From a virus: DNA of 64,000 nt. Positions within the stretch are counted from its first letter, which is position 1. Each line of letters opens with the position of its first letter. The notes beneath the pieces are model-generated. The model was given only the letters and a program-made list of their open reading frames with translations, was not told where the DNA came from and searched no databases. The stretch is taken from IMG/VR virus record IMGVR_UViG_3300021373_001770, positions 1-64,000 of that record, one strand, 5' to 3'. A program made the position numbers and the translations under genes. Below are positions 1 to 64,000 of the stretch, in pieces.

Positions 1-465
1 ATCACGCATTTGATTTACTGTCATTGGAGTAGATACAATATCTACTGGAAACTTTATTCTTTCTTTAGCATACTGATGACATGTGTTTAATGTATCACTA
101 TTTAGTACTGATCCTGCACTACATAACTCTTTATATGTTTTACCGGTTATAGAACTAAATTCTCTAATTGCTGAGGTTCTACCAACCATTTCAAATTGAA
201 ACTCTAATACTCTGAATTCATCATTAGGATTTAATATAAATGATTCTCTAATGATTTGATCTTTAATTAAAGTCTTACCTGAACCAGGTCTACCACCAAT
301 TACAGTAAGTGTGTTCCACTCAAGCCCATCTGTACATGCATCATTAAACTTTGGCCATGGCGTATATATGGATTTCTCCTCACCAGTTGATCTGGCATAC
401 ATATATTTAAGTGCATCATTAAAGGCTTGATATTGGCCCACCCATGCTGGTTTTGGTTTACTCAT
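1..465 (-). CDS. Replicative DNA helicase, DnaB-like (3' part cut by window edge)
   Basis: Only the first 155 codons lie in the window; the gene runs off the left edge. The product is probably the hexameric helicase that unwinds DNA at the phage fork. A Walker A loop, GGRPGSGKT, is visible near residues 57-65 and is followed by an ILNPNDEFRVLEFQFEM stretch, as in the C-terminal RecA-like ATPase domain of DnaB. The N-terminal DnaB domain seems absent: only about 50 residues precede Walker A, so this resembles a DnaB ATPase core. The ATG overlaps the TGA of the upstream gene (ATGA), which implies translational coupling. Operon partners are the 196-aa protein and a DnaA domain IV-like protein. 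RadA/KaiC-type ATPases are less likely alternatives. Confidence 0.82.
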   Translation of the reverse strand, partial: MSKPKPAWVGQYQAFNDALKYMYARSTGEEKSIYTPWPKFNDACTDGLEWNTLTVIGGRPGSGKTLIKDQIIRESFILNPNDEFRVLEFQFEMVGRTSAIREFSSITGKTYKELCSAGSVLNSDTLNTCHQYAKERIKFPVDIVSTPMTVNQMRD

Positions 466-1052
466 ACAACGTTTTCTTTAAAATGTTCTTGTTCTGTGTT
501 GATACCTTCTATCATCATATCACAATAGTCTGCTAATGTAGAGTGTTTAACTCTATGCTTATCTTGCTTACATATAAAATATTGACTGGTTTGCATATAC
601 ATATACTCCTTATCCCTGTACTCATTTACGTACATTCTAGTAGCATTTATAACATCATCCCATGTATGATCATATGTTTCAAAGAACCATCTGAATGCTT
701 CACCTAATGCTTTTACATTATTTCTTGCAAGTTTACCGCTTGGTAACTTTTTAGCAGGAAATATTTCTCTGTAGTCATTAATTTTATCTACAAAGTCTTT
801 ACCCATTAGTTGAATATCAGTTTTCTTTTTAGCTTTTATAAAGTAATTATCCATTCTTGCTATCAGCATTTTTGCATCTGCAGTTAATGTATACTTACCA
901 TCTTCAAATTGTAAATATTTTTGCTCTACTAACTTATTCTTATCAGCATCATTATTAATTGCTAATGAAACTCCTTGCTTCATCCCAAATAGAATCAGCA
1001 GTTGATTTGGTGTTAGTTTTGCTTTTAAGATTTTTTGGAATAGTTCCCACAT
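462..1052 (-). CDS. Conserved phage protein, possible helicase-loading or initiation partner
   Basis: A 196-aa protein with no domain I can name with confidence. The first 70 residues look like a small winged-helix fold (TPNQLLILFGMKQG, then a strand-rich DGKYTLTADAK segment). The C-terminal 90 residues are helical and aromatic (GEAFRWFFETYDHTWDDV). It lies between a DnaA domain IV-like gene and the DnaB-like gene and is coupled to the latter by ATGA, so a helicase-loader or initiator-adaptor role is a reasonable inference from position only. The ATG at 1052 overlaps the upstream gene by 98 nt. The in-frame ATG at residue 24 (983) would cut the overlap to 29 nt and is a realistic alternative start. 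Confidence 0.6.
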   Translation of the reverse strand: MWELFQKILKAKLTPNQLLILFGMKQGVSLAINNDADKNKLVEQKYLQFEDGKYTLTADAKMLIARMDNYFIKAKKKTDIQLMGKDFVDKINDYREIFPAKKLPSGKLARNNVKALGEAFRWFFETYDHTWDDVINATRMYVNEYRDKEYMYMQTSQYFICKQDKHRVKHSTLADYCDMMIEGINTEQEHFKENVV

Positions 1053-1467
1053 GTTCTATTAGTTTATTTAATATATTATTATATGCATCTATAACTACTT
1101 TATCTTTTGTAAAGAAACCATTATCAACCATTTTACATGAATTAATAATTGTTGCATGATTACGGTTAAGATATTTACCAATGCTTGTTTTAGAGTGCCC
1201 TTCTTTATGTGCTAAATAAGACATTGTTTGAACATAAACCAAATAACTTCTGAATCTAATTTTTTCTTTTAATGATGGTACTTTCTTGTGTTCAGGCACA
1301 TTTTCATGTAATGCATCTAATGTACAAGTATGAAAGACATCAAGTGGTATCTTATCATTACACTCTTGTGGAGTATAAATAAATATTCTTACACCATACT
1401 TTTCATAAAAGTTTTTTTGAAACTCAGAAATATCTTTTTCTTGGCTAAGTTGTTGATTTTTAGACAT
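955..1467 (-). CDS. DnaA domain IV-like DNA-binding protein
   Basis: A 170-aa protein whose residues about 65-125 match the helix-turn-helix of the DnaA C-terminal domain, which binds DnaA boxes. The signature is SKTSIGKYLNRNHATIINSC, comparable to the GRDHTTVLHAC motif of DnaA. The AAA+ ATPase domain is missing, so this is a stand-alone binding domain rather than a full initiator. It probably recognises phage or host origin sequences. It is first in a leftward operon with the 196-aa gene and the DnaB-like helicase. A TAnnTTTG-type promoter on the minus strand (1489-1496) ends 21 nt before the ATG. The C-terminal tail after residue 130 is low complexity (KSKTNTKSTAD). Confidence 0.7.
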   Translation of the reverse strand: MSKNQQLSQEKDISEFQKNFYEKYGVRIFIYTPQECNDKIPLDVFHTCTLDALHENVPEHKKVPSLKEKIRFRSYLVYVQTMSYLAHKEGHSKTSIGKYLNRNHATIINSCKMVDNGFFTKDKVVIDAYNNILNKLIEHVGTIPKNLKSKTNTKSTADSIWDEARSFISN

Positions 1468-1488
1468 TTAGGCTATGATTTTGTTTTA

Positions 1489-1496
1489 CAAATATA
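1489..1496 (-). promoter_or_regulatory. Bacteroidota-type -7 element (TATATTTG)
   Basis: The minus strand reads TATATTTG, an exact match to TAnnTTTG. A TTG triplet lies about 20 nt upstream and may serve as the -33 element. It would drive the DnaA domain IV-like/DnaB operon. Confidence 0.6.
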
Positions 1497-1503
1497 AAAA
1501 TAA

Positions 1504-2214
1504 TTACCAAGCTATACAAGACTTTTCTTGTTTAATTAGCTCTTCATTTACTTTATTGAATACATCTTTGCAATCCCATTCTCCCCCTCTATAAGCAGCT
1601 GATGCTGGGTGTGCAACTTTAAATATTTTATTATTTGGTATTAACGGTGCCCACTCTTCTGCTTTTCTACCCATAAGTATGAATATAACATTTTTGTTAT
1701 ATTTATTAAGGATATCAAATAGATATTCAGTAAAGCTTTTCCATATACCATAATGTGATCCAATCTTATTGACTTCTACAGTTAGTGCTGTATTTATTAA
1801 TAATACACCTTGATTAGACCAACGTCTTAAGTCACATTCTTCTGGTGTATACATAACTCTACCTGTGTCAGTGTAATCACCAATGGTTTGTTTTAGTATG
1901 TACTGTAATGACTTTTCAGCTTTACCTTTATTACTACAACTGAATGCTATTCCATCAGCAACACCAAGTTGAGGATATGGATCTTGTCCAACAATTACAA
2001 CTTTAAGTTTATCATACGGACATTCTATAAAAGCATTAAATGTATCTTTAAATTTTGGAGTAAATCTTCTTCCTTCTGATACACTTTTAACCAATGTATT
2101 CATAATGTGATCAAAGCTTAATCCATTTATATACGGGGCTAATACATGATCCCAACCACTTTCTTTAAGTTTATTATTTAAATTATCTCTTAAATTATTA
2201 ATGTCTATTTCCAT
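1504..2214 (-). CDS. ung: Uracil-DNA glycosylase, family 1
   Basis: A 236-aa enzyme, close to the usual length of about 225 aa, that excises uracil from DNA as the first step of base excision repair. Motif GQDPYP (about residues 76-81) carries the catalytic Asp. LLINTALTV (about 138-146) is the uracil-recognition strand. The DNA-intercalation loop reads HPASAAYRGG rather than the usual HPSPLSAHRG, so the His is kept but the loop has diverged. UDG is a recurrent early gene of crAss-like phages and may guard against dUTP incorporation. It lies upstream of the replication operon and is transcribed the same way, with the rightward 2260-2694 gene diverging from it. Confidence 0.95.
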   Translation of the reverse strand: MEIDINNLRDNLNNKLKESGWDHVLAPYINGLSFDHIMNTLVKSVSEGRRFTPKFKDTFNAFIECPYDKLKVVIVGQDPYPQLGVADGIAFSCSNKGKAEKSLQYILKQTIGDYTDTGRVMYTPEECDLRRWSNQGVLLINTALTVEVNKIGSHYGIWKSFTEYLFDILNKYNKNVIFILMGRKAEEWAPLIPNNKIFKVAHPASAAYRGGEWDCKDVFNKVNEELIKQEKSCIAW

Positions 2215-2233
2215 TTTTCTTATAAATTTATAC

Positions 2234-2241
2234 TATATTTG
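2234..2241 (+). promoter_or_regulatory. Bacteroidota-type -7 element (TATATTTG)
   Basis: An exact TAnnTTTG match 18 nt before the ATG at 2260, in the short gap between two divergent genes. No clear TTTG -33 element is visible. Confidence 0.55.
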
Positions 2242-2259
2242 TTACTTAAACTGATAGTT

Positions 2260-2694
2260 ATGTCTGAATCAAAACGAATACAAACATATGATGTGTATGA
2301 TCCAAAAGATGTGATCAAAGACATTGAAGTATCTACTATTTATATTACATCTCTTCAAAATATCATATCAGATATGATAATTGCTGGCTCTAAAATAGAT
2401 ACTGTTGGTGAAACTTTTCAAAAATTTGAAAGTATACGTGTAGCCGTTGAAAATAATGATAGAGATGATATAAAAAACATTCAACTGGATAACTGGGAAA
2501 AGCAAGTTTATACTTTGTACAGTTTACTACAGTTATTTAAGTTTAAAGCTTTACAACAAGGTTTAAATAAACCTACTGAGACAACTGCTACAGAAGATGA
2601 TATTAAACAACTTGGTGATATGCTAAAATCCAAAGATAACAATGCTATTGATAAGCTTACTGAAATCACTAATAAGATGAAAATAGTAAAATAA
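2260..2694 (+). CDS. Unknown phage protein, isolated rightward gene
   Basis: 144 aa. The ATG at 2260 (MSESKRIQTYDVYD) is chosen over an in-frame ATG at 2239, because the latter overlaps the TATATTTG promoter element. The protein is mainly helical and hydrophilic, with no signal peptide or membrane segment, and the family is not recognised. It is the only rightward gene in a 12 kb leftward arm. It has its own promoter, and its TAA at 2692-2694 directly abuts the TAG of the convergent gene at 2695, with no terminator hairpin between them. Transcripts from the two sides should therefore overlap. Confidence 0.7.
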   Translation: MSESKRIQTYDVYDPKDVIKDIEVSTIYITSLQNIISDMIIAGSKIDTVGETFQKFESIRVAVENNDRDDIKNIQLDNWEKQVYTLYSLLQLFKFKALQQGLNKPTETTATEDDIKQLGDMLKSKDNNAIDKLTEITNKMKIVK

Positions 2695-3078
2695 CTATCT
2701 CAACTGCATACCACTAAAGTCTCCTATTTCTAAAGCTGCTTGTATAGCAAGATTTAATTCTTCTTTATCACACTTTGCAAATGATTTGCAATACTCTTTA
2801 TTATTTTTCATAAAGCATAAGCCGGCTTTTCTTTTTACCTGAAGCTTTATTTCTTCAAAGGTATAACCAAGTTCATTAGCTATCTCACGTATCATAGCAT
2901 GAACTCTTGCTAACTGCGGGTTACTACCTTTACCATCTTGCACTCCAATAAATATCTCAACTCTAACGCCATCTTTATGCTCTTTAAAGAAGTTATCATA
3001 TTTAATCTGAAATGCTTTTATAGGGAAATGTAACTTTCCATCTTTTACTGTGCCCTCTACAAACAATTGATCTCTCAT
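2695..3078 (-). CDS. Conserved phage protein, weak resemblance to NinB/Orf-type recombination factors
   Basis: 127 aa from the ATG at 3078, which overlaps the upstream TGA as ATGA. An in-frame ATG at 3102 exists but lies deeper inside the upstream gene. The C-terminal half (ARVHAMIREIANELGYTFEE, later KCDKEELNLAIQAALEIG) has the helical layout of short phage recombination mediators of the NinB/Orf kind. The resemblance is too weak to assign that role. It ends the tiny-gene operon and converges with the 2260-2694 gene. Confidence 0.7.
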   Translation of the reverse strand: MRDQLFVEGTVKDGKLHFPIKAFQIKYDNFFKEHKDGVRVEIFIGVQDGKGSNPQLARVHAMIREIANELGYTFEEIKLQVKRKAGLCFMKNNKEYCKSFAKCDKEELNLAIQAALEIGDFSGMQLR

Positions 3079-3254
3079 GAGGCAAGCAATATCATTAACC
3101 AAAGCATAGCAACTATGCCTAGGATGCTAAAGAATGCCATAATAGAATGGCCTTCAACTTGATCTTTTCTTTTACCCTGCCTGTATTTTATATCTTCTTC
3201 AGTCACGGTTGGTTTTTTTAAATACTCTTTACTATTATTCATAAAATGTTTCAT
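3075..3254 (-). CDS. Small single-span membrane protein
   Basis: 59 aa. A charged N-terminal half (KEYLKKPTVTEEDIKYRQGKRKD) is followed by one hydrophobic segment at residues about 38-58 (IMAFFSILGIVAMLWLMILL), which gives a tail-anchored layout. Both ends are joined by ATGA overlaps, to the 47-aa gene before it and to the gene after it, which is good evidence that it is translated. The function is unknown. A holin-like role is possible from size and topology, but the gene lies in the replication arm, away from the amidase. Confidence 0.65.
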   Translation of the reverse strand: MKHFMNNSKEYLKKPTVTEEDIKYRQGKRKDQVEGHSIMAFFSILGIVAMLWLMILLAS

Positions 3255-3394
3255 AAATTTTTAATTTTTTCTAATAACAGAACTGCAACATCTAGATTAC
3301 GTTGACTTGTACCTGGGTTTACATCAACATTATCTAGATGTTTTAATGCTGCTTCTGCATGTAACTTAATTAAACTAATCTTTTGATCCATCAT
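3251..3394 (-). CDS. Tiny conserved-context protein of unknown function
   Basis: 47 aa, helical (MMDQKISLIKLHAEAALKHL, then DVAVLLLEKIKNL). The start overlaps the upstream TGA and its own TGA overlaps the next ATG (ATGA at both ends). This coupling in a run of tiny genes is the main support. No family is recognised. The second ATG at 3391 could equally be the start. Confidence 0.6.
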   Translation of the reverse strand: MMDQKISLIKLHAEAALKHLDNVDVNPGTSQRNLDVAVLLLEKIKNL

Positions 3395-3540
3395 CTTTTG
3401 TTTTGCAGATCCCAATCCCACCCATAGTCTGGGTCATGCGGATCAAGATCTAGATTGTTAGTGGGTCTTTTAGTAATCCACCTTCCATCTTCAAATATAT
3501 ATGTTTTTCCATTAATTATTTTAGTAGTTTTTTCATTCAT
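3391..3540 (-). CDS. Tiny acidic/aromatic protein of unknown function
   Basis: 49 aa. A beta-rich N-terminus (TKIINGKTYIFEDGRWITKR) is followed by an Asp/Trp-rich tail (LDPHDPDYGWDWDLQ). The start overlaps the 3' end of the 90-aa gene by 8 nt and the stop overlaps the next start. No family is recognised. Confidence 0.6.
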   Translation of the reverse strand: MNEKTTKIINGKTYIFEDGRWITKRPTNNLDLDPHDPDYGWDWDLQNKR

Positions 3541-3805
3541 GATGATTTTCTAATATTTCTGTTTCAATTTCATCTGCCCAATTACTGGGTATAATATCAA
3601 CAATATCTACAGCTGTTAATTTGAGCCCTTCATTGGGTAATTCAGCCCATATGTGTAGTATTTCTATAGATGGAGCAGTACCTGGGGTACCCGGATCTCC
3701 ATTAGAATCATACCACTGATCTGGTTCACCTGGATCATAAGTATACTCTACTTCAACTTCTATATCATTATCAGGTAAATTCATATATACACCAAAAGCA
3801 CTCAT
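3533..3805 (-). CDS. Conserved phage protein of unknown function
   Basis: 90 aa, strongly acidic, with an EVEVEYTYDPGEPDQWYDSN segment and a Gly/Pro turn (GDPGTPGTAP). It resembles small proteins seen in many tailed phages near replication genes, but no function is known to me. Its ATG overlaps the TAA of the zinc-ribbon gene upstream. No Cys/His metal site or membrane segment is present. Confidence 0.7.
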   Translation of the reverse strand: MSAFGVYMNLPDNDIEVEVEYTYDPGEPDQWYDSNGDPGTPGTAPSIEILHIWAELPNEGLKLTAVDIVDIIPSNWADEIETEILENHHE

Positions 3806-4038
3806 TACAAAAATCTTTTTGTACCTTCAACATATACATATTCAACACCACAAGCCTCACAGATTGCTGTGCTTTCATTACGTACTATAACAGGTGTATC
3901 ACAATTACTACAATCTTCATGTGGCATATGTGAGAATTCTTCACATGATTGTCTAGCCATATCTTGTAAGTGTGCATCATGATCTCCGTTATATTCATGT
4001 TCAACCATTTCCATAAATATTTCTTTCATTTTTCCCAT
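3805..4038 (-). CDS. Small zinc-ribbon protein
   Basis: 77 aa. Two CxxC pairs, CSNC (about residue 43) and CEAC (about residue 59), are spaced as in a zinc ribbon. The N-terminal 40 residues are acidic and helical and contain several His. Such small ribbons often bind nucleic acid or RNA polymerase, but nothing here shows which. It lies 2 nt downstream of the SF2 helicase stop and overlaps the next gene, so it belongs to the same operon. Confidence 0.7.
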   Translation of the reverse strand: MGKMKEIFMEMVEHEYNGDHDAHLQDMARQSCEEFSHMPHEDCSNCDTPVIVRNESTAICEACGVEYVYVEGTKRFL

Positions 4039-4040
4039 AA

Positions 4041-5192
4041 TTATCTTTTTAGTGGATTATATCTAGTTATTTTATTTTGATCAAAAGTTTTAAGGGCTTT
4101 GTCTACCCATTTTTCATCTTGTGTTCCTTTATAACACAATATGTGACATACTGCTGTCTCAGTTGGGTTAAGCCTTAATAGTCTACCTATACGTTGTGCT
4201 GTTTTACGTTCATTACCATATGCATGCATAATAATTCCTGCTTTTAATTTTGGAATTGTAACACCTTCTGATAATTGTAACACACATGATAATTTATCTA
4301 TACGTCCATCAGAAAATAATTCTAAATTTTCATCTGATTTTGGATTTTTTGAGTGATAGCTATGACTACACATTCTATCAGCTTGTTTTTGTGTATTAGC
4401 AAATATAATGCACTTGTCATTTATATTCTTTAATAGACTAATTACATAGCTTTCTTTACTTGTATAATCCATTATAGCTCTCATGCGTAATATTCTAGCA
4501 AACTGTATTTGCTTTGCTGTTGCTGCATCTGCTACTCTAGACGTTACATAATCATAATCTTTTTTCTCAGAAGTATACCAAAAACCACCTTTCTTATTCT
4601 TTTTTTTAAGGCTTGGTAGTTTAGATAATTCTAATTCATGTACTATGATTTTATAATCATTTAAGATGTTTGAGTCAGTAGCCTGATCAACATTAAACCT
4701 AAATCTTATAGGACAATATTTTTGTACAAGCATTCCTTTTTCAGAACCTGTGTCTTTTGGTGGCGTACCAGTTAAACCAAGGATCTTTCCTGTAAATCTT
4801 GCTAAAAATAATTCATGTACATACTTAAGTGAATGACATTCATCTAAATATACTATATCAAAGTCTTCTGGATTTCTTTTCTTAAGTGATATATATGTAG
4901 TAAAGGTTATATGGTCTAATAAATTTAAAAGACCCATCTTTTCTAACTCATCATTCCAAGACTGTGCTACAGAATGTTTTGGTACAACAACTAATACTTG
5001 TATAAACTGATTGTAGTGTCTTTGTAGATGCTTTATGGCTATTCTAGTTTTACCAACACCCATTGATATAGCTAAACCACATCTTTTATGTTGTGCGGCT
5101 ATACTTAATGCATTATGTTGTACTACATCCCTTTTATGTATTTGAATATGTTGATCCATATAGTTAGTGTTATAATTAGTATTATTGTCCAA
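4041..5192 (-). CDS. SF2 DEAD/DEXH-box helicase
   Basis: 383 aa with the expected helicase motifs in order: motif I SMGVGKT (about 43-49), motif II DECH (about 116-119), motif III LTGTPP (about 139-144), IIFANT in the second RecA lobe, and motif VI QRIGRLLR (about 340-347). The layout matches short phage SF2/SNF2-like helicases used in replication restart, recombination or transcript displacement (T4 UvsW is a functional analogue). crAss-like phages usually carry an SNF2-like helicase in this arm. The start is uncertain: the ATG at 5192 lies inside a small overlapping reading frame, and the in-frame ATG at 5159 (MDQHIQIHKRDVV) is a good alternative. Confidence 0.88.
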   Translation of the reverse strand: MDNNTNYNTNYMDQHIQIHKRDVVQHNALSIAAQHKRCGLAISMGVGKTRIAIKHLQRHYNQFIQVLVVVPKHSVAQSWNDELEKMGLLNLLDHITFTTYISLKKRNPEDFDIVYLDECHSLKYVHELFLARFTGKILGLTGTPPKDTGSEKGMLVQKYCPIRFRFNVDQATDSNILNDYKIIVHELELSKLPSLKKKNKKGGFWYTSEKKDYDYVTSRVADAATAKQIQFARILRMRAIMDYTSKESYVISLLKNINDKCIIFANTQKQADRMCSHSYHSKNPKSDENLELFSDGRIDKLSCVLQLSEGVTIPKLKAGIIMHAYGNERKTAQRIGRLLRLNPTETAVCHILCYKGTQDEKWVDKALKTFDQNKITRYNPLKR

Positions 5193-5233
5193 GTAATAAA
5201 TTTTATTAAACGGGTCTTTTCAAAATCATTCAT
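5123..5233 (-). CDS. Possible tiny membrane protein overlapping the helicase start
   Basis: 36 aa, with a continuous hydrophobic helix (FITWTIILIITLTIWINIF) after a charged N-terminus (MNDFEKTRLIK). It overlaps the helicase start out of frame. If the helicase begins at 5159, the overlap is 37 nt. AT-rich DNA can produce such helices by chance, so this stays a candidate. Confidence 0.35.
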   Translation of the reverse strand: MNDFEKTRLIKFITWTIILIITLTIWINIFKYIKGM

Positions 5234-5235
5234 AA

Positions 5236-5433
5236 TTAAAATTTTAGTAATGACCATCTACGTTGATATTTTCTTATGAGCAAACAATTATTTTTAATTG
5301 CTCTCAGTTCTGATTTGTTGTTAAATTGATTTTCTGATGCTTTTAATGTTTTATTAAGAGTATCATATCTCAGATCTAATAAGTATTTATACATATAATT
5401 TAAGTGCCTGCGTTTTCTTTTTGATTTAAACAT
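5236..5433 (-). CDS. Small basic protein of unknown function
   Basis: 65 aa, rich in Lys/Arg/Asn and Leu, with no membrane segment. It starts with FKSKRKRRHLNYMYKYLLDL and is predicted to be all-helical. It is the first gene after the tRNA cluster in the leftward direction. The composition suggests nucleic-acid binding, but no family is recognised. Confidence 0.5.
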   Translation of the reverse strand: MFKSKRKRRHLNYMYKYLLDLRYDTLNKTLKASENQFNNKSELRAIKNNCLLIRKYQRRWSLLKF

Positions 5434-5456
5434 AATTATTCTTTTATATTATTAGG

Positions 5457-5530
5457 TGGACCCTACAGGGCTTGAACCTGTGACCTACTGATTATGAGTC
5501 AGTTGCTCTAACCATCTGAGCTAAGAGTCC
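5457..5530 (-). tRNA. tRNA-Met(CAT), or Ile2 if modified
   Basis: A 74-nt cloverleaf on the minus strand. Acceptor pairs are GGACTCT with AGGGTCC, the anticodon stem/loop is ACTGA-CTCATAA-TCAGT (anticodon at 5494-5496), and the T arm is ACAGG-TTCAAGC-CCTGT. The 3' CCA is not fully encoded (CCT follows the discriminator A). The pairing looks like an elongator rather than an initiator tRNA. With a CAT anticodon, a lysidine-modified Ile2 identity cannot be excluded. Confidence 0.9.
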
Positions 5531-5619
5531 TGGTAGCCGGAGTGGGACTTGAACCCACACGGGTATTACTACCCAACAGATTTTAAGTCTGTCATGTCTA
5601 CCAATTCCATCATCCGGCC
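5531..5619 (-). tRNA. tRNA-Leu(TAA)
   Basis: An 89-nt class II tRNA with a long variable arm. The acceptor is GGCCGGA with TCCGGCT, the anticodon loop is CTTAAAA (anticodon TAA), and the T arm is GTGGG-TTCAAGT-CCCAC. CCA is encoded. It abuts the Met tRNA with no spacer, so the two should be processed from one transcript. It reads TTA, a very common codon in this AT-rich genome. Confidence 0.92.
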
Positions 5620-5623
5620 TCTG

Positions 5624-5697
5624 TGATCCCACAAGGATTTGAACCTTGAACCTACAGCTTAGAAGGCTGTTGCTCTATCCAGTTGAGCTATGGGACC
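5624..5697 (-). tRNA. tRNA-Arg(TCT)
   Basis: A 74-nt cloverleaf. The acceptor is GGTCCCA with TGGGATC (one G-U pair), and the anticodon loop is CTTCTAA (anticodon TCT at 5661-5663). CCA is not encoded. It decodes AGA, which dominates Arg usage in the surrounding phage genes. Confidence 0.92.
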
Positions 5698-5703
5698 ATA
5701 AGG

Positions 5704-5973
5704 TTATGATCTTGAGCCTGAGAAACCTAATTCATAGGATTCGGCTGGATGTTCTTCTATCCACATATGACAGTTTCTGCAAACTGGCATCCATGTAGAT
5801 ACTTCCAAGTGGTATACACCACGGCCATGTTTATGATGGACATCTGTAGCATGCAAAGAACACTTATGGATCTTTGCATGACAGATAGGGTTGTCTTGTA
5901 AAAACTTTCTACGCTTTTTAGTATAGTCAGTATTTATCTTAGACATTTTTTTAGAGACTTTTTTGATGCTCAT
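5704..5973 (-). CDS. HNH-type endonuclease domain protein
   Basis: 89 aa. The conserved layout is CHAKIHKC (about 31-38), TDVHHKHGRG (about 43-52), STWMPVCRNCH (about 59-70) and WIEEHP. This is a beta-beta-alpha HNH core with a His-His pair, a central Asn and a Cys4-type zinc knuckle. Small HNH proteins of this size nick or cut DNA during replication or packaging, or act as homing enzymes. Here the gene is in frame with its neighbours and overlaps the 179-aa gene by 23 nt, so it looks like a resident phage gene. It is not next to terminase, unlike packaging-associated HNH genes. Confidence 0.7.
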   Translation of the reverse strand: MSIKKVSKKMSKINTDYTKKRRKFLQDNPICHAKIHKCSLHATDVHHKHGRGVYHLEVSTWMPVCRNCHMWIEEHPAESYELGFSGSRS

Positions 5974-6490
5974 TTGGTTTTAAAGTGAAATAATTTTTTG
6001 GTAATAATCCTATTGACATAAACTTTAATATTACATCTTCATAAGATATACCAAGTTCTTTAAATGTAAATGTATTTTTGTAATCATCTAATGTTTCTTC
6101 AGCTGGTATACTTACTATATACTGTGCTGTTGGTGAATTTTTAAATGTTTTACTAAAATAAGCATTTATTCTTTTATTACAAAGTGTTTGTTTCCAAGCA
6201 TTTATCTCTCTTTGCCCACGTTTCCAAACTTTTGTAATGCGCCTTTTCTTATCCCAATGTAGTTTAGTAACTTCTTCAGGTTTATAAACTCTAAGTCCAT
6301 GTAATACACGTTTAAACAAAAAATGTTGGTATGGATTAAGTTTACTATATTCTATATTATTAACTATAGAAGGCGGATGCAATTGATATTCTTCTAGTAT
6401 TCCTAGATATTGATAGCGCTCAATACGTTTACTTAATTGAAGTTCTTTCTCATTGAGTCTGATTTTTGATATTTGTTCTATTGATAACAT
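5951..6490 (-). CDS. Conserved phage protein of unknown function
   Basis: 179 aa, basic, with Tyr- and Trp-rich segments (NPYQHFLFKRVLHGLRVYK, then HWDKKRRITKVWKRGQREIN). This suggests DNA or RNA binding. No catalytic motif or membrane segment is visible. Its 3' end overlaps the start of the HNH gene, so the two are co-expressed. The region before the ATG holds a hairpin terminator for the preceding transcript, so it probably has its own promoter in the short AT-rich gap at 6491-6528. Confidence 0.65.
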   Translation of the reverse strand: MLSIEQISKIRLNEKELQLSKRIERYQYLGILEEYQLHPPSIVNNIEYSKLNPYQHFLFKRVLHGLRVYKPEEVTKLHWDKKRRITKVWKRGQREINAWKQTLCNKRINAYFSKTFKNSPTAQYIVSIPAEETLDDYKNTFTFKELGISYEDVILKFMSIGLLPKNYFTLKPNEHQKSL

Positions 6491-6528
6491 ACATGTTTAT
6501 TTATTTAATTAAGTGGATTTAAATGTCA

Positions 6529-6565
6529 AAGAGGGAACAAATAGTTTGCACTATAGTCCCCTCTT
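6529..6565 (-). terminator. Intrinsic terminator after the SSB-like gene
   Basis: AAGAGGG (6529-6535) pairs with CCCTCTT (6559-6565), and an inner ATAGT/ACTAT stem adds stability. It lies 21 nt downstream of the SSB-like stop. The minus strand then continues with a short T-rich stretch. Confidence 0.6.
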
Positions 6566-6586
6566 ATCCATTTTCAGAAATTAATC

Positions 6587-7150
6587 TTATAGTTCAAAAG
6601 TTTCTTCTTCTAAAACTTCTTCTTCTACAGAATCTTCTACTGTATCTTCTACTTCATTATCAACTTCTTCTGAATCAGTATCAATTCCAAAAGCTTGTGC
6701 TGGTGTAACTTTAGCAGCATTTACTGCATTACTGTTAGTACCATTAGCTTCTCTTATAGCATCTCCATTATCATGGGCTATAAGTACATCCTCTGCTGTT
6801 TGATCTTTAGTAAAGAATGTTTTCCTATAAATAGGTTGACCATCTACACAACAAATAATACCTGTATCACCAGCCATTTTGATATCTCTGTCTGGATTAC
6901 TAGCATTAAAAGGTGTTAATGATTCTTTGATTATGATTTTACCAGAAATTTCACTAACTCCATTGTATATGTACTGTAAATCTTCTAATTTACCTTGAAT
7001 TAATGTGCTGATACGTTTTACACTTGCCCAACCTGAAGCTGAATATACAACTTTGTTTGACTCTAATCTAACGTGACCAAATTCTGGATTTTGTGATTGA
7101 CGGACAACATTTCCCATGTCATCTGCCACTACTTGACATTTGTTTTGCAT
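6587..7150 (-). CDS. Candidate single-stranded DNA-binding protein
   Basis: 187 aa. The N-terminal 130 residues are beta-rich with conserved aromatic/basic positions (ESNKVVYSASGWASVKRIST). The C-terminal 30 residues form a strongly acidic tail (EEVDNEVEDTVEDSVEEE) ending in ETFEL. A folded core plus an acidic tail is the layout of phage SSBs, whose tail recruits replication and repair proteins. The tip is not the bacterial DDIPF, and I cannot confirm an OB fold by eye. The gene is in the replication arm and followed by its own terminator, which fits an abundant replication accessory protein. Confidence 0.5.
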   Translation of the reverse strand: MQNKCQVVADDMGNVVRQSQNPEFGHVRLESNKVVYSASGWASVKRISTLIQGKLEDLQYIYNGVSEISGKIIIKESLTPFNASNPDRDIKMAGDTGIICCVDGQPIYRKTFFTKDQTAEDVLIAHDNGDAIREANGTNSNAVNAAKVTPAQAFGIDTDSEEVDNEVEDTVEDSVEEEVLEEETFEL

Positions 7151-7193
7151 TTTTAATAAAATTTAATTGTGAATAAAATAAGTAAATTGATGA

Positions 7194-7454
7194 TTAAGAA
7201 TCATCTGAATGAAAATACGGGTCTTCTAATTTTTCAAAAGCGCTAATCTCATCTAACGTTGGTTCATTTTCTTCAATGAACTCCTCCTGGATATCAGGTG
7301 GTGTTTTAGCAAAGCTATTGTAAAATGGGTTACCCACTTCCTTTGTATATGCTGAACTAAGGCCATTAAGATCTTTATACTCTTCATCTGTTAATGAAAG
7401 GTACTGTTCAAGAGAACACTCTATTATGCGACCATTAGGAAGTTGTATTATCAT
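7194..7454 (-). CDS. Conserved small acidic protein typical of crAss-like phages
   Basis: 86 aa. The N-terminus is beta-rich (MIIQLPNGRIIECSLEQYLS), followed by a helical acidic region ending FHSDDS. This LPNGRIIECSLEQYL pattern resembles a short protein I associate with crAss-like genomes. Its role is unknown to me. It may form a unit with the SSB-like gene 43 nt downstream. A TATCTTTA element on the minus strand at 7475-7482 is a near match to the -7 consensus and ends 20 nt before the ATG. Confidence 0.65.
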   Translation of the reverse strand: MIIQLPNGRIIECSLEQYLSLTDEEYKDLNGLSSAYTKEVGNPFYNSFAKTPPDIQEEFIEENEPTLDEISAFEKLEDPYFHSDDS

Positions 7455-7474
7455 TATCTTATTAAAAACTATTG

Positions 7475-7482
7475 TAAAGATA
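7475..7482 (-). promoter_or_regulatory. Near-consensus -7 element (TATCTTTA)
   Basis: The minus strand reads TATCTTTA, seven of eight positions of TAnnTTTG. It ends 20 nt upstream of the ATG at 7454, the same spacing as the exact elements at 1489 and 40344. Confidence 0.4.
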
Positions 7483-7566
7483 ATAATATAATTTCCTTTG
7501 AGTCACTTAATATAACCTAATTTGACTATAATTCAAAAATAATAAGCATTAATATAGCTAACGCAA

Positions 7567-7818
7567 TTAGATTACGGTTAACTTATTGCCTATTCTTCTA
7601 ATATATTTGTTTAATTTGAGCTCTTTAATCCATCTATTAACACTAGATTGACTTGTGTCAAGATGATCTGCTAATGTACTGATTGATGGCCAACATTGTC
7701 TTTGTTTATCTGCGTAACAACATAATAAACTATACAATGCTTTAGCTCCTATAGATACTGATGGGTCTGATATTACTTCATGTTTAACTATACCAAACCT
7801 ATTCTGATTCTTGTACAT
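7567..7818 (-). CDS. Helix-turn-helix protein (HTH_36-like)
   Basis: 83 aa. GAKALYSLLCCYADKQ followed by CWPSISTLADHLDTSQSSVN and RWIKELK matches the winged-helix HTH_36 pattern found in replication initiators and phage regulators. The recognition helix is around TSQSSVNRWIKEL (about residues 54-66), followed by a short wing (YIRRIGNKLTVI). The domain fills the whole protein, so it probably acts as a DNA-binding regulator or initiator accessory. Its start overlaps the end of the 69-aa gene by 20 nt, so it is translated from the same leftward transcript. Confidence 0.75.
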   Translation of the reverse strand: MYKNQNRFGIVKHEVISDPSVSIGAKALYSLLCCYADKQRQCWPSISTLADHLDTSQSSVNRWIKELKLNKYIRRIGNKLTVI

Positions 7819-8008
7819 GATCCCTTAGTAACCTAAGTAATGCTGTATTATCATCAGTTTCAGCAGCTAACTCTTCATCTTGTAAGTTAAAAGTTCTATT
7901 CATGAATGCACCAAAAGACTTACCATCTAATGCTTTTTCTCTTTCTTCTTTAACTTTCAGATACTTCTTGAGGTACGATTGAATTGCTTCCGTTGATAGT
8001 TTTGCCAT
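7799..8008 (-). CDS. Small helical protein of unknown function
   Basis: 69 aa, almost fully helical and charged (IQSYLKKYLKVKEEREKALD, later DDNTALLRLLRDHVQESE). It overlaps both neighbours (59 nt upstream, 20 nt downstream), which implies tight coupling in the HTH operon. It could be a partner of the HTH protein, but nothing in the sequence shows this directly. Confidence 0.6.
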   Translation of the reverse strand: MAKLSTEAIQSYLKKYLKVKEEREKALDGKSFGAFMNRTFNLQDEELAAETDDNTALLRLLRDHVQESE

Positions 8009-8516
8009 TATTATTAATTTTATCTAATGAATTCTTTAGTTTATAATAAGGGATATCAGACTTTCTAGTACGCTTTACATACAAAGGATTTATAGTGTGT
8101 TCATAGCGTTTAATTTCTCTATCCCCGTTATGATATAAGATATCAATTTTAATTGAACTATGAAAGGGATTGTATTTTTTATTTGATGACCATGAAGTAT
8201 CACCCATTACAATTCCATATACATCTCCGCTTGAATGCATTAAACCCATATCATTTAAAATATCAATTTCATACTCACTACCTACATGATAACTTGGTGG
8301 TGTAAATCTTACATAATCACCAACGTTTACTTTTTTATAAGGTTCATCAAGTAACATTAGATGAACAGCGCCTTCTAATGCATTATCAGGTATTGAATTA
8401 GCCAATAATTCTGTAATATGCTTTACATTAGCTCTTATATTTACATTTTGCGTGTCTATTAATTTCTCAAATAGTACTTTAATTACATCTTTGTGTAATG
8501 TTATTGTATCAGACAT
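7950..8516 (-). CDS. Phage protein of unknown function
   Basis: 188 aa. The N-terminal 60 residues are helical (HKDVIKVLFEKLIDTQNVNI). A beta-rich middle contains NVGDYVRFTPPSY and GDVYGIVMGD, which recall small SH3-like barrels. The C-terminal tail is Asn/Ser-rich (KINNNGKTINGSNS). It is the first gene of the leftward HTH operon and begins just before the structured noncoding region at 8540-8700, so that region is its 5' leader or lies just upstream of it. No family is recognised. Confidence 0.6.
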   Translation of the reverse strand: MSDTITLHKDVIKVLFEKLIDTQNVNIRANVKHITELLANSIPDNALEGAVHLMLLDEPYKKVNVGDYVRFTPPSYHVGSEYEIDILNDMGLMHSSGDVYGIVMGDTSWSSNKKYNPFHSSIKIDILYHNGDREIKRYEHTINPLYVKRTRKSDIPYYKLKNSLDKINNNGKTINGSNSIVPQEVSES

Positions 8517-8539
8517 ATTTATTATTTTTTAAAAATTAA

Positions 8540-8700
8540 AGTCAAGCAGTCCCTATCCTAAACAAGTATGATAAAAGAATAAAGATCTGCTTGACTGTTG
8601 GTCCACTTAACCAATAAAACTATAAGTCACAGGACCAATTGTACTAGTGTTATTATATAATATATAATTACTGGTACTGTTAGTGTGTCACCCGTGACAC
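8540..8700. ncRNA. Structured noncoding region with four consecutive hairpins
   Basis: The gap holds four stems in a row: AGTCAAGCAG (8540-8549) with CTGCTTGACT (8587-8596), 10 bp perfect; TTGGTCC (8598-8604) with GGACCAA (8632-8638), 7 bp; GTACTAGT (8641-8648) with ACTGGTAC (8670-8677), with one G-U on the plus-strand transcript; and GTGTCA (8685-8690) with TGACAC (8695-8700) around a CCCG loop. This could be a leader of the leftward 188-aa gene, a free RNA, or a DNA element bound by protein. Which strand is transcribed is not clear. Confidence 0.5.
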
Positions 8701-8702
8701 TT

Positions 8703-9548
8703 TTAATTTATAAATCTATGTAAATCTGATGGTTCAAATACATATTCAGGAGTATTGACATAATTCATGTCATCTAATGAATACCATACATCATTTGTAA
8801 CCGGATTTAATAAGATGTGTTGTTCTTGAGCTGGCATATAGCTTTGGGCAAGCATAAATATTTTATGACCATTGCTGTTAACTGCCATATCTACTACTGT
8901 AATAGCATGACCAGGAAATCCTCCAGTGATAAATACATCACCGGTTTTCATTTCCCAATAGTTAACATCCTTTGTATCATATTTCTCTATTGAGTATGTA
9001 CCTGCATAACTCCATATTAGATCTAACCAACGTCTGAATGTTTTACAAGTATCTTTACGACTTTTGCCCCATACTGTAGCTATATCACGTCCACCATTGA
9101 CTGGTGTTGGTGATGCTCCTCTAAGATAATCTAGATAACTTGATTTATATCCGTTTGTAAAACTGAATTTTAATTTATCTAAATTACCTTGAGAATAATT
9201 ATAAGATGCTCTCAAGTATATAGCAGCATCAGCACAGTGATGTAAATCTCTTTTACCGATATCATATTTAAATACTGCTGCGTATATATAATTATTGTGT
9301 TTAACACTACCATTAAAGTATTTTACTTCTGTTTTTTCCTTTAAAGGATGATCAGTTAACCAATCAGCATAATCTGACTCAATGAGTCTTTCATATCCTG
9401 ATGGTAACTGAAACAAATTTTTGATGCTTAAGTGGTTGTGTTTGTTATACGTTTGTCCTTGACATTGCATAACGAAGCCCAGTGCTATTATAAGCGTTAT
9501 TAAATAAACTGTGCCTCCATTAAAACGGGTATTATTATTTAGACCCAT
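8703..9548 (-). CDS. Secreted DUF4846-like protein
   Basis: 281 aa. The N-terminal hydrophobic segment (YLITLIIALGFVMQC, about 15-29) looks like a Sec signal and may be a weak lipoprotein signal. The rest follows the DUF4846 pattern: DIGKRDLHHCADAAIYLRA (about 95-113), SFTNGY, then TGDVFITGGFPGHAITVVD (about 213-231) and LAQSYMPAQEQHILLNP (about 244-260). The invariant-looking Cys and the GHA His recall papain/NlpC-like folds, but activity of this family is not established. DUF4846 proteins are mostly cellular Bacteroidota proteins, so a host-derived gene is likely. It forms an envelope cassette with the membrane protein and lipoproteins upstream, and overlaps the former by 10 nt. Confidence 0.75.
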   Translation of the reverse strand: MGLNNNTRFNGGTVYLITLIIALGFVMQCQGQTYNKHNHLSIKNLFQLPSGYERLIESDYADWLTDHPLKEKTEVKYFNGSVKHNNYIYAAVFKYDIGKRDLHHCADAAIYLRASYNYSQGNLDKLKFSFTNGYKSSYLDYLRGASPTPVNGGRDIATVWGKSRKDTCKTFRRWLDLIWSYAGTYSIEKYDTKDVNYWEMKTGDVFITGGFPGHAITVVDMAVNSNGHKIFMLAQSYMPAQEQHILLNPVTNDVWYSLDDMNYVNTPEYVFEPSDLHRFIN

Positions 9549-9883
9549 TTTAATTCAATTGTAAAGAATGGTAGTACAACTAATACAGCCATACCTTTTC
9601 CATATCCTTTAGTATCTACGGCTAACGCTAAGCCAAATACTGGTGCAAATTCAAATTTAAACTTTGGTAACATATCTGTTTTACTCATAAATGATGCAAA
9701 AAATATACAATTTATATATGTTCCAATAAGAATTGTTAATAACCCTAATCCTAAGAGATAATGATCACCTGTGATCATGCTATCACTTCTATCAAGGGTT
9801 AAATTTCCCAAAGTTATTGTAACTATAATTGGTAGTAGTACTACGAAGAATAGTTTTACGAATGATTTCAACATTATTTTCAT
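9539..9883 (-). CDS. Small integral membrane protein
   Basis: 114 aa with three hydrophobic segments: LKSFVKLFFVVLLPIIVTIT (about 5-25), LLGLGLLTILIGTYINCIFF (about 43-63) and a C-terminal GMAVLVVLPFFTIEL (about 97-111). It ends within the start of the DUF4846 gene, so the two are translated together. A role in localising the secreted protein, or in modifying the host envelope, is an inference from context. No family is recognised. An internal ATG (residue 4) is an alternative start. Confidence 0.6.
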   Translation of the reverse strand: MKIMLKSFVKLFFVVLLPIIVTITLGNLTLDRSDSMITGDHYLLGLGLLTILIGTYINCIFFASFMSKTDMLPKFKFEFAPVFGLALAVDTKGYGKGMAVLVVLPFFTIELKWV

Positions 9884-9912
9884 TTCTATTAATTATTTAA
9901 TTAGTTACTTGA

Positions 9913-10386
9913 TTAATTTTCTGTTACTGTATCTCCATTGTTATAAAACGTGTCTATATCAAATGGCACAAGAAATCTATTCCATTGATTACCGACTTGA
10001 TAATCTATTTTATCTTGTTGATTTATGTAATCTATATTAGTTATTACTATAACATCTATATCAATTACAAATGTATCAACTAAATTTCCTGATGCCCATT
10101 GCATAAATTGTTCTGCGTCACTGGATATATTAGTATTTTGTGCATAGTCTAACCATTGATTCCAAACAAATTCATATTTGGTTTCTGCGGTTATACCATT
10201 GCTATCTATACTATAGAAGCCTAGTAATATATACATGGTTTCATTATTCTGAGCAAAACTATATGCTTCAGAGAATACTTTGACTGTGTCTGTATTCATT
10301 TGATTTACCTCTGGTGTAAACAAAGGCTCTTGCTCACAGCTAGTAATCATAACTGCAAGCAAGAATATTTGCATTATCTTCCCCAT
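9913..10386 (-). CDS. Predicted lipoprotein
   Basis: 157 aa from ATG 10386, or 153 aa from ATG 10374, which forms a TAATG overlap with the upstream gene. A short hydrophobic signal (IFLLAVMITSC) has a lipobox ITSC with Cys near residue 17, followed by acidic EQEPLF. The mature part is acidic, with aromatic repeats and no recognisable domain. Phage lipoproteins of this size often block superinfection by masking or inactivating the receptor (Llp and Cor are known functional examples). That role here is an inference. Confidence 0.7.
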   Translation of the reverse strand: MGKIMQIFLLAVMITSCEQEPLFTPEVNQMNTDTVKVFSEAYSFAQNNETMYILLGFYSIDSNGITAETKYEFVWNQWLDYAQNTNISSDAEQFMQWASGNLVDTFVIDIDVIVITNIDYINQQDKIDYQVGNQWNRFLVPFDIDTFYNNGDTVTEN

Positions 10387-10538
10387 TTGGATCTCTTATG
10401 TTTTTTAGGTTTCCAATAGTTCTTCTTAGCGAACTTTTTCTTTTGGTTTACAGCTCCACATGATCTTGACGATCCACAGGATTGTAATACTGGTGCAGCT
10501 ATAAATAAGAATGCACATAAATAAAGAATCTTTCTCAT
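10374..10538 (-). CDS. Tiny lipoprotein with basic tail
   Basis: 54 aa. The signal is MRKILYLCAFLFIAAPVLQSC, with a textbook lipobox LQSC (Cys at residue 21). The mature part carries GSSRSCG and then a very basic tail (KKKFAKKNYWKPKKHKRSKW). The TAA overlaps an in-frame start of the next lipoprotein gene (TAATG), so the two lipoproteins are co-translated. The basic mature region could bind lipopolysaccharide or peptidoglycan. No family is recognised. Confidence 0.65.
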   Translation of the reverse strand: MRKILYLCAFLFIAAPVLQSCGSSRSCGAVNQKKKFAKKNYWKPKKHKRSKWGR

Positions 10539-10550
10539 AATACTTGTTTT

Positions 10551-10835
10551 TTAGTTGTAACTATTAGCATACTCTAGAAAGTCTAATGTATGTTGATATG
10601 TTACAGTGATTAATTGATTTTGTTTAGCTAGGTATCTCAACGATTCATTATGCTCAAGTTCTAACTCAAGCTCTACTAATGATGGAGAACCTATTTCTTT
10701 ACGGTTTACACGACTATGTTCCATATCTCCTGTAAAGAGATTAACGAACTCATCTTGTTCACGGCTATATAAGATAATACCTATGGCATTACCCCATGTA
10801 GCAAATTTTTCTGGATAATTGATTTTTACTTTCAT
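10551..10835 (-). CDS. Small protein of unknown function
   Basis: 94 aa, soluble. The first half is beta-rich (MKVKINYPEKFATWGNAIGI) and the second helical and acidic (LVELELELEHNESLRYLAKQ). It lies 12 nt upstream of the tiny lipoprotein start and is probably the lead gene of the envelope cassette. Both genes have the leader sequence CTTGTTTTT/AAAAACAAG just before the ATG (10539-10549 and 10837-10847). No family is recognised. Confidence 0.55.
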   Translation of the reverse strand: MKVKINYPEKFATWGNAIGIILYSREQDEFVNLFTGDMEHSRVNRKEIGSPSLVELELELEHNESLRYLAKQNQLITVTYQHTLDFLEYANSYN

Positions 10836-10856
10836 ACTTGTTTTTATTAATGATTA

Positions 10857-10946
10857 TTAGTATTTCTTACGGTTAATAGTTCTATGTGAGTTCAACTTCT
10901 GTTGTTTCACTTGCCTTTTTACTTTTATACTTCTAAATGTTGACAT
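10857..10946 (-). CDS. Possible tiny basic protein
   Basis: 29 aa, strongly basic (STFRSIKVKRQVKQQKLNSH), ending 22 nt before the 94-aa gene. The only support is the reading frame, composition and position. It could be chance. Confidence 0.25.
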   Translation of the reverse strand: MSTFRSIKVKRQVKQQKLNSHRTINRKKY

Positions 10947-10989
10947 ACGATTTGGGTATTAGTGGTTACTTGCAATATTGCGGGTACTA

Positions 10990-11017
10990 TGTCTATTATC
11001 CTATAGAGGAATAGACA
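10990..11017. other. 8-bp hairpin
   Basis: TGTCTATT (10990-10997) pairs with AATAGACA (11010-11017) around a 12-nt loop. It precedes the larger folded element by 2 nt. Confidence 0.5.
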
Positions 11018-11019
11018 AA

Positions 11020-11136
11020 CTAACATATAACTAGAGTGCTTATCCTTCAATTCCACACAAGTCAAAGAAGGCTGATACTATTTCAGAATAATCAGTGGTA
11101 TTGCTTGACTCATTGCTCTAGTTATTGTTATGTTAG
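11020..11136. ncRNA. 117-nt branched folded element
   Basis: A long closing stem is visible. CTAACATA (11020-11027) pairs with TATGTTAG (11129-11136), and the adjacent TAACTAGAG (11028-11036) pairs with CTCTAGTTA (11116-11124), giving 17 bp with one 4-nt bulge. Inside, AGTCAA (11060-11065) pairs with TTGACT (11105-11110) and CTGAT (11072-11076) with ATCAG (11091-11095), nested within each other. This is far from random for a gene-free stretch. It may be a small RNA, a leader or an origin element. Confidence 0.55.
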
Positions 11137-11280
11137 CTATATATATATTATACGTTGCTTTAGTTTTTTTCAAGTGGTAATAAGTGGGTTTTTGTGGGGT
11201 TATTGACCACACATTCTCTGTGCAATGCACACAATTAATTAAATATTAGTTGAGAAAAATGCTAGATAGTAACGTTTATT

Positions 11281-11313
11281 ACAAAAACAAGGGTTTTACC
11301 CCTTGCTTTTTGT
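11281..11313 (-). terminator. Intrinsic terminator after the 111-aa gene
   Basis: On the minus strand a CAAGGG/CCCTTG stem is flanked by complementary ACAAAAA/TTTTTGT, with one bulged base and a TTTTTGT run. It begins 3 nt after the stop of the 111-aa gene. The A/T flanks make it potentially bidirectional. Confidence 0.8.
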
Positions 11314-11316
11314 GAA

Positions 11317-11652
11317 TTAGATTGGTTCAGCCCAAAACATTCCTGTTTCTTCACCGGTTTGTGTGTCAAGAACAGGATTACTGCTAAGCTTCCACTCCGG
11401 TAGCAAATCATCCTTATTTAGCGTGGACATAAAGTCCCGTGCTAAAGGATGGTCAGCTGTGACCTTATTGCCATCACTATCCTTAACAGATAGCAACCCA
11501 AACACACGGTTAGGCTTTGATGCAATCACAGTCTTACCGGCTAATGTGGTCTTAATAGGAGCACCACTCTCCACAACACTTATGCAATAAGTGTTATTCA
11601 CTTTGTTTACGCAATGCATATGCACACGCAATTCTTTTGCTTTTTCTTCCAT
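11317..11652 (-). CDS. Small paralogous protein A (unknown function)
   Basis: 111 aa, soluble and mostly beta. It is a paralogue of the 109-aa protein at 12075-12404: shared features are a middle FGLLSVKDSDGN versus FGVLSLIDPETN, then DHPLARDF versus NHPTIKAL, and a C-terminus NPVLDTQTGEET versus NAVVDLNTGEET. The codons use clearly more G and C than the surrounding genes, as expected for strong expression or a different origin. The gene has its own leader and its own strong terminator. Its position near the divergent control region suggests early expression, but its biochemical role is unknown. Confidence 0.75.
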   Translation of the reverse strand: MEEKAKELRVHMHCVNKVNNTYCISVVESGAPIKTTLAGKTVIASKPNRVFGLLSVKDSDGNKVTADHPLARDFMSTLNKDDLLPEWKLSSNPVLDTQTGEETGMFWAEPI

Positions 11653-11755
11653 AATGTATAAATTTTAAGATTCAATGCATAGATGGGGAGCCGAAGGCAT
11701 AAGAATATGAGCAGATGGAAGTAACAATAGAAGAACACCGAGCAGATAGTAACAA
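11653..11755 (-). promoter_or_regulatory. Leader of small gene A with a direct repeat
   Basis: On the minus strand, TGTTACTATCTGCTC and TGTTACTTCCATCTGCTC form an imperfect direct repeat about 30 nt apart, followed by a GCC-GAA-GGC-type mini-hairpin before the ATG at 11652. It may hold the promoter and an operator. Confidence 0.35.
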
Positions 11756-11773
11756 AGAGGATGTTACTCCTCT
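11756..11773 (-). terminator. Short hairpin terminator overlapping the 49-aa stop codon
   Basis: The minus strand reads AGAGGA-GTAACA-TCCTCT followed by TTTGTT. The 6-bp stem includes the TAA of the 49-aa gene. Confidence 0.5.
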
Positions 11774-11913
11774 GATAAATCAAACTCCTGTTTGTTTAGT
11801 TTTTTCATCAACCCGTAGAAGTGGTAATCATCCATTAGTTGATGTACTGTGCATCCAAATTTTTCTACACAGATTTGGTTTAGTGTTTCCACTTTTTGTT
11901 TTAAACCATCCAT
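11764..11913 (-). CDS. Small helical protein between the paralogues
   Basis: 49 aa (MDGLKQKVETLNQICVEKFG, then CTVHQLMDDYHFYGLMKKLN). It is amphipathic helical, with two Cys and no membrane segment. It sits alone between the two paralogous genes, with a hairpin-bearing leader upstream (11969-12006) and a terminator at its stop. The start has alternatives only downstream. No family is recognised. Its placement in the same gene cluster suggests co-regulation with the paralogues. Confidence 0.5.
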   Translation of the reverse strand: MDGLKQKVETLNQICVEKFGCTVHQLMDDYHFYGLMKKLNKQEFDLSEE

Positions 11914-11968
11914 AGTTTTATTTTTTTAAAGTTACACTGTTAAGGTTGGGAGTAGTTAAAAAGAGGTC

Positions 11969-12006
11969 ACACGCTCCAGTGCAGCAGCATACTACACTCA
12001 GCGTGT
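11969..12006. other. Two-part hairpin in leader of the 49-aa gene
   Basis: ACACGCT (11969-11975) pairs with AGCGTGT (12000-12006), and an inner AGTG pairs with CACT. There is no T run, so it is more likely a leader structure or operator than a terminator. Confidence 0.45.
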
Positions 12007-12032
12007 TATCCAATTTAATGTTTATCCCTCTT

Positions 12033-12063
12033 AAAAAAAAGAGGTGTGCTGTTACACACACCC
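12033..12063 (-). terminator. Intrinsic terminator after the 109-aa gene
   Basis: On the minus strand a GGTGTG/CACACC stem, extended by AGG/CCT pairs, is followed by eight T (complement of 12033-12040). It lies 11 nt downstream of the stop at 12075. Confidence 0.8.
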
Positions 12064-12074
12064 CTGTTCTTGGA

Positions 12075-12404
12075 TTAGGCTTGTTCAACCCAACGCAAGT
12101 TAGTTTCTTCCCCTGTGTTCAAGTCCACTACGGCATTGTCACTTAGTTGGAAACCCGGCATTTCATCCCCTTGGTTTAATTTAGTTTGCAAGGCTTTAAT
12201 TGTTGGATGGTTAGCACGCATTACCTGATTAGTTTCAGGGTCAATGAGGCTTAATACACCAAAAGTGATGTTACCATTAGTTCTTGTTCCAACTTTCATT
12301 CCTGCAAGTTCTCCTACTTTGTTTGAGATAGGTTTGTCTGTTACGATGATTGTAGCAGTCCCTGTGTTCTCATTTACTCTTAATTTTCTGAAAAATACTG
12401 ACAT
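12075..12404 (-). CDS. Small paralogous protein B (unknown function)
   Basis: 109 aa and a paralogue of the 111-aa protein at 11317-11652 (shared GEET near the C-terminus, FGVLSL core, NHP motif). The N-terminus is VFFRKLRVNENTGTATIIVT. The protein is mostly beta with a charged loop NQGDEMPGF. Like its paralogue it is relatively rich in G/C-ending codons and has a private terminator. It is the first leftward gene at the divergence point, so it is probably among the earliest expressed. Ideas such as a host-takeover factor or nucleic-acid binding protein are only inferences from position and apparent expression level. Confidence 0.75.
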   Translation of the reverse strand: MSVFFRKLRVNENTGTATIIVTDKPISNKVGELAGMKVGTRTNGNITFGVLSLIDPETNQVMRANHPTIKALQTKLNQGDEMPGFQLSDNAVVDLNTGEETNLRWVEQA

Positions 12405-12648
12405 TTTTTTAATTATTTAGATTAATATTATTTTTATGTGCATACACGTGGGGGGTACCCACCGCACATTTTTTAGCTGGGGAGCAGATTGGTAGAACCT
12501 TCTTAGAACTTAAAACACATAACTTTTGGGGGGCCGTGGGCAGAGTTTTATAGAGTAGGGGGACATGTTATGACTTAAAAATTTTTATAGGATTTAGAAA
12601 TTTAGTATATTGTCTTTATAGAAGAGTTACTAATTAAATTTTAATGGT
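12405..12648. promoter_or_regulatory. Divergent control region between left and right arms
   Basis: A 244-nt gap between the leftward and rightward arms. It contains the hairpin at 12436-12474 and five G tracts on the plus strand: G6 at 12450, G4 at 12479, G6 at 12528, G3 at 12538 and G5 at 12558. The surrounding DNA is very AT-rich. A GTATATTG motif at 12605-12612, 36 nt before the first rightward ATG, resembles motifs upstream of other virion genes. It most likely carries the promoters of both arms. Confidence 0.6.
12436..12474 (+). terminator. Strong hairpin with T run in the control region
   Basis: ATGTGC (12436-12441) pairs with GCACAT (12464-12469), and an inner GTGGG pairs with CCCAC. 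TTTTTT follows at 12469-12474. In plus orientation this is an intrinsic terminator. In minus orientation it lies in the leader of the 109-aa gene. Confidence 0.55.
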
Positions 12649-12954
12649 ATGCCACAGGACAAGGAAAAGGATGATATATTAGATCAGATAGAACAAATGC
12701 AGTTAGATGCAATAATACTTGAGCAGGCATATGAGAATGCTTGGTTAGTACTTTCGGGGCAGATAACATTTGATGAACTTATGGGGAATCAGTTTGAGGT
12801 GGGCCGAGAACTAATAATGCCATATGATCCTGAAAGTGGGCCGAGTGAAGATGACATTCAAAACATGATTAGTTTTTTTATAGACACTGAAGAATACGAG
12901 AGGTGTGCTAAATTACAGACAATATTAGCATCCTTTCCTCAAATATCGGAATAA
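12649..12954 (+). CDS. Small acidic protein, first gene of the rightward arm
   Basis: 101 aa, acidic and helical (DDILDQIEQMQLDAIILEQA), with Pro-rich turns (MPYDPESGPSEDD). No membrane segment or catalytic motif is present. It begins the rightward arm and is followed after 1 nt by a small basic protein gene. It probably belongs to the late or virion-associated set. The ATG at 12649 gives the MPQDKEKDD start, and an out-of-frame ATG lies 5 nt upstream. No family is recognised. Confidence 0.65.
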   Translation: MPQDKEKDDILDQIEQMQLDAIILEQAYENAWLVLSGQITFDELMGNQFEVGRELIMPYDPESGPSEDDIQNMISFFIDTEEYERCAKLQTILASFPQISE

Positions 12955-12955
12955 A

Positions 12956-13159
12956 ATGGCACTTAAGAAGACAAGTAAAAAGAAGAGCACCGTAAATAGT
13001 AGTGGTAATTATACTAAACCAACGCTTCGTAAAAGATTATTTAATTCAATTAAAGCTGGAAGCAAAGGTGGGAGACCGGGACAATGGTCAGCACGTAAAG
13101 CACAAATGTTAGCTAAAAAGTATAAAGCTGCTGGTGGAGGTTATAAAAGTAAAAAGTAA
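12956..13159 (+). CDS. Small basic protein with GQWSARKAQ motif
   Basis: 67 aa, about one third Lys/Arg. The core GSKGGRPGQWSARKAQMLAK followed by AAGGGYK is a pattern I recognise from small basic proteins of many phages and large DNA viruses. Their function is unknown, and DNA binding is plausible from charge. It is the first of three small basic proteins in this 2 kb segment. Its TAA overlaps the next ATG. Confidence 0.7.
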   Translation: MALKKTSKKKSTVNSSGNYTKPTLRKRLFNSIKAGSKGGRPGQWSARKAQMLAKKYKAAGGGYKSKK

Positions 13160-13371
13160 TGAAGAAAAAGGTACTTACAATATTGTTTTTATTTGTGATG
13201 AGCTGTGGTCCAGCAAAACCATCATGGGAATATAAGAAAGCACCTGATACTTTATTTGAAGTGGTTAACGTAAAAGATAATCCAAACGTGACTAAGAATG
13301 ATAAAACTATACTAGGACTTTTATTTTCAGGCATGGTTTTATTTGTATTGCATACATTTACAACAAGATAA
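13159..13371 (+). CDS. Lipoprotein with C-terminal membrane helix, candidate unimolecular spanin
   Basis: 70 aa. The N-terminal signal KKVLTILFLFVMSC ends in a lipobox with Cys near residue 16. About 33 mature residues follow, then a C-terminal hydrophobic helix (TILGLLFSGMVLFVLHTF, about 50-67). This double anchor, outer-membrane lipid plus inner-membrane helix, is the topology of u-spanins such as phage T1 gp11, which fuse the two membranes at lysis. The linker is much shorter than in known u-spanins and might not span the periplasm. It lies 2.3 kb upstream of the amidase. A small two-anchor membrane protein of another kind is possible. Confidence 0.5.
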   Translation: MKKKVLTILFLFVMSCGPAKPSWEYKKAPDTLFEVVNVKDNPNVTKNDKTILGLLFSGMVLFVLHTFTTR

Positions 13372-13664
13372 TGGCAAAGACAAAGCAACAAAAGAGTTTA
13401 GATAGATGGACTAAACAGAAGTGGAGAACTCCTTCAGGCAAGAAAAGCTCTGAGACAGGGGAAGTATATGCACCATCTAAAACTATATCTAAACTTAAGA
13501 GTACCAAAGGAGGTAGAAAAAAATTAGCTTCGGCAAACGCAAAGAAAAGAGCTGCTACCAAAGCAGGTAAACAACATGCTAGTCATGGATTGCATAAGGG
13601 TAAGAATAGAACTGGAGCAAAAAAAACTACTCGTAAAAGAACAACTAAAAGAAAAAAGAAATAA
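13371..13664 (+). CDS. Very basic protein, DUF5872-like
   Basis: 97 aa, about 35% Lys/Arg. It contains LDRWTKQKWRTPSGKKS (about 10-26), YAPSKTISKLKST and KKRAATKAGKQHASHGLHKG (about 58-77), a pattern I associate with DUF5872 in phages and giant viruses. The C-terminal tail is histone-like (KKTTRKRTTKRKKK). A virion DNA-condensing or nucleic-acid binding role is inferred from charge. It begins at the TAATG overlap with the candidate spanin. Confidence 0.72.
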   Translation: MAKTKQQKSLDRWTKQKWRTPSGKKSSETGEVYAPSKTISKLKSTKGGRKKLASANAKKRAATKAGKQHASHGLHKGKNRTGAKKTTRKRTTKRKKK

Positions 13665-13665
13665 A

Positions 13666-14751
13666 ATGGGAAATATATTACAGGATATGATGGGTTTACT
13701 ATCTAGAAAAAAGGTAGTAAAAAAAGTAGACGAAACCGATCTATTAGTTTTAGGTAGACAGCCTAATCCAGAAGACAGCATGTTTGTTACACCAAAGATG
13801 ACAAATGAACTTATATCTATAAAAGATCTAAGAGCATCATTTGATGAAGGAGAAGTAACAGGTGAAGGTACAACAGATTTTGTACTTAAATTTACTGACG
13901 GACCTAACGCAGTAGTAGGTGATTCATTTATAAAATCTTATGTATATGCACCAGGAACAGGTAATGAAGAAAATAGAGTAGAAATAGAACCTCCGGCAGG
14001 ACCAAACCCAAACGTATTAATAGTAAGTAGAATTAGAACTACTACTGTTGTAACAGATAATATAGTAGCGTCAGACGGTGGCTCTGTTAGTCTATTAGGT
14101 AATGTTTCAATAGGTAATGCAAGTACAGATGAATTAAAAATACAATCTACTATAAATATATTTGATGCACCAGTAAAAGCTGGTCCTACAGCTTTTGGTG
14201 ATTTAGCGCCAGGAGCTGACTATCTTTTAGTTTCAAATGCTAGTAGTGGTCTAGAATGGAGAGCTCAAGTAGATATAGGTGGTACAGTTCAAACAACTGG
14301 TACTATTTTACCACAGGTATCTGCAGGAATATCAGGTTTTACTTATAATAGTCAGGGTGGGTTTTGGACAAGAATAGGTGATATTGTTCATGTATATTTA
14401 CGTATAAGTATTGGTACTTTTACAAAGACAGACCCATTACAAGTTTTAGCTATTCAAGATGCATTTCCTTATGACATGGATGGTAGTAGATATTTTTTTA
14501 ATGGTGATTTAATGGAATATGTAAATATTAGTGATGCAGGAACTGCTATTCCAGCATTATATATTGATAGACCTGCTACAACAGGTTCTAATTCACATTT
14601 AATTAAGTTTATACGTTCTGTAAATTATTCACTTACATCATCAAATGAAATTACAACAAATGAAATGTCTACTGGTAGTTTTGTAGTTGCCTTAAGTTTT
14701 ACATATAAGGCTTCAGGAGATACTTTAAGACAAGGAGCAGCAATTGATTAA
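13666..14751 (+). CDS. Virion protein with fibre-like C-terminal domain
   Basis: 361 aa from ATG 13666 (MGNILQDMMGLLSRKK), chosen because it follows the upstream stop by 1 nt; a longer frame from 13576 overlaps the basic-protein gene. Residues about 20-60 carry MFVTPKMTNELISIKDLR. The middle is beta-rich, with an SLLGNVSIGNASTDELKIQS repeat-like strand pattern. The C-terminal 140 residues (GFTYNSQGGFWTRIGDIVHV) resemble the receptor- or decoration-type beta-sandwich of phage fibres. It may be a head fibre, since crAss-like phages have these encoded near the packaging genes, or a short tail fibre. Confidence 0.6.
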   Translation: MGNILQDMMGLLSRKKVVKKVDETDLLVLGRQPNPEDSMFVTPKMTNELISIKDLRASFDEGEVTGEGTTDFVLKFTDGPNAVVGDSFIKSYVYAPGTGNEENRVEIEPPAGPNPNVLIVSRIRTTTVVTDNIVASDGGSVSLLGNVSIGNASTDELKIQSTINIFDAPVKAGPTAFGDLAPGADYLLVSNASSGLEWRAQVDIGGTVQTTGTILPQVSAGISGFTYNSQGGFWTRIGDIVHVYLRISIGTFTKTDPLQVLAIQDAFPYDMDGSRYFFNGDLMEYVNISDAGTAIPALYIDRPATTGSNSHLIKFIRSVNYSLTSSNEITTNEMSTGSFVVALSFTYKASGDTLRQGAAID

Positions 14752-14756
14752 TAATT

Positions 14757-15044
14757 ATGGCAAAGAAGAAAGATCCAAGATTAGCAAGAGCAGGTGTATC
14801 AGGTTATAATAAACCTAAGCGTACCCCAAATCATAAAACTAAGTCTCATGTAGTTGTAGCTAAAGTAGGAGATAAAGTAAAGACCATACGTTTTGGTCAG
14901 CAAGGTGTAAAGGGTGCAGGTAAAAATCCTAAGTCAGCTAAAGATAAAGCTAGAAAAAAGTCATACTATGCAAGGCATAATGCACAAGATTCTAAACCGT
15001 CTAAGCTATCAGCAAGATATTGGTCTCACAAAGTTAAGTGGTAA
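14757..15044 (+). CDS. Conserved basic phage protein (KKKDPRLARAGVSGYNKPKR type)
   Basis: 95 aa, basic. The N-terminal pattern KKDPRLARAGVSGYNKPKRT, the middle VAKVGDKVKTIRFGQQGVKG and the end SARYWSHKVKW form a motif set I recognise from many marine and environmental phages. The function is unknown. It sits in the late arm among virion genes and is the third small basic protein here. DNA binding within the head is a reasonable guess only. Confidence 0.75.
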   Translation: MAKKKDPRLARAGVSGYNKPKRTPNHKTKSHVVVAKVGDKVKTIRFGQQGVKGAGKNPKSAKDKARKKSYYARHNAQDSKPSKLSARYWSHKVKW

Positions 15045-15047
15045 GAT

Positions 15048-15290
15048 ATGACAGAGTCAAGCATTAAAAAGTTAGGTTTTAAAAAGGTAAATGTAACAGC
15101 AGAAGAATCTGGTGATACACCTTTTTATTTTTATGCATATAAAATTGGCAACATAGAACTTATTTCTAATAGCCATGATAATCTACAAGATGGGTCATGG
15201 ATAGTTGAAATACTTGAAGGAGATATACAATTTAACAATATAGGAGACGTAAAAGAACTTATAAATATACTTCAACGTAATAAATTATAA
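15048..15290 (+). CDS. Small protein of unknown function
   Basis: 80 aa, acidic, beta-rich in the middle (PFYFYAYKIGNIELISNS) and helical at the end (GDVKELINILQRNKL). It follows the basic protein by 3 nt. No family is recognised, and there is no signal or membrane segment. The 64-nt gap after it carries a promoter for the next genes. Confidence 0.6.
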   Translation: MTESSIKKLGFKKVNVTAEESGDTPFYFYAYKIGNIELISNSHDNLQDGSWIVEILEGDIQFNNIGDVKELINILQRNKL

Positions 15291-15320
15291 TAAACTTTTT
15301 TTATTTAAACATTTTTTATA

Positions 15321-15328
15321 TATATTTG
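15321..15328 (+). promoter_or_regulatory. Bacteroidota-type -7 element (TATATTTG)
   Basis: An exact TAnnTTTG match 25 nt before the ATG at 15354, within an AT-rich gap. It would drive the coiled-coil gene and the amidase. Confidence 0.6.
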
Positions 15329-15353
15329 TCATTATTAACTTAAATTTATTAAA

Positions 15354-15653
15354 ATGGCAGATTTAAAAACCAATTCAGAACTATCTGATAAGAATCCTGA
15401 ACTTTCAAAGGAAGAGTTAGCACAACGCAGAGAAGAAATCACTGCATTTTACAAGGATAATATTCCACATTTAACTGTTCAAGCTGAATATGAGGCATTA
15501 CTTGCTGATATTGAGAAGTCAAGAGCAGAGCGCATGCAAGCACAAATGTTTATGGCACAACAATATGCTGCACAAAAACAGGCTGAACAACCATCAACAC
15601 CTGAAGCTGAGGCCTTTAAAGAGGCAATGAATGAAGCAGTAAAAGCAGAATAA
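15354..15653 (+). CDS. Helical coiled-coil-like protein
   Basis: 99 aa, almost entirely helical (SKEELAQRREEITAFYKDNI, then YEALLADIEKSRAERMQAQM and an Ala/Gln-rich stretch). It is likely a coiled coil and has no Cys and no membrane segment. It lies 1 nt upstream of the amidase, under a clear -7 promoter element. It could be a virion or lysis accessory factor, but no family is recognised. Confidence 0.65.
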   Translation: MADLKTNSELSDKNPELSKEELAQRREEITAFYKDNIPHLTVQAEYEALLADIEKSRAERMQAQMFMAQQYAAQKQAEQPSTPEAEAFKEAMNEAVKAE

Positions 15654-15654
15654 G

Positions 15655-16575
15655 ATGAGACTGTTAAAAAAAGGCACAACTGGTGCTGATGTTAGAACTC
15701 TTCAACAAAAACTTGGTATCAATGCTGATGGTATATTTGGACCAAATACAGAAAAACACGTTGAACGGTTTCAACTTGCACACAATCTACCAGTAAATGG
15801 AATGGTAGATAATAATATGTGGTCTCTAATTTTAAATTTAGAGAATGTTGTAATAGAAGAAATAGATGAAGACACAGACATACAACTTCAGTATTTTAAA
15901 ACTAATTTTGATCAAGTAATACACAAACATTATTTACCAAAAGGTGAATATATTACAGGACCTATTAAAAATGAGTATGTGTTTTTACATCATACAGCAG
16001 GTCATGCAAATCCATATAGATGTATTGATCATTGGGGAAGAGATAGTAGAGGAAGAGTTGCTACAGAGTTTGTATTAGGTGGTATTGATCACAGAAATGG
16101 TAATGATGAACATGATGGGGTGATGGTTCAAGCTTTTCCTGAAGGTGCACAAGGTTGGCATTTGGGTAAAACTGGTTCCGGGTGGATGAACCGTCATTCT
16201 GTAGGAATAGAAATATGTTCTATGGGTTACTTAGATAATGATCACAGAACATACGTAAACTCAAAATGCCAGTCAGAACAAGTAATTCAATTAGAAGAAC
16301 CTTTTAGAGGTAAAACTTATTGGCATAATTATTCTGAACAGCAACTTAAAGCTCTTTACAAGTGGTTATTATTTATTGCTGAAAGAGATAATATTGATAT
16401 ACGTATTGGTTTAAAGCAATACATTCAAAAGTATGGACCAACAAAAGGTTTTGGCTTTCAAGAAGACGCATATCTAGGTAAAGTAAAAGGTTTATTAACA
16501 CATACTAATGTAAGAAAAGGAAAAACGGATTGTTATCCTCATCCTGACTTAGTTGATATGATAATGAGTTTATGA
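15655..16575 (+). CDS. N-acetylmuramoyl-L-alanine amidase (endolysin) with peptidoglycan-binding domain
   Basis: 306 aa. Residues about 3-62 are a PG_binding_1 repeat (KGTTGADVRTLQQKLGINAD, then FGPNTEKHVERFQ). Residues about 95-300 are an Amidase_2 (type 2 zinc amidase) domain. It cleaves the bond between MurNAc and L-Ala at lysis. Zinc-ligand candidates are H112/H113 in FLHHTAGH, and a late His in CYPHPDL near residue 293. The SVGIEICS strand carries the usual Glu. There is no signal peptide, so export needs a holin, none of which is obvious nearby. The N-terminal placement of the binding domain is uncommon but seen in phage endolysins. Confidence 0.9.
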   Translation: MRLLKKGTTGADVRTLQQKLGINADGIFGPNTEKHVERFQLAHNLPVNGMVDNNMWSLILNLENVVIEEIDEDTDIQLQYFKTNFDQVIHKHYLPKGEYITGPIKNEYVFLHHTAGHANPYRCIDHWGRDSRGRVATEFVLGGIDHRNGNDEHDGVMVQAFPEGAQGWHLGKTGSGWMNRHSVGIEICSMGYLDNDHRTYVNSKCQSEQVIQLEEPFRGKTYWHNYSEQQLKALYKWLLFIAERDNIDIRIGLKQYIQKYGPTKGFGFQEDAYLGKVKGLLTHTNVRKGKTDCYPHPDLVDMIMSL

Positions 16576-16576
16576 T

Positions 16577-16948
16577 ATGGCAATAGTTAATAAAGTAGAT
16601 TTGAAGATGCAAGTTGATATAGATGTATCAATAAAATATCAAATACTTACATATTGTTTTTTTAATGATATACTAATAAGTAATTCAGATTTAAAATTTT
16701 TAGCTGAGCTGTCAAAAAATTCTGGAATTGAGTTAACTAAATTTTGTTTAGCTATAGTTGAAAAAGGAATATTTAAAAGTCCTCAATCAGCTAGAAATGC
16801 TATAACAAAAGCAGAAAAAAAGAATTTATTAAGTAAAAAAGGAAATAATAAAAAAACAATATCACTTAATAATGACCTCAATGTACAGATAAATGGATTT
16901 GTATTACTTGATTATAAAATTTTAGGTAGTGAATCCAAAGAGTCATAA
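16577..16948 (+). CDS. Conserved protein of unknown function, partner of IHF-like gene
   Basis: 123 aa. A helical middle (DLKFLAELSKNSGIELTKFC, then SPQSARNAITKAEKKNLLSK) looks like a small winged-helix DNA-binding fold with a basic recognition segment. The C-terminal strands (KKTISLNNDLNVQINGFVLL) fit the wing. It overlaps the IHF-like gene by 20 nt, and I recall similar gene pairs in crAss-like genomes. A role in DNA organisation or late transcription is inferred from this pairing. Confidence 0.6.
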   Translation: MAIVNKVDLKMQVDIDVSIKYQILTYCFFNDILISNSDLKFLAELSKNSGIELTKFCLAIVEKGIFKSPQSARNAITKAEKKNLLSKKGNNKKTISLNNDLNVQINGFVLLDYKILGSESKES

Positions 16949-17285
16949 AGATTTTAAAGAAGGTATTGCTGATGAAGTAGGTGTACATCCATCAGTAGTT
17001 GAGGATTTTATAACTTTTTATTATGGTAAGTTAAGAAAAAAGTTATCAGCTTTAGAGTTTCCCAGAATAAATGTTGATGGGCTTGGTACATTTTATTTAA
17101 GAAAAAATAAACTAGAAAAGTCAATTAAAAAAAATAAAAGTGTTTTGGGTAATTTGGCAAAACGTACATACGTGGGTTTTGCAAAAAGTGAAGAGATCCA
17201 AAAAAATGTAACTATGATGGAAAATGCATTAAAACAAATGGAGCAAGATATATTAAATAAAAAGAAGTTTAGGAATGAAAAGTAA
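16929..17285 (+). CDS. IHF/HU-like DNA-binding protein
   Basis: 118 aa, starting at GTG (16929); no in-frame ATG fits the conserved N-terminus. DFKEGIADEVGVHPSVVEDF is the dimer-forming helical part, and FPRINVDGLGTFYLRKNKLE (about 43-62) is the beta-arm region with the conserved GLGTF. Unlike bacterial IHF it has an extra C-terminal helix (KNVTMMENALKQMEQDILNK). Family members bend DNA. crAss-like phages carry IHF-like genes in the virion block. It overlaps both neighbouring genes, so it is translated from the same transcript. Confidence 0.82.
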   Translation: MNPKSHKDFKEGIADEVGVHPSVVEDFITFYYGKLRKKLSALEFPRINVDGLGTFYLRKNKLEKSIKKNKSVLGNLAKRTYVGFAKSEEIQKNVTMMENALKQMEQDILNKKKFRNEK

Positions 17286-17604
17286 ATGGAAAAAATATTT
17301 AGATATATTTAAAAATGCAGATAAGATTGCTGATGGAATTGCAAATTCAATGTTTAAAAAAGAACATGTTGAAGCTGCAGCAACAGAAAGATTTCAAATC
17401 TGTATAAATTGTAGTTTGTTTGATGCAAAAGGAACATCTTGTGTTGCACCTGGTACACAGCCTTGTTGTGGAGATTGTGGTTGTAGTTTATCTTTTAAGG
17501 TAAGATCACTATCATCAGAATGTCCAAAAGGCTATTGGGATGCTTTTACAAGCGAAGAGCAAGAAGATTTAATTAACAATCAAATAAATAAAAATGACAA
17601 TTAA
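17275..17604 (+). CDS. Small Cys-rich zinc-binding protein
   Basis: 109 aa. The conserved core CINCSLFDAKGTSCVAP (about 41-57) followed by TQPCCGDCGCSLSFKVRSLS and ECPKGYW is a pattern I recognise from small phage zinc proteins, which carry about eight Cys in this arrangement. The N-terminal 40 residues are helical and basic. It probably binds one or two zinc ions. The function is not known to me. It overlaps the IHF-like gene by 11 nt. Confidence 0.7.
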   Translation: MKSKWKKYLDIFKNADKIADGIANSMFKKEHVEAAATERFQICINCSLFDAKGTSCVAPGTQPCCGDCGCSLSFKVRSLSSECPKGYWDAFTSEEQEDLINNQINKNDN

Positions 17605-17683
17605 TTATTATTGTAATGATACTATAACAACAGTAGAAACTAATACAGCAGATAGCTGGTGGTATACTACTACAACACTATAA
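17594..17683 (+). CDS. Possible tiny protein
   Basis: 29 aa (MTINYYCNDTITTVETNTAD, then SWWYTTTTL). It overlaps the previous stop by 11 nt and ends 2 nt before the nuclease ATG, filling the gap exactly. The Thr- and Trp-rich composition is odd. The frame may be chance. Confidence 0.35.
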   Translation: MTINYYCNDTITTVETNTADSWWYTTTTL

Positions 17684-17685
17684 CT

Positions 17686-18498
17686 ATGGCACTAAAATTT
17701 ATAGAAGAAGGGCATGTATATGAAAGCACTGATCAAGATAATATCAAATGGACTGGTGTAACATCCTTTATTGGTAAATTTAAACCTAAGTTTGATAGGG
17801 AAGGACAAGCTAAAAAGTCATCAAAGAATAAAAGATCTAAATGGTATGGGATGACACCTAAAGAAATATTAGCGGCTTGGGATGGTGAAACAGAAAGAGC
17901 TATTAAGCTTGGTAATTTTTATCATAATCAAAGAGAAGCTGACATGCTAGACCTTGAAACAATTGGTAGACATGGTGTGGAAGTTCCCATCATTAAACCA
18001 GTTACTAATGAAGAAGGAATTAAAATTGCACCAAATCAAAAATTAGAAGAAGGTGTTTATCCAGAACACTTGGTGTATTTAAAATCAGTTGGTTTATGTG
18101 GTCAAGCAGATTTGGTTGAAGTAGTTAATGGTTATATAAACATCAATGATTATAAAACTAATAAAGAAATAAAAGATAAAGGATTTACTAATTGGGAAGG
18201 CATTACTAAGAAAATGTATAAACCTATAAGTCATTTAGATGATTGTAATCTTAATCACTACAACTTACAGTTGAGTATTTATGCGTATATTATTAAAAAG
18301 CACAACCCTAAACTTAAGATAGGAAAGCTTACCATACAACATGTAAAATTTAAACAAGTTGGTGAAGATTCTAATGGTTATCCAATAAATGAACATGTAA
18401 ATGGAGAACCAGTTTTAGATGAGATAAAAATTTATGAACTACCATATTTAAAAGATGAAGTAATATCTTTAATGATGTGGATTAAAGAAAATCAATAA
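17686..18498 (+). CDS. PD-(D/E)XK superfamily nuclease (RecB/Cas4-like)
   Basis: 270 aa from ATG 17686 (MALKFIEEGHVYES), preferred over an upstream in-frame ATG that lies inside the gap. Core motifs are G-TERAIKLGNFYHN (about 65-78, the RecB-type GxxxH helix), GLCGQADLVE (about 137-146, metal-binding Asp), INDYKTNKE (about 151-159, the D-X-K pair), and NLQLSIYAYII (QxxxY helix, about 195-205). Such nucleases process DNA ends in replication, recombination or head maturation. crAss-like phages carry a PD-(D/E)XK nuclease close to the IHF and terminase genes, consistent with this position. Confidence 0.85.
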   Translation: MALKFIEEGHVYESTDQDNIKWTGVTSFIGKFKPKFDREGQAKKSSKNKRSKWYGMTPKEILAAWDGETERAIKLGNFYHNQREADMLDLETIGRHGVEVPIIKPVTNEEGIKIAPNQKLEEGVYPEHLVYLKSVGLCGQADLVEVVNGYININDYKTNKEIKDKGFTNWEGITKKMYKPISHLDDCNLNHYNLQLSIYAYIIKKHNPKLKIGKLTIQHVKFKQVGEDSNGYPINEHVNGEPVLDEIKIYELPYLKDEVISLMMWIKENQ

Positions 18499-18501
18499 AA
18501 T

Positions 18502-19020
18502 ATGATAGTAAGATTATTTGATGTACAAAATAGTGAATTAATAGTAACTGAGCATTGTTATTCATTACCATTCTTAAAAAAGATAATGGATGAATATCCG
18601 GATACTCATATGTCTGTGTACAAATATTTATTTTATATGACATGTCCTAATCCTGATTTAAATCCTTTTTTTAATTTACCTGAGCATGAAAAAGAAGATA
18701 TAATAATAGAAGAGATTCAACTAGAAGAATCTACTGAAGATCCACCTATTAGATATGCTCTTGACATGTGCAAAAAATTATTTGAAACACCAACATATAG
18801 AGCATATGTAGGTATTAAATCTATGTTAGATAGATTAGCAAAATATATGGAAACAACCGCTATTGAGCATGGAAGAGATGGTAATATCAATTCTATGGTA
18901 AATGCAGCAGCTAAGTTTGAACAAATACGTCAATCATATAAAGGCGCATTTACAGACATGAGGCAAGAACAAGACAGTTCAGTACGTGGTGGAGCAGGAC
19001 TAGCCTATGATCAACTCTAA
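18502..19020 (+). CDS. Conserved protein upstream of terminase, possible small-terminase analogue
   Basis: 172 aa. The N-terminal part has mixed alpha/beta character (HMSVYKYLFYMTCPNPDLNP), an acidic linker lies in the middle, and the C-terminal half is helical (TYRAYVGIKSMLDRLAKYME, then MVNAAAKFEQIRQSYKGAFT). The helical part could oligomerise. Its position before the large terminase (with GroES between) fits a small-terminase or packaging-accessory role, but no DNA-binding motif is clear. It is followed by a hairpin at 19029-19052. Confidence 0.6.
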   Translation: MIVRLFDVQNSELIVTEHCYSLPFLKKIMDEYPDTHMSVYKYLFYMTCPNPDLNPFFNLPEHEKEDIIIEEIQLEESTEDPPIRYALDMCKKLFETPTYRAYVGIKSMLDRLAKYMETTAIEHGRDGNINSMVNAAAKFEQIRQSYKGAFTDMRQEQDSSVRGGAGLAYDQL

Positions 19021-19028
19021 AAAAGAAA

Positions 19029-19052
19029 CCCAATACATCTTTTGTTATTGGG
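19029..19052 (+). other. 7-bp hairpin before groES
   Basis: CCCAATA (19029-19035) pairs with TATTGGG (19046-19052) around a 10-nt loop. There is no T run, so it is not a clear terminator. It may stabilise or regulate the downstream mRNA. Confidence 0.45.
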
Positions 19053-19085
19053 ATGAACCAATTAATAATTTAAAAAAAATCAACA

Positions 19086-19364
19086 ATGAAGAAACAAGTA
19101 GTAATACCAGTAGGAAAAAGATTACTGATAAAAAGAAAAGCAGCAGAGACTAAAACAGCATCAGGAATTATTATTCCTGAAATAGCTCAAAAAAAAGAAT
19201 TTAAAGGATTAGTAGTTGGTGTAGGTGCTGAAGTTGAAGAAATTAATGTAGGTGATGAAGTTCAGTATGCAGAACATGCTATGCCAACTCCAATGAAACA
19301 TGAGGGTGAAGAGCATTTACTTCTTCAAGCTGGTGATGTATTTGCCATCATAAGATATGAGTAG
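19086..19364 (+). CDS. groES: Phage-encoded co-chaperonin GroES
   Basis: 92 aa, the usual GroES length. VVIPVGKRLLIKRKAAETKT is the first strand pair, followed by the mobile-loop region SGIIIPEIAQKK (about 25-36) and EFKGLVVGVGAEVEEINVGD, then LLLQAGDVFAIIRYE at the end. GroES caps the host GroEL ring during protein folding. A phage copy would redirect host GroEL to capsid or terminase folding, as T4 gp31 does for gp23. The gene lies between the 172-aa gene and terminase and overlaps the terminase start by 8 nt, so it is made together with packaging proteins. Confidence 0.9.
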   Translation: MKKQVVIPVGKRLLIKRKAAETKTASGIIIPEIAQKKEFKGLVVGVGAEVEEINVGDEVQYAEHAMPTPMKHEGEEHLLLQAGDVFAIIRYE

Positions 19365-21546
19365 AGTAATACCTACATATGAAAATAATAAGTGGACAAC
19401 AACTGAGTTTACCTCGGATAATGAATTCCGTGATTTTTTAGAGGGTATATTTAAAGAACCAGGTAAGTATGAATTTGATACAGTAGCTTGGTCATTTAAT
19501 GATCAGGCTAAACAATTTACTAAAGAAGGTTATTATTGTAACAAACCCTTTAGGTCAAAAGATTTTACAACATATTGGGAAGATCAAAAGAATAAATGCC
19601 GTCAAGGAGTAATATATAAAAGTAAAAACAAAACTTGGTATTTAACTAGAGATTATTACATGTGGTTAAACTTCTTGCCAATATTTGACAAAGAAGAAAA
19701 AAAATATGGTTTTGCTAAAGTTAGAGATGCTCAATATCACATGGCATTATATGAATTGATTGCAGAATTAAATAATCAACATTCAGCTATACTTAAAAAA
19801 AGACAGATTGCTTCCTCATATTTTCATATGGGTAAAATAATAAACCAGTATTGGTTTGAAGAAGGATCAATATGTAAGATAGGGGCATCATTAAAAGATT
19901 ATATTAATGATAAAGGATCTTGGAAATTTCTTGAAGAATATAAAACATTTTTAAATGAGCATACTGCATGGTATAGACCTAGTAATCCAGAAAAGGTTTT
20001 GTTATGGCAACAACAGATAGAAGTTAAAATAAACAACCGTAAAACATCAAGAGGATTAAAATCTAAAATACAAGGTGCATCTTTTGAAAAAAATGCAACA
20101 ACAGGTGTTGGTGGTCCGTGTACGTACTTTTTTCATGAAGAAGCAGGTATAGCACCAAAGATGATGCAGACTTATGAATATCTGCGTCCTGCTATGTCTT
20201 CAGGTATGGTAACTACTGGTATGTTTATAGCGGCAGGTTCTGTGGGTGATTTAGAGCAATGTAATCCTTTAAAGGATATGATTTTAAATCCAGGTGCAAA
20301 TGATATATATGCCGTAGAAACAAATTTAATGGACGCTGATGGCACTATTGGTATGGCAGGCCTATTTATTCCTGAACAGTGGTCTATGCCACCTTATATT
20401 GACAAATTTGGTAACTCAGAAATAGAAGAAGCTGTTAAAGCAATAAACTTAGAGAGAGCACGTTGGAAATCTGAATTAACAGGTGAACAATACCAATTAA
20501 GAATATCTCAGAAACCATTAAATATTGCAGAGGCATTTGCATATAGAAAAGAATCAATATTTCCACAAGGTATTCTTAGCAAGCAATTGAAAAAAATTGA
20601 AGAAAAAAGTTATCCTTATGAGTTAATAGAATTAGATAGAGATCAAACAGGTATAGTTGCAAAAAGAACAAGCAAGCTACCTATTAGTGAATTTCCTGTA
20701 AATAAAAAACAACAAGACAAAACAGGAAGTATTGTTGTTTGGGAAAGACCTGTAGATAATCCTCAGTTTGGTGCTTACTATGGATCTATTGACCCTGTAT
20801 CAGAAGGTAAAACTACAACATCAGATTCTTTATGTAGTATATACATTTATAAAAATGCAACAGAAGTTACAAGAGATTTGGGTGCGGGTGATGTTGAACA
20901 ATTTATTGAGAGAGATAAAATAGTAGCAGCATGGTGTGGTAGATTTGATGATATAAACAAGACTCATGAGAGATTAGAAATGATCATTGAATGGTATAAT
21001 GCTTGGACTATTGTAGAGAATAATATATCTCTTTTTATTCAGCATATGATAGCAAGAAAGAAACAAAGATATCTTGTACCAAAACAACAAATATTATTCT
21101 TAAAAGATCTTGGTTCAAATAGAACAGTATATCAAGAATATGGTTGGAAGAATACAGGTACATTATTTAAAAGTCATTTGATATCATATGCAATAGAATT
21201 TTTAAGAGAAGTTATAGACGAAGAGACAGATGAAAAAGGTGATGTAATGTCACAAACATTAGGTGTTGAAAGAATTCCTGATCAAATGCTTATAAAAGAA
21301 ATGATGGCATATTATCCGGGATTAAACGTGGATAGGCTTGTGACATTTGGTGCATTAGTTGCATTTGCTAAAATCCAACAATCAAATAGAGGGTATTCTA
21401 AAAGACGTGAATCAGAGGGTGATTCTTTGGTTAATTCAGAAAAAATAAGTAAATTAAAGTATAGCAGTCCATTTAAAAATATAGGGCGTAATAGAAGACT
21501 GGGTGGTTCTAAAATAAGAAGATCAGGGTTTAAAAATATTAAATAG
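19357..21546 (+). CDS. terL: Terminase large subunit
   Basis: 729 aa, the ATP-driven motor that packages and cuts DNA. ATPase region: a deviant Walker A-like segment KKRQIASSYFHMGK (about 147-160, lacking a standard GKT/S), and a Walker B-like strand TYFFHEEAGI (about 254-263) with Glu as catalytic candidate. The C-terminal RNase H-like nuclease begins with YGSIDPVSEG (first Asp near 478), and a later Asp is in LNVDRLVTFGALVAF. The length exceeds typical TerL (about 450-600 aa) because of an N-terminal extension. Terminase, portal and capsid genes follow one another, as expected. Confidence 0.88.
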   Translation: MSRVIPTYENNKWTTTEFTSDNEFRDFLEGIFKEPGKYEFDTVAWSFNDQAKQFTKEGYYCNKPFRSKDFTTYWEDQKNKCRQGVIYKSKNKTWYLTRDYYMWLNFLPIFDKEEKKYGFAKVRDAQYHMALYELIAELNNQHSAILKKRQIASSYFHMGKIINQYWFEEGSICKIGASLKDYINDKGSWKFLEEYKTFLNEHTAWYRPSNPEKVLLWQQQIEVKINNRKTSRGLKSKIQGASFEKNATTGVGGPCTYFFHEEAGIAPKMMQTYEYLRPAMSSGMVTTGMFIAAGSVGDLEQCNPLKDMILNPGANDIYAVETNLMDADGTIGMAGLFIPEQWSMPPYIDKFGNSEIEEAVKAINLERARWKSELTGEQYQLRISQKPLNIAEAFAYRKESIFPQGILSKQLKKIEEKSYPYELIELDRDQTGIVAKRTSKLPISEFPVNKKQQDKTGSIVVWERPVDNPQFGAYYGSIDPVSEGKTTTSDSLCSIYIYKNATEVTRDLGAGDVEQFIERDKIVAAWCGRFDDINKTHERLEMIIEWYNAWTIVENNISLFIQHMIARKKQRYLVPKQQILFLKDLGSNRTVYQEYGWKNTGTLFKSHLISYAIEFLREVIDEETDEKGDVMSQTLGVERIPDQMLIKEMMAYYPGLNVDRLVTFGALVAFAKIQQSNRGYSKRRESEGDSLVNSEKISKLKYSSPFKNIGRNRRLGGSKIRRSGFKNIK

Positions 21547-21557
21547 ATAAAAATAGT

Positions 21558-24305
21558 ATGAGAGTATTAAATGCAATGCAAATGAAAAATGGTGCTACTG
21601 CTGAAAGTGGACCAACTTTTTCTAGCTTAACACAGCCGGTACAATTTTTACCTTATTCTAAAAAAACTGATGATTGGGCTGCATGGAATCTTGATTGGTT
21701 AGAACTACAAGGAATAGAGTTCTTACGTATGAATTCTAGAAGACTTCTTAAAAATTATAAATTAGCAAAAGGTATAATTGATAAAACAGATTATATTGTT
21801 GAACCAGATAATGAATATAAAGAGTTGATGGATGTATTAACTCAAGAAAATGATTCAGCTTTGGAATTAAAATTTTATCCAATTGTCCCTAATGTAATTA
21901 ATGTTCTTACTGGTGAATTTGCTAAAAGATATACTAAAGTACAATTTAGAGCCGTAGATGATACATCTTATAATGAGATGTTAGAACAAAAAAGAATTCA
22001 AGTTGAAGAAGCATTGTTAGCAGATGCAGAATCAAAGTTAGTTCAGAAAATGGTGATGATGGGAATGGATCCTTCATCAGAAGAAGCAAAACAAAGTTTA
22101 TCTCCACAGGGTCTTAAGTCATTACCAGAAATAGAAGACTTTTTTAGCAAGTCTTACAGAAGCATGGTTGAAGAATGGGCATCTCATCAACTAAATGTAG
22201 ATGAAGAAAGATTCAAAATGCAAGAGCTTGAAGAGAGAGGCTTTAGAGATATGTTAATTGCAGATAGAGAATTTTGGCATTTCCGTATGTTAGAAGATGA
22301 CTATGATGTAGAATTATGGAATCCAATTTTAACTTTCTATCAAAAATCTCCTGATCAAAGATATATTGCTGATTCAAATTATTGTGGTAAGGTTGATTTA
22401 ATGACTGTTGCAGATGTTGTTGATAGATATGGATATTTAATGGATGAGAAACAACTTAAATCATTACAAAAAATATATCCTGCACGTTCTGCACAATATC
22501 AAGTAAATGGTTATCAAAATGATGGTGCATATTATGATGCTACCAGATCTCATGAATGGAATACTCAGATGCCAGGTTTAGCATATAGACAATTCACATC
22601 TAATTATTGGGATGACCCAGCAAGAGGTGGAGATATATTAAGTCAGATATTAGACGAAGGTGAAGATGTACAGATGTGGGGAGAAGGAAATCTTATGCGT
22701 GTATCTACAATATATTGGAAGACACAAAGAAGAATAGGTCACCTAACTAAAATAGAAAAAGACGGTGATATTACACAAGAAATAGTAGATGAAACATTTA
22801 AACTTACTAAGAAAGGTGTATATGATACTTCTATATTTAAACAAAAAAGAAAAGATAATTTAATAGAAGGTGAACATATAGATTGGATATGGATTAATGA
22901 AGTTTGGGGTGGTGTTAAAATTGGTCCAAATTTACCAGCTATGTGGAGATCTACTATGGGTGATAATATTAATCCAATATATTTAGGTATTAATAGAACT
23001 AAACCTGGTAGACTTCCTTTCCAATTTAAAGGTAATAATTCACTTTATGGGTGTAAGCTACCAGTTGAAGGTAGAGTTTTTTCAGATAGAAATACTAGAT
23101 CTACATCTTTAGTAGATTTGATGAAAGCGTATCAAGTTGGATACAATATGGTTAATAACCAAATTGCTGACATTCTAATAGATGAATTAGGAACAGTAAT
23201 AATGTTTGATCAAAATGCTTTACCACGTCACTCAATGGGTGAGGATTGGGGTAAGAATAATTATGCAAAAGCATACGTAGCAATGAAGGATTTTCAAATG
23301 CTACCACTTGATACATCTATTACAAATACTGAGAATGCCACTAACTTTAATCATTATCAAACTCTTAACATGGAGCAGACTAATAGATTAATGTCTAGGA
23401 TTCAACTTGCTAATTATTTTAAACAACAGTGTTTTGATGCAATTGGTATCAATCCACAACGTTTAGGAGGTGCTGTTTCAGCTCAAACAGCTACGGGTGT
23501 TGTTCAAGCTATGCAACAATCATATGCACAAACAGAAATGTATTTTGTACAACATTCGGATCATTTAATGCCACGTGTACATCAGATGAGAACAGACTTA
23601 GCTCAATATTATTATAGTACAAATCCAAGTTTAAGGTTATCTTATATATCTACAGAAGCAGAAAAAGTAAACTTTACAATTAATGGTACTGATTTATTGT
23701 TACGTGATTTTAATGTATTTGCAACAACCAAAACAAATCATAGAGCTATATTAGAGAATCTAAAACAAATGGCTTTAACAAATAATACTACAGGAGCAAG
23801 TATTTATGAATTAGGAAATATAGTTAAAGCAGATTCTATTGCAGAAGTAACAGATATATTAAAAGATTCTGAGAAAAGACAGCAGGCAATGCGTGAGCAA
23901 GAAATGCAACAACAACGTCAGCTACAAGAACAGCAGATACAAGCTAAGGCTCAAGAAGAACAACAAAAACTTCAAGTGGAGATTTCTGAAAATGAAAAAG
24001 ATAGACAGAATAATATTACACTAGCAGAAATTAGATCTGCTGGATATGGGTCTATGGTTGATTTAAATCAAAATCAAGTGTCTGATTACCAAGATGCTAT
24101 GAAAGATATTAGAGAAACAACTCAGTATCAACAGCAAATGGATATGAAGCGTCAAGAAAGCACTATGAAACAAAGTATGGAATCTGAAAGATTAAATGTT
24201 GAAAGAGAAAAGATAAATGCCCAAAAAGAGATAGCTAATACAAAACTTCAAATAGCTAGAGAAAACAAAAATAAGTATGATCAAAAGGATTCTGAGAAAG
24301 AATAA
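21558..24305 (+). CDS. Portal protein
   Basis: 915 aa. It follows terminase directly and precedes the scaffold and capsid genes. Residues about 60-120 contain DYIVEPDNEYKELMDVLTQE and PNVINVLTGEFAKRYTKVQF, the usual portal clip/wing entry region. The last 150 residues are a Gln/Glu-rich coiled coil (REQEMQQQRQLQEQQIQAKA). It should form the dodecameric ring through which DNA enters and leaves the head. The length is compatible with crAss-like portals, which are larger than those of most podoviruses. Confidence 0.85.
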   Translation: MRVLNAMQMKNGATAESGPTFSSLTQPVQFLPYSKKTDDWAAWNLDWLELQGIEFLRMNSRRLLKNYKLAKGIIDKTDYIVEPDNEYKELMDVLTQENDSALELKFYPIVPNVINVLTGEFAKRYTKVQFRAVDDTSYNEMLEQKRIQVEEALLADAESKLVQKMVMMGMDPSSEEAKQSLSPQGLKSLPEIEDFFSKSYRSMVEEWASHQLNVDEERFKMQELEERGFRDMLIADREFWHFRMLEDDYDVELWNPILTFYQKSPDQRYIADSNYCGKVDLMTVADVVDRYGYLMDEKQLKSLQKIYPARSAQYQVNGYQNDGAYYDATRSHEWNTQMPGLAYRQFTSNYWDDPARGGDILSQILDEGEDVQMWGEGNLMRVSTIYWKTQRRIGHLTKIEKDGDITQEIVDETFKLTKKGVYDTSIFKQKRKDNLIEGEHIDWIWINEVWGGVKIGPNLPAMWRSTMGDNINPIYLGINRTKPGRLPFQFKGNNSLYGCKLPVEGRVFSDRNTRSTSLVDLMKAYQVGYNMVNNQIADILIDELGTVIMFDQNALPRHSMGEDWGKNNYAKAYVAMKDFQMLPLDTSITNTENATNFNHYQTLNMEQTNRLMSRIQLANYFKQQCFDAIGINPQRLGGAVSAQTATGVVQAMQQSYAQTEMYFVQHSDHLMPRVHQMRTDLAQYYYSTNPSLRLSYISTEAEKVNFTINGTDLLLRDFNVFATTKTNHRAILENLKQMALTNNTTGASIYELGNIVKADSIAEVTDILKDSEKRQQAMREQEMQQQRQLQEQQIQAKAQEEQQKLQVEISENEKDRQNNITLAEIRSAGYGSMVDLNQNQVSDYQDAMKDIRETTQYQQQMDMKRQESTMKQSMESERLNVEREKINAQKEIANTKLQIARENKNKYDQKDSEKE

Positions 24306-24378
24306 CTGGTGTTAGCTATATACTGCAATTTATTTTTAATTTTCATCAAATATTATAAGTTTATAATATAAAGTTTAC

Positions 24379-24387
24379 GTATATTAT
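24379..24387 (+). promoter_or_regulatory. GTATATTAT motif upstream of the scaffold-like gene
   Basis: GTATATTAT lies 39 nt before the ATG at 24427 in a 121-nt AT-rich gap. The same motif recurs before other virion genes. Confidence 0.35.
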
Positions 24388-24426
24388 ATATGTAACAAGT
24401 ATTAATTATTTAAAACCAACATAATT

Positions 24427-25734
24427 ATGGCAACTGAAACACAAACTGTGAATAGTAAAGTAGAACAAGTAGATATTAATTTAGATGAAATATTTAACGC
24501 TGCACCTAGTGGCGCTGATATGATTCAAGATGATAAGAAGCAGAAAAATATTTTTTCTGGAAGTTCTGCTAAAGCAGACTTTAGTTTTGCAGATCCTGAT
24601 AAAGATGAAAAGGATGACCTAAATGCTAAAGTTGAAGCTAAAGAAGAAAATACTGAAAATGAAACAGAGGTAACAGATACCCCTGAAAATGAAACAGAGG
24701 TAAAAGAAACTGAAACAAAGGTAGATGATATTATTGATTCTTTAAATGAAGTTGAAGAGGAAGATGATAAAACAGATGCACCAAAAAGAGGTAGAAAATC
24801 TATTTCTGGTATATCAGATGTTTTTAACAAATTAATTAAAGATGATAAAATTGTTCCTTTTGATGATGATAAAGCATTAGAAGATTATACTGCTAAAGAT
24901 TGGGAAGAATTAATTCAAGCTAATTTAGAAGAAAAAGCTAATCAAGTTAGAAGAGAAACGCCTAAACAGTTTTTTCAGTCTTTACCAGAAGAATTACAAA
25001 TTGCTGCAAAGTATGTAGCGGATGGTGGTAAAGATTTAAAAGGTTTATTTTCTACATTATCACAGGTAGAAACCCATAAAAGTTTAGATGTAAAGAATGC
25101 TTCTGATCAAGAAAGAATCATTACAGAATATTTATCTGCAACTGGCTATGGTACTACAGAAGAAATTGCTGAAGAAATAGAAATTTGGAAAGACTTAGGA
25201 AAGTTAGAACAACAAGCAAACAAGTTCAAACATAAGTTAGATAAGATGCAGGAAAAAGTTGTTGCTCAAAAATTAAAAGAACAAGAGTTAAAGAAAGCAC
25301 AACAAGAGCAAGCATCAAAGGCATATATGAAAAATGTATATGATACATTAAAAGAAGGAAAATTAGGAGATATCAAAGTTGATAGAAAGACACAAGCTAT
25401 GTTATATAATGGGTTAGTACAACCTAATTATCCTTCAGTAAGTGGACGTAACACAAATTTACTAGGTCACTTACTAGAAAAATATCAATTTGTTGAACCA
25501 AACTACGGATTAATATCTGAGGCATTATGGTTATTGCAAGATCCAGAAGGATATAAAGCAAAAATTATGGATAAAGGTGCACAGAAAAGTGTAGAAAAAA
25601 CAGTTAGAAAATTGAAGACTGAGCAATCAAATGCAGGAGGAGCATCATTGGGTGTTAATAGAGCGGAAGCAGAAAGTAAAAGATCTTCAAAAAGAAAACT
25701 AAGTAGACCAACAAATATTTTTAAACGAATTTAA
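24427..25734 (+). CDS. Putative scaffolding protein
   Basis: 435 aa. Residues 40-150 are very acidic and repetitive (two copies of ENETEV near 77-95), residues 180-240 are folded and helical, about 250-310 are coiled coil (KFKHKLDKMQEKVVAQKLKE), and the C-terminus is basic (RAEAESKRSSKRKLSRPTNI). An acidic N-terminal half, a coiled coil and a basic tail, placed between portal and major capsid, is the typical scaffold layout. The basic tail would contact the capsid shell. No protease motif is visible. Confidence 0.75.
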   Translation: MATETQTVNSKVEQVDINLDEIFNAAPSGADMIQDDKKQKNIFSGSSAKADFSFADPDKDEKDDLNAKVEAKEENTENETEVTDTPENETEVKETETKVDDIIDSLNEVEEEDDKTDAPKRGRKSISGISDVFNKLIKDDKIVPFDDDKALEDYTAKDWEELIQANLEEKANQVRRETPKQFFQSLPEELQIAAKYVADGGKDLKGLFSTLSQVETHKSLDVKNASDQERIITEYLSATGYGTTEEIAEEIEIWKDLGKLEQQANKFKHKLDKMQEKVVAQKLKEQELKKAQQEQASKAYMKNVYDTLKEGKLGDIKVDRKTQAMLYNGLVQPNYPSVSGRNTNLLGHLLEKYQFVEPNYGLISEALWLLQDPEGYKAKIMDKGAQKSVEKTVRKLKTEQSNAGGASLGVNRAEAESKRSSKRKLSRPTNIFKRI

Positions 25735-25796
25735 TTAAGTAAATTAAATATATAGTAACTAAAAACAATTATTAACAATTAAAACAATCAAAAATT

Positions 25797-27416
25797 ATGG
25801 CAACTCCAGTTTTAAATAATGGGATTTTCCTAAGAGATACAAGCTATAAAGCTAGTTCTCATGTTGATTCGTATCACCTTACCCAAATGCTTGGTAATCC
25901 TGAGCCTATGGATATGGGACCAATTGATCTTTGGGCTATGACCCAAAAGGTAGAAATGCCTTTGTATCAAATGGCTTCTTTTGGTGGTAAGAATACTATC
26001 ATGGTGGACAATGCTAGAGGTGAGTATAAATGGCAAACTCCTATTGCACAAGACCTTCCTTACATTGTAGCTGACATTGAACCTGCTAACGCTAGCAAAG
26101 GTATTGATGGAACTACTTTTAAGATTAAGGTTAACAAGAGATCATTTGGTCATGGTGATATTATCACATATGACAAGTATAATGGTCTTGAATTATACAT
26201 TACTGCGGATGATATTATCCCTGCAGGTGATGGTTTTGTTTATACAGTACAGTTGGTAAACAACAATAATAGTGCTGTATTAGACAACAAGTATCTTGCA
26301 AAAGGAACTAAATTCTTTAGAAAAGGTTCTGCAAGAGGTGAGTATGGTGAAAGATTTTCTGACATTGAAACAGGATCTGGATTCCGTGAATTCTACAACT
26401 TTGTAGGAGGAGCTGAAGCACACGTACACTATTCTATTTCTAGCCGTGCTGATCTTATGATCAAAGGTGGTTTGAATGCTGATGGTACTGTACCAGTAAC
26501 TGAGATTTGGAGAAACTTTGACACTGACCCAAATAATCCATCTGTACCTAGTATTGAAGGATTAGTAGCATCTATGGGTAAAGCTGGTGCAAGAGAAGCA
26601 TTTGAAAATGGAACTCTTACACGTACTTTCATTACAAATATGGAAGCAGCACATTTATCTAAAATTGCTACAGATATTGAAACTTACCTCATGTGGGGGA
26701 AAGGTGGTAGAATTAAGCAAGACGGTCCAGATGATATTAGATTATCTGTTGGTTTATGGTCTCAGTTGGATAACTCATTTAAAAGAGTATACAACAAGTC
26801 ATCATTTACACTTGACATGTTTAAATCTGAGCTTTACAACTTCTACCAAGGAAAAGTTGAATTTAAAGGACCAGACCCACAAAGATCACTTGTTGTACAA
26901 ACAGGTATTGGTGGTATGCAATTAATCAACAAGGCAATTGCTGATGAAGTGTATGGTTCTGGTTTAGTTCAAAATGCTACTGATGTTGGAGCTGTAACAG
27001 GTAAAGGCATGGATTTAGATTATGGTTTTGCTTACACAAGCTTTACTATTCCTTTCTTAGCTAACGTTAAGTTTGTATTGAATCCGGCATTTGATAACTT
27101 AAATACTAATGACATTGAGAATCCATTAATTGATGGAAGACCTCTAAGTTCATTTAGTTTTATCATCTTTGATGTAACTGATGAAGGTAATGACAACATT
27201 CACTTGTTGAAGCTTTCTTGGGATAATCAACTTAAGTGGTTCTACCAAAATGGTACTATGGACTACATGGGAAGAACTCAAGGATTTGCATCTACTGGAC
27301 AGTTCAATGGATATAGAGTTTATATGACTCAAACCATGCCAGCTATATGGGTTAAAGATCCGACTAAAGTTCTAAAAATTGTAATGAGAAACCCTGTAAC
27401 AGGAGGATCATTCTAA
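25797..27416 (+). CDS. Major capsid protein
   Basis: 539 aa, HK97-like fold expected. It starts MATPVLNNGIFLRDTSYKAS. The sequence is rich in small and aromatic residues and has relatively regular codons, fitting a very highly expressed gene. The motif MTQKVEMPLYQMASFGGKNT (about 48-67) and the long beta-rich centre resemble capsid proteins of crAss-like phages. The gene is flanked by the scaffold gene upstream and a strong terminator (27428-27465) downstream, so MCP transcripts end here. No delta-domain cleavage site is evident by eye. Confidence 0.88.
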   Translation: MATPVLNNGIFLRDTSYKASSHVDSYHLTQMLGNPEPMDMGPIDLWAMTQKVEMPLYQMASFGGKNTIMVDNARGEYKWQTPIAQDLPYIVADIEPANASKGIDGTTFKIKVNKRSFGHGDIITYDKYNGLELYITADDIIPAGDGFVYTVQLVNNNNSAVLDNKYLAKGTKFFRKGSARGEYGERFSDIETGSGFREFYNFVGGAEAHVHYSISSRADLMIKGGLNADGTVPVTEIWRNFDTDPNNPSVPSIEGLVASMGKAGAREAFENGTLTRTFITNMEAAHLSKIATDIETYLMWGKGGRIKQDGPDDIRLSVGLWSQLDNSFKRVYNKSSFTLDMFKSELYNFYQGKVEFKGPDPQRSLVVQTGIGGMQLINKAIADEVYGSGLVQNATDVGAVTGKGMDLDYGFAYTSFTIPFLANVKFVLNPAFDNLNTNDIENPLIDGRPLSSFSFIIFDVTDEGNDNIHLLKLSWDNQLKWFYQNGTMDYMGRTQGFASTGQFNGYRVYMTQTMPAIWVKDPTKVLKIVMRNPVTGGSF

Positions 27417-27427
27417 GAACAATAATT

Positions 27428-27465
27428 AAAGGGGAGGTGGGTTAAACCTCCTCCCTTTTTATTTT
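27428..27465 (+). terminator. Intrinsic terminator after major capsid gene
   Basis: AAAGGGGAGGT pairs with ACCTCCTCCCTTT (with a small bulge), followed by TTTTTATTTTT. It begins 12 nt after the capsid stop. Confidence 0.9.
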
Positions 27466-27487
27466 TAACCTTTTAAAATATACTATC

Positions 27488-27685
27488 ATGGCACTAGATA
27501 TTAAAAGACAAAACAAAACATATGAATTTTCAAATTCAAGTGTTTCTAAAATACTTGCTTCTAAAGCAGTTGGTACGGATATCTTAGCAAGAGACCATGC
27601 AGATGATGCAGCAGCAAAAGCTGCAGGTTTAGCAAAAGGTGATTTATATCACACAGCTGGAGCTTTGAAGATAGTTGTTAGTTAA
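27488..27685 (+). CDS. Small capsid-associated protein
   Basis: 65 aa. The C-terminal half (ADDAAAKAAGLAKGDLYHTA followed by GALKIVV) is a short motif common in phage head and decoration proteins, where it forms a small beta/alpha cap. It sits directly after the capsid terminator and ahead of a further hairpin (27699-27717), so it may be made in large amounts. A decoration or stabilisation role is inferred from the motif and position. Confidence 0.6.
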   Translation: MALDIKRQNKTYEFSNSSVSKILASKAVGTDILARDHADDAAAKAAGLAKGDLYHTAGALKIVVS

Positions 27686-27698
27686 AGTCAAAAACTAT

Positions 27699-27717
27699 AG
27701 CAAGGGTAATACCTTGC
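27699..27717 (+). terminator. Hairpin terminator-like element
   Basis: GCAAGG pairs with CCTTGC around GTAATA, flanked by AT-rich DNA. There is no long T run. It lies 14 nt after the small capsid gene. Confidence 0.45.
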
Positions 27718-27802
27718 TTAAGAAATATTAGTAATAATAGAATGTACACTATGGTGTATTATTTGACGCAAGTAATAATTATTAATTTTTAAAAACCACA
27801 AA

Positions 27803-28822
27803 ATGGAAGATTACACAATTGTTGAAAAGTATCAACACACAAAAAAGAATAGCACAATTGCTATTCGTCCTTATTTTAATCCAAGCAAAGAAAATATGGG
27901 TTTAGAAGCATATGGGCTATCATTACATGATGGTGTATGGCATCAAGAAAGTTTAGCTTGTTTAGAAATGAATGGAGTCAAGAGATACGTTACAGGTCTT
28001 AATGAGTTTGCTCCTGAAGTTAAAATGCTTGATCCTAAAAAGAAAAAAGAAAAAATTGCAGAAATTAGAAAAGTAGTTTCTGAGTTAGAAGCAGAGTTAG
28101 CTGCTAATGTAGTTGATCCTGAAGATAAAGATTTTTGGAACAAACTTACAGTTATGAAACCTGATAACTCAAAGTTTTGGGATAAGATTGAAATTAGATG
28201 TGGTAATGATCCAGTGTTTTTAGAACCTGATACTGATCCGTATGACAAAATAAAATTATATGCTATTAAAGCTGGGGGTTTTTCTATTGTTGCTAAATCA
28301 TTAGCTGAAGCTAAAAGATCTCAGAAAGAACCTAAATTTTATTTAGATACAGTTAAAGAAACTCTTACAACAAGAACAGAGTTAACTAAAATTAAAAATA
28401 AAGCATTATCTAATTTGCAAAAACTTTATGATGGTAATGCAACTAAATTGATGTATGTTTCAAAAGTAGTTGATGTAGATAGTGTACAATATACTAAGAA
28501 CACACCTAATGATATCATGTATGAAAATATGGATACATATATAACAGGTAATGGTGCAGAGAGCAACAAGAAAAGAGCAGCATCACAGTTTTTAGAAGTA
28601 TCTGAATTAGATATGGAAGAATTAAAATTAAGAGCATTAATAAAAGATGCCTTATATTATAGATTTCTATTAACTAAAGCAGGTGGTTGGATAGAGCCAA
28701 TGGATAGTGGTGTTAGGTTAGGTAAAAGACCGCATGAATGTTTGGAATTTTTAAAAGATCCAAATAATGAAGAAACGTTATTATCATTATTGGATAAAGT
28801 AGAACCATACTGGAATTCATAA
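27803..28822 (+). CDS. Conserved virion protein near capsid, possible auxiliary capsid protein
   Basis: 339 aa, mixed alpha/beta. It contains TIAIRPYFNPSKENMGLEAY at the start, a coiled segment (KEKIAEIRKVVSELEAELAA, about 78-97) and a structured centre (KLYAIKAGGFSIVAKSLAEA). There is no catalytic motif. It lies between the small capsid protein and the ring protein, where crAss-like phages encode conserved capsid-associated proteins. An auxiliary-capsid or head-completion role is inferred from location. Confidence 0.6.
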   Translation: MEDYTIVEKYQHTKKNSTIAIRPYFNPSKENMGLEAYGLSLHDGVWHQESLACLEMNGVKRYVTGLNEFAPEVKMLDPKKKKEKIAEIRKVVSELEAELAANVVDPEDKDFWNKLTVMKPDNSKFWDKIEIRCGNDPVFLEPDTDPYDKIKLYAIKAGGFSIVAKSLAEAKRSQKEPKFYLDTVKETLTTRTELTKIKNKALSNLQKLYDGNATKLMYVSKVVDVDSVQYTKNTPNDIMYENMDTYITGNGAESNKKRAASQFLEVSELDMEELKLRALIKDALYYRFLLTKAGGWIEPMDSGVRLGKRPHECLEFLKDPNNEETLLSLLDKVEPYWNS

Positions 28823-28832
28823 TATATAAAAA

Positions 28833-29537
28833 ATGGAAAATAGTACACTCTTAATTAAAATAAAACAAAGGCTCAATAAGCTTGATAGCAATGACTATGA
28901 TAACATTGAGTGTTGGCAATTTATAGAAGCCTTTAATAAAGCACAAATTGAGTGGTGTAGAAGAAATCTTCATGGTGGAAATATGTATAAGGAAGGGGAT
29001 GAGCTATCTAAAAAAAGGATAGATGATCTCCAACCTTTACTTATTGAATTATCATTAACAGGAACTGTTACAGAAACTTATTTTGAAACTAATAATTTTC
29101 CAGTAGATGAATATTTAGAATATAAACGTGTAACAACACAGGCAAAAGATGATTGTTGTACACCTAGATCTATGACTGTTTATTTAGCTGAGGAAGCTAA
29201 TGTACCTCTTTTATTAAGAGATCCATTAAAAAATCCAAGTTTTGAATGGGGTGAAACTTTTTGTACTATGTTAAATAATACAATAAGAATATATAAAAAT
29301 GAAAATTTTGATATTGTAAATCCAATATTAACATATTATAGAAAACCAACTTTAATACAAATACCAGATTGTGTAGATCCATATACTGGGCAAGTAAGTA
29401 CAGTAAATGTAAATTGTGAATTCAAAGATGATTTAGTAGAAGTTATACTTGATGATACAGCAGCATTAATAGCTGGTGATATAGAAAATATGTATCAGCA
29501 GCAAAGAGGTACACAATCTGCAGAAAGGAATAATTAA
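28833..29537 (+). CDS. Ring/adaptor protein of the portal-tail junction
   Basis: 234 aa. The N-terminal helical part (LLIKIKQRLNKLDSNDYDNI, then CWQFIEAFNKAQIEWCRRNL, about 25-44) and the following DDLQPLL resemble the ring 1 (R1) proteins I recall from crAss-like phages. Those proteins bind the portal and continue the DNA channel. The C-terminal half is beta-rich and has a CEFKDDLVEVILDDTAALIA helix typical of head-tail connectors. Its position after the capsid block supports this. Confidence 0.72.
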   Translation: MENSTLLIKIKQRLNKLDSNDYDNIECWQFIEAFNKAQIEWCRRNLHGGNMYKEGDELSKKRIDDLQPLLIELSLTGTVTETYFETNNFPVDEYLEYKRVTTQAKDDCCTPRSMTVYLAEEANVPLLLRDPLKNPSFEWGETFCTMLNNTIRIYKNENFDIVNPILTYYRKPTLIQIPDCVDPYTGQVSTVNVNCEFKDDLVEVILDDTAALIAGDIENMYQQQRGTQSAERNN

Positions 29538-29576
29538 TGTATTGTTTTTTTAACTAAAAATGATTATATTATTATA

Positions 29577-29649
29577 GTAACAATGAAGTTACGAACAGAG
29601 TAAACTGTTAAAATCTTTATTTATAACCAGTGAGGGTAATGGTCCTCAC
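29577..29649 (+). promoter_or_regulatory. Structured leader with three hairpins
   Basis: GTAAC/GTTAC (29577-29592), AACAG/CTGTT (29594-29609) and GTGAGG/CCTCAC (29630-29649) form three short perfect stems ahead of the abundant virion gene starting at 29666. They may protect the mRNA or set translation rate. Confidence 0.45.
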
Positions 29650-29665
29650 ACAAATTTTATTTATT

Positions 29666-31147
29666 ATGGCTTATTTTAATAATGCGTTTAACAAGACGTT
29701 TGTTGTGTCTTCAGTAGATACTGCTGGTGGAACAGCAACAAGCGCACTTACCGCAGGACAATTAGGTTTAGTAGATGGAGCTGACTGGCAAACTGTAGCA
29801 GTTGCTGGTGGTGGTGCCGTTCCGGCTATCACTGCTGGAGAGCTTGCTTATGTTGTTGAAGGAGCTTTTTATTCTAAAGACACAATTGGTAACAATCCTG
29901 GACACGGTGGGTACAAAGAGTCTGTAAAATCTAAAGGAATTAATCCAAGATATATTACAAGATTATGGGCTGCTAACTGTCTTAGTGCATCTCAAGCAAC
30001 AGCAAGCTTATCATTAGGTTCTGACTGTGCTCCATGTGGTAAAACACAATTTATGAGAATTGATGTAAAAGGTTCTCCAGCACTAAGATTTTTAAATCAC
30101 AATGCATATGCTATTGGTGATTCTGCAAATGTATGTTGTGTAGAAGGTCAAGAATACATTGATCCTACATTAATTGTTGGTGCAATGGCACAAATGGTTT
30201 TAGCTGACCCGCTAATCAAGCCGTTTGTAGCAGAAGCTGATTTAGATGGTGTAGCAACTGCAACATTATCTGCTGGTGGAACAGGTTATGCTGTTGCTTC
30301 AGGTGTTGCAACTACTGGTGGATCAGGATCAGGAGCTAAGGTGAACATTGATTCTCTTGGTACTTCTGATGCTGTAGCAACATTTTCAATTGCTGATGTA
30401 GGTAGTGGTTATGCTGCTGCAGATGTATTAACTATTACTGGTGGTAACGCTGATGCAACATTTATTGTTGATACAGTTACTGAAGGTGGTGTTATTGTAA
30501 GTGTTACTGACGCAGCTGGTGAAGTTGTACAATCAGTTTATTCAATTGCACAAACACAAGATGGTACATACACTCCTTCTACAACTCCAAACACATCAGG
30601 AGCTAAAGTTTCTGCTGAAGTTAAATTTGTAGGTGCATATGTTGATACTGTTTTTGGTAATTGTTCATTTAGAACTACTGATCACTTTAATGCAGAGCCT
30701 GTTGAAATCATTGTATCTTTACTTGATGAGACTGGTAATCCTTGTAATGATTGTGGTGTAGCTTCATCTACTCCAGGTTCAATGCAACAAACTCAAGGTG
30801 AAGAAGTACTTAGAGAATTAATTTTATCTGAAAGATACCGTCAGAGTCCTTTTAATCAAGGTAATGCTGATAGTTCAAGAATCAGAGAAATTGAAATGTC
30901 TTCTGAAATCCTTGCTGCTGTAGATAGATCAGCTACATATAGAGCATATTACATTCAACATTCTGTACCAAGATTCAACAATCCTTCTGGAGTGTTTGAT
31001 AATGATCAGTATGTTTACAAAATTTATGTAAAATGTGATGATGCTGCTGGACAAGCTGCAGTTGTTGACCTTATGGAAGGGTTAGAAGCTTGGGCAGGTG
31101 ATAACGGAAACAAAATTGTATTTGAAGATACTAACGTATACTGGTAA
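29666..31147 (+). CDS. Virion structural protein with inserted beta domain
   Basis: 493 aa from ATG 29666 (MAYFNNAFNKTFVVSS); a longer in-frame start at 29630 lies in the hairpin leader. Flanking parts are a compact fold with Cys pairs (DCAPCG, NVCCVEG, GNPCNDCG). An inserted beta domain occupies about residues 200-280, with LSAGGTGYAVASGVATTGGS and VGSGYAAADVLTITGGN, motifs common in phage decoration and fibre modules. It lies after the ring protein, is followed by a strong terminator and uses a relatively regular codon set, so it is probably abundant. It may be a decoration or tail-tube-related protein. The exact role is unclear. Confidence 0.6.
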   Translation: MAYFNNAFNKTFVVSSVDTAGGTATSALTAGQLGLVDGADWQTVAVAGGGAVPAITAGELAYVVEGAFYSKDTIGNNPGHGGYKESVKSKGINPRYITRLWAANCLSASQATASLSLGSDCAPCGKTQFMRIDVKGSPALRFLNHNAYAIGDSANVCCVEGQEYIDPTLIVGAMAQMVLADPLIKPFVAEADLDGVATATLSAGGTGYAVASGVATTGGSGSGAKVNIDSLGTSDAVATFSIADVGSGYAAADVLTITGGNADATFIVDTVTEGGVIVSVTDAAGEVVQSVYSIAQTQDGTYTPSTTPNTSGAKVSAEVKFVGAYVDTVFGNCSFRTTDHFNAEPVEIIVSLLDETGNPCNDCGVASSTPGSMQQTQGEEVLRELILSERYRQSPFNQGNADSSRIREIEMSSEILAAVDRSATYRAYYIQHSVPRFNNPSGVFDNDQYVYKIYVKCDDAAGQAAVVDLMEGLEAWAGDNGNKIVFEDTNVYW

Positions 31148-31171
31148 TACATATTAATGTTTAAATTAATT

Positions 31172-31201
31172 AGAGCAGGGGGAAATCTCCTGCTCTTTTT
31201 A
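31172..31201 (+). terminator. Intrinsic terminator
   Basis: AGAGCAGG (31172-31179) pairs perfectly with CCTGCTCT (31189-31196), followed by TTTTT. It lies 24 nt after the stop. Confidence 0.92.
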
Positions 31202-31224
31202 TTTTATATATTCTTGTTTTTTTT

Positions 31225-31233
31225 GTATATTAT
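31225..31233 (+). promoter_or_regulatory. T-run plus GTATATTAT motif
   Basis: TTTTTTTTGTATATTAT lies 27 nt before the ATG at 31261, just after a terminator. It is similar to the elements at 40696 and 44935. Confidence 0.4.
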
Positions 31234-31260
31234 CTATATAGTGTATTAAAGTAACAAAAA

Positions 31261-31836
31261 ATGGCAAGCAGACATATATTAAGTTTAGAAATTCCCACAG
31301 TATCTAACTGTGATTTATTGTGTATAAAAGACACTAGTCAATATTCTAAAGAATTGGCTGTTGATTGTGAAGAATTATTAATAACCTTACCTGGTTATTC
31401 GGTACCTGTTTTAATAAAAGTTGATAAAGATTTTGATATGTGCCTAACTGCATGTACTCTTTCTTTACAAAAAGAAGATTGTGGAACTAAACAATCACAA
31501 ATTCCTGATGGTATTTACATTATAAAATATAGTGTATCACCTAACTCTAAAGTGTATGTTGAATATAATCATTTAAGAGTAACTAAATTACTAACTACTT
31601 ATTATGAAGTATTGTGTGATTTAGATGTGCAAGCATGTCAGCCAGATTCTGATAAACAGGAATTATTATCAGAAATGTATTATATAAGAACAATAATTGA
31701 TGCGGCAGTATCTAATGTAGAATATTGTCAATCATCTGCACAAGGTATGCAGTTATATAATTATGCAAAACAAATGTTAAACAAGATATCTTGTCCATCA
31801 GGTAATTGTGGATCAAGTTCAAAATATTTAATATAA
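31261..31836 (+). CDS. Conserved Cys-rich virion protein
   Basis: 191 aa with about 14 Cys (CDLLCIKD, CLTACTLSLQKEDCG, CDLDVQACQPDS, CPSGNCG). The N-terminal 110 residues are beta-rich, and about 120-180 are helical. It resembles small proteins encoded before the fibres in crAss-like genomes. The Cys pattern suggests disulfides or metal binding. It is grouped with the zinc-finger and short-fibre genes that follow within 12 nt. Confidence 0.6.
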   Translation: MASRHILSLEIPTVSNCDLLCIKDTSQYSKELAVDCEELLITLPGYSVPVLIKVDKDFDMCLTACTLSLQKEDCGTKQSQIPDGIYIIKYSVSPNSKVYVEYNHLRVTKLLTTYYEVLCDLDVQACQPDSDKQELLSEMYYIRTIIDAAVSNVEYCQSSAQGMQLYNYAKQMLNKISCPSGNCGSSSKYLI

Positions 31837-31848
31837 ACCAACAATAGA

Positions 31849-32031
31849 ATGGCAAATTGTACCAAATGTAATAAAGTATTTACTTGTGGATGTCAAAAAG
31901 CTAGATCAAGTACAGGTGAACTTGTATGTAAACCATGCGCAGCTAAAGAAAGAGCTGAAATGGATTTATCATCAAGAGATTTATCTTTAGAATTAGCAAA
32001 ACAACAGATACAAGATTTAAGAAATAAGTAA
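31849..32031 (+). CDS. Small zinc-finger protein
   Basis: 60 aa. CTKCNKVFTCGCQKA (about 4-18) followed by CKPCAAKERAEM gives CxxC...CxC...CxxC, consistent with a zinc finger. The C-terminal half is a charged helix (SLELAKQQIQDLRNK) that could dimerise. It is encoded between a Cys-rich protein and a short-fibre protein. I recall similar small proteins in related phages. Function unknown. Confidence 0.65.
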   Translation: MANCTKCNKVFTCGCQKARSSTGELVCKPCAAKERAEMDLSSRDLSLELAKQQIQDLRNK

Positions 32032-32038
32032 AAAAAAT

Positions 32039-32581
32039 ATGGCATCATCTATAGTAGCAACATCTAATACTGCTCAAGAAAAAGAATTGAGTCTTTTAAA
32101 GAGAATCAAGACTGAGCAGAATTTTGCAAAACAAGCTTATGCTAAGTTTCAATCTGCAAGGTTTGGAATTGCATCATGTTGTTATACAGATTTTCAATCT
32201 GCCAATGTAAAAAAAGAATTATGTGATTGGCAAAATGCTGCATCATCAAAAGTTGTTGTAGCATCAGGTGTATCAGGAGTATTTGTTGAACCATTAGCTT
32301 CAATAAATATTAAAGCTAGCCAATCTTGTCCTCCTACACCAACTAATGTTTGTACAGTATTAGATTTAGCAGAAATAATTGCTGATACTGGAACTTATGT
32401 TTTCTGTCAAGATGCACCATTAGCTGTTTGGACTATTACTCATAACATGGGTAAATTTCCATCAGTTACAGTTGTAGATAGTGGAAATAGTGTGGTTGTG
32501 GGAGATATAGATTATACTAATTCAAATGTATTAGTTATAACATTTGCAAGTCCATTTAATGGGTGTGCATATTTAAATTAA
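32039..32581 (+). CDS. Short fibre/adhesin-type virion protein
   Basis: 180 aa. A helical N-terminal half (SLLKRIKTEQNFAKQAYAKF) is followed by a C-terminal beta domain, VWTITHNMGKFPSVTVVDSG then VVVGDIDYTNSN and FNGCAYLN. This W-T-I-x-H-N...P-S-V-T-V-V-D pattern is a widespread phage fibre tip module that forms trimers and often carries receptor contact loops. It probably forms a short spike or a fibre-assembly partner at the tail. Confidence 0.7.
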   Translation: MASSIVATSNTAQEKELSLLKRIKTEQNFAKQAYAKFQSARFGIASCCYTDFQSANVKKELCDWQNAASSKVVVASGVSGVFVEPLASINIKASQSCPPTPTNVCTVLDLAEIIADTGTYVFCQDAPLAVWTITHNMGKFPSVTVVDSGNSVVVGDIDYTNSNVLVITFASPFNGCAYLN

Positions 32582-32616
32582 AAAAAAGTAAAACAATAAC
32601 AATAAATTAAATAATT

Positions 32617-34932
32617 ATGGCAAGTATCAAATTTTTAAACAATATTACCTTAGTGGGTAATCAGCTAGAATTAGCTAGGATTCAAAATTTAGGTAGTGCT
32701 CCCACAGTTTATGGTGATGGTCAATTATATTATGATACTGCCACCAACAAACTTACATTACGTGAAAACGGAAATTGGGTGCCTATCCAAACAGGGACAG
32801 AAGTATCTTATGATTTAACTGTACCAAGTGGAACAACAGCAATTAGATTAACTGATGGAACTACAAATGATGATATCACTATTACAGGTGGTACAAATGT
32901 AACAGTTGTAAGAACAAGCGCAACAGAACTTACTATTAATGCAACAGATTCTGCTGCAGGTACAGTAACTAGTGTAGGTGGAGGAACTGGTATTACAATA
33001 AGTGGTACACCTACAGTTACACCAACTGTTAATATAGATTATTTAGGTTCAGACAACGCAATTTTAGCCACACCATCAACTGGCACTCCGGTTGGTGCTG
33101 ATACAATATGGTTCTCAGACGCTGATGATAGTAACATCAAAAAGGCTACTATTTCAGCATTTCCAGGTTTTGGTAAAGATGGTACAGTAACAAGCGTTGG
33201 TACTGGAAACTCAACATTTATATCTGGATCAGGTGGACCAATTACAGGCGCAGGAAATTTAACATATAGTTTAAGTGCAACAGGAACACCAAGTGCAACT
33301 ACATTCCTTAGAGGTGATAATGCTTGGGCTACTCCTGCTGGTGCATATACAGACTGGAAATTAATTGGTGATGGCGGTACACCAGTAGATATTGGTGATG
33401 GTGAATCAGTAAACTTTATAGGTGGTGCAGGTATTGATGCTACAGCTGCAAGTGGAACACCAAATACTTTAACATTAGCTTTAGATCTTAATGAATTACA
33501 AGCTGTATCTGCAGCTTCATCTGATTATATTGCTATTGTAGATTCAACAGATAACTCTACTAAAAAAGCATTAGTTAGTAGTTTACCATTTACTAACAAT
33601 AGTGGTGTAACTTCAATTGACTTAGCTGGTGATAGTGGTACAACAAGTGCCATTACCTCAACAGGTACCTTTACTATTGCAGGCGGGACAAACGTTACAA
33701 CATCTGCTTCAGGTACTACAGTAACAATTAATTCTACAGATCAATTCCAAGGTACAGTAACAAGTGTAACTGCTGGACTTGGTTTAACTCAGACAGGTAC
33801 AAGCACTGTTAATCCTACAATATTAGTGGATTATACTAATGCAGGTATTATTGCTGATGCAACCGGTATGTCTGGTAGTGCAGAAGCTGATGATATTATT
33901 TTATTAGCTGATGACAGTTTAAGTGGTGCAGTTAGAAGTGCTTCTTTAGTTGATATTCCATTAAACGTACTTGGATTACCTAATGCTGATTTAAATATAA
34001 ATTCTCAAAAACTTACTTCAGTTGCAAATGGTACAGCTGGTACAGATGGTGTTAACTTAGGGCAAGTTCAAGGATTGATTGCTGGTGTAGGTTTATTCAA
34101 AGGTGGATATAATGCAAATACAGGTTTAACTACAGATTTAGGTGCAGGAAATGGTTCATTAGATGGAGCAAGTAACATTGCTTTAGACTTAGGTGACTTC
34201 TTTGCTGTAACAGTTGCAGGTACTGCATTCTTTACAGAATCATTAGAGCCTGGTGATATGATCTATGCTAATACTGATATTGCAGCTAATTCAAGTCCTT
34301 CAATTAGTGATTATACTGTAGTAATACAAGATGCAAACGTTGCTGGTGTAGGTGCTACAGATGGTGGAACAGATAAAGGTGTTGCTGGATTTAGCAGTGC
34401 ATCTTTTGCTGGTACAACAAACGGATTTATTACAATTAAAGCTGGTGGTATTAGTGATGCTCAGTTAGCAAGTACATTTAATAAGATTATTGGTACTGAC
34501 TCAGATATTAATACTTCAGGTGTTGATGTAATTGATCAGTTAAATATGACTGATGGTGTTATTCAATCACACTCTACAAGAACATTACCTGATTCAACAG
34601 AAAGTGCACGTGGTGTAACTGAAATTGCTACACAAGCAGAAGTAGATGCAGGAACAGATGACTTCAGATATGTTACTCCTGAGAAGTTGGCAAATTATGC
34701 AAGTATTAAAACTTTTGTAGGTACATATCCTGCTACAAATACTAATAGTTGGACAGTAGCTCATGGTTTAGGAACAGCTGATGTAATCGTACAAATTTAT
34801 GAGTTATCATCAGGAGCAACTGTATATGCAGATGTACAAAGAGATACGTCATCTCCATATAGTTTAACTATTAACACAGGCTCAACTACTACAGCAAGTA
34901 CGCTTAGAGTTATGGTTACTAGAGTGGGATAA
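32617..34932 (+). CDS. Tail fibre protein
   Basis: 771 aa, Thr/Ser/Gly-rich and strongly repetitive, with TSVGGGTGITISGTPTVTPT-type triple-beta repeats along about 110-430. The N-terminus ASIKFLNNITLVG matches that of the next fibre gene (AIKFLNSQSITG), so the two share an attachment region. The C-terminus SWTVAHGLGTADVIVQIYEL is a common receptor-tip motif. It ends before a perfect 11-bp terminator. A segment (TDSDINTSGVDVIDQLNMTD) is also present in the neighbouring fibre, showing exchange or duplication. Confidence 0.82.
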   Translation: MASIKFLNNITLVGNQLELARIQNLGSAPTVYGDGQLYYDTATNKLTLRENGNWVPIQTGTEVSYDLTVPSGTTAIRLTDGTTNDDITITGGTNVTVVRTSATELTINATDSAAGTVTSVGGGTGITISGTPTVTPTVNIDYLGSDNAILATPSTGTPVGADTIWFSDADDSNIKKATISAFPGFGKDGTVTSVGTGNSTFISGSGGPITGAGNLTYSLSATGTPSATTFLRGDNAWATPAGAYTDWKLIGDGGTPVDIGDGESVNFIGGAGIDATAASGTPNTLTLALDLNELQAVSAASSDYIAIVDSTDNSTKKALVSSLPFTNNSGVTSIDLAGDSGTTSAITSTGTFTIAGGTNVTTSASGTTVTINSTDQFQGTVTSVTAGLGLTQTGTSTVNPTILVDYTNAGIIADATGMSGSAEADDIILLADDSLSGAVRSASLVDIPLNVLGLPNADLNINSQKLTSVANGTAGTDGVNLGQVQGLIAGVGLFKGGYNANTGLTTDLGAGNGSLDGASNIALDLGDFFAVTVAGTAFFTESLEPGDMIYANTDIAANSSPSISDYTVVIQDANVAGVGATDGGTDKGVAGFSSASFAGTTNGFITIKAGGISDAQLASTFNKIIGTDSDINTSGVDVIDQLNMTDGVIQSHSTRTLPDSTESARGVTEIATQAEVDAGTDDFRYVTPEKLANYASIKTFVGTYPATNTNSWTVAHGLGTADVIVQIYELSSGATVYADVQRDTSSPYSLTINTGSTTTASTLRVMVTRVG

Positions 34933-34941
34933 TAAATATTC

Positions 34942-34976
34942 AGAGAGGATAATTAATTTTATCCTCTCTAAATTAT
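34942..34976 (+). terminator. Intrinsic terminator between the two fibre genes
   Basis: AGAGAGGATAA (34942-34952) pairs perfectly with TTATCCTCTCT (34959-34969) around a 6-nt loop, followed by an AT-rich tail. Confidence 0.9.
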
Positions 34977-35003
34977 TTTGTATTTTTGGTAAAAATTATA
35001 TAG

Positions 35004-38000
35004 ATGGCAATAAAATTCTTAAATAGTCAATCCATAACGGGTTCCCTTACAGTTAGTTCAATATCTAATGCGTCATCTGATACAGATAAGTTTTTAGTAA
35101 GTGATAATGGTATTATTAAATATAGAACCGGTGCTCAAGTTAGATCTGATATAGGTGCTGGTACAGGTGATGGTTCTGTAACTTCTGTAGGTTTAGGATC
35201 ATTAGATGGAATATCTGGTTCTATTGCTAATCAAACAACAACACCATCAATAAGTCTTACAAATACTGATAAAGGATCAGCACAAAATATATTTAAAAAT
35301 GTTGCGGTTTCAGGACAAGGAACAATTGTAGCTGATTCAAATAATGATACTATAACGTTAGTAGGTACAGGAGTATCAATAACTACTAATGCTACAACTG
35401 ATACAATTACATTTACAGCATCTAATAATTATTTAACAAGTGCAACATTTAATACTTCAGACGGTGTATTAACACTTAATAGACAAGGTCTTTCTGCAGT
35501 GACTGTTGATCTTGATGGTAGATATGTAACAAGTTCAGGTGTAACATCAATAGCTACACAAAATGGTATTACTGGCGGTACAATAACTTCAATAGGAACA
35601 CTTGAAGTAGATGCCACAGTAGTAAGAACATCAGGTGCTCAAACTATAGCAGGTGAAAAAACTTTTACAAATCAATTAGCTGTAGATACAGCTGGTGGTA
35701 GTGAAAGAATGAGATTATTTAATGAAAATAATACAGCACCCATAGCAGATAGTTTTTCAGGTAATACATCAAAATCATATATATATTTTGATACAGTATC
35801 TGGATCAAATGATCCTGGATACATTATGCATGAAAGTAGTGCAACAGAAACAAATGAAGGTGTATTACATTTAGTTCCTACAGATGATAATGCTACAGGT
35901 GACTATGTAAGTATACATGGAACAAATGATCAAGATGTTTTAAAGTTACACACAAATGGTTTAATTGAATCTGTTAACTTACAATTAGAAATTAAATCAG
36001 GTTCTGGAGCTGTATATGTCAATGATGATTTAACTGTACAGACTGATTTAACAGTATCAGGTGGAGATATTACTTTAGGAGGAACAGGAAGAATACAAGG
36101 AGTAGATACAGTAAGTGCAGGAACTGATGCTGTAAATAAAAACTATGTAGATAATGCAGTTAGTGGATTTGTTGATGGCTCTGGTACAGCTAATGATGTA
36201 GCAATGTGGTCAGATAGTGATACATTAACAGATGCACCAATAGCTATTTCTGGTAATAATGCAACTTTTGCAGGTGATATTTCTATTGCAGGCGGTGATA
36301 TTACTTCTAATGGCATAGAAATTATAAGTAATTCAGCTTCATCAAATATTTTAAAAATAGGTGATATTTCTGTTGATGATTCTATACAACAAATCCATTT
36401 AGATACATGGGGTGCTACACAAATATATTTAGATGATAATGAAACTGATATTAAAAGTGGTACAGTAAAATTTTCTGGTGGAATACAAACATCAGCACCA
36501 ACAACTTATTTAGGTTTAACATCAACTAATTTATTAACAGAAAGAACTGTAGCACAAACTAAAACAGATTTAGGTATTATTACCACTGTTCAAACTGCAA
36601 ATCAAAATAGGATAGCAGTTAGTAACATTAATGGGCCGATTGTATCAATAGATGCAAATACGTCAGCAGTAAGCAGTAGCTCATCAAATTTAGCTACAGG
36701 TGCACAAATACAAACAGCTATAGATACAGCCATAACAGGAGTATTAAAATATCAAGGAACATGGAATGCAAATACTAATACACCAACGCTTACAAGTGGA
36801 TCAGGTACACCAGGTTATTATTACATTGTATCAACAGCAGGGTCTACTAACTTAGATGGCATAACAGATTGGGCTGTAGGAGATTGGGCAGTATTTTCTG
36901 ATCAAGCAACAGATGCGTGGCAAAAAATAGACAACACTCAAGTTGGTAATGTAACAGGTTCAGGTGCTAACACAAGAATACCAATATGGAATAGTTCTTC
37001 AAACTTAACTTCTGATAGTGGTCTCACATTTAATACATCAACAAATGCTTTAGCTGTTAGTGGTGCTGTTACTTGGAGTGGTGGTGGATCTTCAGAATCT
37101 AATAGTGCATATGACAATATGATTACTGGTTTTAGTGATAGTGGTTCATCTACAGTCACCTTAACTTTAACACAGCAAGATGGTGGTACACTATCAACTT
37201 CATTTGCTGTACCACAAGGAACTGTAACAGGTACTGGGTCTAGTGGAAGAGTAGCATATTGGAATTCTTCATCAGGTATAACAAGTGATTCAGCTTTTAC
37301 ATTTACAACTAATAATGGTGGTAGATTACAAGCAAATAATGTAATTCTTCCAAATGATGGAAATTATTTAGGTTTTGATACAAGTGGTAATGCCAGAACT
37401 GTAGCAACACTTGATGCTAATAATAATATTGAAATATCAAACTCTGCTTTACAAAGCGGATCTAATACAAATATATATGGTGGTGATAATACTATATTTT
37501 ATGTAGGAGGTTCAGAAGAATTGAGAATAAATAATGTTGGGGCTATTGGTATTGCTGGAACAAATTATGGTACATCAGGACAAGTTTTAACCTCTTCTGG
37601 TTCAGGATCAAATCCAACATGGTCAAATCCAAATACAGGTAGCAACAATTATGTAAGCTCTGTTAGTTTTAATACTGGTGATGGTATACTTACTCTTAAT
37701 AGAAATGGATTAAGTGCTCTAACTGTTGATTTAGATGGTAGATATAATCCTACTATAGGTACAGATACTGATATCAATACATCAGGATATAGTATTATTG
37801 ATCAGATTAACATGACCGATGGGGTCATAACATCTACTGGTGCAAGAGACTTATTAAATGTACATGTAGAGGATACTAGAGCAGCAGAAAAAACACCTAA
37901 TGATTATCTAGACAAAGCATTATCACTTGACTTTACAGATGAATTTGGTTCACTAGGATCATGGTGGAGTGGTATTACTATGAAAGGTTGGGCTGATAAT

Positions 38001-39413
38001 TATCAAGCATGGCAACTTATTAGTGGTTCTGATACAAGTGCTGATAACGTATTATATTTTAGAACAGGCATTGGTACAACATGGGGAGACATGCATGAAA
38101 TATGGGGCTCTATGAGTTCTAAAGGAGAATTTGGTGATAATCATAGTATTACAGGTGATAGATCTTTTGCATTAGGTGACGGTAATACTGCATCTGGTGT
38201 TAATTCAGTTGCTTCAGGTAATATAACTACTGCATCAAATTTTGCATCAGTTGCATTTGGATATGATACTACAGCCAGTGGGGCAACTGCTATGGCTATA
38301 GGAGCATTAACAACAGCTTCTGGATCTAATTCATTTGCAGCTAATGGTAATACAAGAGCAACTAATAATGATTCTTCATCTTTTGGTCAAGAAACTTTAT
38401 CATCTGGTGCTCAGTCTTTTGCTATAGGATATAAGACAACAGCAAGTGGTGATTCTTCATTTTGTGGAGGTGGTGAAGGTTCTTCTGCTACTAATACAAA
38501 CTCTTTTGCTTTTGGTGCAGATGTAGATGTTACGGCTGCACACAGTGCTGGTTTTGGTAGAACACATGATATTTCTGGTTTAGAACATTTAGTAGGTGGT
38601 TTATCTAATACTATTAGCGGGGGTGCCAATTTAGTTGGTGGATCAATAAATACATTGGCAGGTGCACCTGAAGGTTTACTTATGTGTGGTGCTAGTAATT
38701 CTAATTTAAGTGGTGCTGGTGATTATAGTTTAATAGTAGGTCAATCTAATCAATGTCAATTTGGTGATTGGAGTTTTACTGGTGGTAAAGATTCAGACAA
38801 CTTTAGTAATTTTGGTATTGCATATGGTTCTGGTGCTACTGCAAGTAAAGCAAATACAAACTTTGCTTTTGGGGAAGGTGTTACAACACCAACTAATGCA
38901 ACAGCAGCAAATGATGCTAATCAATTTGTTGTTGGTAAATATAATAGTTATAGTGATGGTAGAATACATAGATTTTCAGTAGGTAATGGTAGTAGTGATG
39001 CTTCAAGATTTACTGCATTTTGTGTAGATAATTCAAGTAGAGTTGGTATCAAAGATCCTACGCCATCATATGAATTAGATGTAACAGGAACAATTAGAGC
39101 AACCGGTAACGTTATAGCATTTTCTGATGAAAGAGTTAAAGAAAATATTAAAACAATTGACTCAGCATTAGATAAAGTAAATAATTTAAGAGGTGTTGAG
39201 TTTAATAAAATAGGTGAAGAAAAAAAATCTATTGGTGTTATAGCCCAAGAAATAGAAAAGATACTTCCAGAAGTAGTTGAAACAGATGATAAAGGAATGA
39301 AATCAGTTGCTTATGGAAATATTGTGGGTGTCCTTATAGAAGCTGTTAAAGAACAACAAGCACAAATAAATCAACTTACAGATATAGTAGAAGAATTAAC
39401 TAAAAGAGTTTAA
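35004..39413 (+). CDS. Long tail fibre with C-terminal peptidase S74 chaperone domain
   Basis: 1469 aa. Residues 1-15 share the IKFLN attachment motif with the previous fibre. A long beta-repeat shaft has internal duplication (FNTSDGVLTLNRQGLSAVTV near 150 and FNTGDGILTLNRNGLSALTV near 890). About 1050-1200 contain YadA-head-like repeats (ATASG, SGAQSFAIGYKTTASGDSSF). The last 95 residues are a peptidase S74 intramolecular chaperone: FSDERVKENIKTIDSALDKV (catalytic Ser near 1374), then SIGVIAQEIEKILPEVV. This domain trimerises the fibre and then cuts itself off. It is probably the main host-recognition fibre. Confidence 0.9.
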   Translation: MAIKFLNSQSITGSLTVSSISNASSDTDKFLVSDNGIIKYRTGAQVRSDIGAGTGDGSVTSVGLGSLDGISGSIANQTTTPSISLTNTDKGSAQNIFKNVAVSGQGTIVADSNNDTITLVGTGVSITTNATTDTITFTASNNYLTSATFNTSDGVLTLNRQGLSAVTVDLDGRYVTSSGVTSIATQNGITGGTITSIGTLEVDATVVRTSGAQTIAGEKTFTNQLAVDTAGGSERMRLFNENNTAPIADSFSGNTSKSYIYFDTVSGSNDPGYIMHESSATETNEGVLHLVPTDDNATGDYVSIHGTNDQDVLKLHTNGLIESVNLQLEIKSGSGAVYVNDDLTVQTDLTVSGGDITLGGTGRIQGVDTVSAGTDAVNKNYVDNAVSGFVDGSGTANDVAMWSDSDTLTDAPIAISGNNATFAGDISIAGGDITSNGIEIISNSASSNILKIGDISVDDSIQQIHLDTWGATQIYLDDNETDIKSGTVKFSGGIQTSAPTTYLGLTSTNLLTERTVAQTKTDLGIITTVQTANQNRIAVSNINGPIVSIDANTSAVSSSSSNLATGAQIQTAIDTAITGVLKYQGTWNANTNTPTLTSGSGTPGYYYIVSTAGSTNLDGITDWAVGDWAVFSDQATDAWQKIDNTQVGNVTGSGANTRIPIWNSSSNLTSDSGLTFNTSTNALAVSGAVTWSGGGSSESNSAYDNMITGFSDSGSSTVTLTLTQQDGGTLSTSFAVPQGTVTGTGSSGRVAYWNSSSGITSDSAFTFTTNNGGRLQANNVILPNDGNYLGFDTSGNARTVATLDANNNIEISNSALQSGSNTNIYGGDNTIFYVGGSEELRINNVGAIGIAGTNYGTSGQVLTSSGSGSNPTWSNPNTGSNNYVSSVSFNTGDGILTLNRNGLSALTVDLDGRYNPTIGTDTDINTSGYSIIDQINMTDGVITSTGARDLLNVHVEDTRAAEKTPNDYLDKALSLDFTDEFGSLGSWWSGITMKGWADNYQAWQLISGSDTSADNVLYFRTGIGTTWGDMHEIWGSMSSKGEFGDNHSITGDRSFALGDGNTASGVNSVASGNITTASNFASVAFGYDTTASGATAMAIGALTTASGSNSFAANGNTRATNNDSSSFGQETLSSGAQSFAIGYKTTASGDSSFCGGGEGSSATNTNSFAFGADVDVTAAHSAGFGRTHDISGLEHLVGGLSNTISGGANLVGGSINTLAGAPEGLLMCGASNSNLSGAGDYSLIVGQSNQCQFGDWSFTGGKDSDNFSNFGIAYGSGATASKANTNFAFGEGVTTPTNATAANDANQFVVGKYNSYSDGRIHRFSVGNGSSDASRFTAFCVDNSSRVGIKDPTPSYELDVTGTIRATGNVIAFSDERVKENIKTIDSALDKVNNLRGVEFNKIGEEKKSIGVIAQEIEKILPEVVETDDKGMKSVAYGNIVGVLIEAVKEQQAQINQLTDIVEELTKRV

Positions 39414-39415
39414 TA

Positions 39416-39898
39416 ATGGCAATAGTTGATTCAGGTGTATTATTTTTAGGTAATAGTGAAGAAATAGTAGATGGAAGATCTATTGCCCGTGAATTAGGAA
39501 GGGAAAACGGAGGTGAAGTTTCCTTGGGAGAATCATCCGCAAGAGCTTTAGCACAAAGAGAAGGAACTATAGAAATATCAATGCAGGACTTTTATGGTAA
39601 ATCTCAAGCACAGTGTTTTCCACATTTATTTGGTTTTGATTCTAAAGATCCGTCACTTGCATGTAACAATTATGGTACTGGATCTTTAACAATATATTCT
39701 ACACAATTTATTGATTGTGATAGTTTCCAACAATGGAATGAAACAGGAGGTTCTACCCCTTTCTTTACAGATGCAGCATGTACACAATCATGGATAAGAA
39801 TATTATGGGGATGGTACAGTTTTCAAGATTCACTAGGAGGGATATGGACTATTAATTTTGGATCTGGTGGTTGGGGAAAATGTGCGCCATGTAGTTAA
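39416..39898 (+). CDS. Virion protein of unknown function
   Basis: 160 aa, starting 2 nt after the long-fibre stop. The N-terminal 60 residues are helical and charged (IARELGRENGGEVSLGESSA), and the C-terminal half is Trp/Gly/Ser-rich with four Cys (CFPHLFG, SLACNNYG, DAACTQSW, KCAPCS). The C-terminal part looks like a compact disulfide-bonded beta domain. Its place after the fibre suggests a fibre-associated or baseplate-type protein. No family is recognised. Confidence 0.55.
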   Translation: MAIVDSGVLFLGNSEEIVDGRSIARELGRENGGEVSLGESSARALAQREGTIEISMQDFYGKSQAQCFPHLFGFDSKDPSLACNNYGTGSLTIYSTQFIDCDSFQQWNETGGSTPFFTDAACTQSWIRILWGWYSFQDSLGGIWTINFGSGGWGKCAPCS

Positions 39899-39914
39899 AG
39901 AAAATAATTTTTAT

Positions 39915-39922
39915 TATATTTA
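39915..39922 (+). promoter_or_regulatory. Near-consensus -7 element (TATATTTA)
   Basis: Seven of eight positions of TAnnTTTG, 23 nt before the ATG at 39946, and followed by CATAAA as at 43646. Confidence 0.45.
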
Positions 39923-39945
39923 CATAAAATTTTAAAATTTTTATA

Positions 39946-40338
39946 ATGGCAAAAAGAAAAACAAGAAAAAAAACAGTTAAAAAATCTGTTGAAAAACAAA
40001 CAAAAGAATTAGGACCTGATGATATTAAATATACTTGGGAAATTGTTTCAATAGTTACATCTGCACAATCAACTATTGAACAAATTATATACGAACTTCA
40101 CGGTACTGTTGGTAAATATTCTACAAAGAAAATGGCAGCAGCAACTGGAGCACTAGCTCTTTCATTTGATCCAAAAGATAAATATACTACTACAGATTAC
40201 AATCAGTTTAAAAAAAATGATTTAATAAAATATGTAAAAAGTAAATTGAGTGATAAATACTTAAATAGTTTAAAAAATATTATTACTCAAGAATTATTTG
40301 GAAATAAAAAAATAATTTCTGGATCTGATTTAAAATAA
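39946..40338 (+). CDS. Basic helical protein of unknown function
   Basis: 130 aa. A Lys-rich N-terminus (KRKTRKKTVKKSVEKQTKEL) is followed by two to three helices (VTSAQSTIEQIIYELHGTVG, later LKKNDLIKYVKSKLSDKYLN-like). It is preceded by a near-consensus promoter and followed 34 nt later by a gene with a similar basic N-terminus and a similar internal NQVIYNI/EQIIYEL helix, so the two may be distant relatives. The function is unknown, possibly virion-associated. Confidence 0.55.
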   Translation: MAKRKTRKKTVKKSVEKQTKELGPDDIKYTWEIVSIVTSAQSTIEQIIYELHGTVGKYSTKKMAAATGALALSFDPKDKYTTTDYNQFKKNDLIKYVKSKLSDKYLNSLKNIITQELFGNKKIISGSDLK

Positions 40339-40343
40339 TTTAC

Positions 40344-40351
40344 TATATTTG
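40344..40351 (+). promoter_or_regulatory. Bacteroidota-type -7 element (TATATTTG)
   Basis: An exact TAnnTTTG match 21 nt before the ATG at 40373, directly after the preceding stop. Confidence 0.6.
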
Positions 40352-40372
40352 TTAATATAAAAACCAAATAAG

Positions 40373-40627
40373 ATGGCTAAAGCAAAAACAAAAAAGGCAG
40401 CTAAATCAATTACAGCTGCAGAGTTAAAAGAAGTCCAAGATGTTCAGACAACACTTAATCAAGTTATTTATAACATAGGTGCTGCTGAAATAGCAACTCA
40501 GAAATTGCATGAAGCTCATGCATCTGCAAATGCAAAATTTCAAGAAGTTACTGCAAAACTACAAAAAAAATATGGTGAGGTTAATGTAGATTTATCTACA
40601 GGTAATATTACACCAATAGAGGCATAA
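40373..40627 (+). CDS. Small helical protein, conserved in phages
   Basis: 84 aa. A basic start (AKAKTKKAAKSITAAELKEV) is followed by a long helix (QTTLNQVIYNIGAAEIATQK, then KLHEAHASANAKFQEVTAKL) and a short end KYGEVNVDLSTGNITPIE. The helix is probably a coiled coil. Similar proteins with the ending YGEVNVDLSTGNI occur in many phages. The role is unknown. It has its own -7 promoter element. Confidence 0.65.
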   Translation: MAKAKTKKAAKSITAAELKEVQDVQTTLNQVIYNIGAAEIATQKLHEAHASANAKFQEVTAKLQKKYGEVNVDLSTGNITPIEA

Positions 40628-40695
40628 TACTTCACTTCTCATAATATTCTTACAAAAGTTTTTAAGATCAGACTTTTCTGGTTTTAAAAATTTTT

Positions 40696-40704
40696 GTATA
40701 TTAT
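40696..40704 (+). promoter_or_regulatory. T-run plus GTATATTAT motif
   Basis: TTTTTGTATATTAT lies 50 nt before the ATG at 40755. It is the same motif as at 31225. Confidence 0.4.
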
Positions 40705-40754
40705 AATTGTATAGTTTGTAAGTCAGAAGTACATTATAATAAAAAAGAATATTT

Positions 40755-42965
40755 ATGATCCCAACAAATTCAAGTATAACCACAAACGGTTGTGATAATA
40801 TATCATCCAATTGTGTAATTTGGCAAGGGCCAGATATTGCATGTATAGATTTATGTACTGGTGATACTATAAGCATAGTTACAAAAAAAATTGCAGATAA
40901 GGTTTGTCAAATTATAACTGATGGTGTAACTGCTAATCCGGACTTAACAGGATTAGATTTAAGTTGTCTTAATATTCAAGGTGTAACACCAACAGAATTG
41001 GTTCCTGTTCTTCAGGCAATGGTTACTCAAATATGTGCTAACACAAATAGTAGTGGAGGCGGAGGTATGAGTCCTTTACCAACTATGACATTACCTGCTT
41101 GTTTAGTGTATGATGATCCAAGTGGAAACCCAGTAACACAATTACCACTAGATCAATTTGCTACATTAATTGCAAATCAGGTATGTACTAATTTAGCAAG
41201 TATTACTACTATAAATGCTACTTTAACAAGTTACAATACTAGAATTACAACTTTAGAAAATTGTGTTTTACCTTGTGGTGGTTCAGTGGCAGAAGTTCAA
41301 ATAGTACCTACTTGTGTAAGTAATGTAGGTCAATTAACTAATGTATCGGTAGTAGTATTAGCACTTGAAAGTGCGTTTTGTGCATTACAAACGGCTGTTG
41401 GTTTACCTGGAGCTATATCTTCTGCAATATCTCAAACAGTAATTACAGGATCTTATAATACACTAACAGATAATAGTGTTTCCTATGGAAGTATTGTTGG
41501 TTGGAATAATAGTCCAAGTACATTGGCAGAAAGCGTTCAAAATGCATGGGTTGTAATTGATGATTTATATAGTGCAGTAGCAGCTATACAAACAAATTGT
41601 TGTCCTAGTGGATGTGACGGTGTTGTTTTTGCATACTCTACATCTACTCAAATTAATACATCAGGTGTAATAACAGGTATTAATTTTGATTTTACAGGAT
41701 CTACTATACCTGCTTCATTTAATGATACATCAGGTTATTCTATTATTACTTTAACAGATGCAAATGGAGCTTCAACAAATACAGTATTTAGTGTAGCAAG
41801 TTTACAAAATAATCCAACAGGATTATTAGTGTCAACTGGAACTTTAAATACTTTTCAAAATATTCAAGTTGCTATAAGTTTCTCAGTTACTGATGGTAGT
41901 GATACATGTGAAGCAGCTCAAAATTCTGTGGTTAATGGCGTAATACCTTGTCCAACTATGTTATCATCAGCAATTACTACAACAGAAGCAACAATATCAT
42001 TTGGTAATTTATTAGGTACTAGTGCTGTATATACATTAGACTTGTTAGATGTTAGCAATAATGTGGTTGCTACACAAGTATTTAATAATCCAGGTGTATC
42101 ATTAACACATACATTTACAGGATTAACTCCAGGCAGTAATTATACAGCTAGGCTTACTATAGGTATTGGTGGAGCAACTGAGGTGTGTGCTAATACAATT
42201 AATTTTACAACAGTTAATGGTGCAGCACCATGTACAGATGGTATGGATGTAGCATTTGTTATTGATTACACTGCCTCTATGGGTACTGAAATAAATTCAA
42301 TTAAAACTGGATTTGCTTCATTAGTAAACACTATTCAAACAAGCTCAGGAGCTAATAATTATAGAATAGGTGTTACTACTGCTGATGAATATACAGATCC
42401 TACTACTCAACCTACTTATAGTGCATGTGCTGATTATCAAGCATTACCAGCTTCACAAAGAATTATAAATACAGGAATAGGACATACACAAGTTATTACA
42501 GCTTGGGAAATGTTCTCAGATAATAATGGTGCAAGTGCTACAACACAAGTTAATTTACTTAATGATGGTGTGGGTGATGGTACAGGATGTATTCAATTAG
42601 GTAATGGTGGTGGTGCTCCTGAACCAACAGATATGGCCATAAATCAAATATTAAATAATAATTTCTTAGGCGCTTGGAGACCAAACGTTGCTAAGTATAT
42701 TATTGTTATAACAGATGAATTGTCAGGTGGTCCAGACGATAGCTTTACTGCAGTAGATTATGCACAAATACAAACGTTTATTAATCAAGCATTAGCACAA
42801 GGAGTTACAATATTTGTTCTAGGTGAAGGGGTTGATAAAACATTTAATAATGGTGGTACTTTAGTATACCCATGGAGAGAGTTAGCAGATCAAACAGGAG
42901 GTAGTTGGAATATAAATGAAGATCCATCTACAATAAATGCAGAAATAGTAGCTGGTTGTTCATAA
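40755..42965 (+). CDS. Cys-rich virion protein with FN3-like and VWA domains
   Basis: 736 aa. The N-terminal 90 residues have paired Cys (NGCDNISSNC, DIACIDLCTG). About 95-290 are alpha/beta with more Cys, and about 390-480 form an FN3-like beta sandwich (EATISFGNLLGTSAVYTLDL, then FTGLTPGSNYTARLTIG). Residues about 498-734 are a von Willebrand A domain: AFVIDYTASMGTEI has D504-x-T506-x-S508 in place of DxSxS, and VITDELSGGPDD carries the later MIDAS Asp. VWA domains bind proteins through a divalent metal. In a phage virion this suggests adhesion to host surface or to another tail part. Confidence 0.8.
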   Translation: MIPTNSSITTNGCDNISSNCVIWQGPDIACIDLCTGDTISIVTKKIADKVCQIITDGVTANPDLTGLDLSCLNIQGVTPTELVPVLQAMVTQICANTNSSGGGGMSPLPTMTLPACLVYDDPSGNPVTQLPLDQFATLIANQVCTNLASITTINATLTSYNTRITTLENCVLPCGGSVAEVQIVPTCVSNVGQLTNVSVVVLALESAFCALQTAVGLPGAISSAISQTVITGSYNTLTDNSVSYGSIVGWNNSPSTLAESVQNAWVVIDDLYSAVAAIQTNCCPSGCDGVVFAYSTSTQINTSGVITGINFDFTGSTIPASFNDTSGYSIITLTDANGASTNTVFSVASLQNNPTGLLVSTGTLNTFQNIQVAISFSVTDGSDTCEAAQNSVVNGVIPCPTMLSSAITTTEATISFGNLLGTSAVYTLDLLDVSNNVVATQVFNNPGVSLTHTFTGLTPGSNYTARLTIGIGGATEVCANTINFTTVNGAAPCTDGMDVAFVIDYTASMGTEINSIKTGFASLVNTIQTSSGANNYRIGVTTADEYTDPTTQPTYSACADYQALPASQRIINTGIGHTQVITAWEMFSDNNGASATTQVNLLNDGVGDGTGCIQLGNGGGAPEPTDMAINQILNNNFLGAWRPNVAKYIIVITDELSGGPDDSFTAVDYAQIQTFINQALAQGVTIFVLGEGVDKTFNNGGTLVYPWRELADQTGGSWNINEDPSTINAEIVAGCS

Positions 42966-42982
42966 AATAAAAAAGAATTAAA

Positions 42983-43546
42983 ATGGCATGTAATTGTACA
43001 AAATGTAGTCAAAAGTGTAGCTGTGCTGATACAGCATTAACAAACCCGTGTACTTATACAGATTGTAGTGTAGGTAGCGAAAGATGTGATGATATACAGT
43101 GTGCTGCATGTGTAAGCTATTGTGGTACATCTTTTAAGATAGGTGATACTGGTAGTGAAATAGTTATAACTTCTGGTGAAAGATTAGATTCTATTATTCA
43201 AAAGTTTGCTATGATATTGGCAAATGGTTTAGGTGCTTGTACATCAAGTGATTTACAACATGATCCATATAATGTTTATGCTGGTGTTATTACAAGTAGT
43301 ACAGCAGAAGTAATATGGGATGGATTATGGAGTTCAAGCACTGGAGTAAATATATATTTAGATACTCAAATAGCTCCAGGAGGTTGGGTATTACAAAACT
43401 CATCACCTATTGCAACTACAATAAATAATTTTCAATTGACTAATTTAACAGCAAGTACTGCATATAAAGTAAAAGTTGTTGATAATGGAAACAGTGCAGC
43501 ATGTAAACCAATAGAGATTTTATTCTCAACATTAGCGGCATCATAA
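42983..43546 (+). CDS. Cys-rich protein with FN3-like domain
   Basis: 187 aa. Residues 1-50 hold about 14 Cys (CNCTKCSQKCSCAD, CTYTDCSVGSERCDDIQCAA). Residues about 100-185 are an FN3-like sandwich (SSTAEVIWDGLWSSSTGVNI, then NFQLTNLTASTAYKVKVVDN). The same pairing of Cys-rich segment and FN3-like domain occurs in the 736-aa neighbour, so the two genes may share origin. It probably forms a disulfide-bonded virion appendage. Two tandem terminators follow. Confidence 0.65.
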   Translation: MACNCTKCSQKCSCADTALTNPCTYTDCSVGSERCDDIQCAACVSYCGTSFKIGDTGSEIVITSGERLDSIIQKFAMILANGLGACTSSDLQHDPYNVYAGVITSSTAEVIWDGLWSSSTGVNIYLDTQIAPGGWVLQNSSPIATTINNFQLTNLTASTAYKVKVVDNGNSAACKPIEILFSTLAAS

Positions 43547-43552
43547 AAAAAA

Positions 43553-43577
43553 CAACAAGTGGTGGTTTGTTGGTTTT
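43553..43577 (+). terminator. Intrinsic terminator (first of a tandem pair)
   Basis: CAACAA (43553-43558) pairs with TTGTTG (43567-43572), followed by GTTTTT. It starts 7 nt after the stop. Confidence 0.7.
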
Positions 43578-43595
43578 TCTACTACAAACGTTGGG

Positions 43596-43627
43596 AGAGA
43601 CTGGGGTGACTCAGTCTCTTTTTTTTA
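43596..43627 (+). terminator. Intrinsic terminator (second of a tandem pair)
   Basis: AGAGACTG (43596-43603) pairs with CAGTCTCT (43612-43619), followed by TTTTTTT. A tandem pair here marks a firm transcription boundary. Confidence 0.92.
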
Positions 43628-43645
43628 CAATTAAATAAAAATGCT

Positions 43646-43653
43646 TATTTTTA
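43646..43653 (+). promoter_or_regulatory. Near-consensus -7 element (TATTTTTA)
   Basis: Seven of eight positions of TAnnTTTG, 23 nt before the ATG at 43677, followed by CATAAA as at 39915. Confidence 0.45.
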
Positions 43654-43676
43654 CATAAATCCTAATTAAAACTTTT

Positions 43677-44897
43677 ATGTCAAATTATCTCAAACAAAGA
43701 ATTATTGAAAGCCTCAAATGGAAAAAACATCCTTCATATTGTGCAGATAAATTAAATATTACTGAATCACAATATACTAAATTAAAGAAGCAAATATTAC
43801 AAGAAAGAAAAAAGGATAAAAAGAAAGATAAATTTTTTAGTAAAGCTGCAGATAATGCTCAACTAGTTGAATCAATAGATTTAGAAAAAGGGGAAGGTAA
43901 AATATCTGGTACATTTGATCATGAACCTAAAAGCGCTGAAGAAATTATTAAACTACTTAAGATAGATACAAACAAATGGAAACTATCACAATATTGGAAT
44001 AAACAAATGGGTGATCACTGGAGAGTTTCTGCATTAATTAGTCAGATAAAAAATCCAGATGAAAAACATTTTGAAGAGCTTCTTAAAAATTGGAAACCTC
44101 AGCAATATAAATTACCAAAAACTAAACTAAATAAAAAAGGAGAAAAAGTTTGTGGTGTTATGTCATTACAAGATATTCATTTTGGTAAACAAGGAAATGA
44201 AACTATTGATAAAGATTTTGAGGAAACCATTATTAATTTATTAGAAAGAGCTACACCAGCACATAATATTGAAAAGATGTATTTTGTTGTAGGAGGTGAT
44301 CTAATCAACATGGATACATTTGAGGGTACAACTACAAGTGGGACAGGATTAGATAATTGTATGACAGCTACAGATGCATATATACAAGCATTTAATGCTA
44401 TGCATTGGGCTATTGGTTATATAAAAGCTTTCTGTAAAGAACTAGTTATAGTTTATGTACCTGGTAATCATGATAGACTTTCTTCATTTCATTTAGTTCA
44501 TGCTCTATCACAATCTATAGATAGTAATGAAATTACTTGGGATATTAAATATGAAGAAAGAAAAGTTCATGTGTGGTATAATAATTTTAATGCATTTGAA
44601 CATGGTGATAAAAGAAGTAAAAATAACCCATTAATATATGCATCTGAATATCCTAAAGAATGGGGTCAAACAGTTAATAGAACTTTATTTAAAGGTCATA
44701 TTCATACAGATAGAAAAGTAGAATACATGACATCTAATGAGACAGCAGGTTTTATAGAAAAGACATTACCCAGTCTAGGTAAAACAGATTATTACCACTA
44801 TTCTAATAAGTATGTAGGTAACAGAAGAACAGGTAAATTAGAATTACAGCATCCAACTTTGGGTAATATAGCTGAATTTGCACATCAAGTATTATAA
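43677..44897 (+). CDS. Calcineurin-like metallophosphoesterase
   Basis: 406 aa. The N-terminal 60 residues include a possible helix-turn-helix (CADKLNITESQYTKLKKQIL) and a Lys-rich stretch. The catalytic domain shows all metallophosphoesterase motifs in order: QDIHFGK (about 164-170), VVGGDLINM (about 203-211), PGNHDR (about 261-266), FEHGD (about 305-309) and FKGHIHTD (about 338-345). These bind two metals and hydrolyse phosphomonoesters or diesters, including nucleic-acid ends or small nucleotides. The gene is isolated between terminators in the virion region, with its own promoter. The natural substrate cannot be read from sequence. Confidence 0.9.
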   Translation: MSNYLKQRIIESLKWKKHPSYCADKLNITESQYTKLKKQILQERKKDKKKDKFFSKAADNAQLVESIDLEKGEGKISGTFDHEPKSAEEIIKLLKIDTNKWKLSQYWNKQMGDHWRVSALISQIKNPDEKHFEELLKNWKPQQYKLPKTKLNKKGEKVCGVMSLQDIHFGKQGNETIDKDFEETIINLLERATPAHNIEKMYFVVGGDLINMDTFEGTTTSGTGLDNCMTATDAYIQAFNAMHWAIGYIKAFCKELVIVYVPGNHDRLSSFHLVHALSQSIDSNEITWDIKYEERKVHVWYNNFNAFEHGDKRSKNNPLIYASEYPKEWGQTVNRTLFKGHIHTDRKVEYMTSNETAGFIEKTLPSLGKTDYYHYSNKYVGNRRTGKLELQHPTLGNIAEFAHQVL

Positions 44898-44899
44898 AG

Positions 44900-44934
44900 A
44901 CTCCTGTTAAATTTCATTTAATGGGGTTTTTTTT
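44900..44934 (+). terminator. Intrinsic terminator after phosphoesterase
   Basis: ACTCC pairs with GGGGT, and TTAAAT (44907-44912) pairs with ATTTAA (44916-44921), followed by eight T. Confidence 0.85.
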
Positions 44935-44943
44935 GTAAATTAT
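44935..44943 (+). promoter_or_regulatory. T-run plus GTAAATTAT motif
   Basis: TTTTTTTTGTAAATTAT is fused to the terminator T run and lies 12 nt before the ATG at 44956. It is similar to the motif at 31225. Confidence 0.3.
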
Positions 44944-44955
44944 AAATGTAACCAT

Positions 44956-45522
44956 ATGATTAATAATTTTAGAAAGCCTGATCTAAAAGCACCTAGATAT
45001 AGAGAAAAGAGATTGGGGTTATTAAACGAGGAAACAATAAGAGAGTTCAAAGATAAAAAACCTATGTACTCTCAAATAGATAATGTTAAATTAAAAAAGA
45101 TTATAAAACTATATAATGTAAAACTTTGGAATGCAGTTATAAACAATAGAGATGGTGTAGAATTACCTGATTCATTAGGTTTTTTATTTATTGGAACGTG
45201 TAAGCCTTCTAAAACAGTTAATACTAATTATGCTTTATCTAAACAATATGGCAAGGTTTTACAAAATAAAAACTGGGAAACTGATGGTAATTTGGGTAAG
45301 ATATTTTATACAAATTATTCAACTAAATATAGATTTAAAAATAGAGAGTTGTGGAGGTTTGTTGCATGTAGAGAGTTTAAAAGAGCTGTAGCTAAAAGCT
45401 ATCCTAATAATTGGACCAGATATGTAGTTATGAAGAATAAATATAGAGTAGCTCATTTATATGATGAGAACTCAGATGAAACCAACAAAGCATTAAAGTA
45501 TTATAATGAATTTGAAAAATAA
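44956..45522 (+). CDS. Conserved crAss-like virion-region protein
   Basis: 188 aa. The segment KLYNVKLWNAVINNRDGVEL followed by PDSLGFLFIGTCKPSK resembles a protein I recall next to ring protein genes in crAss-like phages. The C-terminal half is basic and aromatic (NRELWRFVACREFKRAVAKS). The function is unknown, possibly late transcription or DNA-binding rather than structure. It is 5 nt upstream of the ring protein gene and probably co-transcribed. Confidence 0.7.
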   Translation: MINNFRKPDLKAPRYREKRLGLLNEETIREFKDKKPMYSQIDNVKLKKIIKLYNVKLWNAVINNRDGVELPDSLGFLFIGTCKPSKTVNTNYALSKQYGKVLQNKNWETDGNLGKIFYTNYSTKYRFKNRELWRFVACREFKRAVAKSYPNNWTRYVVMKNKYRVAHLYDENSDETNKALKYYNEFEK

Positions 45523-45527
45523 AAAGA

Positions 45528-46199
45528 ATGGCAACAATAGCAGAAACAATATCTAGAATTAGGGGTCAAGTCAAAGCTGAAGTTCAAGATGCTTTTGTTA
45601 CTGATAGATATATTTATAGTCTTATTGAAAAATATGCTCAGTTCTTAATGAGAAGGCAAGACTATGCAAACAAACTTATAAAATTTAATTCAGTTTGGAA
45701 AACATTACCATATGTAGAATTGATTGAGGTAGATAAAGTAGAAGCACATTGTGCTGGAATACAAAGTGGTTGTACAATAAAACGTACAAAAAATAAACTT
45801 CCATCAATGTTTGAAGGATATTGGGGACCTCTTATACGAACCATAAGTTCTATTGATGGATCACAAGAGTTACAAGCAACTCAACCAGGAACTTACACCT
45901 CTATGACTAAAACTACTACTTTTAAATATAATAGATCATTATATTTTTGGTGGCTTGATGGTTATATATATTGCCCAAACATAGAATGGGATGCTATTAA
46001 AGTTGAAGGTGTATTTGATTCTGATATTACTAAATGGGATTGTGATATAGAAAATGACTGCACACCTAGATATGATCAACAAATATTTATACCAGAGGCT
46101 TTGTTTGCAGAAATAGAAAGTCAAGTTGTTGCAGCAATGACAAATACAATGCAAATCCCTTCAGAAGATTCTGATAACAAAAGAAACATAAATAGATAA
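45528..46199 (+). CDS. Ring protein of the tail (crAss-like)
   Basis: 223 aa. ATIAETISRIRGQVKAEVQD, then VELIEVDKVEAHCAGIQSGC, TIKRTKNKLPSMFEGYWGPL and IRTISSIDGSQEL form a pattern I recognise as a highly conserved tail ring/stem protein of crAss-like phages. The N-terminal helical part should pack around the tail channel, and the middle is beta-rich. It is tightly packed with the next ring gene (2-nt gap) and the muzzle gene, as in the tail assembly module of the order. Confidence 0.82.
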   Translation: MATIAETISRIRGQVKAEVQDAFVTDRYIYSLIEKYAQFLMRRQDYANKLIKFNSVWKTLPYVELIEVDKVEAHCAGIQSGCTIKRTKNKLPSMFEGYWGPLIRTISSIDGSQELQATQPGTYTSMTKTTTFKYNRSLYFWWLDGYIYCPNIEWDAIKVEGVFDSDITKWDCDIENDCTPRYDQQIFIPEALFAEIESQVVAAMTNTMQIPSEDSDNKRNINR

Positions 46200-46201
46200 T
46201 A

Positions 46202-47140
46202 ATGGGAGTATCACATAAATATAGAACGTTTAGTCAATTAATGGAAGATGTATCTATTGATTTTTCTACATATGCATTAGAAGGTATGATAGAACCTCAA
46301 CAGCTAATAAAAGTTGCACAAAGGGTAAACTATGATTTAGGTTTAAAAATACATAGAACTAAGCAAGTAATAATTGATATTGAACATGGTAAAGGACAAT
46401 TGCCTGTAGATTTTAAATATATTAATTATGCATTTAGATGTGGTAATTATAAAATAAACACAACAATGCCGTCAGGTACACACGTTGAAACATTTAATGA
46501 TGTTCCATATGTACCTGCACCAGGTGAGAAAGCTCCGTGCAATACAGATCCTACATGTAAAGATGTATGTGTAATTAAAACATGTGATGATGAAAAAAGT
46601 TATCAATTAGTTCAAAGAGTTGGGCCAGATCAGTATAGATGTTTTGATACTTGGACACAACTTAGAATTCAAGATGTTAATGATGCTGTATGTTATTGTC
46701 CAACATTAGGAGCACAAGCATTAGATATTGCTGAAGTAAAAGATGGATGGCTTATTACAACTTTTAAAACAGGTAAAGTTTATTTGAGTTATCAAGGAGC
46801 TATGGAAGATACTTTTGGTGATTTACTGGTATTAGATCATCCATACTGTAATGAATATTATGAGTATGCCATAAAACAAAGAATACTTGAGAATATGGTT
46901 TGGCAAGGAGAAAATGTATCTAATCAATTAGGATTAGTAGAACAAAGGTTAAGAGCTGCAAGAAATAATGCATTAGGTTTTGTTAATACTCCTGATTTTA
47001 AAGATATGTGGAAAGTCTTTACAATGAATAGAAGAGCACAGTATCATAATTATTATAATATGTTTTTGAGTTATGCTCCTATAAACCCAAGAGTTGTTTC
47101 TGCACCAAATGTTTCATCAAGCGGTAGCACAACAGTTTGA
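46202..47140 (+). CDS. Ring/stem protein preceding the muzzle
   Basis: 312 aa. SHKYRTFSQLMEDVSIDFST and EGMIEPQQLIKVAQRVNYDL (about 28-47) resemble a second conserved ring protein of crAss-like phages, located just before the muzzle gene. The middle carries Cys-rich loops (CNTDPTCKDVCVIKTCDD), and the C-terminal part is helical (YEYAIKQRILENMVWQGENV). It probably forms the ring between the upper ring proteins and the muzzle. The stop is 18 nt before the muzzle ATG. Confidence 0.78.
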   Translation: MGVSHKYRTFSQLMEDVSIDFSTYALEGMIEPQQLIKVAQRVNYDLGLKIHRTKQVIIDIEHGKGQLPVDFKYINYAFRCGNYKINTTMPSGTHVETFNDVPYVPAPGEKAPCNTDPTCKDVCVIKTCDDEKSYQLVQRVGPDQYRCFDTWTQLRIQDVNDAVCYCPTLGAQALDIAEVKDGWLITTFKTGKVYLSYQGAMEDTFGDLLVLDHPYCNEYYEYAIKQRILENMVWQGENVSNQLGLVEQRLRAARNNALGFVNTPDFKDMWKVFTMNRRAQYHNYYNMFLSYAPINPRVVSAPNVSSSGSTTV

Positions 47141-47158
47141 AAATAGAAGTAATATATT

Positions 47159-50100
47159 ATGGCAAAAAAAAGATCATCTTCTTCAAATAACAGGCAGAGG
47201 CAATCTAGAACAAGTTCATCTGTGCAAACAAATTCATTCACTAAAGGAATGAACAAAGACATTGCACCTTCTTTGGAAAATAACCAAAGTTGGTGGCATG
47301 CACGTAATGCTGCAAATAATTCAGAAGATGGTGATGTGGGTGTTATTGGTAATGAGCCAGCTAATTTAGCTTGTGGTGTTATACCATATACAATCATTGG
47401 TGCTGTTCATAGATATGGGGATGAGTGGATAGTATATTCTACAGATGATATTAATTCTGAAATAGGACGTTTTGATGACAGTGAATGTAAATATGAAACA
47501 CTTGTTAATGATCCTTGTTTAAACTTTAATAGAAAATATTTAATTACAGGTGCAGCAAAAGAAAATTTTGATTGTACATGGCAAGTCTATTGGGATGATG
47601 GTAATAATCCATCAAGAACATTAAATATTGATGACATACCTTGGAAAAAAGTTCAAGTCACAGGTCCAGATATAGATGGTAGTGATTGTGTTACTTATGA
47701 AATTATTGAGCCAAAAAGATTAGACTGTGAACAAATAAGATTAGCCCCTTTAGTTGATACACCTTGTATTGTTTTAAGCAATTCAACTGACTCAGGTATG
47801 ATACGCAATGGTGCTTATCAAGTGTTTGTTGCATATGTAGAAAATGAAGTAAGAGTAACTGATTATATTGGTATTTCAAATATTCAGACTATATGGAGTC
47901 ATGAAGGAAGTAATGGTTCTTTAAATATAAGTTTATCTAATTTAGATAAAGATTATGAATATTATGAAGTAGTACTGCTTAGAAGAAACCAAGGTCAAAC
48001 TTCTGCTAAAAGAATTGGTTTTTATAGTGTCCAGCAAAGTGATATAAATATAGATTATATAGATGAATCATTACCAGCAGTATCTTTAGAAACAATTCCT
48101 TTGCGTAGTCCAGCTTATGAAAAGTCTGAGTCAATGTTTGTTGTAAATGATTGGCTTATAAGACAAGGCCCAACAGAACAATTTGATTTTAATTATCAAC
48201 CAGATGCAAACAACATTCAAGTAGAATGGGTTGCTAATGCAGAAAATACTAACTTTTACTATAAAGGCGGTAATAAATATAATTTTTTAAGAGATGAGCA
48301 ATATGCTTTCTTTATAAGATGGATATATAATACAGGAGAAAGATCTTCTTCATATCATATACCTGGTAGAGCACCAGAATCTTATACTACTCCTAGCGGT
48401 TCAGTATATCAAGAAGATGAGATAATTTATGGAGATAATGTTTTGGATACTGTAAGTGGAGATAAACTATTTAAAGTATATAATACAGCTTCAGTTACTT
48501 CATTAGTTACTGAAGAGTTAGATGATGGTACTGTTGTTTATGCAAGAGGAAAAATGGGATACTGGGAATCTACAGAAAGATATCCTATGAAGCCTGATAT
48601 TTGGGGTGACTTATGTGGTAAGCCCATAAGACATCACAAAATGCCATCAGAAGAAACATCTAATGCATTAGCATTAACAAACACAACTGGTGATTTAATA
48701 AATATATTGGGTGTTCAATTTTCTAATATTGCAAGACCCAAATACAATGATGGTACATTTATACCAAATGTAGTAGGATATGAGATACTAAGAGGTTCTA
48801 GATTAGGTGCAAAATCTATACTTGCAAAAGGATTATTTAGAAACATGCGTAAGTATACTGTTCCTAATCCGGAAGATTTAATTGGAAATAATGTTCAAGG
48901 CTTATATGTAAATTATCCTTATAATGACCTTAGACCAGATATTTATTTTCACACAGGTGGATCAGGTAGTTTAAAAAGAACAGATGGTTGTGATTCATTT
49001 GATAGTTCTATGACATCTTATCAAGCATTAGGTGATGAACCTGATATAGGCGGTGAGCCTGCAGGTTATTCAAGAAAAGTTTTTAGTTTTTCTTCTCCTG
49101 ATTTAATGTTTACAAAACCATTTTTAAATGCTTACGAAACTCGGATATATGGACAGCTAAGTGGTAATGCAACTGGTAGATTTAAACAATCAGAAGATCA
49201 TCCTCAGTTTAAGTTATTAAGAGGTGGTGCTGCATTAGTGGCATCTATTATAGGTTTTGGATATGCAATTCATCAGATTAGAGGTACGGAAGGTAGAAGA
49301 ATGAATTCTACTGGAGGTAATATGACAAGTATCTCAGGTAAAGGAGAAGAAATAGTAGGTACAGAGCAAAGGGGTAACAATGGATTTGTTACGTTAACTG
49401 TACCACCTGGTGTTGCTACGGTAAACTGGAGTCCAAGAAGTGGAGGAAAAATTTCTGGTGGTGATTGGGAAATACAAGATCCTAATAAGCTAACTACATA
49501 TAAAGCAGCTGCTACTGCAGCAGTTGGTGCTTCTTCAGGCTCATCATTAGCATTATCTTTATTAATGGAAAGTTTAGCTGGTATAGGAGATTTATATACT
49601 GGTGGATTAGTTACTGAGATTCAAGAAGGTGCTCAAATCACACAAAATGCTAGTCATGCAAATGTGTTGGGTGTCAATTCAGGAATACAAACAAACACAA
49701 GAACAAAAGATACAAGTACATCTAATATTCCACAAATATTTAGAACAATTACTGGTTTATTAAGTACTCAAACAAATCTTGCTATAGGAGGTAATGAAAT
49801 CATTGAACTTCTATATAATTTAGCAGATGAATCTTCTTTTGCATACAAGTACAATTCAGAAGGTTTTTTCTTTGATTTCTCAAATCAAACAAATGGTTTA
49901 TGGAGAATAAAAAATACTGATTCAAATTATATTGGTCAATCATTTCAAACATTTAATCAAGGTGAATATAAAATAAATAATTTATATAGACCTAGTACAG
50001 TTGCTGTAGCTTTAGATAAAGAATTAACTGATCCAGCTACAGTTGATACATCTAGATTTTCTATAGGTGGTGAACTGAATTTAACTTTAAATGCCGCAGG

Positions 50101-53100
50101 AGAATATGTAAGTTCTACTCCAATAGAGTTTAGTGATAGTTATTTGCTAGAACCTACTACTGAAAGAGGATCAACAATATCAGCATATTATGGTGCATTA
50201 AAATTTAATTTTGATAATCAATATGGTCAATTATCTGGTATCAAACAAGTTCAAATGCGTGGTTGTGTTGAGCTGCTTGATCCTAATAAACCAGATGAAT
50301 ATTTATACAGCAGTAAACCTATTTTTGCAGGAGATACATTTGTAGGTAGGTATACTGAAAAAGTTATAATGCCAATATTTAGTAATTATTTATTAGGCCA
50401 ACCTGATAATTATACTTTTGATTATTCTTTATATGTAAACATACCTTACCCAAGATGGTGGTTGAATTCTCAAAGATATGATATTACACCATTAGCAAGA
50501 GAAATAGCTACTTTAGGTCTGGTTAGTACTGGCTCTTTAGAAGCTCTTTATCCAAATGATTTATTTTATTTGGATAGAGGTAATGATTCTTGTGCTTCAG
50601 GTTTTAATGCATTATTTAATGAAGATGATCCTAATCCAACGTTTGAAATGCTATATGCATATATGTATACACATATTAATGGTATGTTAGATTTTTATGT
50701 GGAGTCTGAAATTAATTTAGATCAAAGAGATTGGGAAGATGAACCAGCAAAAAGAATATACAGTGTTTATGATTATAATGATACTGATGAATTATTCCAT
50801 GCAGCTATAGAAAAAGAAGACAACTTTTATAAATATGATGAATCATTAAGTGTTGGAAAGTTTCCTACACAAATGGCATCTTTTGCTGAAGTACAGCGTT
50901 TAGATTATGATCCTTACATTGCTGAGACTTGTTATGTAAATTATCCTAAAAGGTTAATATATTCTTTACAGGCACAAGAAGAATCAAGAAAAGATTATTG
51001 GAGAGTATTTTTAAATAACAACTATAGAGATTTTAAAAATGATGTTAGTGTTATAAAACCAATTAATAAAAGCGGTGCATTAATATTCTTTCCACATTTG
51101 TCACCTCAAATGTTTCAGGGACTTGATACATTGAAGACTCAGCTTGATACTAAATTAACAATAGGTGATGGCGGTTTGTTTAGTCAACCCTTCCAAAATG
51201 TTGCAAATGCAGATATATCTAATGAGTATGGTTCATGTGAAAGTTTAAGAGGTGTTATTAATACACCTGTTGGTTTATTTTTTATATCACAAGCACAAGG
51301 TAAGATATTTCAATATGCTGGTAAAGGTCTTCAGCCAATATCAAATCAAGGTATGAAATGGTGGTTTGCAAAATATTTACCATCTAAATTTATAAAACAA
51401 TTTCCAAATTCAGAGACATCAGTATGGACAGATAATCCAGTTCAAGGTGTGGGTTGTCAAGTTATATATGATTCAGTAGATGATGTAGTTTATTTTATGA
51501 AAAAAGATTATAAACTTAAATCTCAATATATTGCAACAGCAGAATTTGTTGACACTGATTATAAGCCGGTTATTGTAGAAACTGTACCTGGTGTAAAAGT
51601 TAATGTAGACATAGGTGATCCAATTTATTTTGATGATTGTTCATGGACTATTAGTTATGATCCTAAAGTCAAAGCTTGGATTTCATTTCATGATTGGCAC
51701 CCTGAATTAGCATTACCAAGTATAAATCATTTCTTTACTACAAAAACAACAACTACTACTATACCTCAATGTCCTCCAGGATATTCTTATAATCCTTCAA
51801 ATGGTTTGTGTGAAATAGCAATTAATCAAACTGTAGATGCAACTATTACTGTTGATGAAATAACTGAAAATATTGTATCAGGTGGACCAGTTAATTGTTT
51901 GGTAGATGTTGTAATTGCAATGGACACTTCTGGTAGTACAAATAATAATAATAGAAGACAAGCACAACTTGCCCTTGTTGCTGCTTTCTTAGCGGATCCT
52001 CAAATAGTAACTTTGATGAATAATGCACAGATGCAGATTGGATTTACAGAATGGGATACTGCATCTACAGCTTTTGATATTCCTAATCCTGCAGGTGGTA
52101 CTTGGTCTATGAGTAATACAGTTACTAATGCAACGGTACAAAACTGGTATAACTCAATATGGGGTGGTGGTGGCACAAGTGAAATTGTAGGTTTGAATGG
52201 TGCACAAGCATTAATAAATAATAAGGCTGGTTCTCAACTAGGAGATAGAAGTGCTCAACCAAATTTTAGAAATGTTATTTTATTTATAACAGATACAACA
52301 GGTAATCCTGGTGCACAAACTGGACAACCTTTTCAAAGTAGCACTGTAGGTACTGGTACTGGACCAGCTAACCAATTTTTGTATGGTATATATTGTGGTG
52401 CTACAAGTGCAGTTCCACCAAGTACAGCAACATTAAATTCAATAACACAAACTACTGGACCAGTTAACGTTGATCCATATCAATTTGGTATAAATGCTGC
52501 TAACCCAGCAACTTTTCAACCTGTTGCAAATGCTATTGCTGGTGCAGTTTGTGGAACAGATTATGAGTGTGAATGTCCTACAGGCTATACATTAGTTTAT
52601 CCAGACCCTGTTACTTCATCATATAGTTCTGCTACTGGTACTTGTACAGATGTTCCTGGAGAAGCTCCAATATGTAGAAGAGTTACTTGTGAGTGTCCAC
52701 CTGTTGTTGTACCTGGAACAGTAGTTACCGAATTGGGAACTTGTCCAGATAGTGCTCCTGGAATATATGATATTGGTGATCCTAATTGGGTTGACCCAGA
52801 TCCAAGACGTTGTAATTTTTATTTTTATGAAAGTACAACAGCTAATTTTGAAGTAGGATCATTTTGGAGACATAATGTAAGATGTGATTTATTTGCAAAT
52901 TACTATAATGAAGATTACCCATGGGAAATAGATTTAATATCTAATACCGGTCAGGCGGTAAACACAGTCCGTAGTTTTGAATATCAATTAGAAACTTATG
53001 TTTATAAAGGAGATCCTCAATATAATATGTGTGGTGGAGATAAATGGGAAGATTTAGATTTTAATTTTGATAGAGCAATTGTATATAACAATGATCAGAC

Positions 53101-53473
53101 TTCTGGATTATTAAATATTAATCAGCAATCTGTAAATGATCCTTGGGGTAACCTAACATATCCAATAATAAATTTTAATAGTATAGATATTTTAGCATCT
53201 AAAGTTGAACACAAATTTAGATTTAATCAATTTTGGGATATAACAAATGATAGAGGAGAATTTACAAATGTTGAGCAGTCTATATTTGATACGGAATGTA
53301 ATGGATATATAAGACCTTTGAATAGTATAAATTTAAATTATAATAAACCTCCAACACAAAGAAAGAAGTTTAGACATTATTCAAATCAAGTTATATTAAG
53401 AAGACAGCTTTCAGGAAATAGAAAAATGTTATTAAGATTAAATAATACTAAGTTATTACTATCACAAAGATAA
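47159..53473 (+). CDS. Muzzle (tail nozzle) protein with inserted VWA and EGF-like segments
   Basis: 2104 aa. The first about 1525 residues are the conserved muzzle, with TNSFTKGMNKDIAPSLENNQ and WWHARNAANNSEDGDVGVIG near the start, TISYDPKVKAWISFHDWHPE near 1497-1516, and the tail end resuming at FWRHNVRCDLFANYYNEDYP (about 1900). About 375 residues are inserted between these: a Thr run (TKTTTTT), a CPPGYSYNPSNGLCE EGF-like piece, a VWA domain (about 1578-1795, MIDAS D1589-x-S1591-x-S1593) and Cys pairs (CECPTGY, CRRVTCECPP). The muzzle plugs the tail channel. The insert would sit on an exposed loop and could act as an adhesin. Confidence 0.88.
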   Translation: MAKKRSSSSNNRQRQSRTSSSVQTNSFTKGMNKDIAPSLENNQSWWHARNAANNSEDGDVGVIGNEPANLACGVIPYTIIGAVHRYGDEWIVYSTDDINSEIGRFDDSECKYETLVNDPCLNFNRKYLITGAAKENFDCTWQVYWDDGNNPSRTLNIDDIPWKKVQVTGPDIDGSDCVTYEIIEPKRLDCEQIRLAPLVDTPCIVLSNSTDSGMIRNGAYQVFVAYVENEVRVTDYIGISNIQTIWSHEGSNGSLNISLSNLDKDYEYYEVVLLRRNQGQTSAKRIGFYSVQQSDINIDYIDESLPAVSLETIPLRSPAYEKSESMFVVNDWLIRQGPTEQFDFNYQPDANNIQVEWVANAENTNFYYKGGNKYNFLRDEQYAFFIRWIYNTGERSSSYHIPGRAPESYTTPSGSVYQEDEIIYGDNVLDTVSGDKLFKVYNTASVTSLVTEELDDGTVVYARGKMGYWESTERYPMKPDIWGDLCGKPIRHHKMPSEETSNALALTNTTGDLINILGVQFSNIARPKYNDGTFIPNVVGYEILRGSRLGAKSILAKGLFRNMRKYTVPNPEDLIGNNVQGLYVNYPYNDLRPDIYFHTGGSGSLKRTDGCDSFDSSMTSYQALGDEPDIGGEPAGYSRKVFSFSSPDLMFTKPFLNAYETRIYGQLSGNATGRFKQSEDHPQFKLLRGGAALVASIIGFGYAIHQIRGTEGRRMNSTGGNMTSISGKGEEIVGTEQRGNNGFVTLTVPPGVATVNWSPRSGGKISGGDWEIQDPNKLTTYKAAATAAVGASSGSSLALSLLMESLAGIGDLYTGGLVTEIQEGAQITQNASHANVLGVNSGIQTNTRTKDTSTSNIPQIFRTITGLLSTQTNLAIGGNEIIELLYNLADESSFAYKYNSEGFFFDFSNQTNGLWRIKNTDSNYIGQSFQTFNQGEYKINNLYRPSTVAVALDKELTDPATVDTSRFSIGGELNLTLNAAGEYVSSTPIEFSDSYLLEPTTERGSTISAYYGALKFNFDNQYGQLSGIKQVQMRGCVELLDPNKPDEYLYSSKPIFAGDTFVGRYTEKVIMPIFSNYLLGQPDNYTFDYSLYVNIPYPRWWLNSQRYDITPLAREIATLGLVSTGSLEALYPNDLFYLDRGNDSCASGFNALFNEDDPNPTFEMLYAYMYTHINGMLDFYVESEINLDQRDWEDEPAKRIYSVYDYNDTDELFHAAIEKEDNFYKYDESLSVGKFPTQMASFAEVQRLDYDPYIAETCYVNYPKRLIYSLQAQEESRKDYWRVFLNNNYRDFKNDVSVIKPINKSGALIFFPHLSPQMFQGLDTLKTQLDTKLTIGDGGLFSQPFQNVANADISNEYGSCESLRGVINTPVGLFFISQAQGKIFQYAGKGLQPISNQGMKWWFAKYLPSKFIKQFPNSETSVWTDNPVQGVGCQVIYDSVDDVVYFMKKDYKLKSQYIATAEFVDTDYKPVIVETVPGVKVNVDIGDPIYFDDCSWTISYDPKVKAWISFHDWHPELALPSINHFFTTKTTTTTIPQCPPGYSYNPSNGLCEIAINQTVDATITVDEITENIVSGGPVNCLVDVVIAMDTSGSTNNNNRRQAQLALVAAFLADPQIVTLMNNAQMQIGFTEWDTASTAFDIPNPAGGTWSMSNTVTNATVQNWYNSIWGGGGTSEIVGLNGAQALINNKAGSQLGDRSAQPNFRNVILFITDTTGNPGAQTGQPFQSSTVGTGTGPANQFLYGIYCGATSAVPPSTATLNSITQTTGPVNVDPYQFGINAANPATFQPVANAIAGAVCGTDYECECPTGYTLVYPDPVTSSYSSATGTCTDVPGEAPICRRVTCECPPVVVPGTVVTELGTCPDSAPGIYDIGDPNWVDPDPRRCNFYFYESTTANFEVGSFWRHNVRCDLFANYYNEDYPWEIDLISNTGQAVNTVRSFEYQLETYVYKGDPQYNMCGGDKWEDLDFNFDRAIVYNNDQTSGLLNINQQSVNDPWGNLTYPIINFNSIDILASKVEHKFRFNQFWDITNDRGEFTNVEQSIFDTECNGYIRPLNSINLNYNKPPTQRKKFRHYSNQVILRRQLSGNRKMLLRLNNTKLLLSQR
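51730..52740 (+). other. Inserted VWA/EGF-like module inside the muzzle gene
   Basis: Sub-gene region encoding the inserted adhesin-like module. The borders are the Thr-rich linker after NHFFTTK and the resumption of conserved muzzle sequence after the second Cys-rich segment. The reading frame is unbroken through it. Confidence 0.7.
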
Positions 53474-54693
53474 TGAAAGAATCATTTGAATATAGCACAG
53501 TCAGAGGTTTGCCGGGTGGGCCTAATGAAGAAATTACTTATGTAACAGGTGTTTTTTCTATAGAGGGTTATAAAAGAAACTCACCTGATGTAAACAATCC
53601 TTATAATATTATACCATCAGCAGATATTACTATGAAGGGTGTAGATTTTCCAGTTAGAGGATATGGTAATAATGGCATTGTTCAAGATATGATACCTGGA
53701 AAAGAAAATTATAACTATGGAGATGCAGATTATGTTGTTGAAGTTCCAATGGCTAAAAAAGCACAGGATGGTACAGAAACACAACCTATAGAGCTTGATG
53801 AAGTTGTTGTTAAAGCATATAATTTAAATAATCTAACTGAAGATGAAAGAAAGCTTTATAACATCTTTAGAACAGGTGTAGGAAGATTGCAAATGATAGA
53901 TAACCCTGATTATAATCCAAACTGGAAAGATAACCCATCAGAAAACAGAGGTATGGTAAGAAGAGAAAAAATACCAATGAAAGATGAAGAAGGTAGATCA
54001 GTGAAAGTAAAAGATTTTGTGCCTAATTTAAAAGTATATAAAAACATTGATGGAGATAATGTTGAATTTGATGTTTCTTTTGAAGATGCTTTACGTTTAT
54101 ATAGAGAAGCTGGATCACCAACTATATCTAATAAACCAGGTTTGCTGGCAAGATTTATGCCTGAAAAATTTAATATTAATAAAAAAACTGGGGATTTCAG
54201 AGCTCATGCTAATCCTCTTTTAAATAAAATTTATATACCAGAAGGATCAGGTCCAAATTATTTTAAACCTTTTCTTGCTGAAATAGCTCACATACATCCA
54301 GATTATAATTTTTTACCAACATTATCGGGTACACTAGACAGAATAAAAAGGTCATATCAAGAAAGTGATTTTATAATACCTGGCCCTGGTTTTATACCTT
54401 TACCTACTAAAATAGCAGATGATAGTAATTATAAAAGCAAAAAAGATTTTGAATATAAAACTCATCAGATAGCAGAAAAAAATATTGCAAATGCTTATTT
54501 TAAAAGAAAGGAAAAAGGTGGGCAAGTAAAAGAAATGTTTAGTACATATGCAAATTACATTAATGGAAAAGATAAAAGTCAAAATGCTAAAAAAGCATTT
54601 GATAAACTAAATAGAATCTATTATAAAGATGCTAAAAAAAGTGGGATGGGCGTAGCTAATTTTATTGCTACATATATTATTCCAAATTCTTAA
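53473..54693 (+). CDS. Virion protein, possible degenerate zincin
   Basis: 406 aa. The N-terminal 110 residues contain ITMKGVDFPVRGYGNNGIVQ, then VVEVPMAKKAQDG, features I associate with large virion proteins after the muzzle in crAss-like phages. A stretch IELDEVVVKA follows. Around 275 the sequence FLAEIAHIHPDY resembles an HExxH zincin strand in which the first His is replaced by Ala (AEIAH), preceded by a KIYIPEGSG strand as in such domains. A catalytic role is therefore doubtful. Its ATG overlaps the muzzle stop (TAATG). It may be ejected or structural. Confidence 0.6.
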   Translation: MKESFEYSTVRGLPGGPNEEITYVTGVFSIEGYKRNSPDVNNPYNIIPSADITMKGVDFPVRGYGNNGIVQDMIPGKENYNYGDADYVVEVPMAKKAQDGTETQPIELDEVVVKAYNLNNLTEDERKLYNIFRTGVGRLQMIDNPDYNPNWKDNPSENRGMVRREKIPMKDEEGRSVKVKDFVPNLKVYKNIDGDNVEFDVSFEDALRLYREAGSPTISNKPGLLARFMPEKFNINKKTGDFRAHANPLLNKIYIPEGSGPNYFKPFLAEIAHIHPDYNFLPTLSGTLDRIKRSYQESDFIIPGPGFIPLPTKIADDSNYKSKKDFEYKTHQIAEKNIANAYFKRKEKGGQVKEMFSTYANYINGKDKSQNAKKAFDKLNRIYYKDAKKSGMGVANFIATYIIPNS

Positions 54694-54726
54694 ACCCTAA
54701 AGATTAGTGAATCTCCTTAATTATTT

Positions 54727-54735
54727 GTATATTAA
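54727..54735 (+). promoter_or_regulatory. GTATATTAA motif before the 1226-aa gene
   Basis: GTATATTAA lies 18 nt before the ATG at 54754, after a weak hairpin (AGATT/AATCT). It resembles the other GTATATTAT elements. Confidence 0.3.
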
Positions 54736-54753
54736 TAATATAATATTAGCAAA

Positions 54754-57700
54754 ATGGATCTAAATAAAATAAGTTTAAAACAACAAGGTGGGGATGCTAT
54801 GATTCCAAATGAACCGGGTATGAGAAATGAACCCAAAGTAGATCCTGCTATTCAACAAATTACTGAGTTTTTTGCACAAGCAATTGAGTCAGGTCAAAGA
54901 CCTGAAGATGTTGTTATTTCTTTAATGGATAAACAAGTAGATCAAGAAACTATCATTCAAGTTCTTACAGGTATAGGTTATGAACAAAATGACTTAGAAG
55001 TTTTGTTTCAAAACATTCAAGAAAGAACTAACCCTGCACCTCCAACAGATCAACAGATAAATCAAAATCCTGAACAGTTAGCAAGACAACAAAAGATACA
55101 AGAAGGGCAAGAAGGTTTAAACGTTAATATAGATCCTATTGAAATGGCTAAATCTGGTATTGAAATCAAACCAGAAAATAGAGGTAAGTTTACTAAGTGG
55201 GCTAAAGCACGTGGTATGACTGTTAAGGAAGCATATGCAAAGGTTTTAAAAAATAAAGATAGATACCCCGCATCAGTTGTAAAGATGGCTAATTTTGCAC
55301 GTAATGCAGCTGGTTGGAAAAAAGGACAAGAAGGTATTGAAATACCAAGTGAAGCTTTACCTGTACAAGATCCATCTGCTTTGCAAAGAATGCAAATTAA
55401 ACTTCGTGACTTAATAAAAGGAAATGAAAGGGGTGAGGCATCATCTATAACCCCAGAAACTCTATTCTATGGCACAGAAGCAATGGGTGGTATTCCTGAA
55501 GGATATGTAGTAAATCCATTCCAAACAATGGAGTTTAGAGATGTAAATCAAAATGGTATTGAAGATAGGGAGGAAGGCCTATATATAAAAAGAGATTTAA
55601 TACGTGAAGAAGATTTACCTAAAAGTAGAGGTCTAAAAAAAGGCGGGGAGTTTAAACCACATTTAATGTATGATCCAAAGACTGGTAAAGCTTATGAGGC
55701 TAAAGTACCTGCTGACCATGAAAGAATGGCTAAGATGGGATACTTGCATAAAGATGAAATGCAAGGTGGTAAAGCTCAGATGGGTTTTGAAATGTCTGAT
55801 TTAGCAGATTTTCTAAAAAGCGTAGAAGGTGATGATCTAAGCCAGTATAAACAAAATTATCAAAATAGTTTTATGGCTGAAGGATATAAACCTAGCCAAG
55901 AGGAGTTTGATAGAATGGATCAATCTACAAAACAAATGTATGCTGAATCTTTTCCTGGTCATTATAAGATATCAGCTGATACACCAACGGCTTTAGATTT
56001 ATACAAGTTAAGATATCAAAATAGTTTTATGATGCCTACACAAACTGATGGGCCTCAATACAAATATGGTGGACCAAAAGGTGAAGAAGCTTATTTAGCA
56101 AGAAGAGATGCTGCAATAAAAGCATCTATGGATAAAGCATATACAGGTAAAGAATTAAATGATGCTATTCAAAAATATGCTAAAAGAGATAATATTTATA
56201 TTACAGGTAAGGAGGGTAATGTGATATATGATGGTAGAAGTAATGAATCTCCTGCTGCTAATGGAGTAGTTACAAATCCATTTTATGTAAACCCTTTAAT
56301 ATTTAGTTCAGGTAAAAGTTTTCAGCCGGGTAGACTTGTAAATGATATTGCTGATTTATATATGGGTGTTATTGGAACAGAAGATAGTCCTGGTATAATA
56401 GGTTATGGAGGAGCAGAAGCTAACTATTTACAAAATCAAAAAGATAAATATGAAAATGCAACATTTGAATATAAAGCAGATGATTCACCAGAAAATATAG
56501 AAGCTATAAAAGCTTACATGAAACAATATGCTTTAGAGAATCCTAATGTAGAAGATGCAATTGCTAATTTACCAAATATTAAAACTAGTGAAAGAAAAGT
56601 AGATAAAGCATTAAACTCATTTACAGATTGGTTTAAAAATGCAGGACAAAATGTAAAACAAGGTGGTCAAGAAACATATGATGCTATTATAGATATGATA
56701 CAAGGTACTAAAGGTACTAGCACAAAAACACCGGGTATAATTCCTGATGGTCAATTTGGTAATGGTGAATTTGGTGATTTTGATGTTATGACAGAAGATA
56801 ACCCATATGGTTTACCAAATTGGATGTTTGATTCAAATGTAGATCCTGGTCAAACTAATTATATGGAAGACACAAGGATTGTAGCAGATGCTCAGTTAGC
56901 AAAAAAGTTTCCTGGTTTAGGTGATACACCTTTAGAAGAAGAACAAAATAAACAACGTGAAAATCAACAAAAAGATGCACAATTAACTGCAGATGAATTA
57001 TTTAAAAAAATAGAACCTGGTACTATGGATATAGATACCAATGAAGGATTCTTTGAAAAAGCAGAAAGATTTGGTAATAGCACAGCTCTTAGGCTGGCTG
57101 ATCAACTTGCAGATAGTACAGTTAAAATTGTTAGTAACATAACTGACTTTCAAGCTGATGAAGCTGTTGATGATGCACGAGTAGATTTTTATAATACTAG
57201 AGGTGCAGATTTTGTAGCTCCAGTTGTTACTGATGCTTTATTTAAAAGAGGAAAAGGACCAGATATAAATTCAGGTATTTTTGGTTCTGAGGGAGATGCA
57301 ACTACAGGTTTATATATAACCAAGAAAGGTGGTGAACCTAGTAATGCAGGTTTTCAAGCTTTACCAGATTATGTTCAAGATAAGATAATGAAAAGACAAA
57401 ATGGTGGAGAAGAAATATATAACAATCCTTTTGGTGATCTAAGATCTTTTACAGATGATTTGAATCAATATCAAGATGGAAATGGTGAGATGACACGAGA
57501 TGAATTAATGAGTCAAATAATGGATCTTAGAAGTCAAGTAGAACAAGAAGACTCAAGGATTCAAAATTTCCAAAGTAATATTGACAAGTTATATAGAGGC
57601 TTTTTAACATCTAAAGAAGTGGATGATGAGGAACTAAGAAAAGCCCAACTAGCAGAGATATTAGGTGCTGATTCTTCCATTAATCCTGCTTTATTTAATA

Positions 57701-58434
57701 CTGTTGAAGGTGATTATGGGCGTGTTGTAGGATTAGATAGTATTCCAGCAGCAACTTTAAATTGGGGATCTAAATTATATGATAGTGGTGAAGGTTATGG
57801 GTGTACAAGCTATGGTTGTGGTATATTAAGACAAGCAGGTGCAACAACTGCAGAAGGGAAACCTTTTCCAATTATATCAGGTAATAGTCAACTTAATGGT
57901 ATGATTGAACGCAATCAAGGAGGTTTAGGAATGCAATTAATGGAACCTGGTTTTACTGATTTATTACCAGGTGATAGAGTTGTATCTAATTATAGTACTT
58001 CAGGTGGATCAGGCGCAGCACATACAATGATATTTACTGGGGATTATGATGAAAATGGCTCTCCAATAATGATGGAAAATTCTGGAGGTAATTGGAAAAC
58101 TGGTGTAGACTATAGACCTTTAAGTGAGATTAAACGTAATCTAGATCTTAGTGATCCTGATTCAGGATTAAGAGTAACAAGATATGTAGGTCAAGCACCT
58201 GAATTACGGACTAAACTAAGAGATTTACAAAAAGAATTAGACAGTAGAAATGTGGCTGATATACCTATTAAAAGTAGACCTATAGCACAGCTTTCAACTT
58301 TACCTATGGGTGTTGATAATTTAAAAGTTATGCAACCACCTACTTTTCAAAAAAGCGGTGGTGAAACAATAAATGTTGATGCTACAATGTTAGCTAAATT
58401 AATTGCAGCAGGAGCTGATATAGAAATGTTATAA
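54754..58434 (+). CDS. Large virion protein with C-terminal CHAP/NlpC-like cysteine peptidase
   Basis: 1226 aa. The N-terminal 130 residues are Gln/Glu-rich and helical. About 145-190 contain KFTKWAKARGMTVKEAYAKV and MANFARNAAGWKKGQ, a motif seen in related large virion proteins. The long centre is low-complexity to structured with no clear fold. Residues about 1005-1130 are a cysteine peptidase: GYGCTSYGCGILRQAG (Cys near 1016), DLLPGDRVVSNYS, AAHTMIFTGDY (His near 1090) and MMENSGG (Asn/Asp near 1109). This is the C-H-N layout of CHAP/NlpC/P60 enzymes that cut cell-wall peptides. It probably opens the wall during DNA entry and may be ejected. Confidence 0.72.
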   Translation: MDLNKISLKQQGGDAMIPNEPGMRNEPKVDPAIQQITEFFAQAIESGQRPEDVVISLMDKQVDQETIIQVLTGIGYEQNDLEVLFQNIQERTNPAPPTDQQINQNPEQLARQQKIQEGQEGLNVNIDPIEMAKSGIEIKPENRGKFTKWAKARGMTVKEAYAKVLKNKDRYPASVVKMANFARNAAGWKKGQEGIEIPSEALPVQDPSALQRMQIKLRDLIKGNERGEASSITPETLFYGTEAMGGIPEGYVVNPFQTMEFRDVNQNGIEDREEGLYIKRDLIREEDLPKSRGLKKGGEFKPHLMYDPKTGKAYEAKVPADHERMAKMGYLHKDEMQGGKAQMGFEMSDLADFLKSVEGDDLSQYKQNYQNSFMAEGYKPSQEEFDRMDQSTKQMYAESFPGHYKISADTPTALDLYKLRYQNSFMMPTQTDGPQYKYGGPKGEEAYLARRDAAIKASMDKAYTGKELNDAIQKYAKRDNIYITGKEGNVIYDGRSNESPAANGVVTNPFYVNPLIFSSGKSFQPGRLVNDIADLYMGVIGTEDSPGIIGYGGAEANYLQNQKDKYENATFEYKADDSPENIEAIKAYMKQYALENPNVEDAIANLPNIKTSERKVDKALNSFTDWFKNAGQNVKQGGQETYDAIIDMIQGTKGTSTKTPGIIPDGQFGNGEFGDFDVMTEDNPYGLPNWMFDSNVDPGQTNYMEDTRIVADAQLAKKFPGLGDTPLEEEQNKQRENQQKDAQLTADELFKKIEPGTMDIDTNEGFFEKAERFGNSTALRLADQLADSTVKIVSNITDFQADEAVDDARVDFYNTRGADFVAPVVTDALFKRGKGPDINSGIFGSEGDATTGLYITKKGGEPSNAGFQALPDYVQDKIMKRQNGGEEIYNNPFGDLRSFTDDLNQYQDGNGEMTRDELMSQIMDLRSQVEQEDSRIQNFQSNIDKLYRGFLTSKEVDDEELRKAQLAEILGADSSINPALFNTVEGDYGRVVGLDSIPAATLNWGSKLYDSGEGYGCTSYGCGILRQAGATTAEGKPFPIISGNSQLNGMIERNQGGLGMQLMEPGFTDLLPGDRVVSNYSTSGGSGAAHTMIFTGDYDENGSPIMMENSGGNWKTGVDYRPLSEIKRNLDLSDPDSGLRVTRYVGQAPELRTKLRDLQKELDSRNVADIPIKSRPIAQLSTLPMGVDNLKVMQPPTFQKSGGETINVDATMLAKLIAAGADIEML

Positions 58435-58436
58435 TT

Positions 58437-61280
58437 ATGGCAAAAATTAAAATAAATAAATTACCAAAAGGATTTAAACTTGTTGATGGTAAAGTTGTAG
58501 AAGAAAAAGTCATGCGAAATGGTGGAGACATTTATTCTACAGGTGATCAAGCTGATTATGGTTTAGTTACAACACCTCAAGAGTATTATGGACAAACAAT
58601 GTTTAATAATACAGATGACCAATCCACAAGATATAGTTTATCTGGAGTACCACGTGAAGATGCAAACATTGAAGCAGAAGGTGGTGAGACAGTTCTTACT
58701 GATTTAAATGATGATGGTAATTTTGGTTTATATAGTATTACTGGTCCAAGACATTCACAAGGCGGTGTGCCGATGTTTTTACCAGAACAATCTTTTATTT
58801 TTTCAGATACACCTAAATTAAAATTTACAAAAGATGAGATGTCAGAATTTGGAATGGGTGGTTCTAAGAAAACACCCGCTAAAATTTCTAAGAATTTTGG
58901 TTTAAATAATTATTATGCTGAATTAGACTCACAATATGCTGATGAAATATCAGCTGTTAGTGCAGAACTTATGTTAAAAAAGAACATGGAAGACCTTTCA
59001 AAATTAGCTTACATGCAAGAAGCAAAAAAGAATTTTGAAGATGGTGTACCATTAGCAGCACATCCATTTTTATTATCTGAAAATATTGATCCATTACAGT
59101 TTACAGCTCAAGTAGAAGATATATCACAGCAACAAGCAAGACAAAATGCTATTGCTCAATTATCTCCAGGTCAACAAGAACAACTATTTTTAGTTCAACA
59201 AATGTTGCAACAACAACAAAATCAAGTTAATGCAGCTCAGGCTCCTGATCCTTCACAATTTGCAAACCAAATGCAAATGGCTAATGCAGATAACGATATG
59301 TTAAGCATGGCTGAATATGGTTATGAAATGAGAGAGTTTTTAGATAAAGCTCAAAGAGGTACTGAAATTGTATATAATAGAATGGAGGATGGAGACTATG
59401 GTATACCTAGAAAGGCTGAAGCAACTGAAGGTATGTATTATGTAAATGCTATACCGGGCAATGAAGATTTTGGTAAGGGTTATATATTTAAAGATGGTGA
59501 TTATGTACATGTTGAAACAGTTGCATTTGATGAAGACTTTAATATAATAAATAGAGTACCTGCTGAAGAAACTGTTACTGATACTGAATCTATTGACATT
59601 ATTGGTTCAGGAAATACTGAAGTTGTAGAAACAGAAGAAGAAACTACAAATACTAATTCAGAATTTAATCCTTTCCCAATAGGATCTGAAAACTATATAG
59701 AAATTGAAAATCTTAAAAAAGAAGGTTATACATTTTCTATTGTAAAAGATGGACCTGAAAAAGGAAAACTTAGAGCATATAGACCAAGAAAGTCTAGATT
59801 TGATGCGCAGGGTGACAGAGAAATAGCTCAATATGAAACAACAGGTAGTGGAGGTAATATAAATGTATATGATGACAATGTAAGTTCACAAGGGGATGTA
59901 TTAAGAAATTCTTCTATAGCAAATGAAAGATATGGTAGATTAGCTGGTGTAAGACCTGAGACACAAGGTTTTGCTGGTGGTGATTTTGCATTTGGTACTA
60001 AAGAAATTGAATCACAAGAATCACAAGAAGCATTTGAAAGAATGTGGAGTGATGTTTTAGATGATATAGAAGGTTGGGATTATAGAAGACCAGCATTTAA
60101 AAATGAAGAAGATAAACAAAAGTATTTAAGAACAAAAGACAAGAGTCTTTTTGATCCTGAGTGGTTAGCACAATGGAAACAATTTCAAATAAAATCTGAA
60201 GAATTAAGAAAAGCAGATGCTGAAAGATTAGATATTCCATATGTACCATATTACAAAAATCCAGGTGATGAAGGATACAGAACAGGAGATGGTCCTGATG
60301 GTATTCCTGGTTTAAATACATATAATACACCAAGGTTTGACGTAGATGTACAAACAGAAGATGAAAGATTTTTTGATTTACCAAAAAAGAAAGAAACAAT
60401 TGAAATACCTGATATAGAAGAAGCAGAAGGACCGGTTAAAAGATATTGGGCACAGGATATGAATAATATGACTGCTCTTGGTCTAATGAAAGATGAGTTG
60501 TTTTTGCCTTGGTCACCTAAGTTAGAAGAACAAAAAATTGATTATGTTTTAGATGATTATACAGGAAGAGTAAATGCAATAATGGGAGCACAGAATGTTA
60601 TGTCTGGAGCTTTAGGGGCATATGGTCCACAGGCTATTGCAAGAAGTAATATTCAAGGTAAGACACTAAATGAAATAGGTAAAGCTATACAAACAACAAA
60701 CACTAATAATGTTAATACAATGAACCGTGTTGCTGCAGCTCAAGCTTCTATGGATAATAGAATTGATGCGGGTAATGTAGGTATAGAAAGACAGCTTTAT
60801 GATGATACACAAGCATCATTACAACAAAAACAAAATTTTGATAATGCAAAAATTGCTAAGGCTAATGAGTTGTGGAATACAGCAATAACAAATGCATCTA
60901 ATACATATAATATAAATACTATGTATGATGAGTATAACATTCGTCCTGATTTTGGTGGAGATGTTTTATTTACTGGTATTGGAAGAAAACCATATAAGGA
61001 TACTTCACAAAATAAACAAGAAGCTTTCTTAGATGCATATACTAAGCTTAGAAAAAATTTACCAGCAGATCAAAAAATAACACCTGAGTTATTAAATATG
61101 TACATGCAATTAGGAAATAATGGTGGTTATACACCTAGTACACAAGGAAAAGCTGCATTACAACAAAGAGGTATAACAGGTTATTCAGGCAGTAATATAC
61201 CCGTTGGAGAAAAAGGAACAGAAATAAAAAATTTACCAAAGGCATTTCCCAATTTTACAGTAGGTAAGATGGGTGTATAA
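58437..61280 (+). CDS. Large virion cargo-type protein
   Basis: 947 aa, following the 1226-aa gene by 2 nt. Residues about 75-130 carry ANIEAEGGETVLTDLNDDGN, then YSITGPRHSQGGVPMFLPEQ and SFIFSDTPKLKFTKDEMSEF, a signature I recall from the large cargo proteins of crAss-like phages. Gln-rich coiled segments (about 240-290, LVQQMLQQQQNQVNAAQAPD) and a structured C-terminal half follow. It probably sits in the tail or muzzle lumen or capsid interior and is released on infection. No catalytic motif is visible. Confidence 0.65.
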   Translation: MAKIKINKLPKGFKLVDGKVVEEKVMRNGGDIYSTGDQADYGLVTTPQEYYGQTMFNNTDDQSTRYSLSGVPREDANIEAEGGETVLTDLNDDGNFGLYSITGPRHSQGGVPMFLPEQSFIFSDTPKLKFTKDEMSEFGMGGSKKTPAKISKNFGLNNYYAELDSQYADEISAVSAELMLKKNMEDLSKLAYMQEAKKNFEDGVPLAAHPFLLSENIDPLQFTAQVEDISQQQARQNAIAQLSPGQQEQLFLVQQMLQQQQNQVNAAQAPDPSQFANQMQMANADNDMLSMAEYGYEMREFLDKAQRGTEIVYNRMEDGDYGIPRKAEATEGMYYVNAIPGNEDFGKGYIFKDGDYVHVETVAFDEDFNIINRVPAEETVTDTESIDIIGSGNTEVVETEEETTNTNSEFNPFPIGSENYIEIENLKKEGYTFSIVKDGPEKGKLRAYRPRKSRFDAQGDREIAQYETTGSGGNINVYDDNVSSQGDVLRNSSIANERYGRLAGVRPETQGFAGGDFAFGTKEIESQESQEAFERMWSDVLDDIEGWDYRRPAFKNEEDKQKYLRTKDKSLFDPEWLAQWKQFQIKSEELRKADAERLDIPYVPYYKNPGDEGYRTGDGPDGIPGLNTYNTPRFDVDVQTEDERFFDLPKKKETIEIPDIEEAEGPVKRYWAQDMNNMTALGLMKDELFLPWSPKLEEQKIDYVLDDYTGRVNAIMGAQNVMSGALGAYGPQAIARSNIQGKTLNEIGKAIQTTNTNNVNTMNRVAAAQASMDNRIDAGNVGIERQLYDDTQASLQQKQNFDNAKIAKANELWNTAITNASNTYNINTMYDEYNIRPDFGGDVLFTGIGRKPYKDTSQNKQEAFLDAYTKLRKNLPADQKITPELLNMYMQLGNNGGYTPSTQGKAALQQRGITGYSGSNIPVGEKGTEIKNLPKAFPNFTVGKMGV

Positions 61281-61288
61281 ACTTAAAC

Positions 61289-61314
61289 AGTTTATGCTCA
61301 ATGCTTTGTAAACT
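61289..61314 (+). terminator. Weak hairpin terminator
   Basis: AGTTTA (61289-61294) pairs with TAAACT (61309-61314), followed by a T/A-rich stretch, 9 nt after the 947-aa gene stop. Confidence 0.4.
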
Positions 61315-61339
61315 TATTAAATTATATTAATTTTGAATT

Positions 61340-64000
61340 ATGGCAACATATATTAAAGGATCAGAATCTTTCTTACCGGATATTAAACCATTTACACCGG
61401 ATTATAAATTTTTGTCTGCTGTTTTGCAAACAAGAACGGATAAGTATGATGCTAACTTTAAAGCAACTAATGATCTATATAATAAAGTTGTTTATGCAGA
61501 TTTATCAAGAGAAGATACAAAAGAAAGAAGAGATCAATACGCAGACTTAATAAGTCCTCAGATAGAAAAAATATCTGGAATGGATTTATCTTTGGCACAA
61601 AATGCTGATGCAGCACGTAGTGTTTTTGCACCATTTTATGATGATGACTTAACTGTAAAAGATATTGTTTTTACATCTCAATATAGAGAAGAAATGGCTT
61701 ATGCGGATAGGTTAGCTGAGAGTTCAAATAAAGAAATGAATGAAAGATATTGGGAAACTGGTAGAAGAGGTTTACAATATAGAATGGATGACTTTATTAA
61801 TGGAACTGCAGATCAAGCACTCCAAGCTAGTTTGCCTAAATACATAGAAGACGCTGATTTATATCAATTAGCTACAGATTATTTAGAATCTATGGAACCA
61901 CCTTTGAGTGTTAAGATAGATCATTATGGAGAAAACGCTGATGGTACAGCAAACACTGATTGGATTATTACTGAAAAAAATGGAAGATTGGTAACTGGTC
62001 AAGCACTACAAGCTGTACAAAATGCATTACTAACTAATCCTAAAGTACAAGCTGCATACCGAGAAGATGCATTTGTAAAAAGTAGAGATTTTGCTTCTCA
62101 AGGTATGCAAGCAGGACAATTTTCTTCTGTAGAACAAGGTCAAAATGCTTGGGCAACTGAACAGATAAATATCATAAATAAACTTAATGATTCAGAAATA
62201 GAAGAAGCATCACAAAAGAATGATCAAGCTCAAAGAGTAAATTTATATTGGCAAGACTATAAAAGCAAAAATGGTATTATACCTGGTTCTGATATGGATG
62301 AAGCAATGAAAGAGCACGAAAGCATTGCAGAAGCTACACAGAAAGCATTAGATGCTAAATTAAATATTAAACGTATAGGTGCAGCTCCTAAAAAAAGTAC
62401 ACAGGGTAATTTAAATAAAGCATACAATATGCTTATGAATTACAATATTGCTAGAGATATGAAAGCAGCTGCTGTAAATTATGGAGCTAGAGACCAAGAA
62501 TACACAATGCGTGTTAATGAGATTGCTTTATTTGAAAAGAAGAAAAAGTGGGATTTAGTAATGGAAAGAACTAGAGCTTCTAATAAAATTGCTTTACAAA
62601 ATCTTAAAAATAAACAAGCTAGAGACTTAGCAATTGAGAAAGGAGAAATAGTTGGTGATTCTGGTGATCCAAATTCATTAAAAAATAAATTAAAAAGAAG
62701 AGGTATAACTTTTAATGACCCTAATACATTTACAGCAAAAACTGATAAAGATGGGGATATTACTAGTAATGTAAATGTACCAGCTATGAATAGCCAAAGG
62801 TTTATTGAACTTGATAATAAAGTTTTTGAGCGTCAAGTAGATGCAATCTTAGATATGAAAAAAACTTTATATCCTGATGGTAATACACCAGCAAGAAATC
62901 AGACTTATAAGTTTGAGTACGAAGGTGCTATAATAGAAGGGACTGTAGAATCAATAAAGAAAAAGTTATTAGAAACAGTAAAAACTGAAGGAGATGAAGG
63001 TGGGCCTACTGAATATGTTAATAGAGGTCTTGTAGCTTCTTTGTATGAAAAAGAAAGTGAATTATTTTTAAACAACCCCGAAGTAACAAAAAATATCAAT
63101 CCTAATGCAACTGCTGATCCTAATATACGTGGTCAATATGATGATCTTTATGATAGAATAGCGGGGCCTAACAATAGCATTAATACTCAAATTGCTGGTT
63201 TACAAGCTGCTTATGATAAAGTAAATGAATTAACTTTTAATGCTGGAGAACTTACTTATAAAGCATTACATGATAAAGGTAATAATTATGCTGGTGGATA
63301 CAGCAAAGATGCATCAGATTTACAAAAGGCAGGATGGCCATCAATTTTTGATGAGAATGGTGTATTGTTAAATAAAGATGAATATAGAAAACTAGTTGTA
63401 GCTGGCATTGAGAAAGGTGAGATAACAAACCCAAATATATCTGGCTGGGATAGTGGTACTAACAACAAAGATTATAAAGCATTCCGTACTTATAGCAGAA
63501 GTGAAATGGATAATTTATATGGTTATGATCGTAATAATGCTTATGCTCAAGAAGTAAGAAAAAAGAATAGGTATTTGATAAATGGTGTTAATGAAGTACA
63601 AATGGCGGCTGTTAACAATGATTTAAATACTTATTATGACCTGCAGTACAATGCATTAAATAATGCTTTAACAGGTAAAAAAGGAGACATACCAACAGCA
63701 TCTTTAAATACTGTGTTAGAAGGTGGTGCTTATAATGTTGGAGATTTAATGATGAATCCAAGTTATAAATATTCTGTTAATCCATTAACTCCTAATATTG
63801 AAGCTGAAACAGAAGTTGGTAACTTTTTGGATCAAATGGATCATTTAAATACTACAGGTAAAGGTTATGGTATTGTAGCAGGTGATATAGACGGATTAGA
63901 TTCTGATGAATTATTATCTCAACAAGCTGTTGCACAAAAAGTGCATAATTTATATATGGAAGATTTACAAAGTTGGTACAATAATCCAAAAAGATCTAAT
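61340..64000 (+). CDS. Large virion protein (partial, runs off right edge)
   Basis: 887 codons are open to the window end with no stop. It starts MATYIKGSESFLPDIKPFTP and continues DYKFLSAVLQTRTDKYDANF, then VVYADLSREDTKERRDQYAD and ISGMDLSLAQNADAARSVFA, a helix-rich sequence I associate with the large cargo or ejection proteins of crAss-like and related phages. The rest is helical with charged repeats and no catalytic motif in the visible part. A virion RNA polymerase would be expected further right but is not visible here. The ATG lies after a weak terminator. Confidence 0.75.
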   Translation, partial: MATYIKGSESFLPDIKPFTPDYKFLSAVLQTRTDKYDANFKATNDLYNKVVYADLSREDTKERRDQYADLISPQIEKISGMDLSLAQNADAARSVFAPFYDDDLTVKDIVFTSQYREEMAYADRLAESSNKEMNERYWETGRRGLQYRMDDFINGTADQALQASLPKYIEDADLYQLATDYLESMEPPLSVKIDHYGENADGTANTDWIITEKNGRLVTGQALQAVQNALLTNPKVQAAYREDAFVKSRDFASQGMQAGQFSSVEQGQNAWATEQINIINKLNDSEIEEASQKNDQAQRVNLYWQDYKSKNGIIPGSDMDEAMKEHESIAEATQKALDAKLNIKRIGAAPKKSTQGNLNKAYNMLMNYNIARDMKAAAVNYGARDQEYTMRVNEIALFEKKKKWDLVMERTRASNKIALQNLKNKQARDLAIEKGEIVGDSGDPNSLKNKLKRRGITFNDPNTFTAKTDKDGDITSNVNVPAMNSQRFIELDNKVFERQVDAILDMKKTLYPDGNTPARNQTYKFEYEGAIIEGTVESIKKKLLETVKTEGDEGGPTEYVNRGLVASLYEKESELFLNNPEVTKNINPNATADPNIRGQYDDLYDRIAGPNNSINTQIAGLQAAYDKVNELTFNAGELTYKALHDKGNNYAGGYSKDASDLQKAGWPSIFDENGVLLNKDEYRKLVVAGIEKGEITNPNISGWDSGTNNKDYKAFRTYSRSEMDNLYGYDRNNAYAQEVRKKNRYLINGVNEVQMAAVNNDLNTYYDLQYNALNNALTGKKGDIPTASLNTVLEGGAYNVGDLMMNPSYKYSVNPLTPNIEAETEVGNFLDQMDHLNTTGKGYGIVAGDIDGLDSDELLSQQAVAQKVHNLYMEDLQSWYNNPKRSN

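Follow-up and report, generated by a model that had tools for sequence, protein, structure and literature searches.

Introduction

The muzzle of the crAss-like phage phicrAss001, gp44, is described as a conserved gate that likely makes contact with the cell surface. In this muzzle, the IG2 domain with its crass fold occupies residues 318-1021, other parts reach further distally than the propeller, and variation in muzzle length has been placed in the crass domain and the IG2 regions (Bayfield et al. 2023, PMC10172136, in the portion of the text available). CrAss-like phages of the Epsilon and Zeta groups carry C-type lectin tail proteins that are diversified by retroelements, according to the accessible parts of two further reports (PMC11054128, PMC12386605). 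Mfa5 and other pilus-tip adhesins have a long insertion after beta4, and loops form a lid over their MIDAS (PMC7835359, available portion).

Here, we analyse a window of 64,000 nucleotides, which is part of a virus record of 71,496 bases, and the VWA domain predicted in its muzzle gene. A VWA in a muzzle was not reported in the open-access literature searched (PMC10172136, PMC10136315, PMC10892097, PMC8651126 and others, each as far as its accessible text goes), a body of work that has preprints and most subscription papers outside it.

Results

An extra segment in a crAss-like muzzle

The muzzle gene was read in a preliminary description of this DNA as an unbroken frame, and 2104 codons are indeed open between 47159 and 53473 on the + strand. 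The crAss-like identity proposed there is borne out by a match to Pfam PF25731 crAss_MUZ (93.7 bits, E 1.1e-26), which lies above the curated cut-off of 27, and by a match to a PHROG virion structural protein (E 1.9e-36). The same genome encodes a crassvirus capsid protein at window positions 25797-27413 (Crass_capsid, PF23898, E 2e-30). Conserved sequence was said to be interrupted by a Thr-rich linker, a Cys-rich piece, a VWA domain and further Cys pairs; all of these were located in the muzzle, the linker at aa 1527 and the Cys beyond the VWA across aa 1798-1885. Upstream, the conserved sequence DPKVKAWISFHDWHPE begins at aa 1501 (51659) and conservation ends at HFFTTK (aa 1529), while downstream it resumes, as had been noted, with FWRHNVRCDLF at aa 1902 (52862). 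The segment itself, placed earlier at 51730-52740, is real, but that end falls about 115 bp short, and the extra part corresponds to 51746-52855. The features are as follows:

47159..53473, + strand: crAss-like muzzle protein gene, 2104 aa (PF25731 crAss_MUZ, PHROG virion structural protein)
51659..51745, + strand: conserved stretch ahead of the slot, DPKVKAWISFHDWHPELALPSINHFFTTK, aa 1501-1529 (sequence alignment)
51746..52855, + strand: slot, the segment missing in empty-site relatives, aa 1530-1899, about 370 residues (relatives)
51737..51763, + strand: Thr-rich linker, aa 1527-1535, in a long strand of the model (sequence, AlphaFold model)
51770..51811, + strand: first Cys piece, CPPGYSYNPSNGLC, aa 1538-1551 (sequence, alignment)
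51896..51898, + strand: Cys 1580 at the N-terminal end of the VWA, putative disulfide partner of Cys 1798
51899..52546, + strand: predicted VWA domain, aa 1581-1796 (AlphaFold model, Foldseek, VIA-align)
51923..51937, + strand: MIDAS motif DTSGS, aa 1589-1593 (Asp1589, Ser1591, Ser1593), invariant in 33 aligned rows
52175..52177, + strand: MIDAS Thr1673 (conservation by hmmalign)
52292..52294, + strand: MIDAS Asp1712 (conservation by hmmalign)
52550..52744, + strand: post-VWA Cys-rich piece with Cys 1798, 1804, 1806, 1829, 1839, 1844, 1846 and 1862 (sequence, alignment)
52745..52855, + strand: outgoing linker, aa 1863-1899, a long strand in the model (AlphaFold model)
52862..52894, + strand: post-slot conserved FWRHNVRCDLF, aa 1902-1912 (sequence comparison)

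Both Cys of the first Cys piece are invariant in the 33 aligned rows. The label EGF-like, previously attached to the Cys-rich piece, is not established: Pfam EGF scores 15.6 bits (cut-off 21.5) and cEGF 13.6 bits (cut-off 26.6); in the relative L037, cEGF reaches 22.3 bits against the cut-off of 26.6. No family for the cassette was found in PHROGs. crAss_MUZ is absent from the Pfam results for two relatives, L026 and L036, perhaps through a filter effect, although identity with the window protein is 57% and 64%, respectively, in their best segments. A second divergent, gap-rich stretch lies at aa 701-900 of the window muzzle, and 18 of 65 aligned residues are identical to L027 over aa 701-800.

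The segment is predicted to contain a VWA domain

Residues 1490-1925 (436 residues, aligned with 32 relatives) were modelled by AlphaFold with a mean pLDDT of 81 and a pTM of 0.56, and the VWA part reached a pLDDT of about 90. Structure prediction had been proposed as a check for a Rossmann-type VWA fold, and this fold was recovered, with integrin I domains and Mfa5 matching at Z values of about 17-18.6. By VIA-align, the 50 matches listed range from Z 16.9 to 18.6, matches at most 1 Z apart counting as ties; they include CMG2 (8ft6; Z 18.6, rmsd 2.3, 169 residues), Mfa5 (6tnj; Z 17.8, rmsd 2.8, 180 residues) and integrin alpha-M (1mf7; Z 17.8, rmsd 2.7, 182 residues). A Foldseek search with the VWA model returned the pilus proteins SpaC (E 2.4e-7) and RrgA (E 6.1e-6). 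Among viral models, the 50 matches listed are mostly VWFA proteins from other phages and giant viruses, none of them named as a muzzle protein.

Pfam VWA_2 (PF13519) scores 17.4 bits with the segment and 14.1 bits with the whole protein, under its cut-off of 27, and the VWA assignment therefore rests on fold and motif. The intact DxSxS metal site of the preliminary description is found as DTSGS within the modelled fold. Judged by the model, the inserted segment holds a genuine VWA fold, not a chance motif.

Position of the segment relative to phicrAss001 gp44

A profile of 23 family muzzles was compared by hhalign with a profile of 11 gp44-type muzzles; in three of these (L217-L219), translation with table 11 runs into 19-22 in-frame stops. 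The two profiles align with a probability of 99.9 and an E of 4.3e-34 over gp44 967-1334; the alignment to gp44 as a single sequence is weak. In the profile alignment, the slot maps to the KDGK turn at gp44 1234-1237, and the turn at this site comprises 4-10 residues in 11 of 11 gp44-type muzzles. Because IG2 with the crass fold ends at gp44 1021, the slot lies beyond the crass fold, and the domain order given in the available portion of PMC10172136 places it in the propeller part. The segment had been described as sitting at the tip of the tail tube; the site is instead a turn in the C-terminal propeller, and the crass fold that forms the tip does not include it.

The gut crAss-like muzzle genes L217, L218 and L219 have in-frame stops as expected of stop-codon reassignment. 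The muzzles of phi17:2 (L049) and Fpv1 (L050) carry other insertions just before the slot, at about aa 1453-1497 in window numbering, and no Pfam family was found in the stretches of these insertions that were scanned.

Alternative contents of the slot

Relatives were collected as 206 loci, with contigs recurring between searches; 197 loci span the site and yield 101 distinct muzzle ORFs and 95 distinct slots. Left out of the slot count are L023, L046, L049, L050, L116, L181, L196, L203 and L205, of which L046, L049 and L050 show a short turn at the site in other alignments. In the first search, 43 of 44 relatives span the site (the sequence of L023 is truncated) and 37 of these 43 have a VWA there. 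A VWA at this place, an arrangement presented earlier as unusual, is thus the usual state within the clade.

Of the 95 distinct slots, 68 hold a VWA (65 assigned by script and L067, L094 and L099 by hand), 10 are empty, seven are PA14-like, four contain Cys linkers only, and three have other contents. Two further slots (L063, L086) hold a VWA without DxSxS, and one (L120) a PA14-like domain together with such a VWA. A short loop at this point in most relatives had been named as support for an insertion; the empty slots, of 2-10 aa, show such a loop in outer relatives. The three other contents (L066, L091 and L100) measure 553, 553 and 590 aa, and no recognised family was found in them, the Pfam scan covering L066 and L100.

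The seven PA14-like slots (L037, L051, L052, L054, L065, L087 and L088) have a common domain of about 225-253 residues. Four of the seven match Pfam PA14 at E up to 1, the best at E 0.027, all short of the cut-off, and L120 scores 17.3 bits against a cut-off of 24. The model of a C-terminal muzzle with the PA14-like cassette is poor (mean pLDDT 55.6); a Foldseek search with it gave PA14, Flo/Epa adhesins and CBMs at E of about 1e-3 to 8e-3, beneath glycosidase matches. A search of PDB chains with the PA14-like profile returned no relative. We call the domain of these seven slots PA14-like only.

A near-slot backbone tree (95 rows, 483 columns, quick method) was given L047 and L048 as its root. 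The empty rows group together with support 100 and a long-branch warning among them, the PA14-like rows are a single clade with support 98, and with this root all filled rows fall into one clade. Slot types require 11 changes on the tree vs 26.3 in shuffles; slot types thus track the tree, and switches between domain types are rare. The four linker-only rows account for four changes, three of them forced by well-supported branches. Several losses of the VWA from between its Cys linkers seem to have occurred. L019 and L074, both lacking the VWA, retain the post-VWA Cys-rich piece, apparently minus Cys 1798, and the slot of L019 recurs in a second contig, L028. On this distribution, the propeller turn is best read as an exchangeable slot, not as the site of one single insertion.

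As to the two root sequences, the muzzle homologue of Leptolyngbya phage Lbo-JY46, which has a cyanobacterial host, is annotated as a hypothetical protein (L047 8518-13482), and viral contigs scanned with this muzzle gave no relative. In csAssE-Sib, a gene annotated as Ro sixty-related protein lies downstream of the muzzle gene (L048 11422-13056).

Exchange of VWA cores between related phages

VWA cores were compared with the near-slot backbone, that is, about aa 1250-1529 plus aa 1900 to the end. Across 67 cores, backbone and core identity are loosely related (Spearman 0.46), and for 19 of the 67 cores, some other row is closer by more than 12 points than the row with the most similar backbone. 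The near-slot backbones of L005 and L160 are 98.8% identical and their cores 41.5%; the corresponding values are 99.2% and 59.8% for L056 and L083, and 95.5% and 32.1% for L004 and L044. Muzzle DNA outside the slot is 97.6% identical in L005/L160, 95.2% in L056/L083 and 74.3% in L004/L044, and only the first two pairs are therefore close throughout. Along the DNA of L005 and L160, the 9178 bp that precede the core as far as the linker are 97.6% identical; identity is then 12-75% in the core and 93-100% thereafter. The converse is seen for L083 and L078, whose core DNA is 85-100% identical despite a backbone of 74%. In the VWA tree, the four groups tested, which were picked for looking discordant, were all rejected (p-AU 0.005, 2e-5, 3e-88 and 2e-8). 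These comparisons indicate that VWA cores recombine between phages.

Conserved and variable parts of the cassette

The window protein has a complete MIDAS set (Asp1589, Ser1591, Ser1593, Thr1673 and Asp1712). Among the relatives of the first search, DxSxS occurs in 37 of 37 VWA-holding slots and in 37 of 38 slots of at least 370 residues, the exception, L037, carrying a different domain. In the full set, 71 distinct slots have a VWA-like domain and 68 of them show the motif, DxSxS having been part of the definition of the VWA class of 68 slots. When these 68 slots are aligned by hmmalign, the Thr column contains Thr in 66, Ser in one and Ala in one, and the distal Asp is found in all 68. MAFFT alignment of 67 cores gives entropies of 0, 0, 0, 1.11 (Thr) and 0.15 for the five MIDAS columns, and the high value at the Thr column is taken as misalignment of a variable loop. 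The MIDAS is kept though the cores drop to about 30% identity between phages with 87% near-slot backbone identity, and the site presumably holds a divalent metal.

Cys 1580 and Cys 1798 are both present in 66 of the 68 VWA slots and both absent in the other two, with no slot retaining a single one. This paired presence and absence suggests a Cys 1580-Cys 1798 disulfide that is part of the VWA itself. In von Willebrand factor A3, too, Cys are located at both ends of the domain.

Substitution rates were compared in 18 close pairs, which were chosen by hand, have rows recurring among them, and include one pair containing an exchange (L005/L160). In every one of the 18 pairs, omega of the VWA region, taken here to include some of the Cys-rich piece, exceeds that of the backbone (0.68 vs 0.135 for the window and L014), and low dS contributes to omega in some of them. 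The VWA region has the higher dN in 15 of 18 pairs, the lower dN in L021/L040 and L197/L198, and an equal dN in L022/L030. With VWA-region omega at 0.21-0.89, and thus below 1 throughout, positive selection is not demonstrated.

Hardly any length variation is seen in the VWA strands. Loop lengths range over 9-67 residues for beta1-alpha1, 19-76 for beta4-alpha5, 8-35 for alpha2-alpha3 and 15-50 for beta2-beta3, and the far-side loop alpha6-beta6 is variable too (6-26 residues, 15 distinct lengths). Entropy differs modestly between the MIDAS side (2.21) and the far side (1.85), loops having been assigned to either side by the general VWA topology rather than from the model itself. On this assignment, length variation falls mostly in the loops around the MIDAS.

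Searches for the origin of the cassette

PDB chains searched by sequence with the muzzle, the family profile and the cassette profile gave no useful relative; the best match (E 0.056), of the Cys-rich part to a complement receptor, was taken as composition. The cassette had no tblastn match at E 0.01 in 50,697 phage records. No bacterial VWA donor was found in one short-pattern scan of genome contigs, a kind of scan that distant relatives can escape. Its single relative is itself the muzzle of a crAss-like phage, encoded by a contig that had been assigned to a Pseudomonadales MAG (L128, WLWP01000004.1, 114,697 bp). Because L128 encodes a crAss-like muzzle with a VWA cassette, it is probably a phage contig.

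No sign of retroelement diversification was found: the 71,496-base record, which may be a fragment, has no RVT_1 match to a reverse transcriptase, and the only family of direct repeats inside the segment (3 x 21 nt, two copies 71% and 76% identical to the third) was taken as chance or as similar Cys pieces.

The window encodes a second VWA protein at 40755-42965 (+ strand; 736 aa, PF00092 at E 1.8e-7, weak fn3, D-x-T-x-S), which is located upstream of the muzzle gene and after a tail-fibre-like gene. Sequence similar to this protein was detected by tblastn in 170 of 206 loci, in some of them partially. Derivation of the muzzle VWA from it was rejected, the muzzle VWA profile having no match to this protein at E up to 10.

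Discussion

We consider it probable that the muzzle segment is a cassette of the ejection gate that binds a receptor with the help of a metal and can be exchanged between phages, since an adhesion-type fold, a kept MIDAS, variable loops and exchange between close phages all fit this reading. The preliminary description had inferred metal-dependent binding of a host surface protein or glycan before DNA release; of this proposal, the part in adhesion or receptor binding now gains population evidence from cassette exchange, higher dN/dS and length variation that is mostly in MIDAS loops. In the C-terminal propeller of the muzzle, the turn of a beta-hairpin would serve as the slot for exchangeable adhesion domains and, in the window phage, would carry a VWA on a Cys-rich, Thr-rich stalk. 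Should the muzzle be hexameric like that of phicrAss001, the ejection gate would display six VWA domains. A protein or glycan of the host surface may be bound by each of them, with a divalent metal at the MIDAS and the variable loops making the contact; this would anchor the end of the tail on the cell and might also assist gate opening. Specificity could then change when the VWA core is recombined, when the core drops out and leaves only the Cys linkers, or when the slot holds a PA14-like or other domain instead. Domain exchange among close relatives suggests a role in the choice of the bacterium that is bound. To our knowledge, host choice by crAss-like phages is still largely an open matter.

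A tentative extension of this reading, which we hold to be rather unlikely as a whole, treats the cassette, whether a VWA or another adhesion domain in the slot, as an exchangeable receptor sensor: by analogy with integrin I domains, ligand and metal at the MIDAS might shift the last helix, pull on the stalk and the propeller blade, and so help to open the gate. That VWA binding opens the gate is speculation. If it were true, environmental crAss-like phages would set their host range by exchange of sensors, instead of or besides tail fibres.

Four other explanations deserve consideration. The VWA might bind a surface without a MIDAS metal; binding would then fall to the loops or to the Cys-rich stalk, and the MIDAS would be kept for folding. 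MIDAS-loop lengths that vary far more than the strands would suit such binding, as would the two slots with a VWA-like domain devoid of DxSxS and the third behind a PA14-like domain. Retention of DxSxS in 68 of 71 slots and of the distal Asp in 68 of 68, despite high divergence elsewhere in the cores, argues against it, and we judge it improbable.

Somewhat less probable again is a structural role in subunit contact, stability or gate capping, with no binding function. The segment is lacking in 10 of the 95 distinct slots and in all 11 gp44-type muzzles, which counts against such a role, and the four changes on the tree for the linker-only slots (three of them forced), a dN/dS above that of the backbone and the exchange of cores speak against it as well, even though the segment sits in the muzzle and is Cys-rich, and disulfides stabilise the tail barrel and fibre hubs of crAss001 (in the available portion of the published account).

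We give slightly less credence still to loose attachment to extracellular polymer or particles in place of specific receptor recognition. VWA, PA14-like and other domains do occupy the same slot, as could be expected of general adhesion modules; exchange between close phages and length variation on the MIDAS side suggest specificity. Finally, it is very improbable that the exchanged or missing cassettes are assembly artefacts, for although nearly all loci are metagenome contigs in which similar Cys pieces could misassemble, the L160 and L083 cores are 76% and 91.9% identical to their nearest relatives, respectively, so that neither is a copy, slot and both flanks lie in a single open frame, and the L019 slot is present again in L028.

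The receptor-binding cassette that we favour lends itself to experiments, since the domain is compact and can be produced for host-binding assays, and L005/L160 and L056/L083 constitute natural matched pairs for host-range comparison.

With respect to known systems, phicrAss001 gp44 and the window muzzle have the C-terminal propeller part in common, and gp44 has a 4-residue turn where the window muzzle has its VWA slot. In phicrAss001, variation in length is assigned to the crass domain and to IG2 (PMC10172136), whereas here it affects a turn of the propeller. The C-type lectin tail proteins resemble the cassette as fast-changing receptor-binding modules of crAss-like phages; however, as far as the available portions of PMC11054128 and PMC12386605 go, they are tail fibre or receptor-binding proteins of C-type lectin fold associated with a reverse transcriptase, while the present case involves the muzzle, a VWA fold and exchange of cores. 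Mfa5, RrgA and SpaC, the pilus-tip adhesins, likewise have a VWA fold with a MIDAS, yet they are bacterial pilus proteins with 13-16% identity among the matches listed, and the domain reported here is found in a propeller turn of a phage muzzle. The long insertion after beta4 of Mfa5 (PMC7835359, available portion) may be compared with the loop after beta4 of the muzzle VWA, which has 19-76 residues. Integrin I domains, CMG2 and von Willebrand factor A3 agree in fold and MIDAS, but their identity is 10-17% among the matches listed, and a common fold is no proof of common function. VWA adhesion, as used by integrins and bacterial pilus tips, is now linked to the gate of a phage tail.
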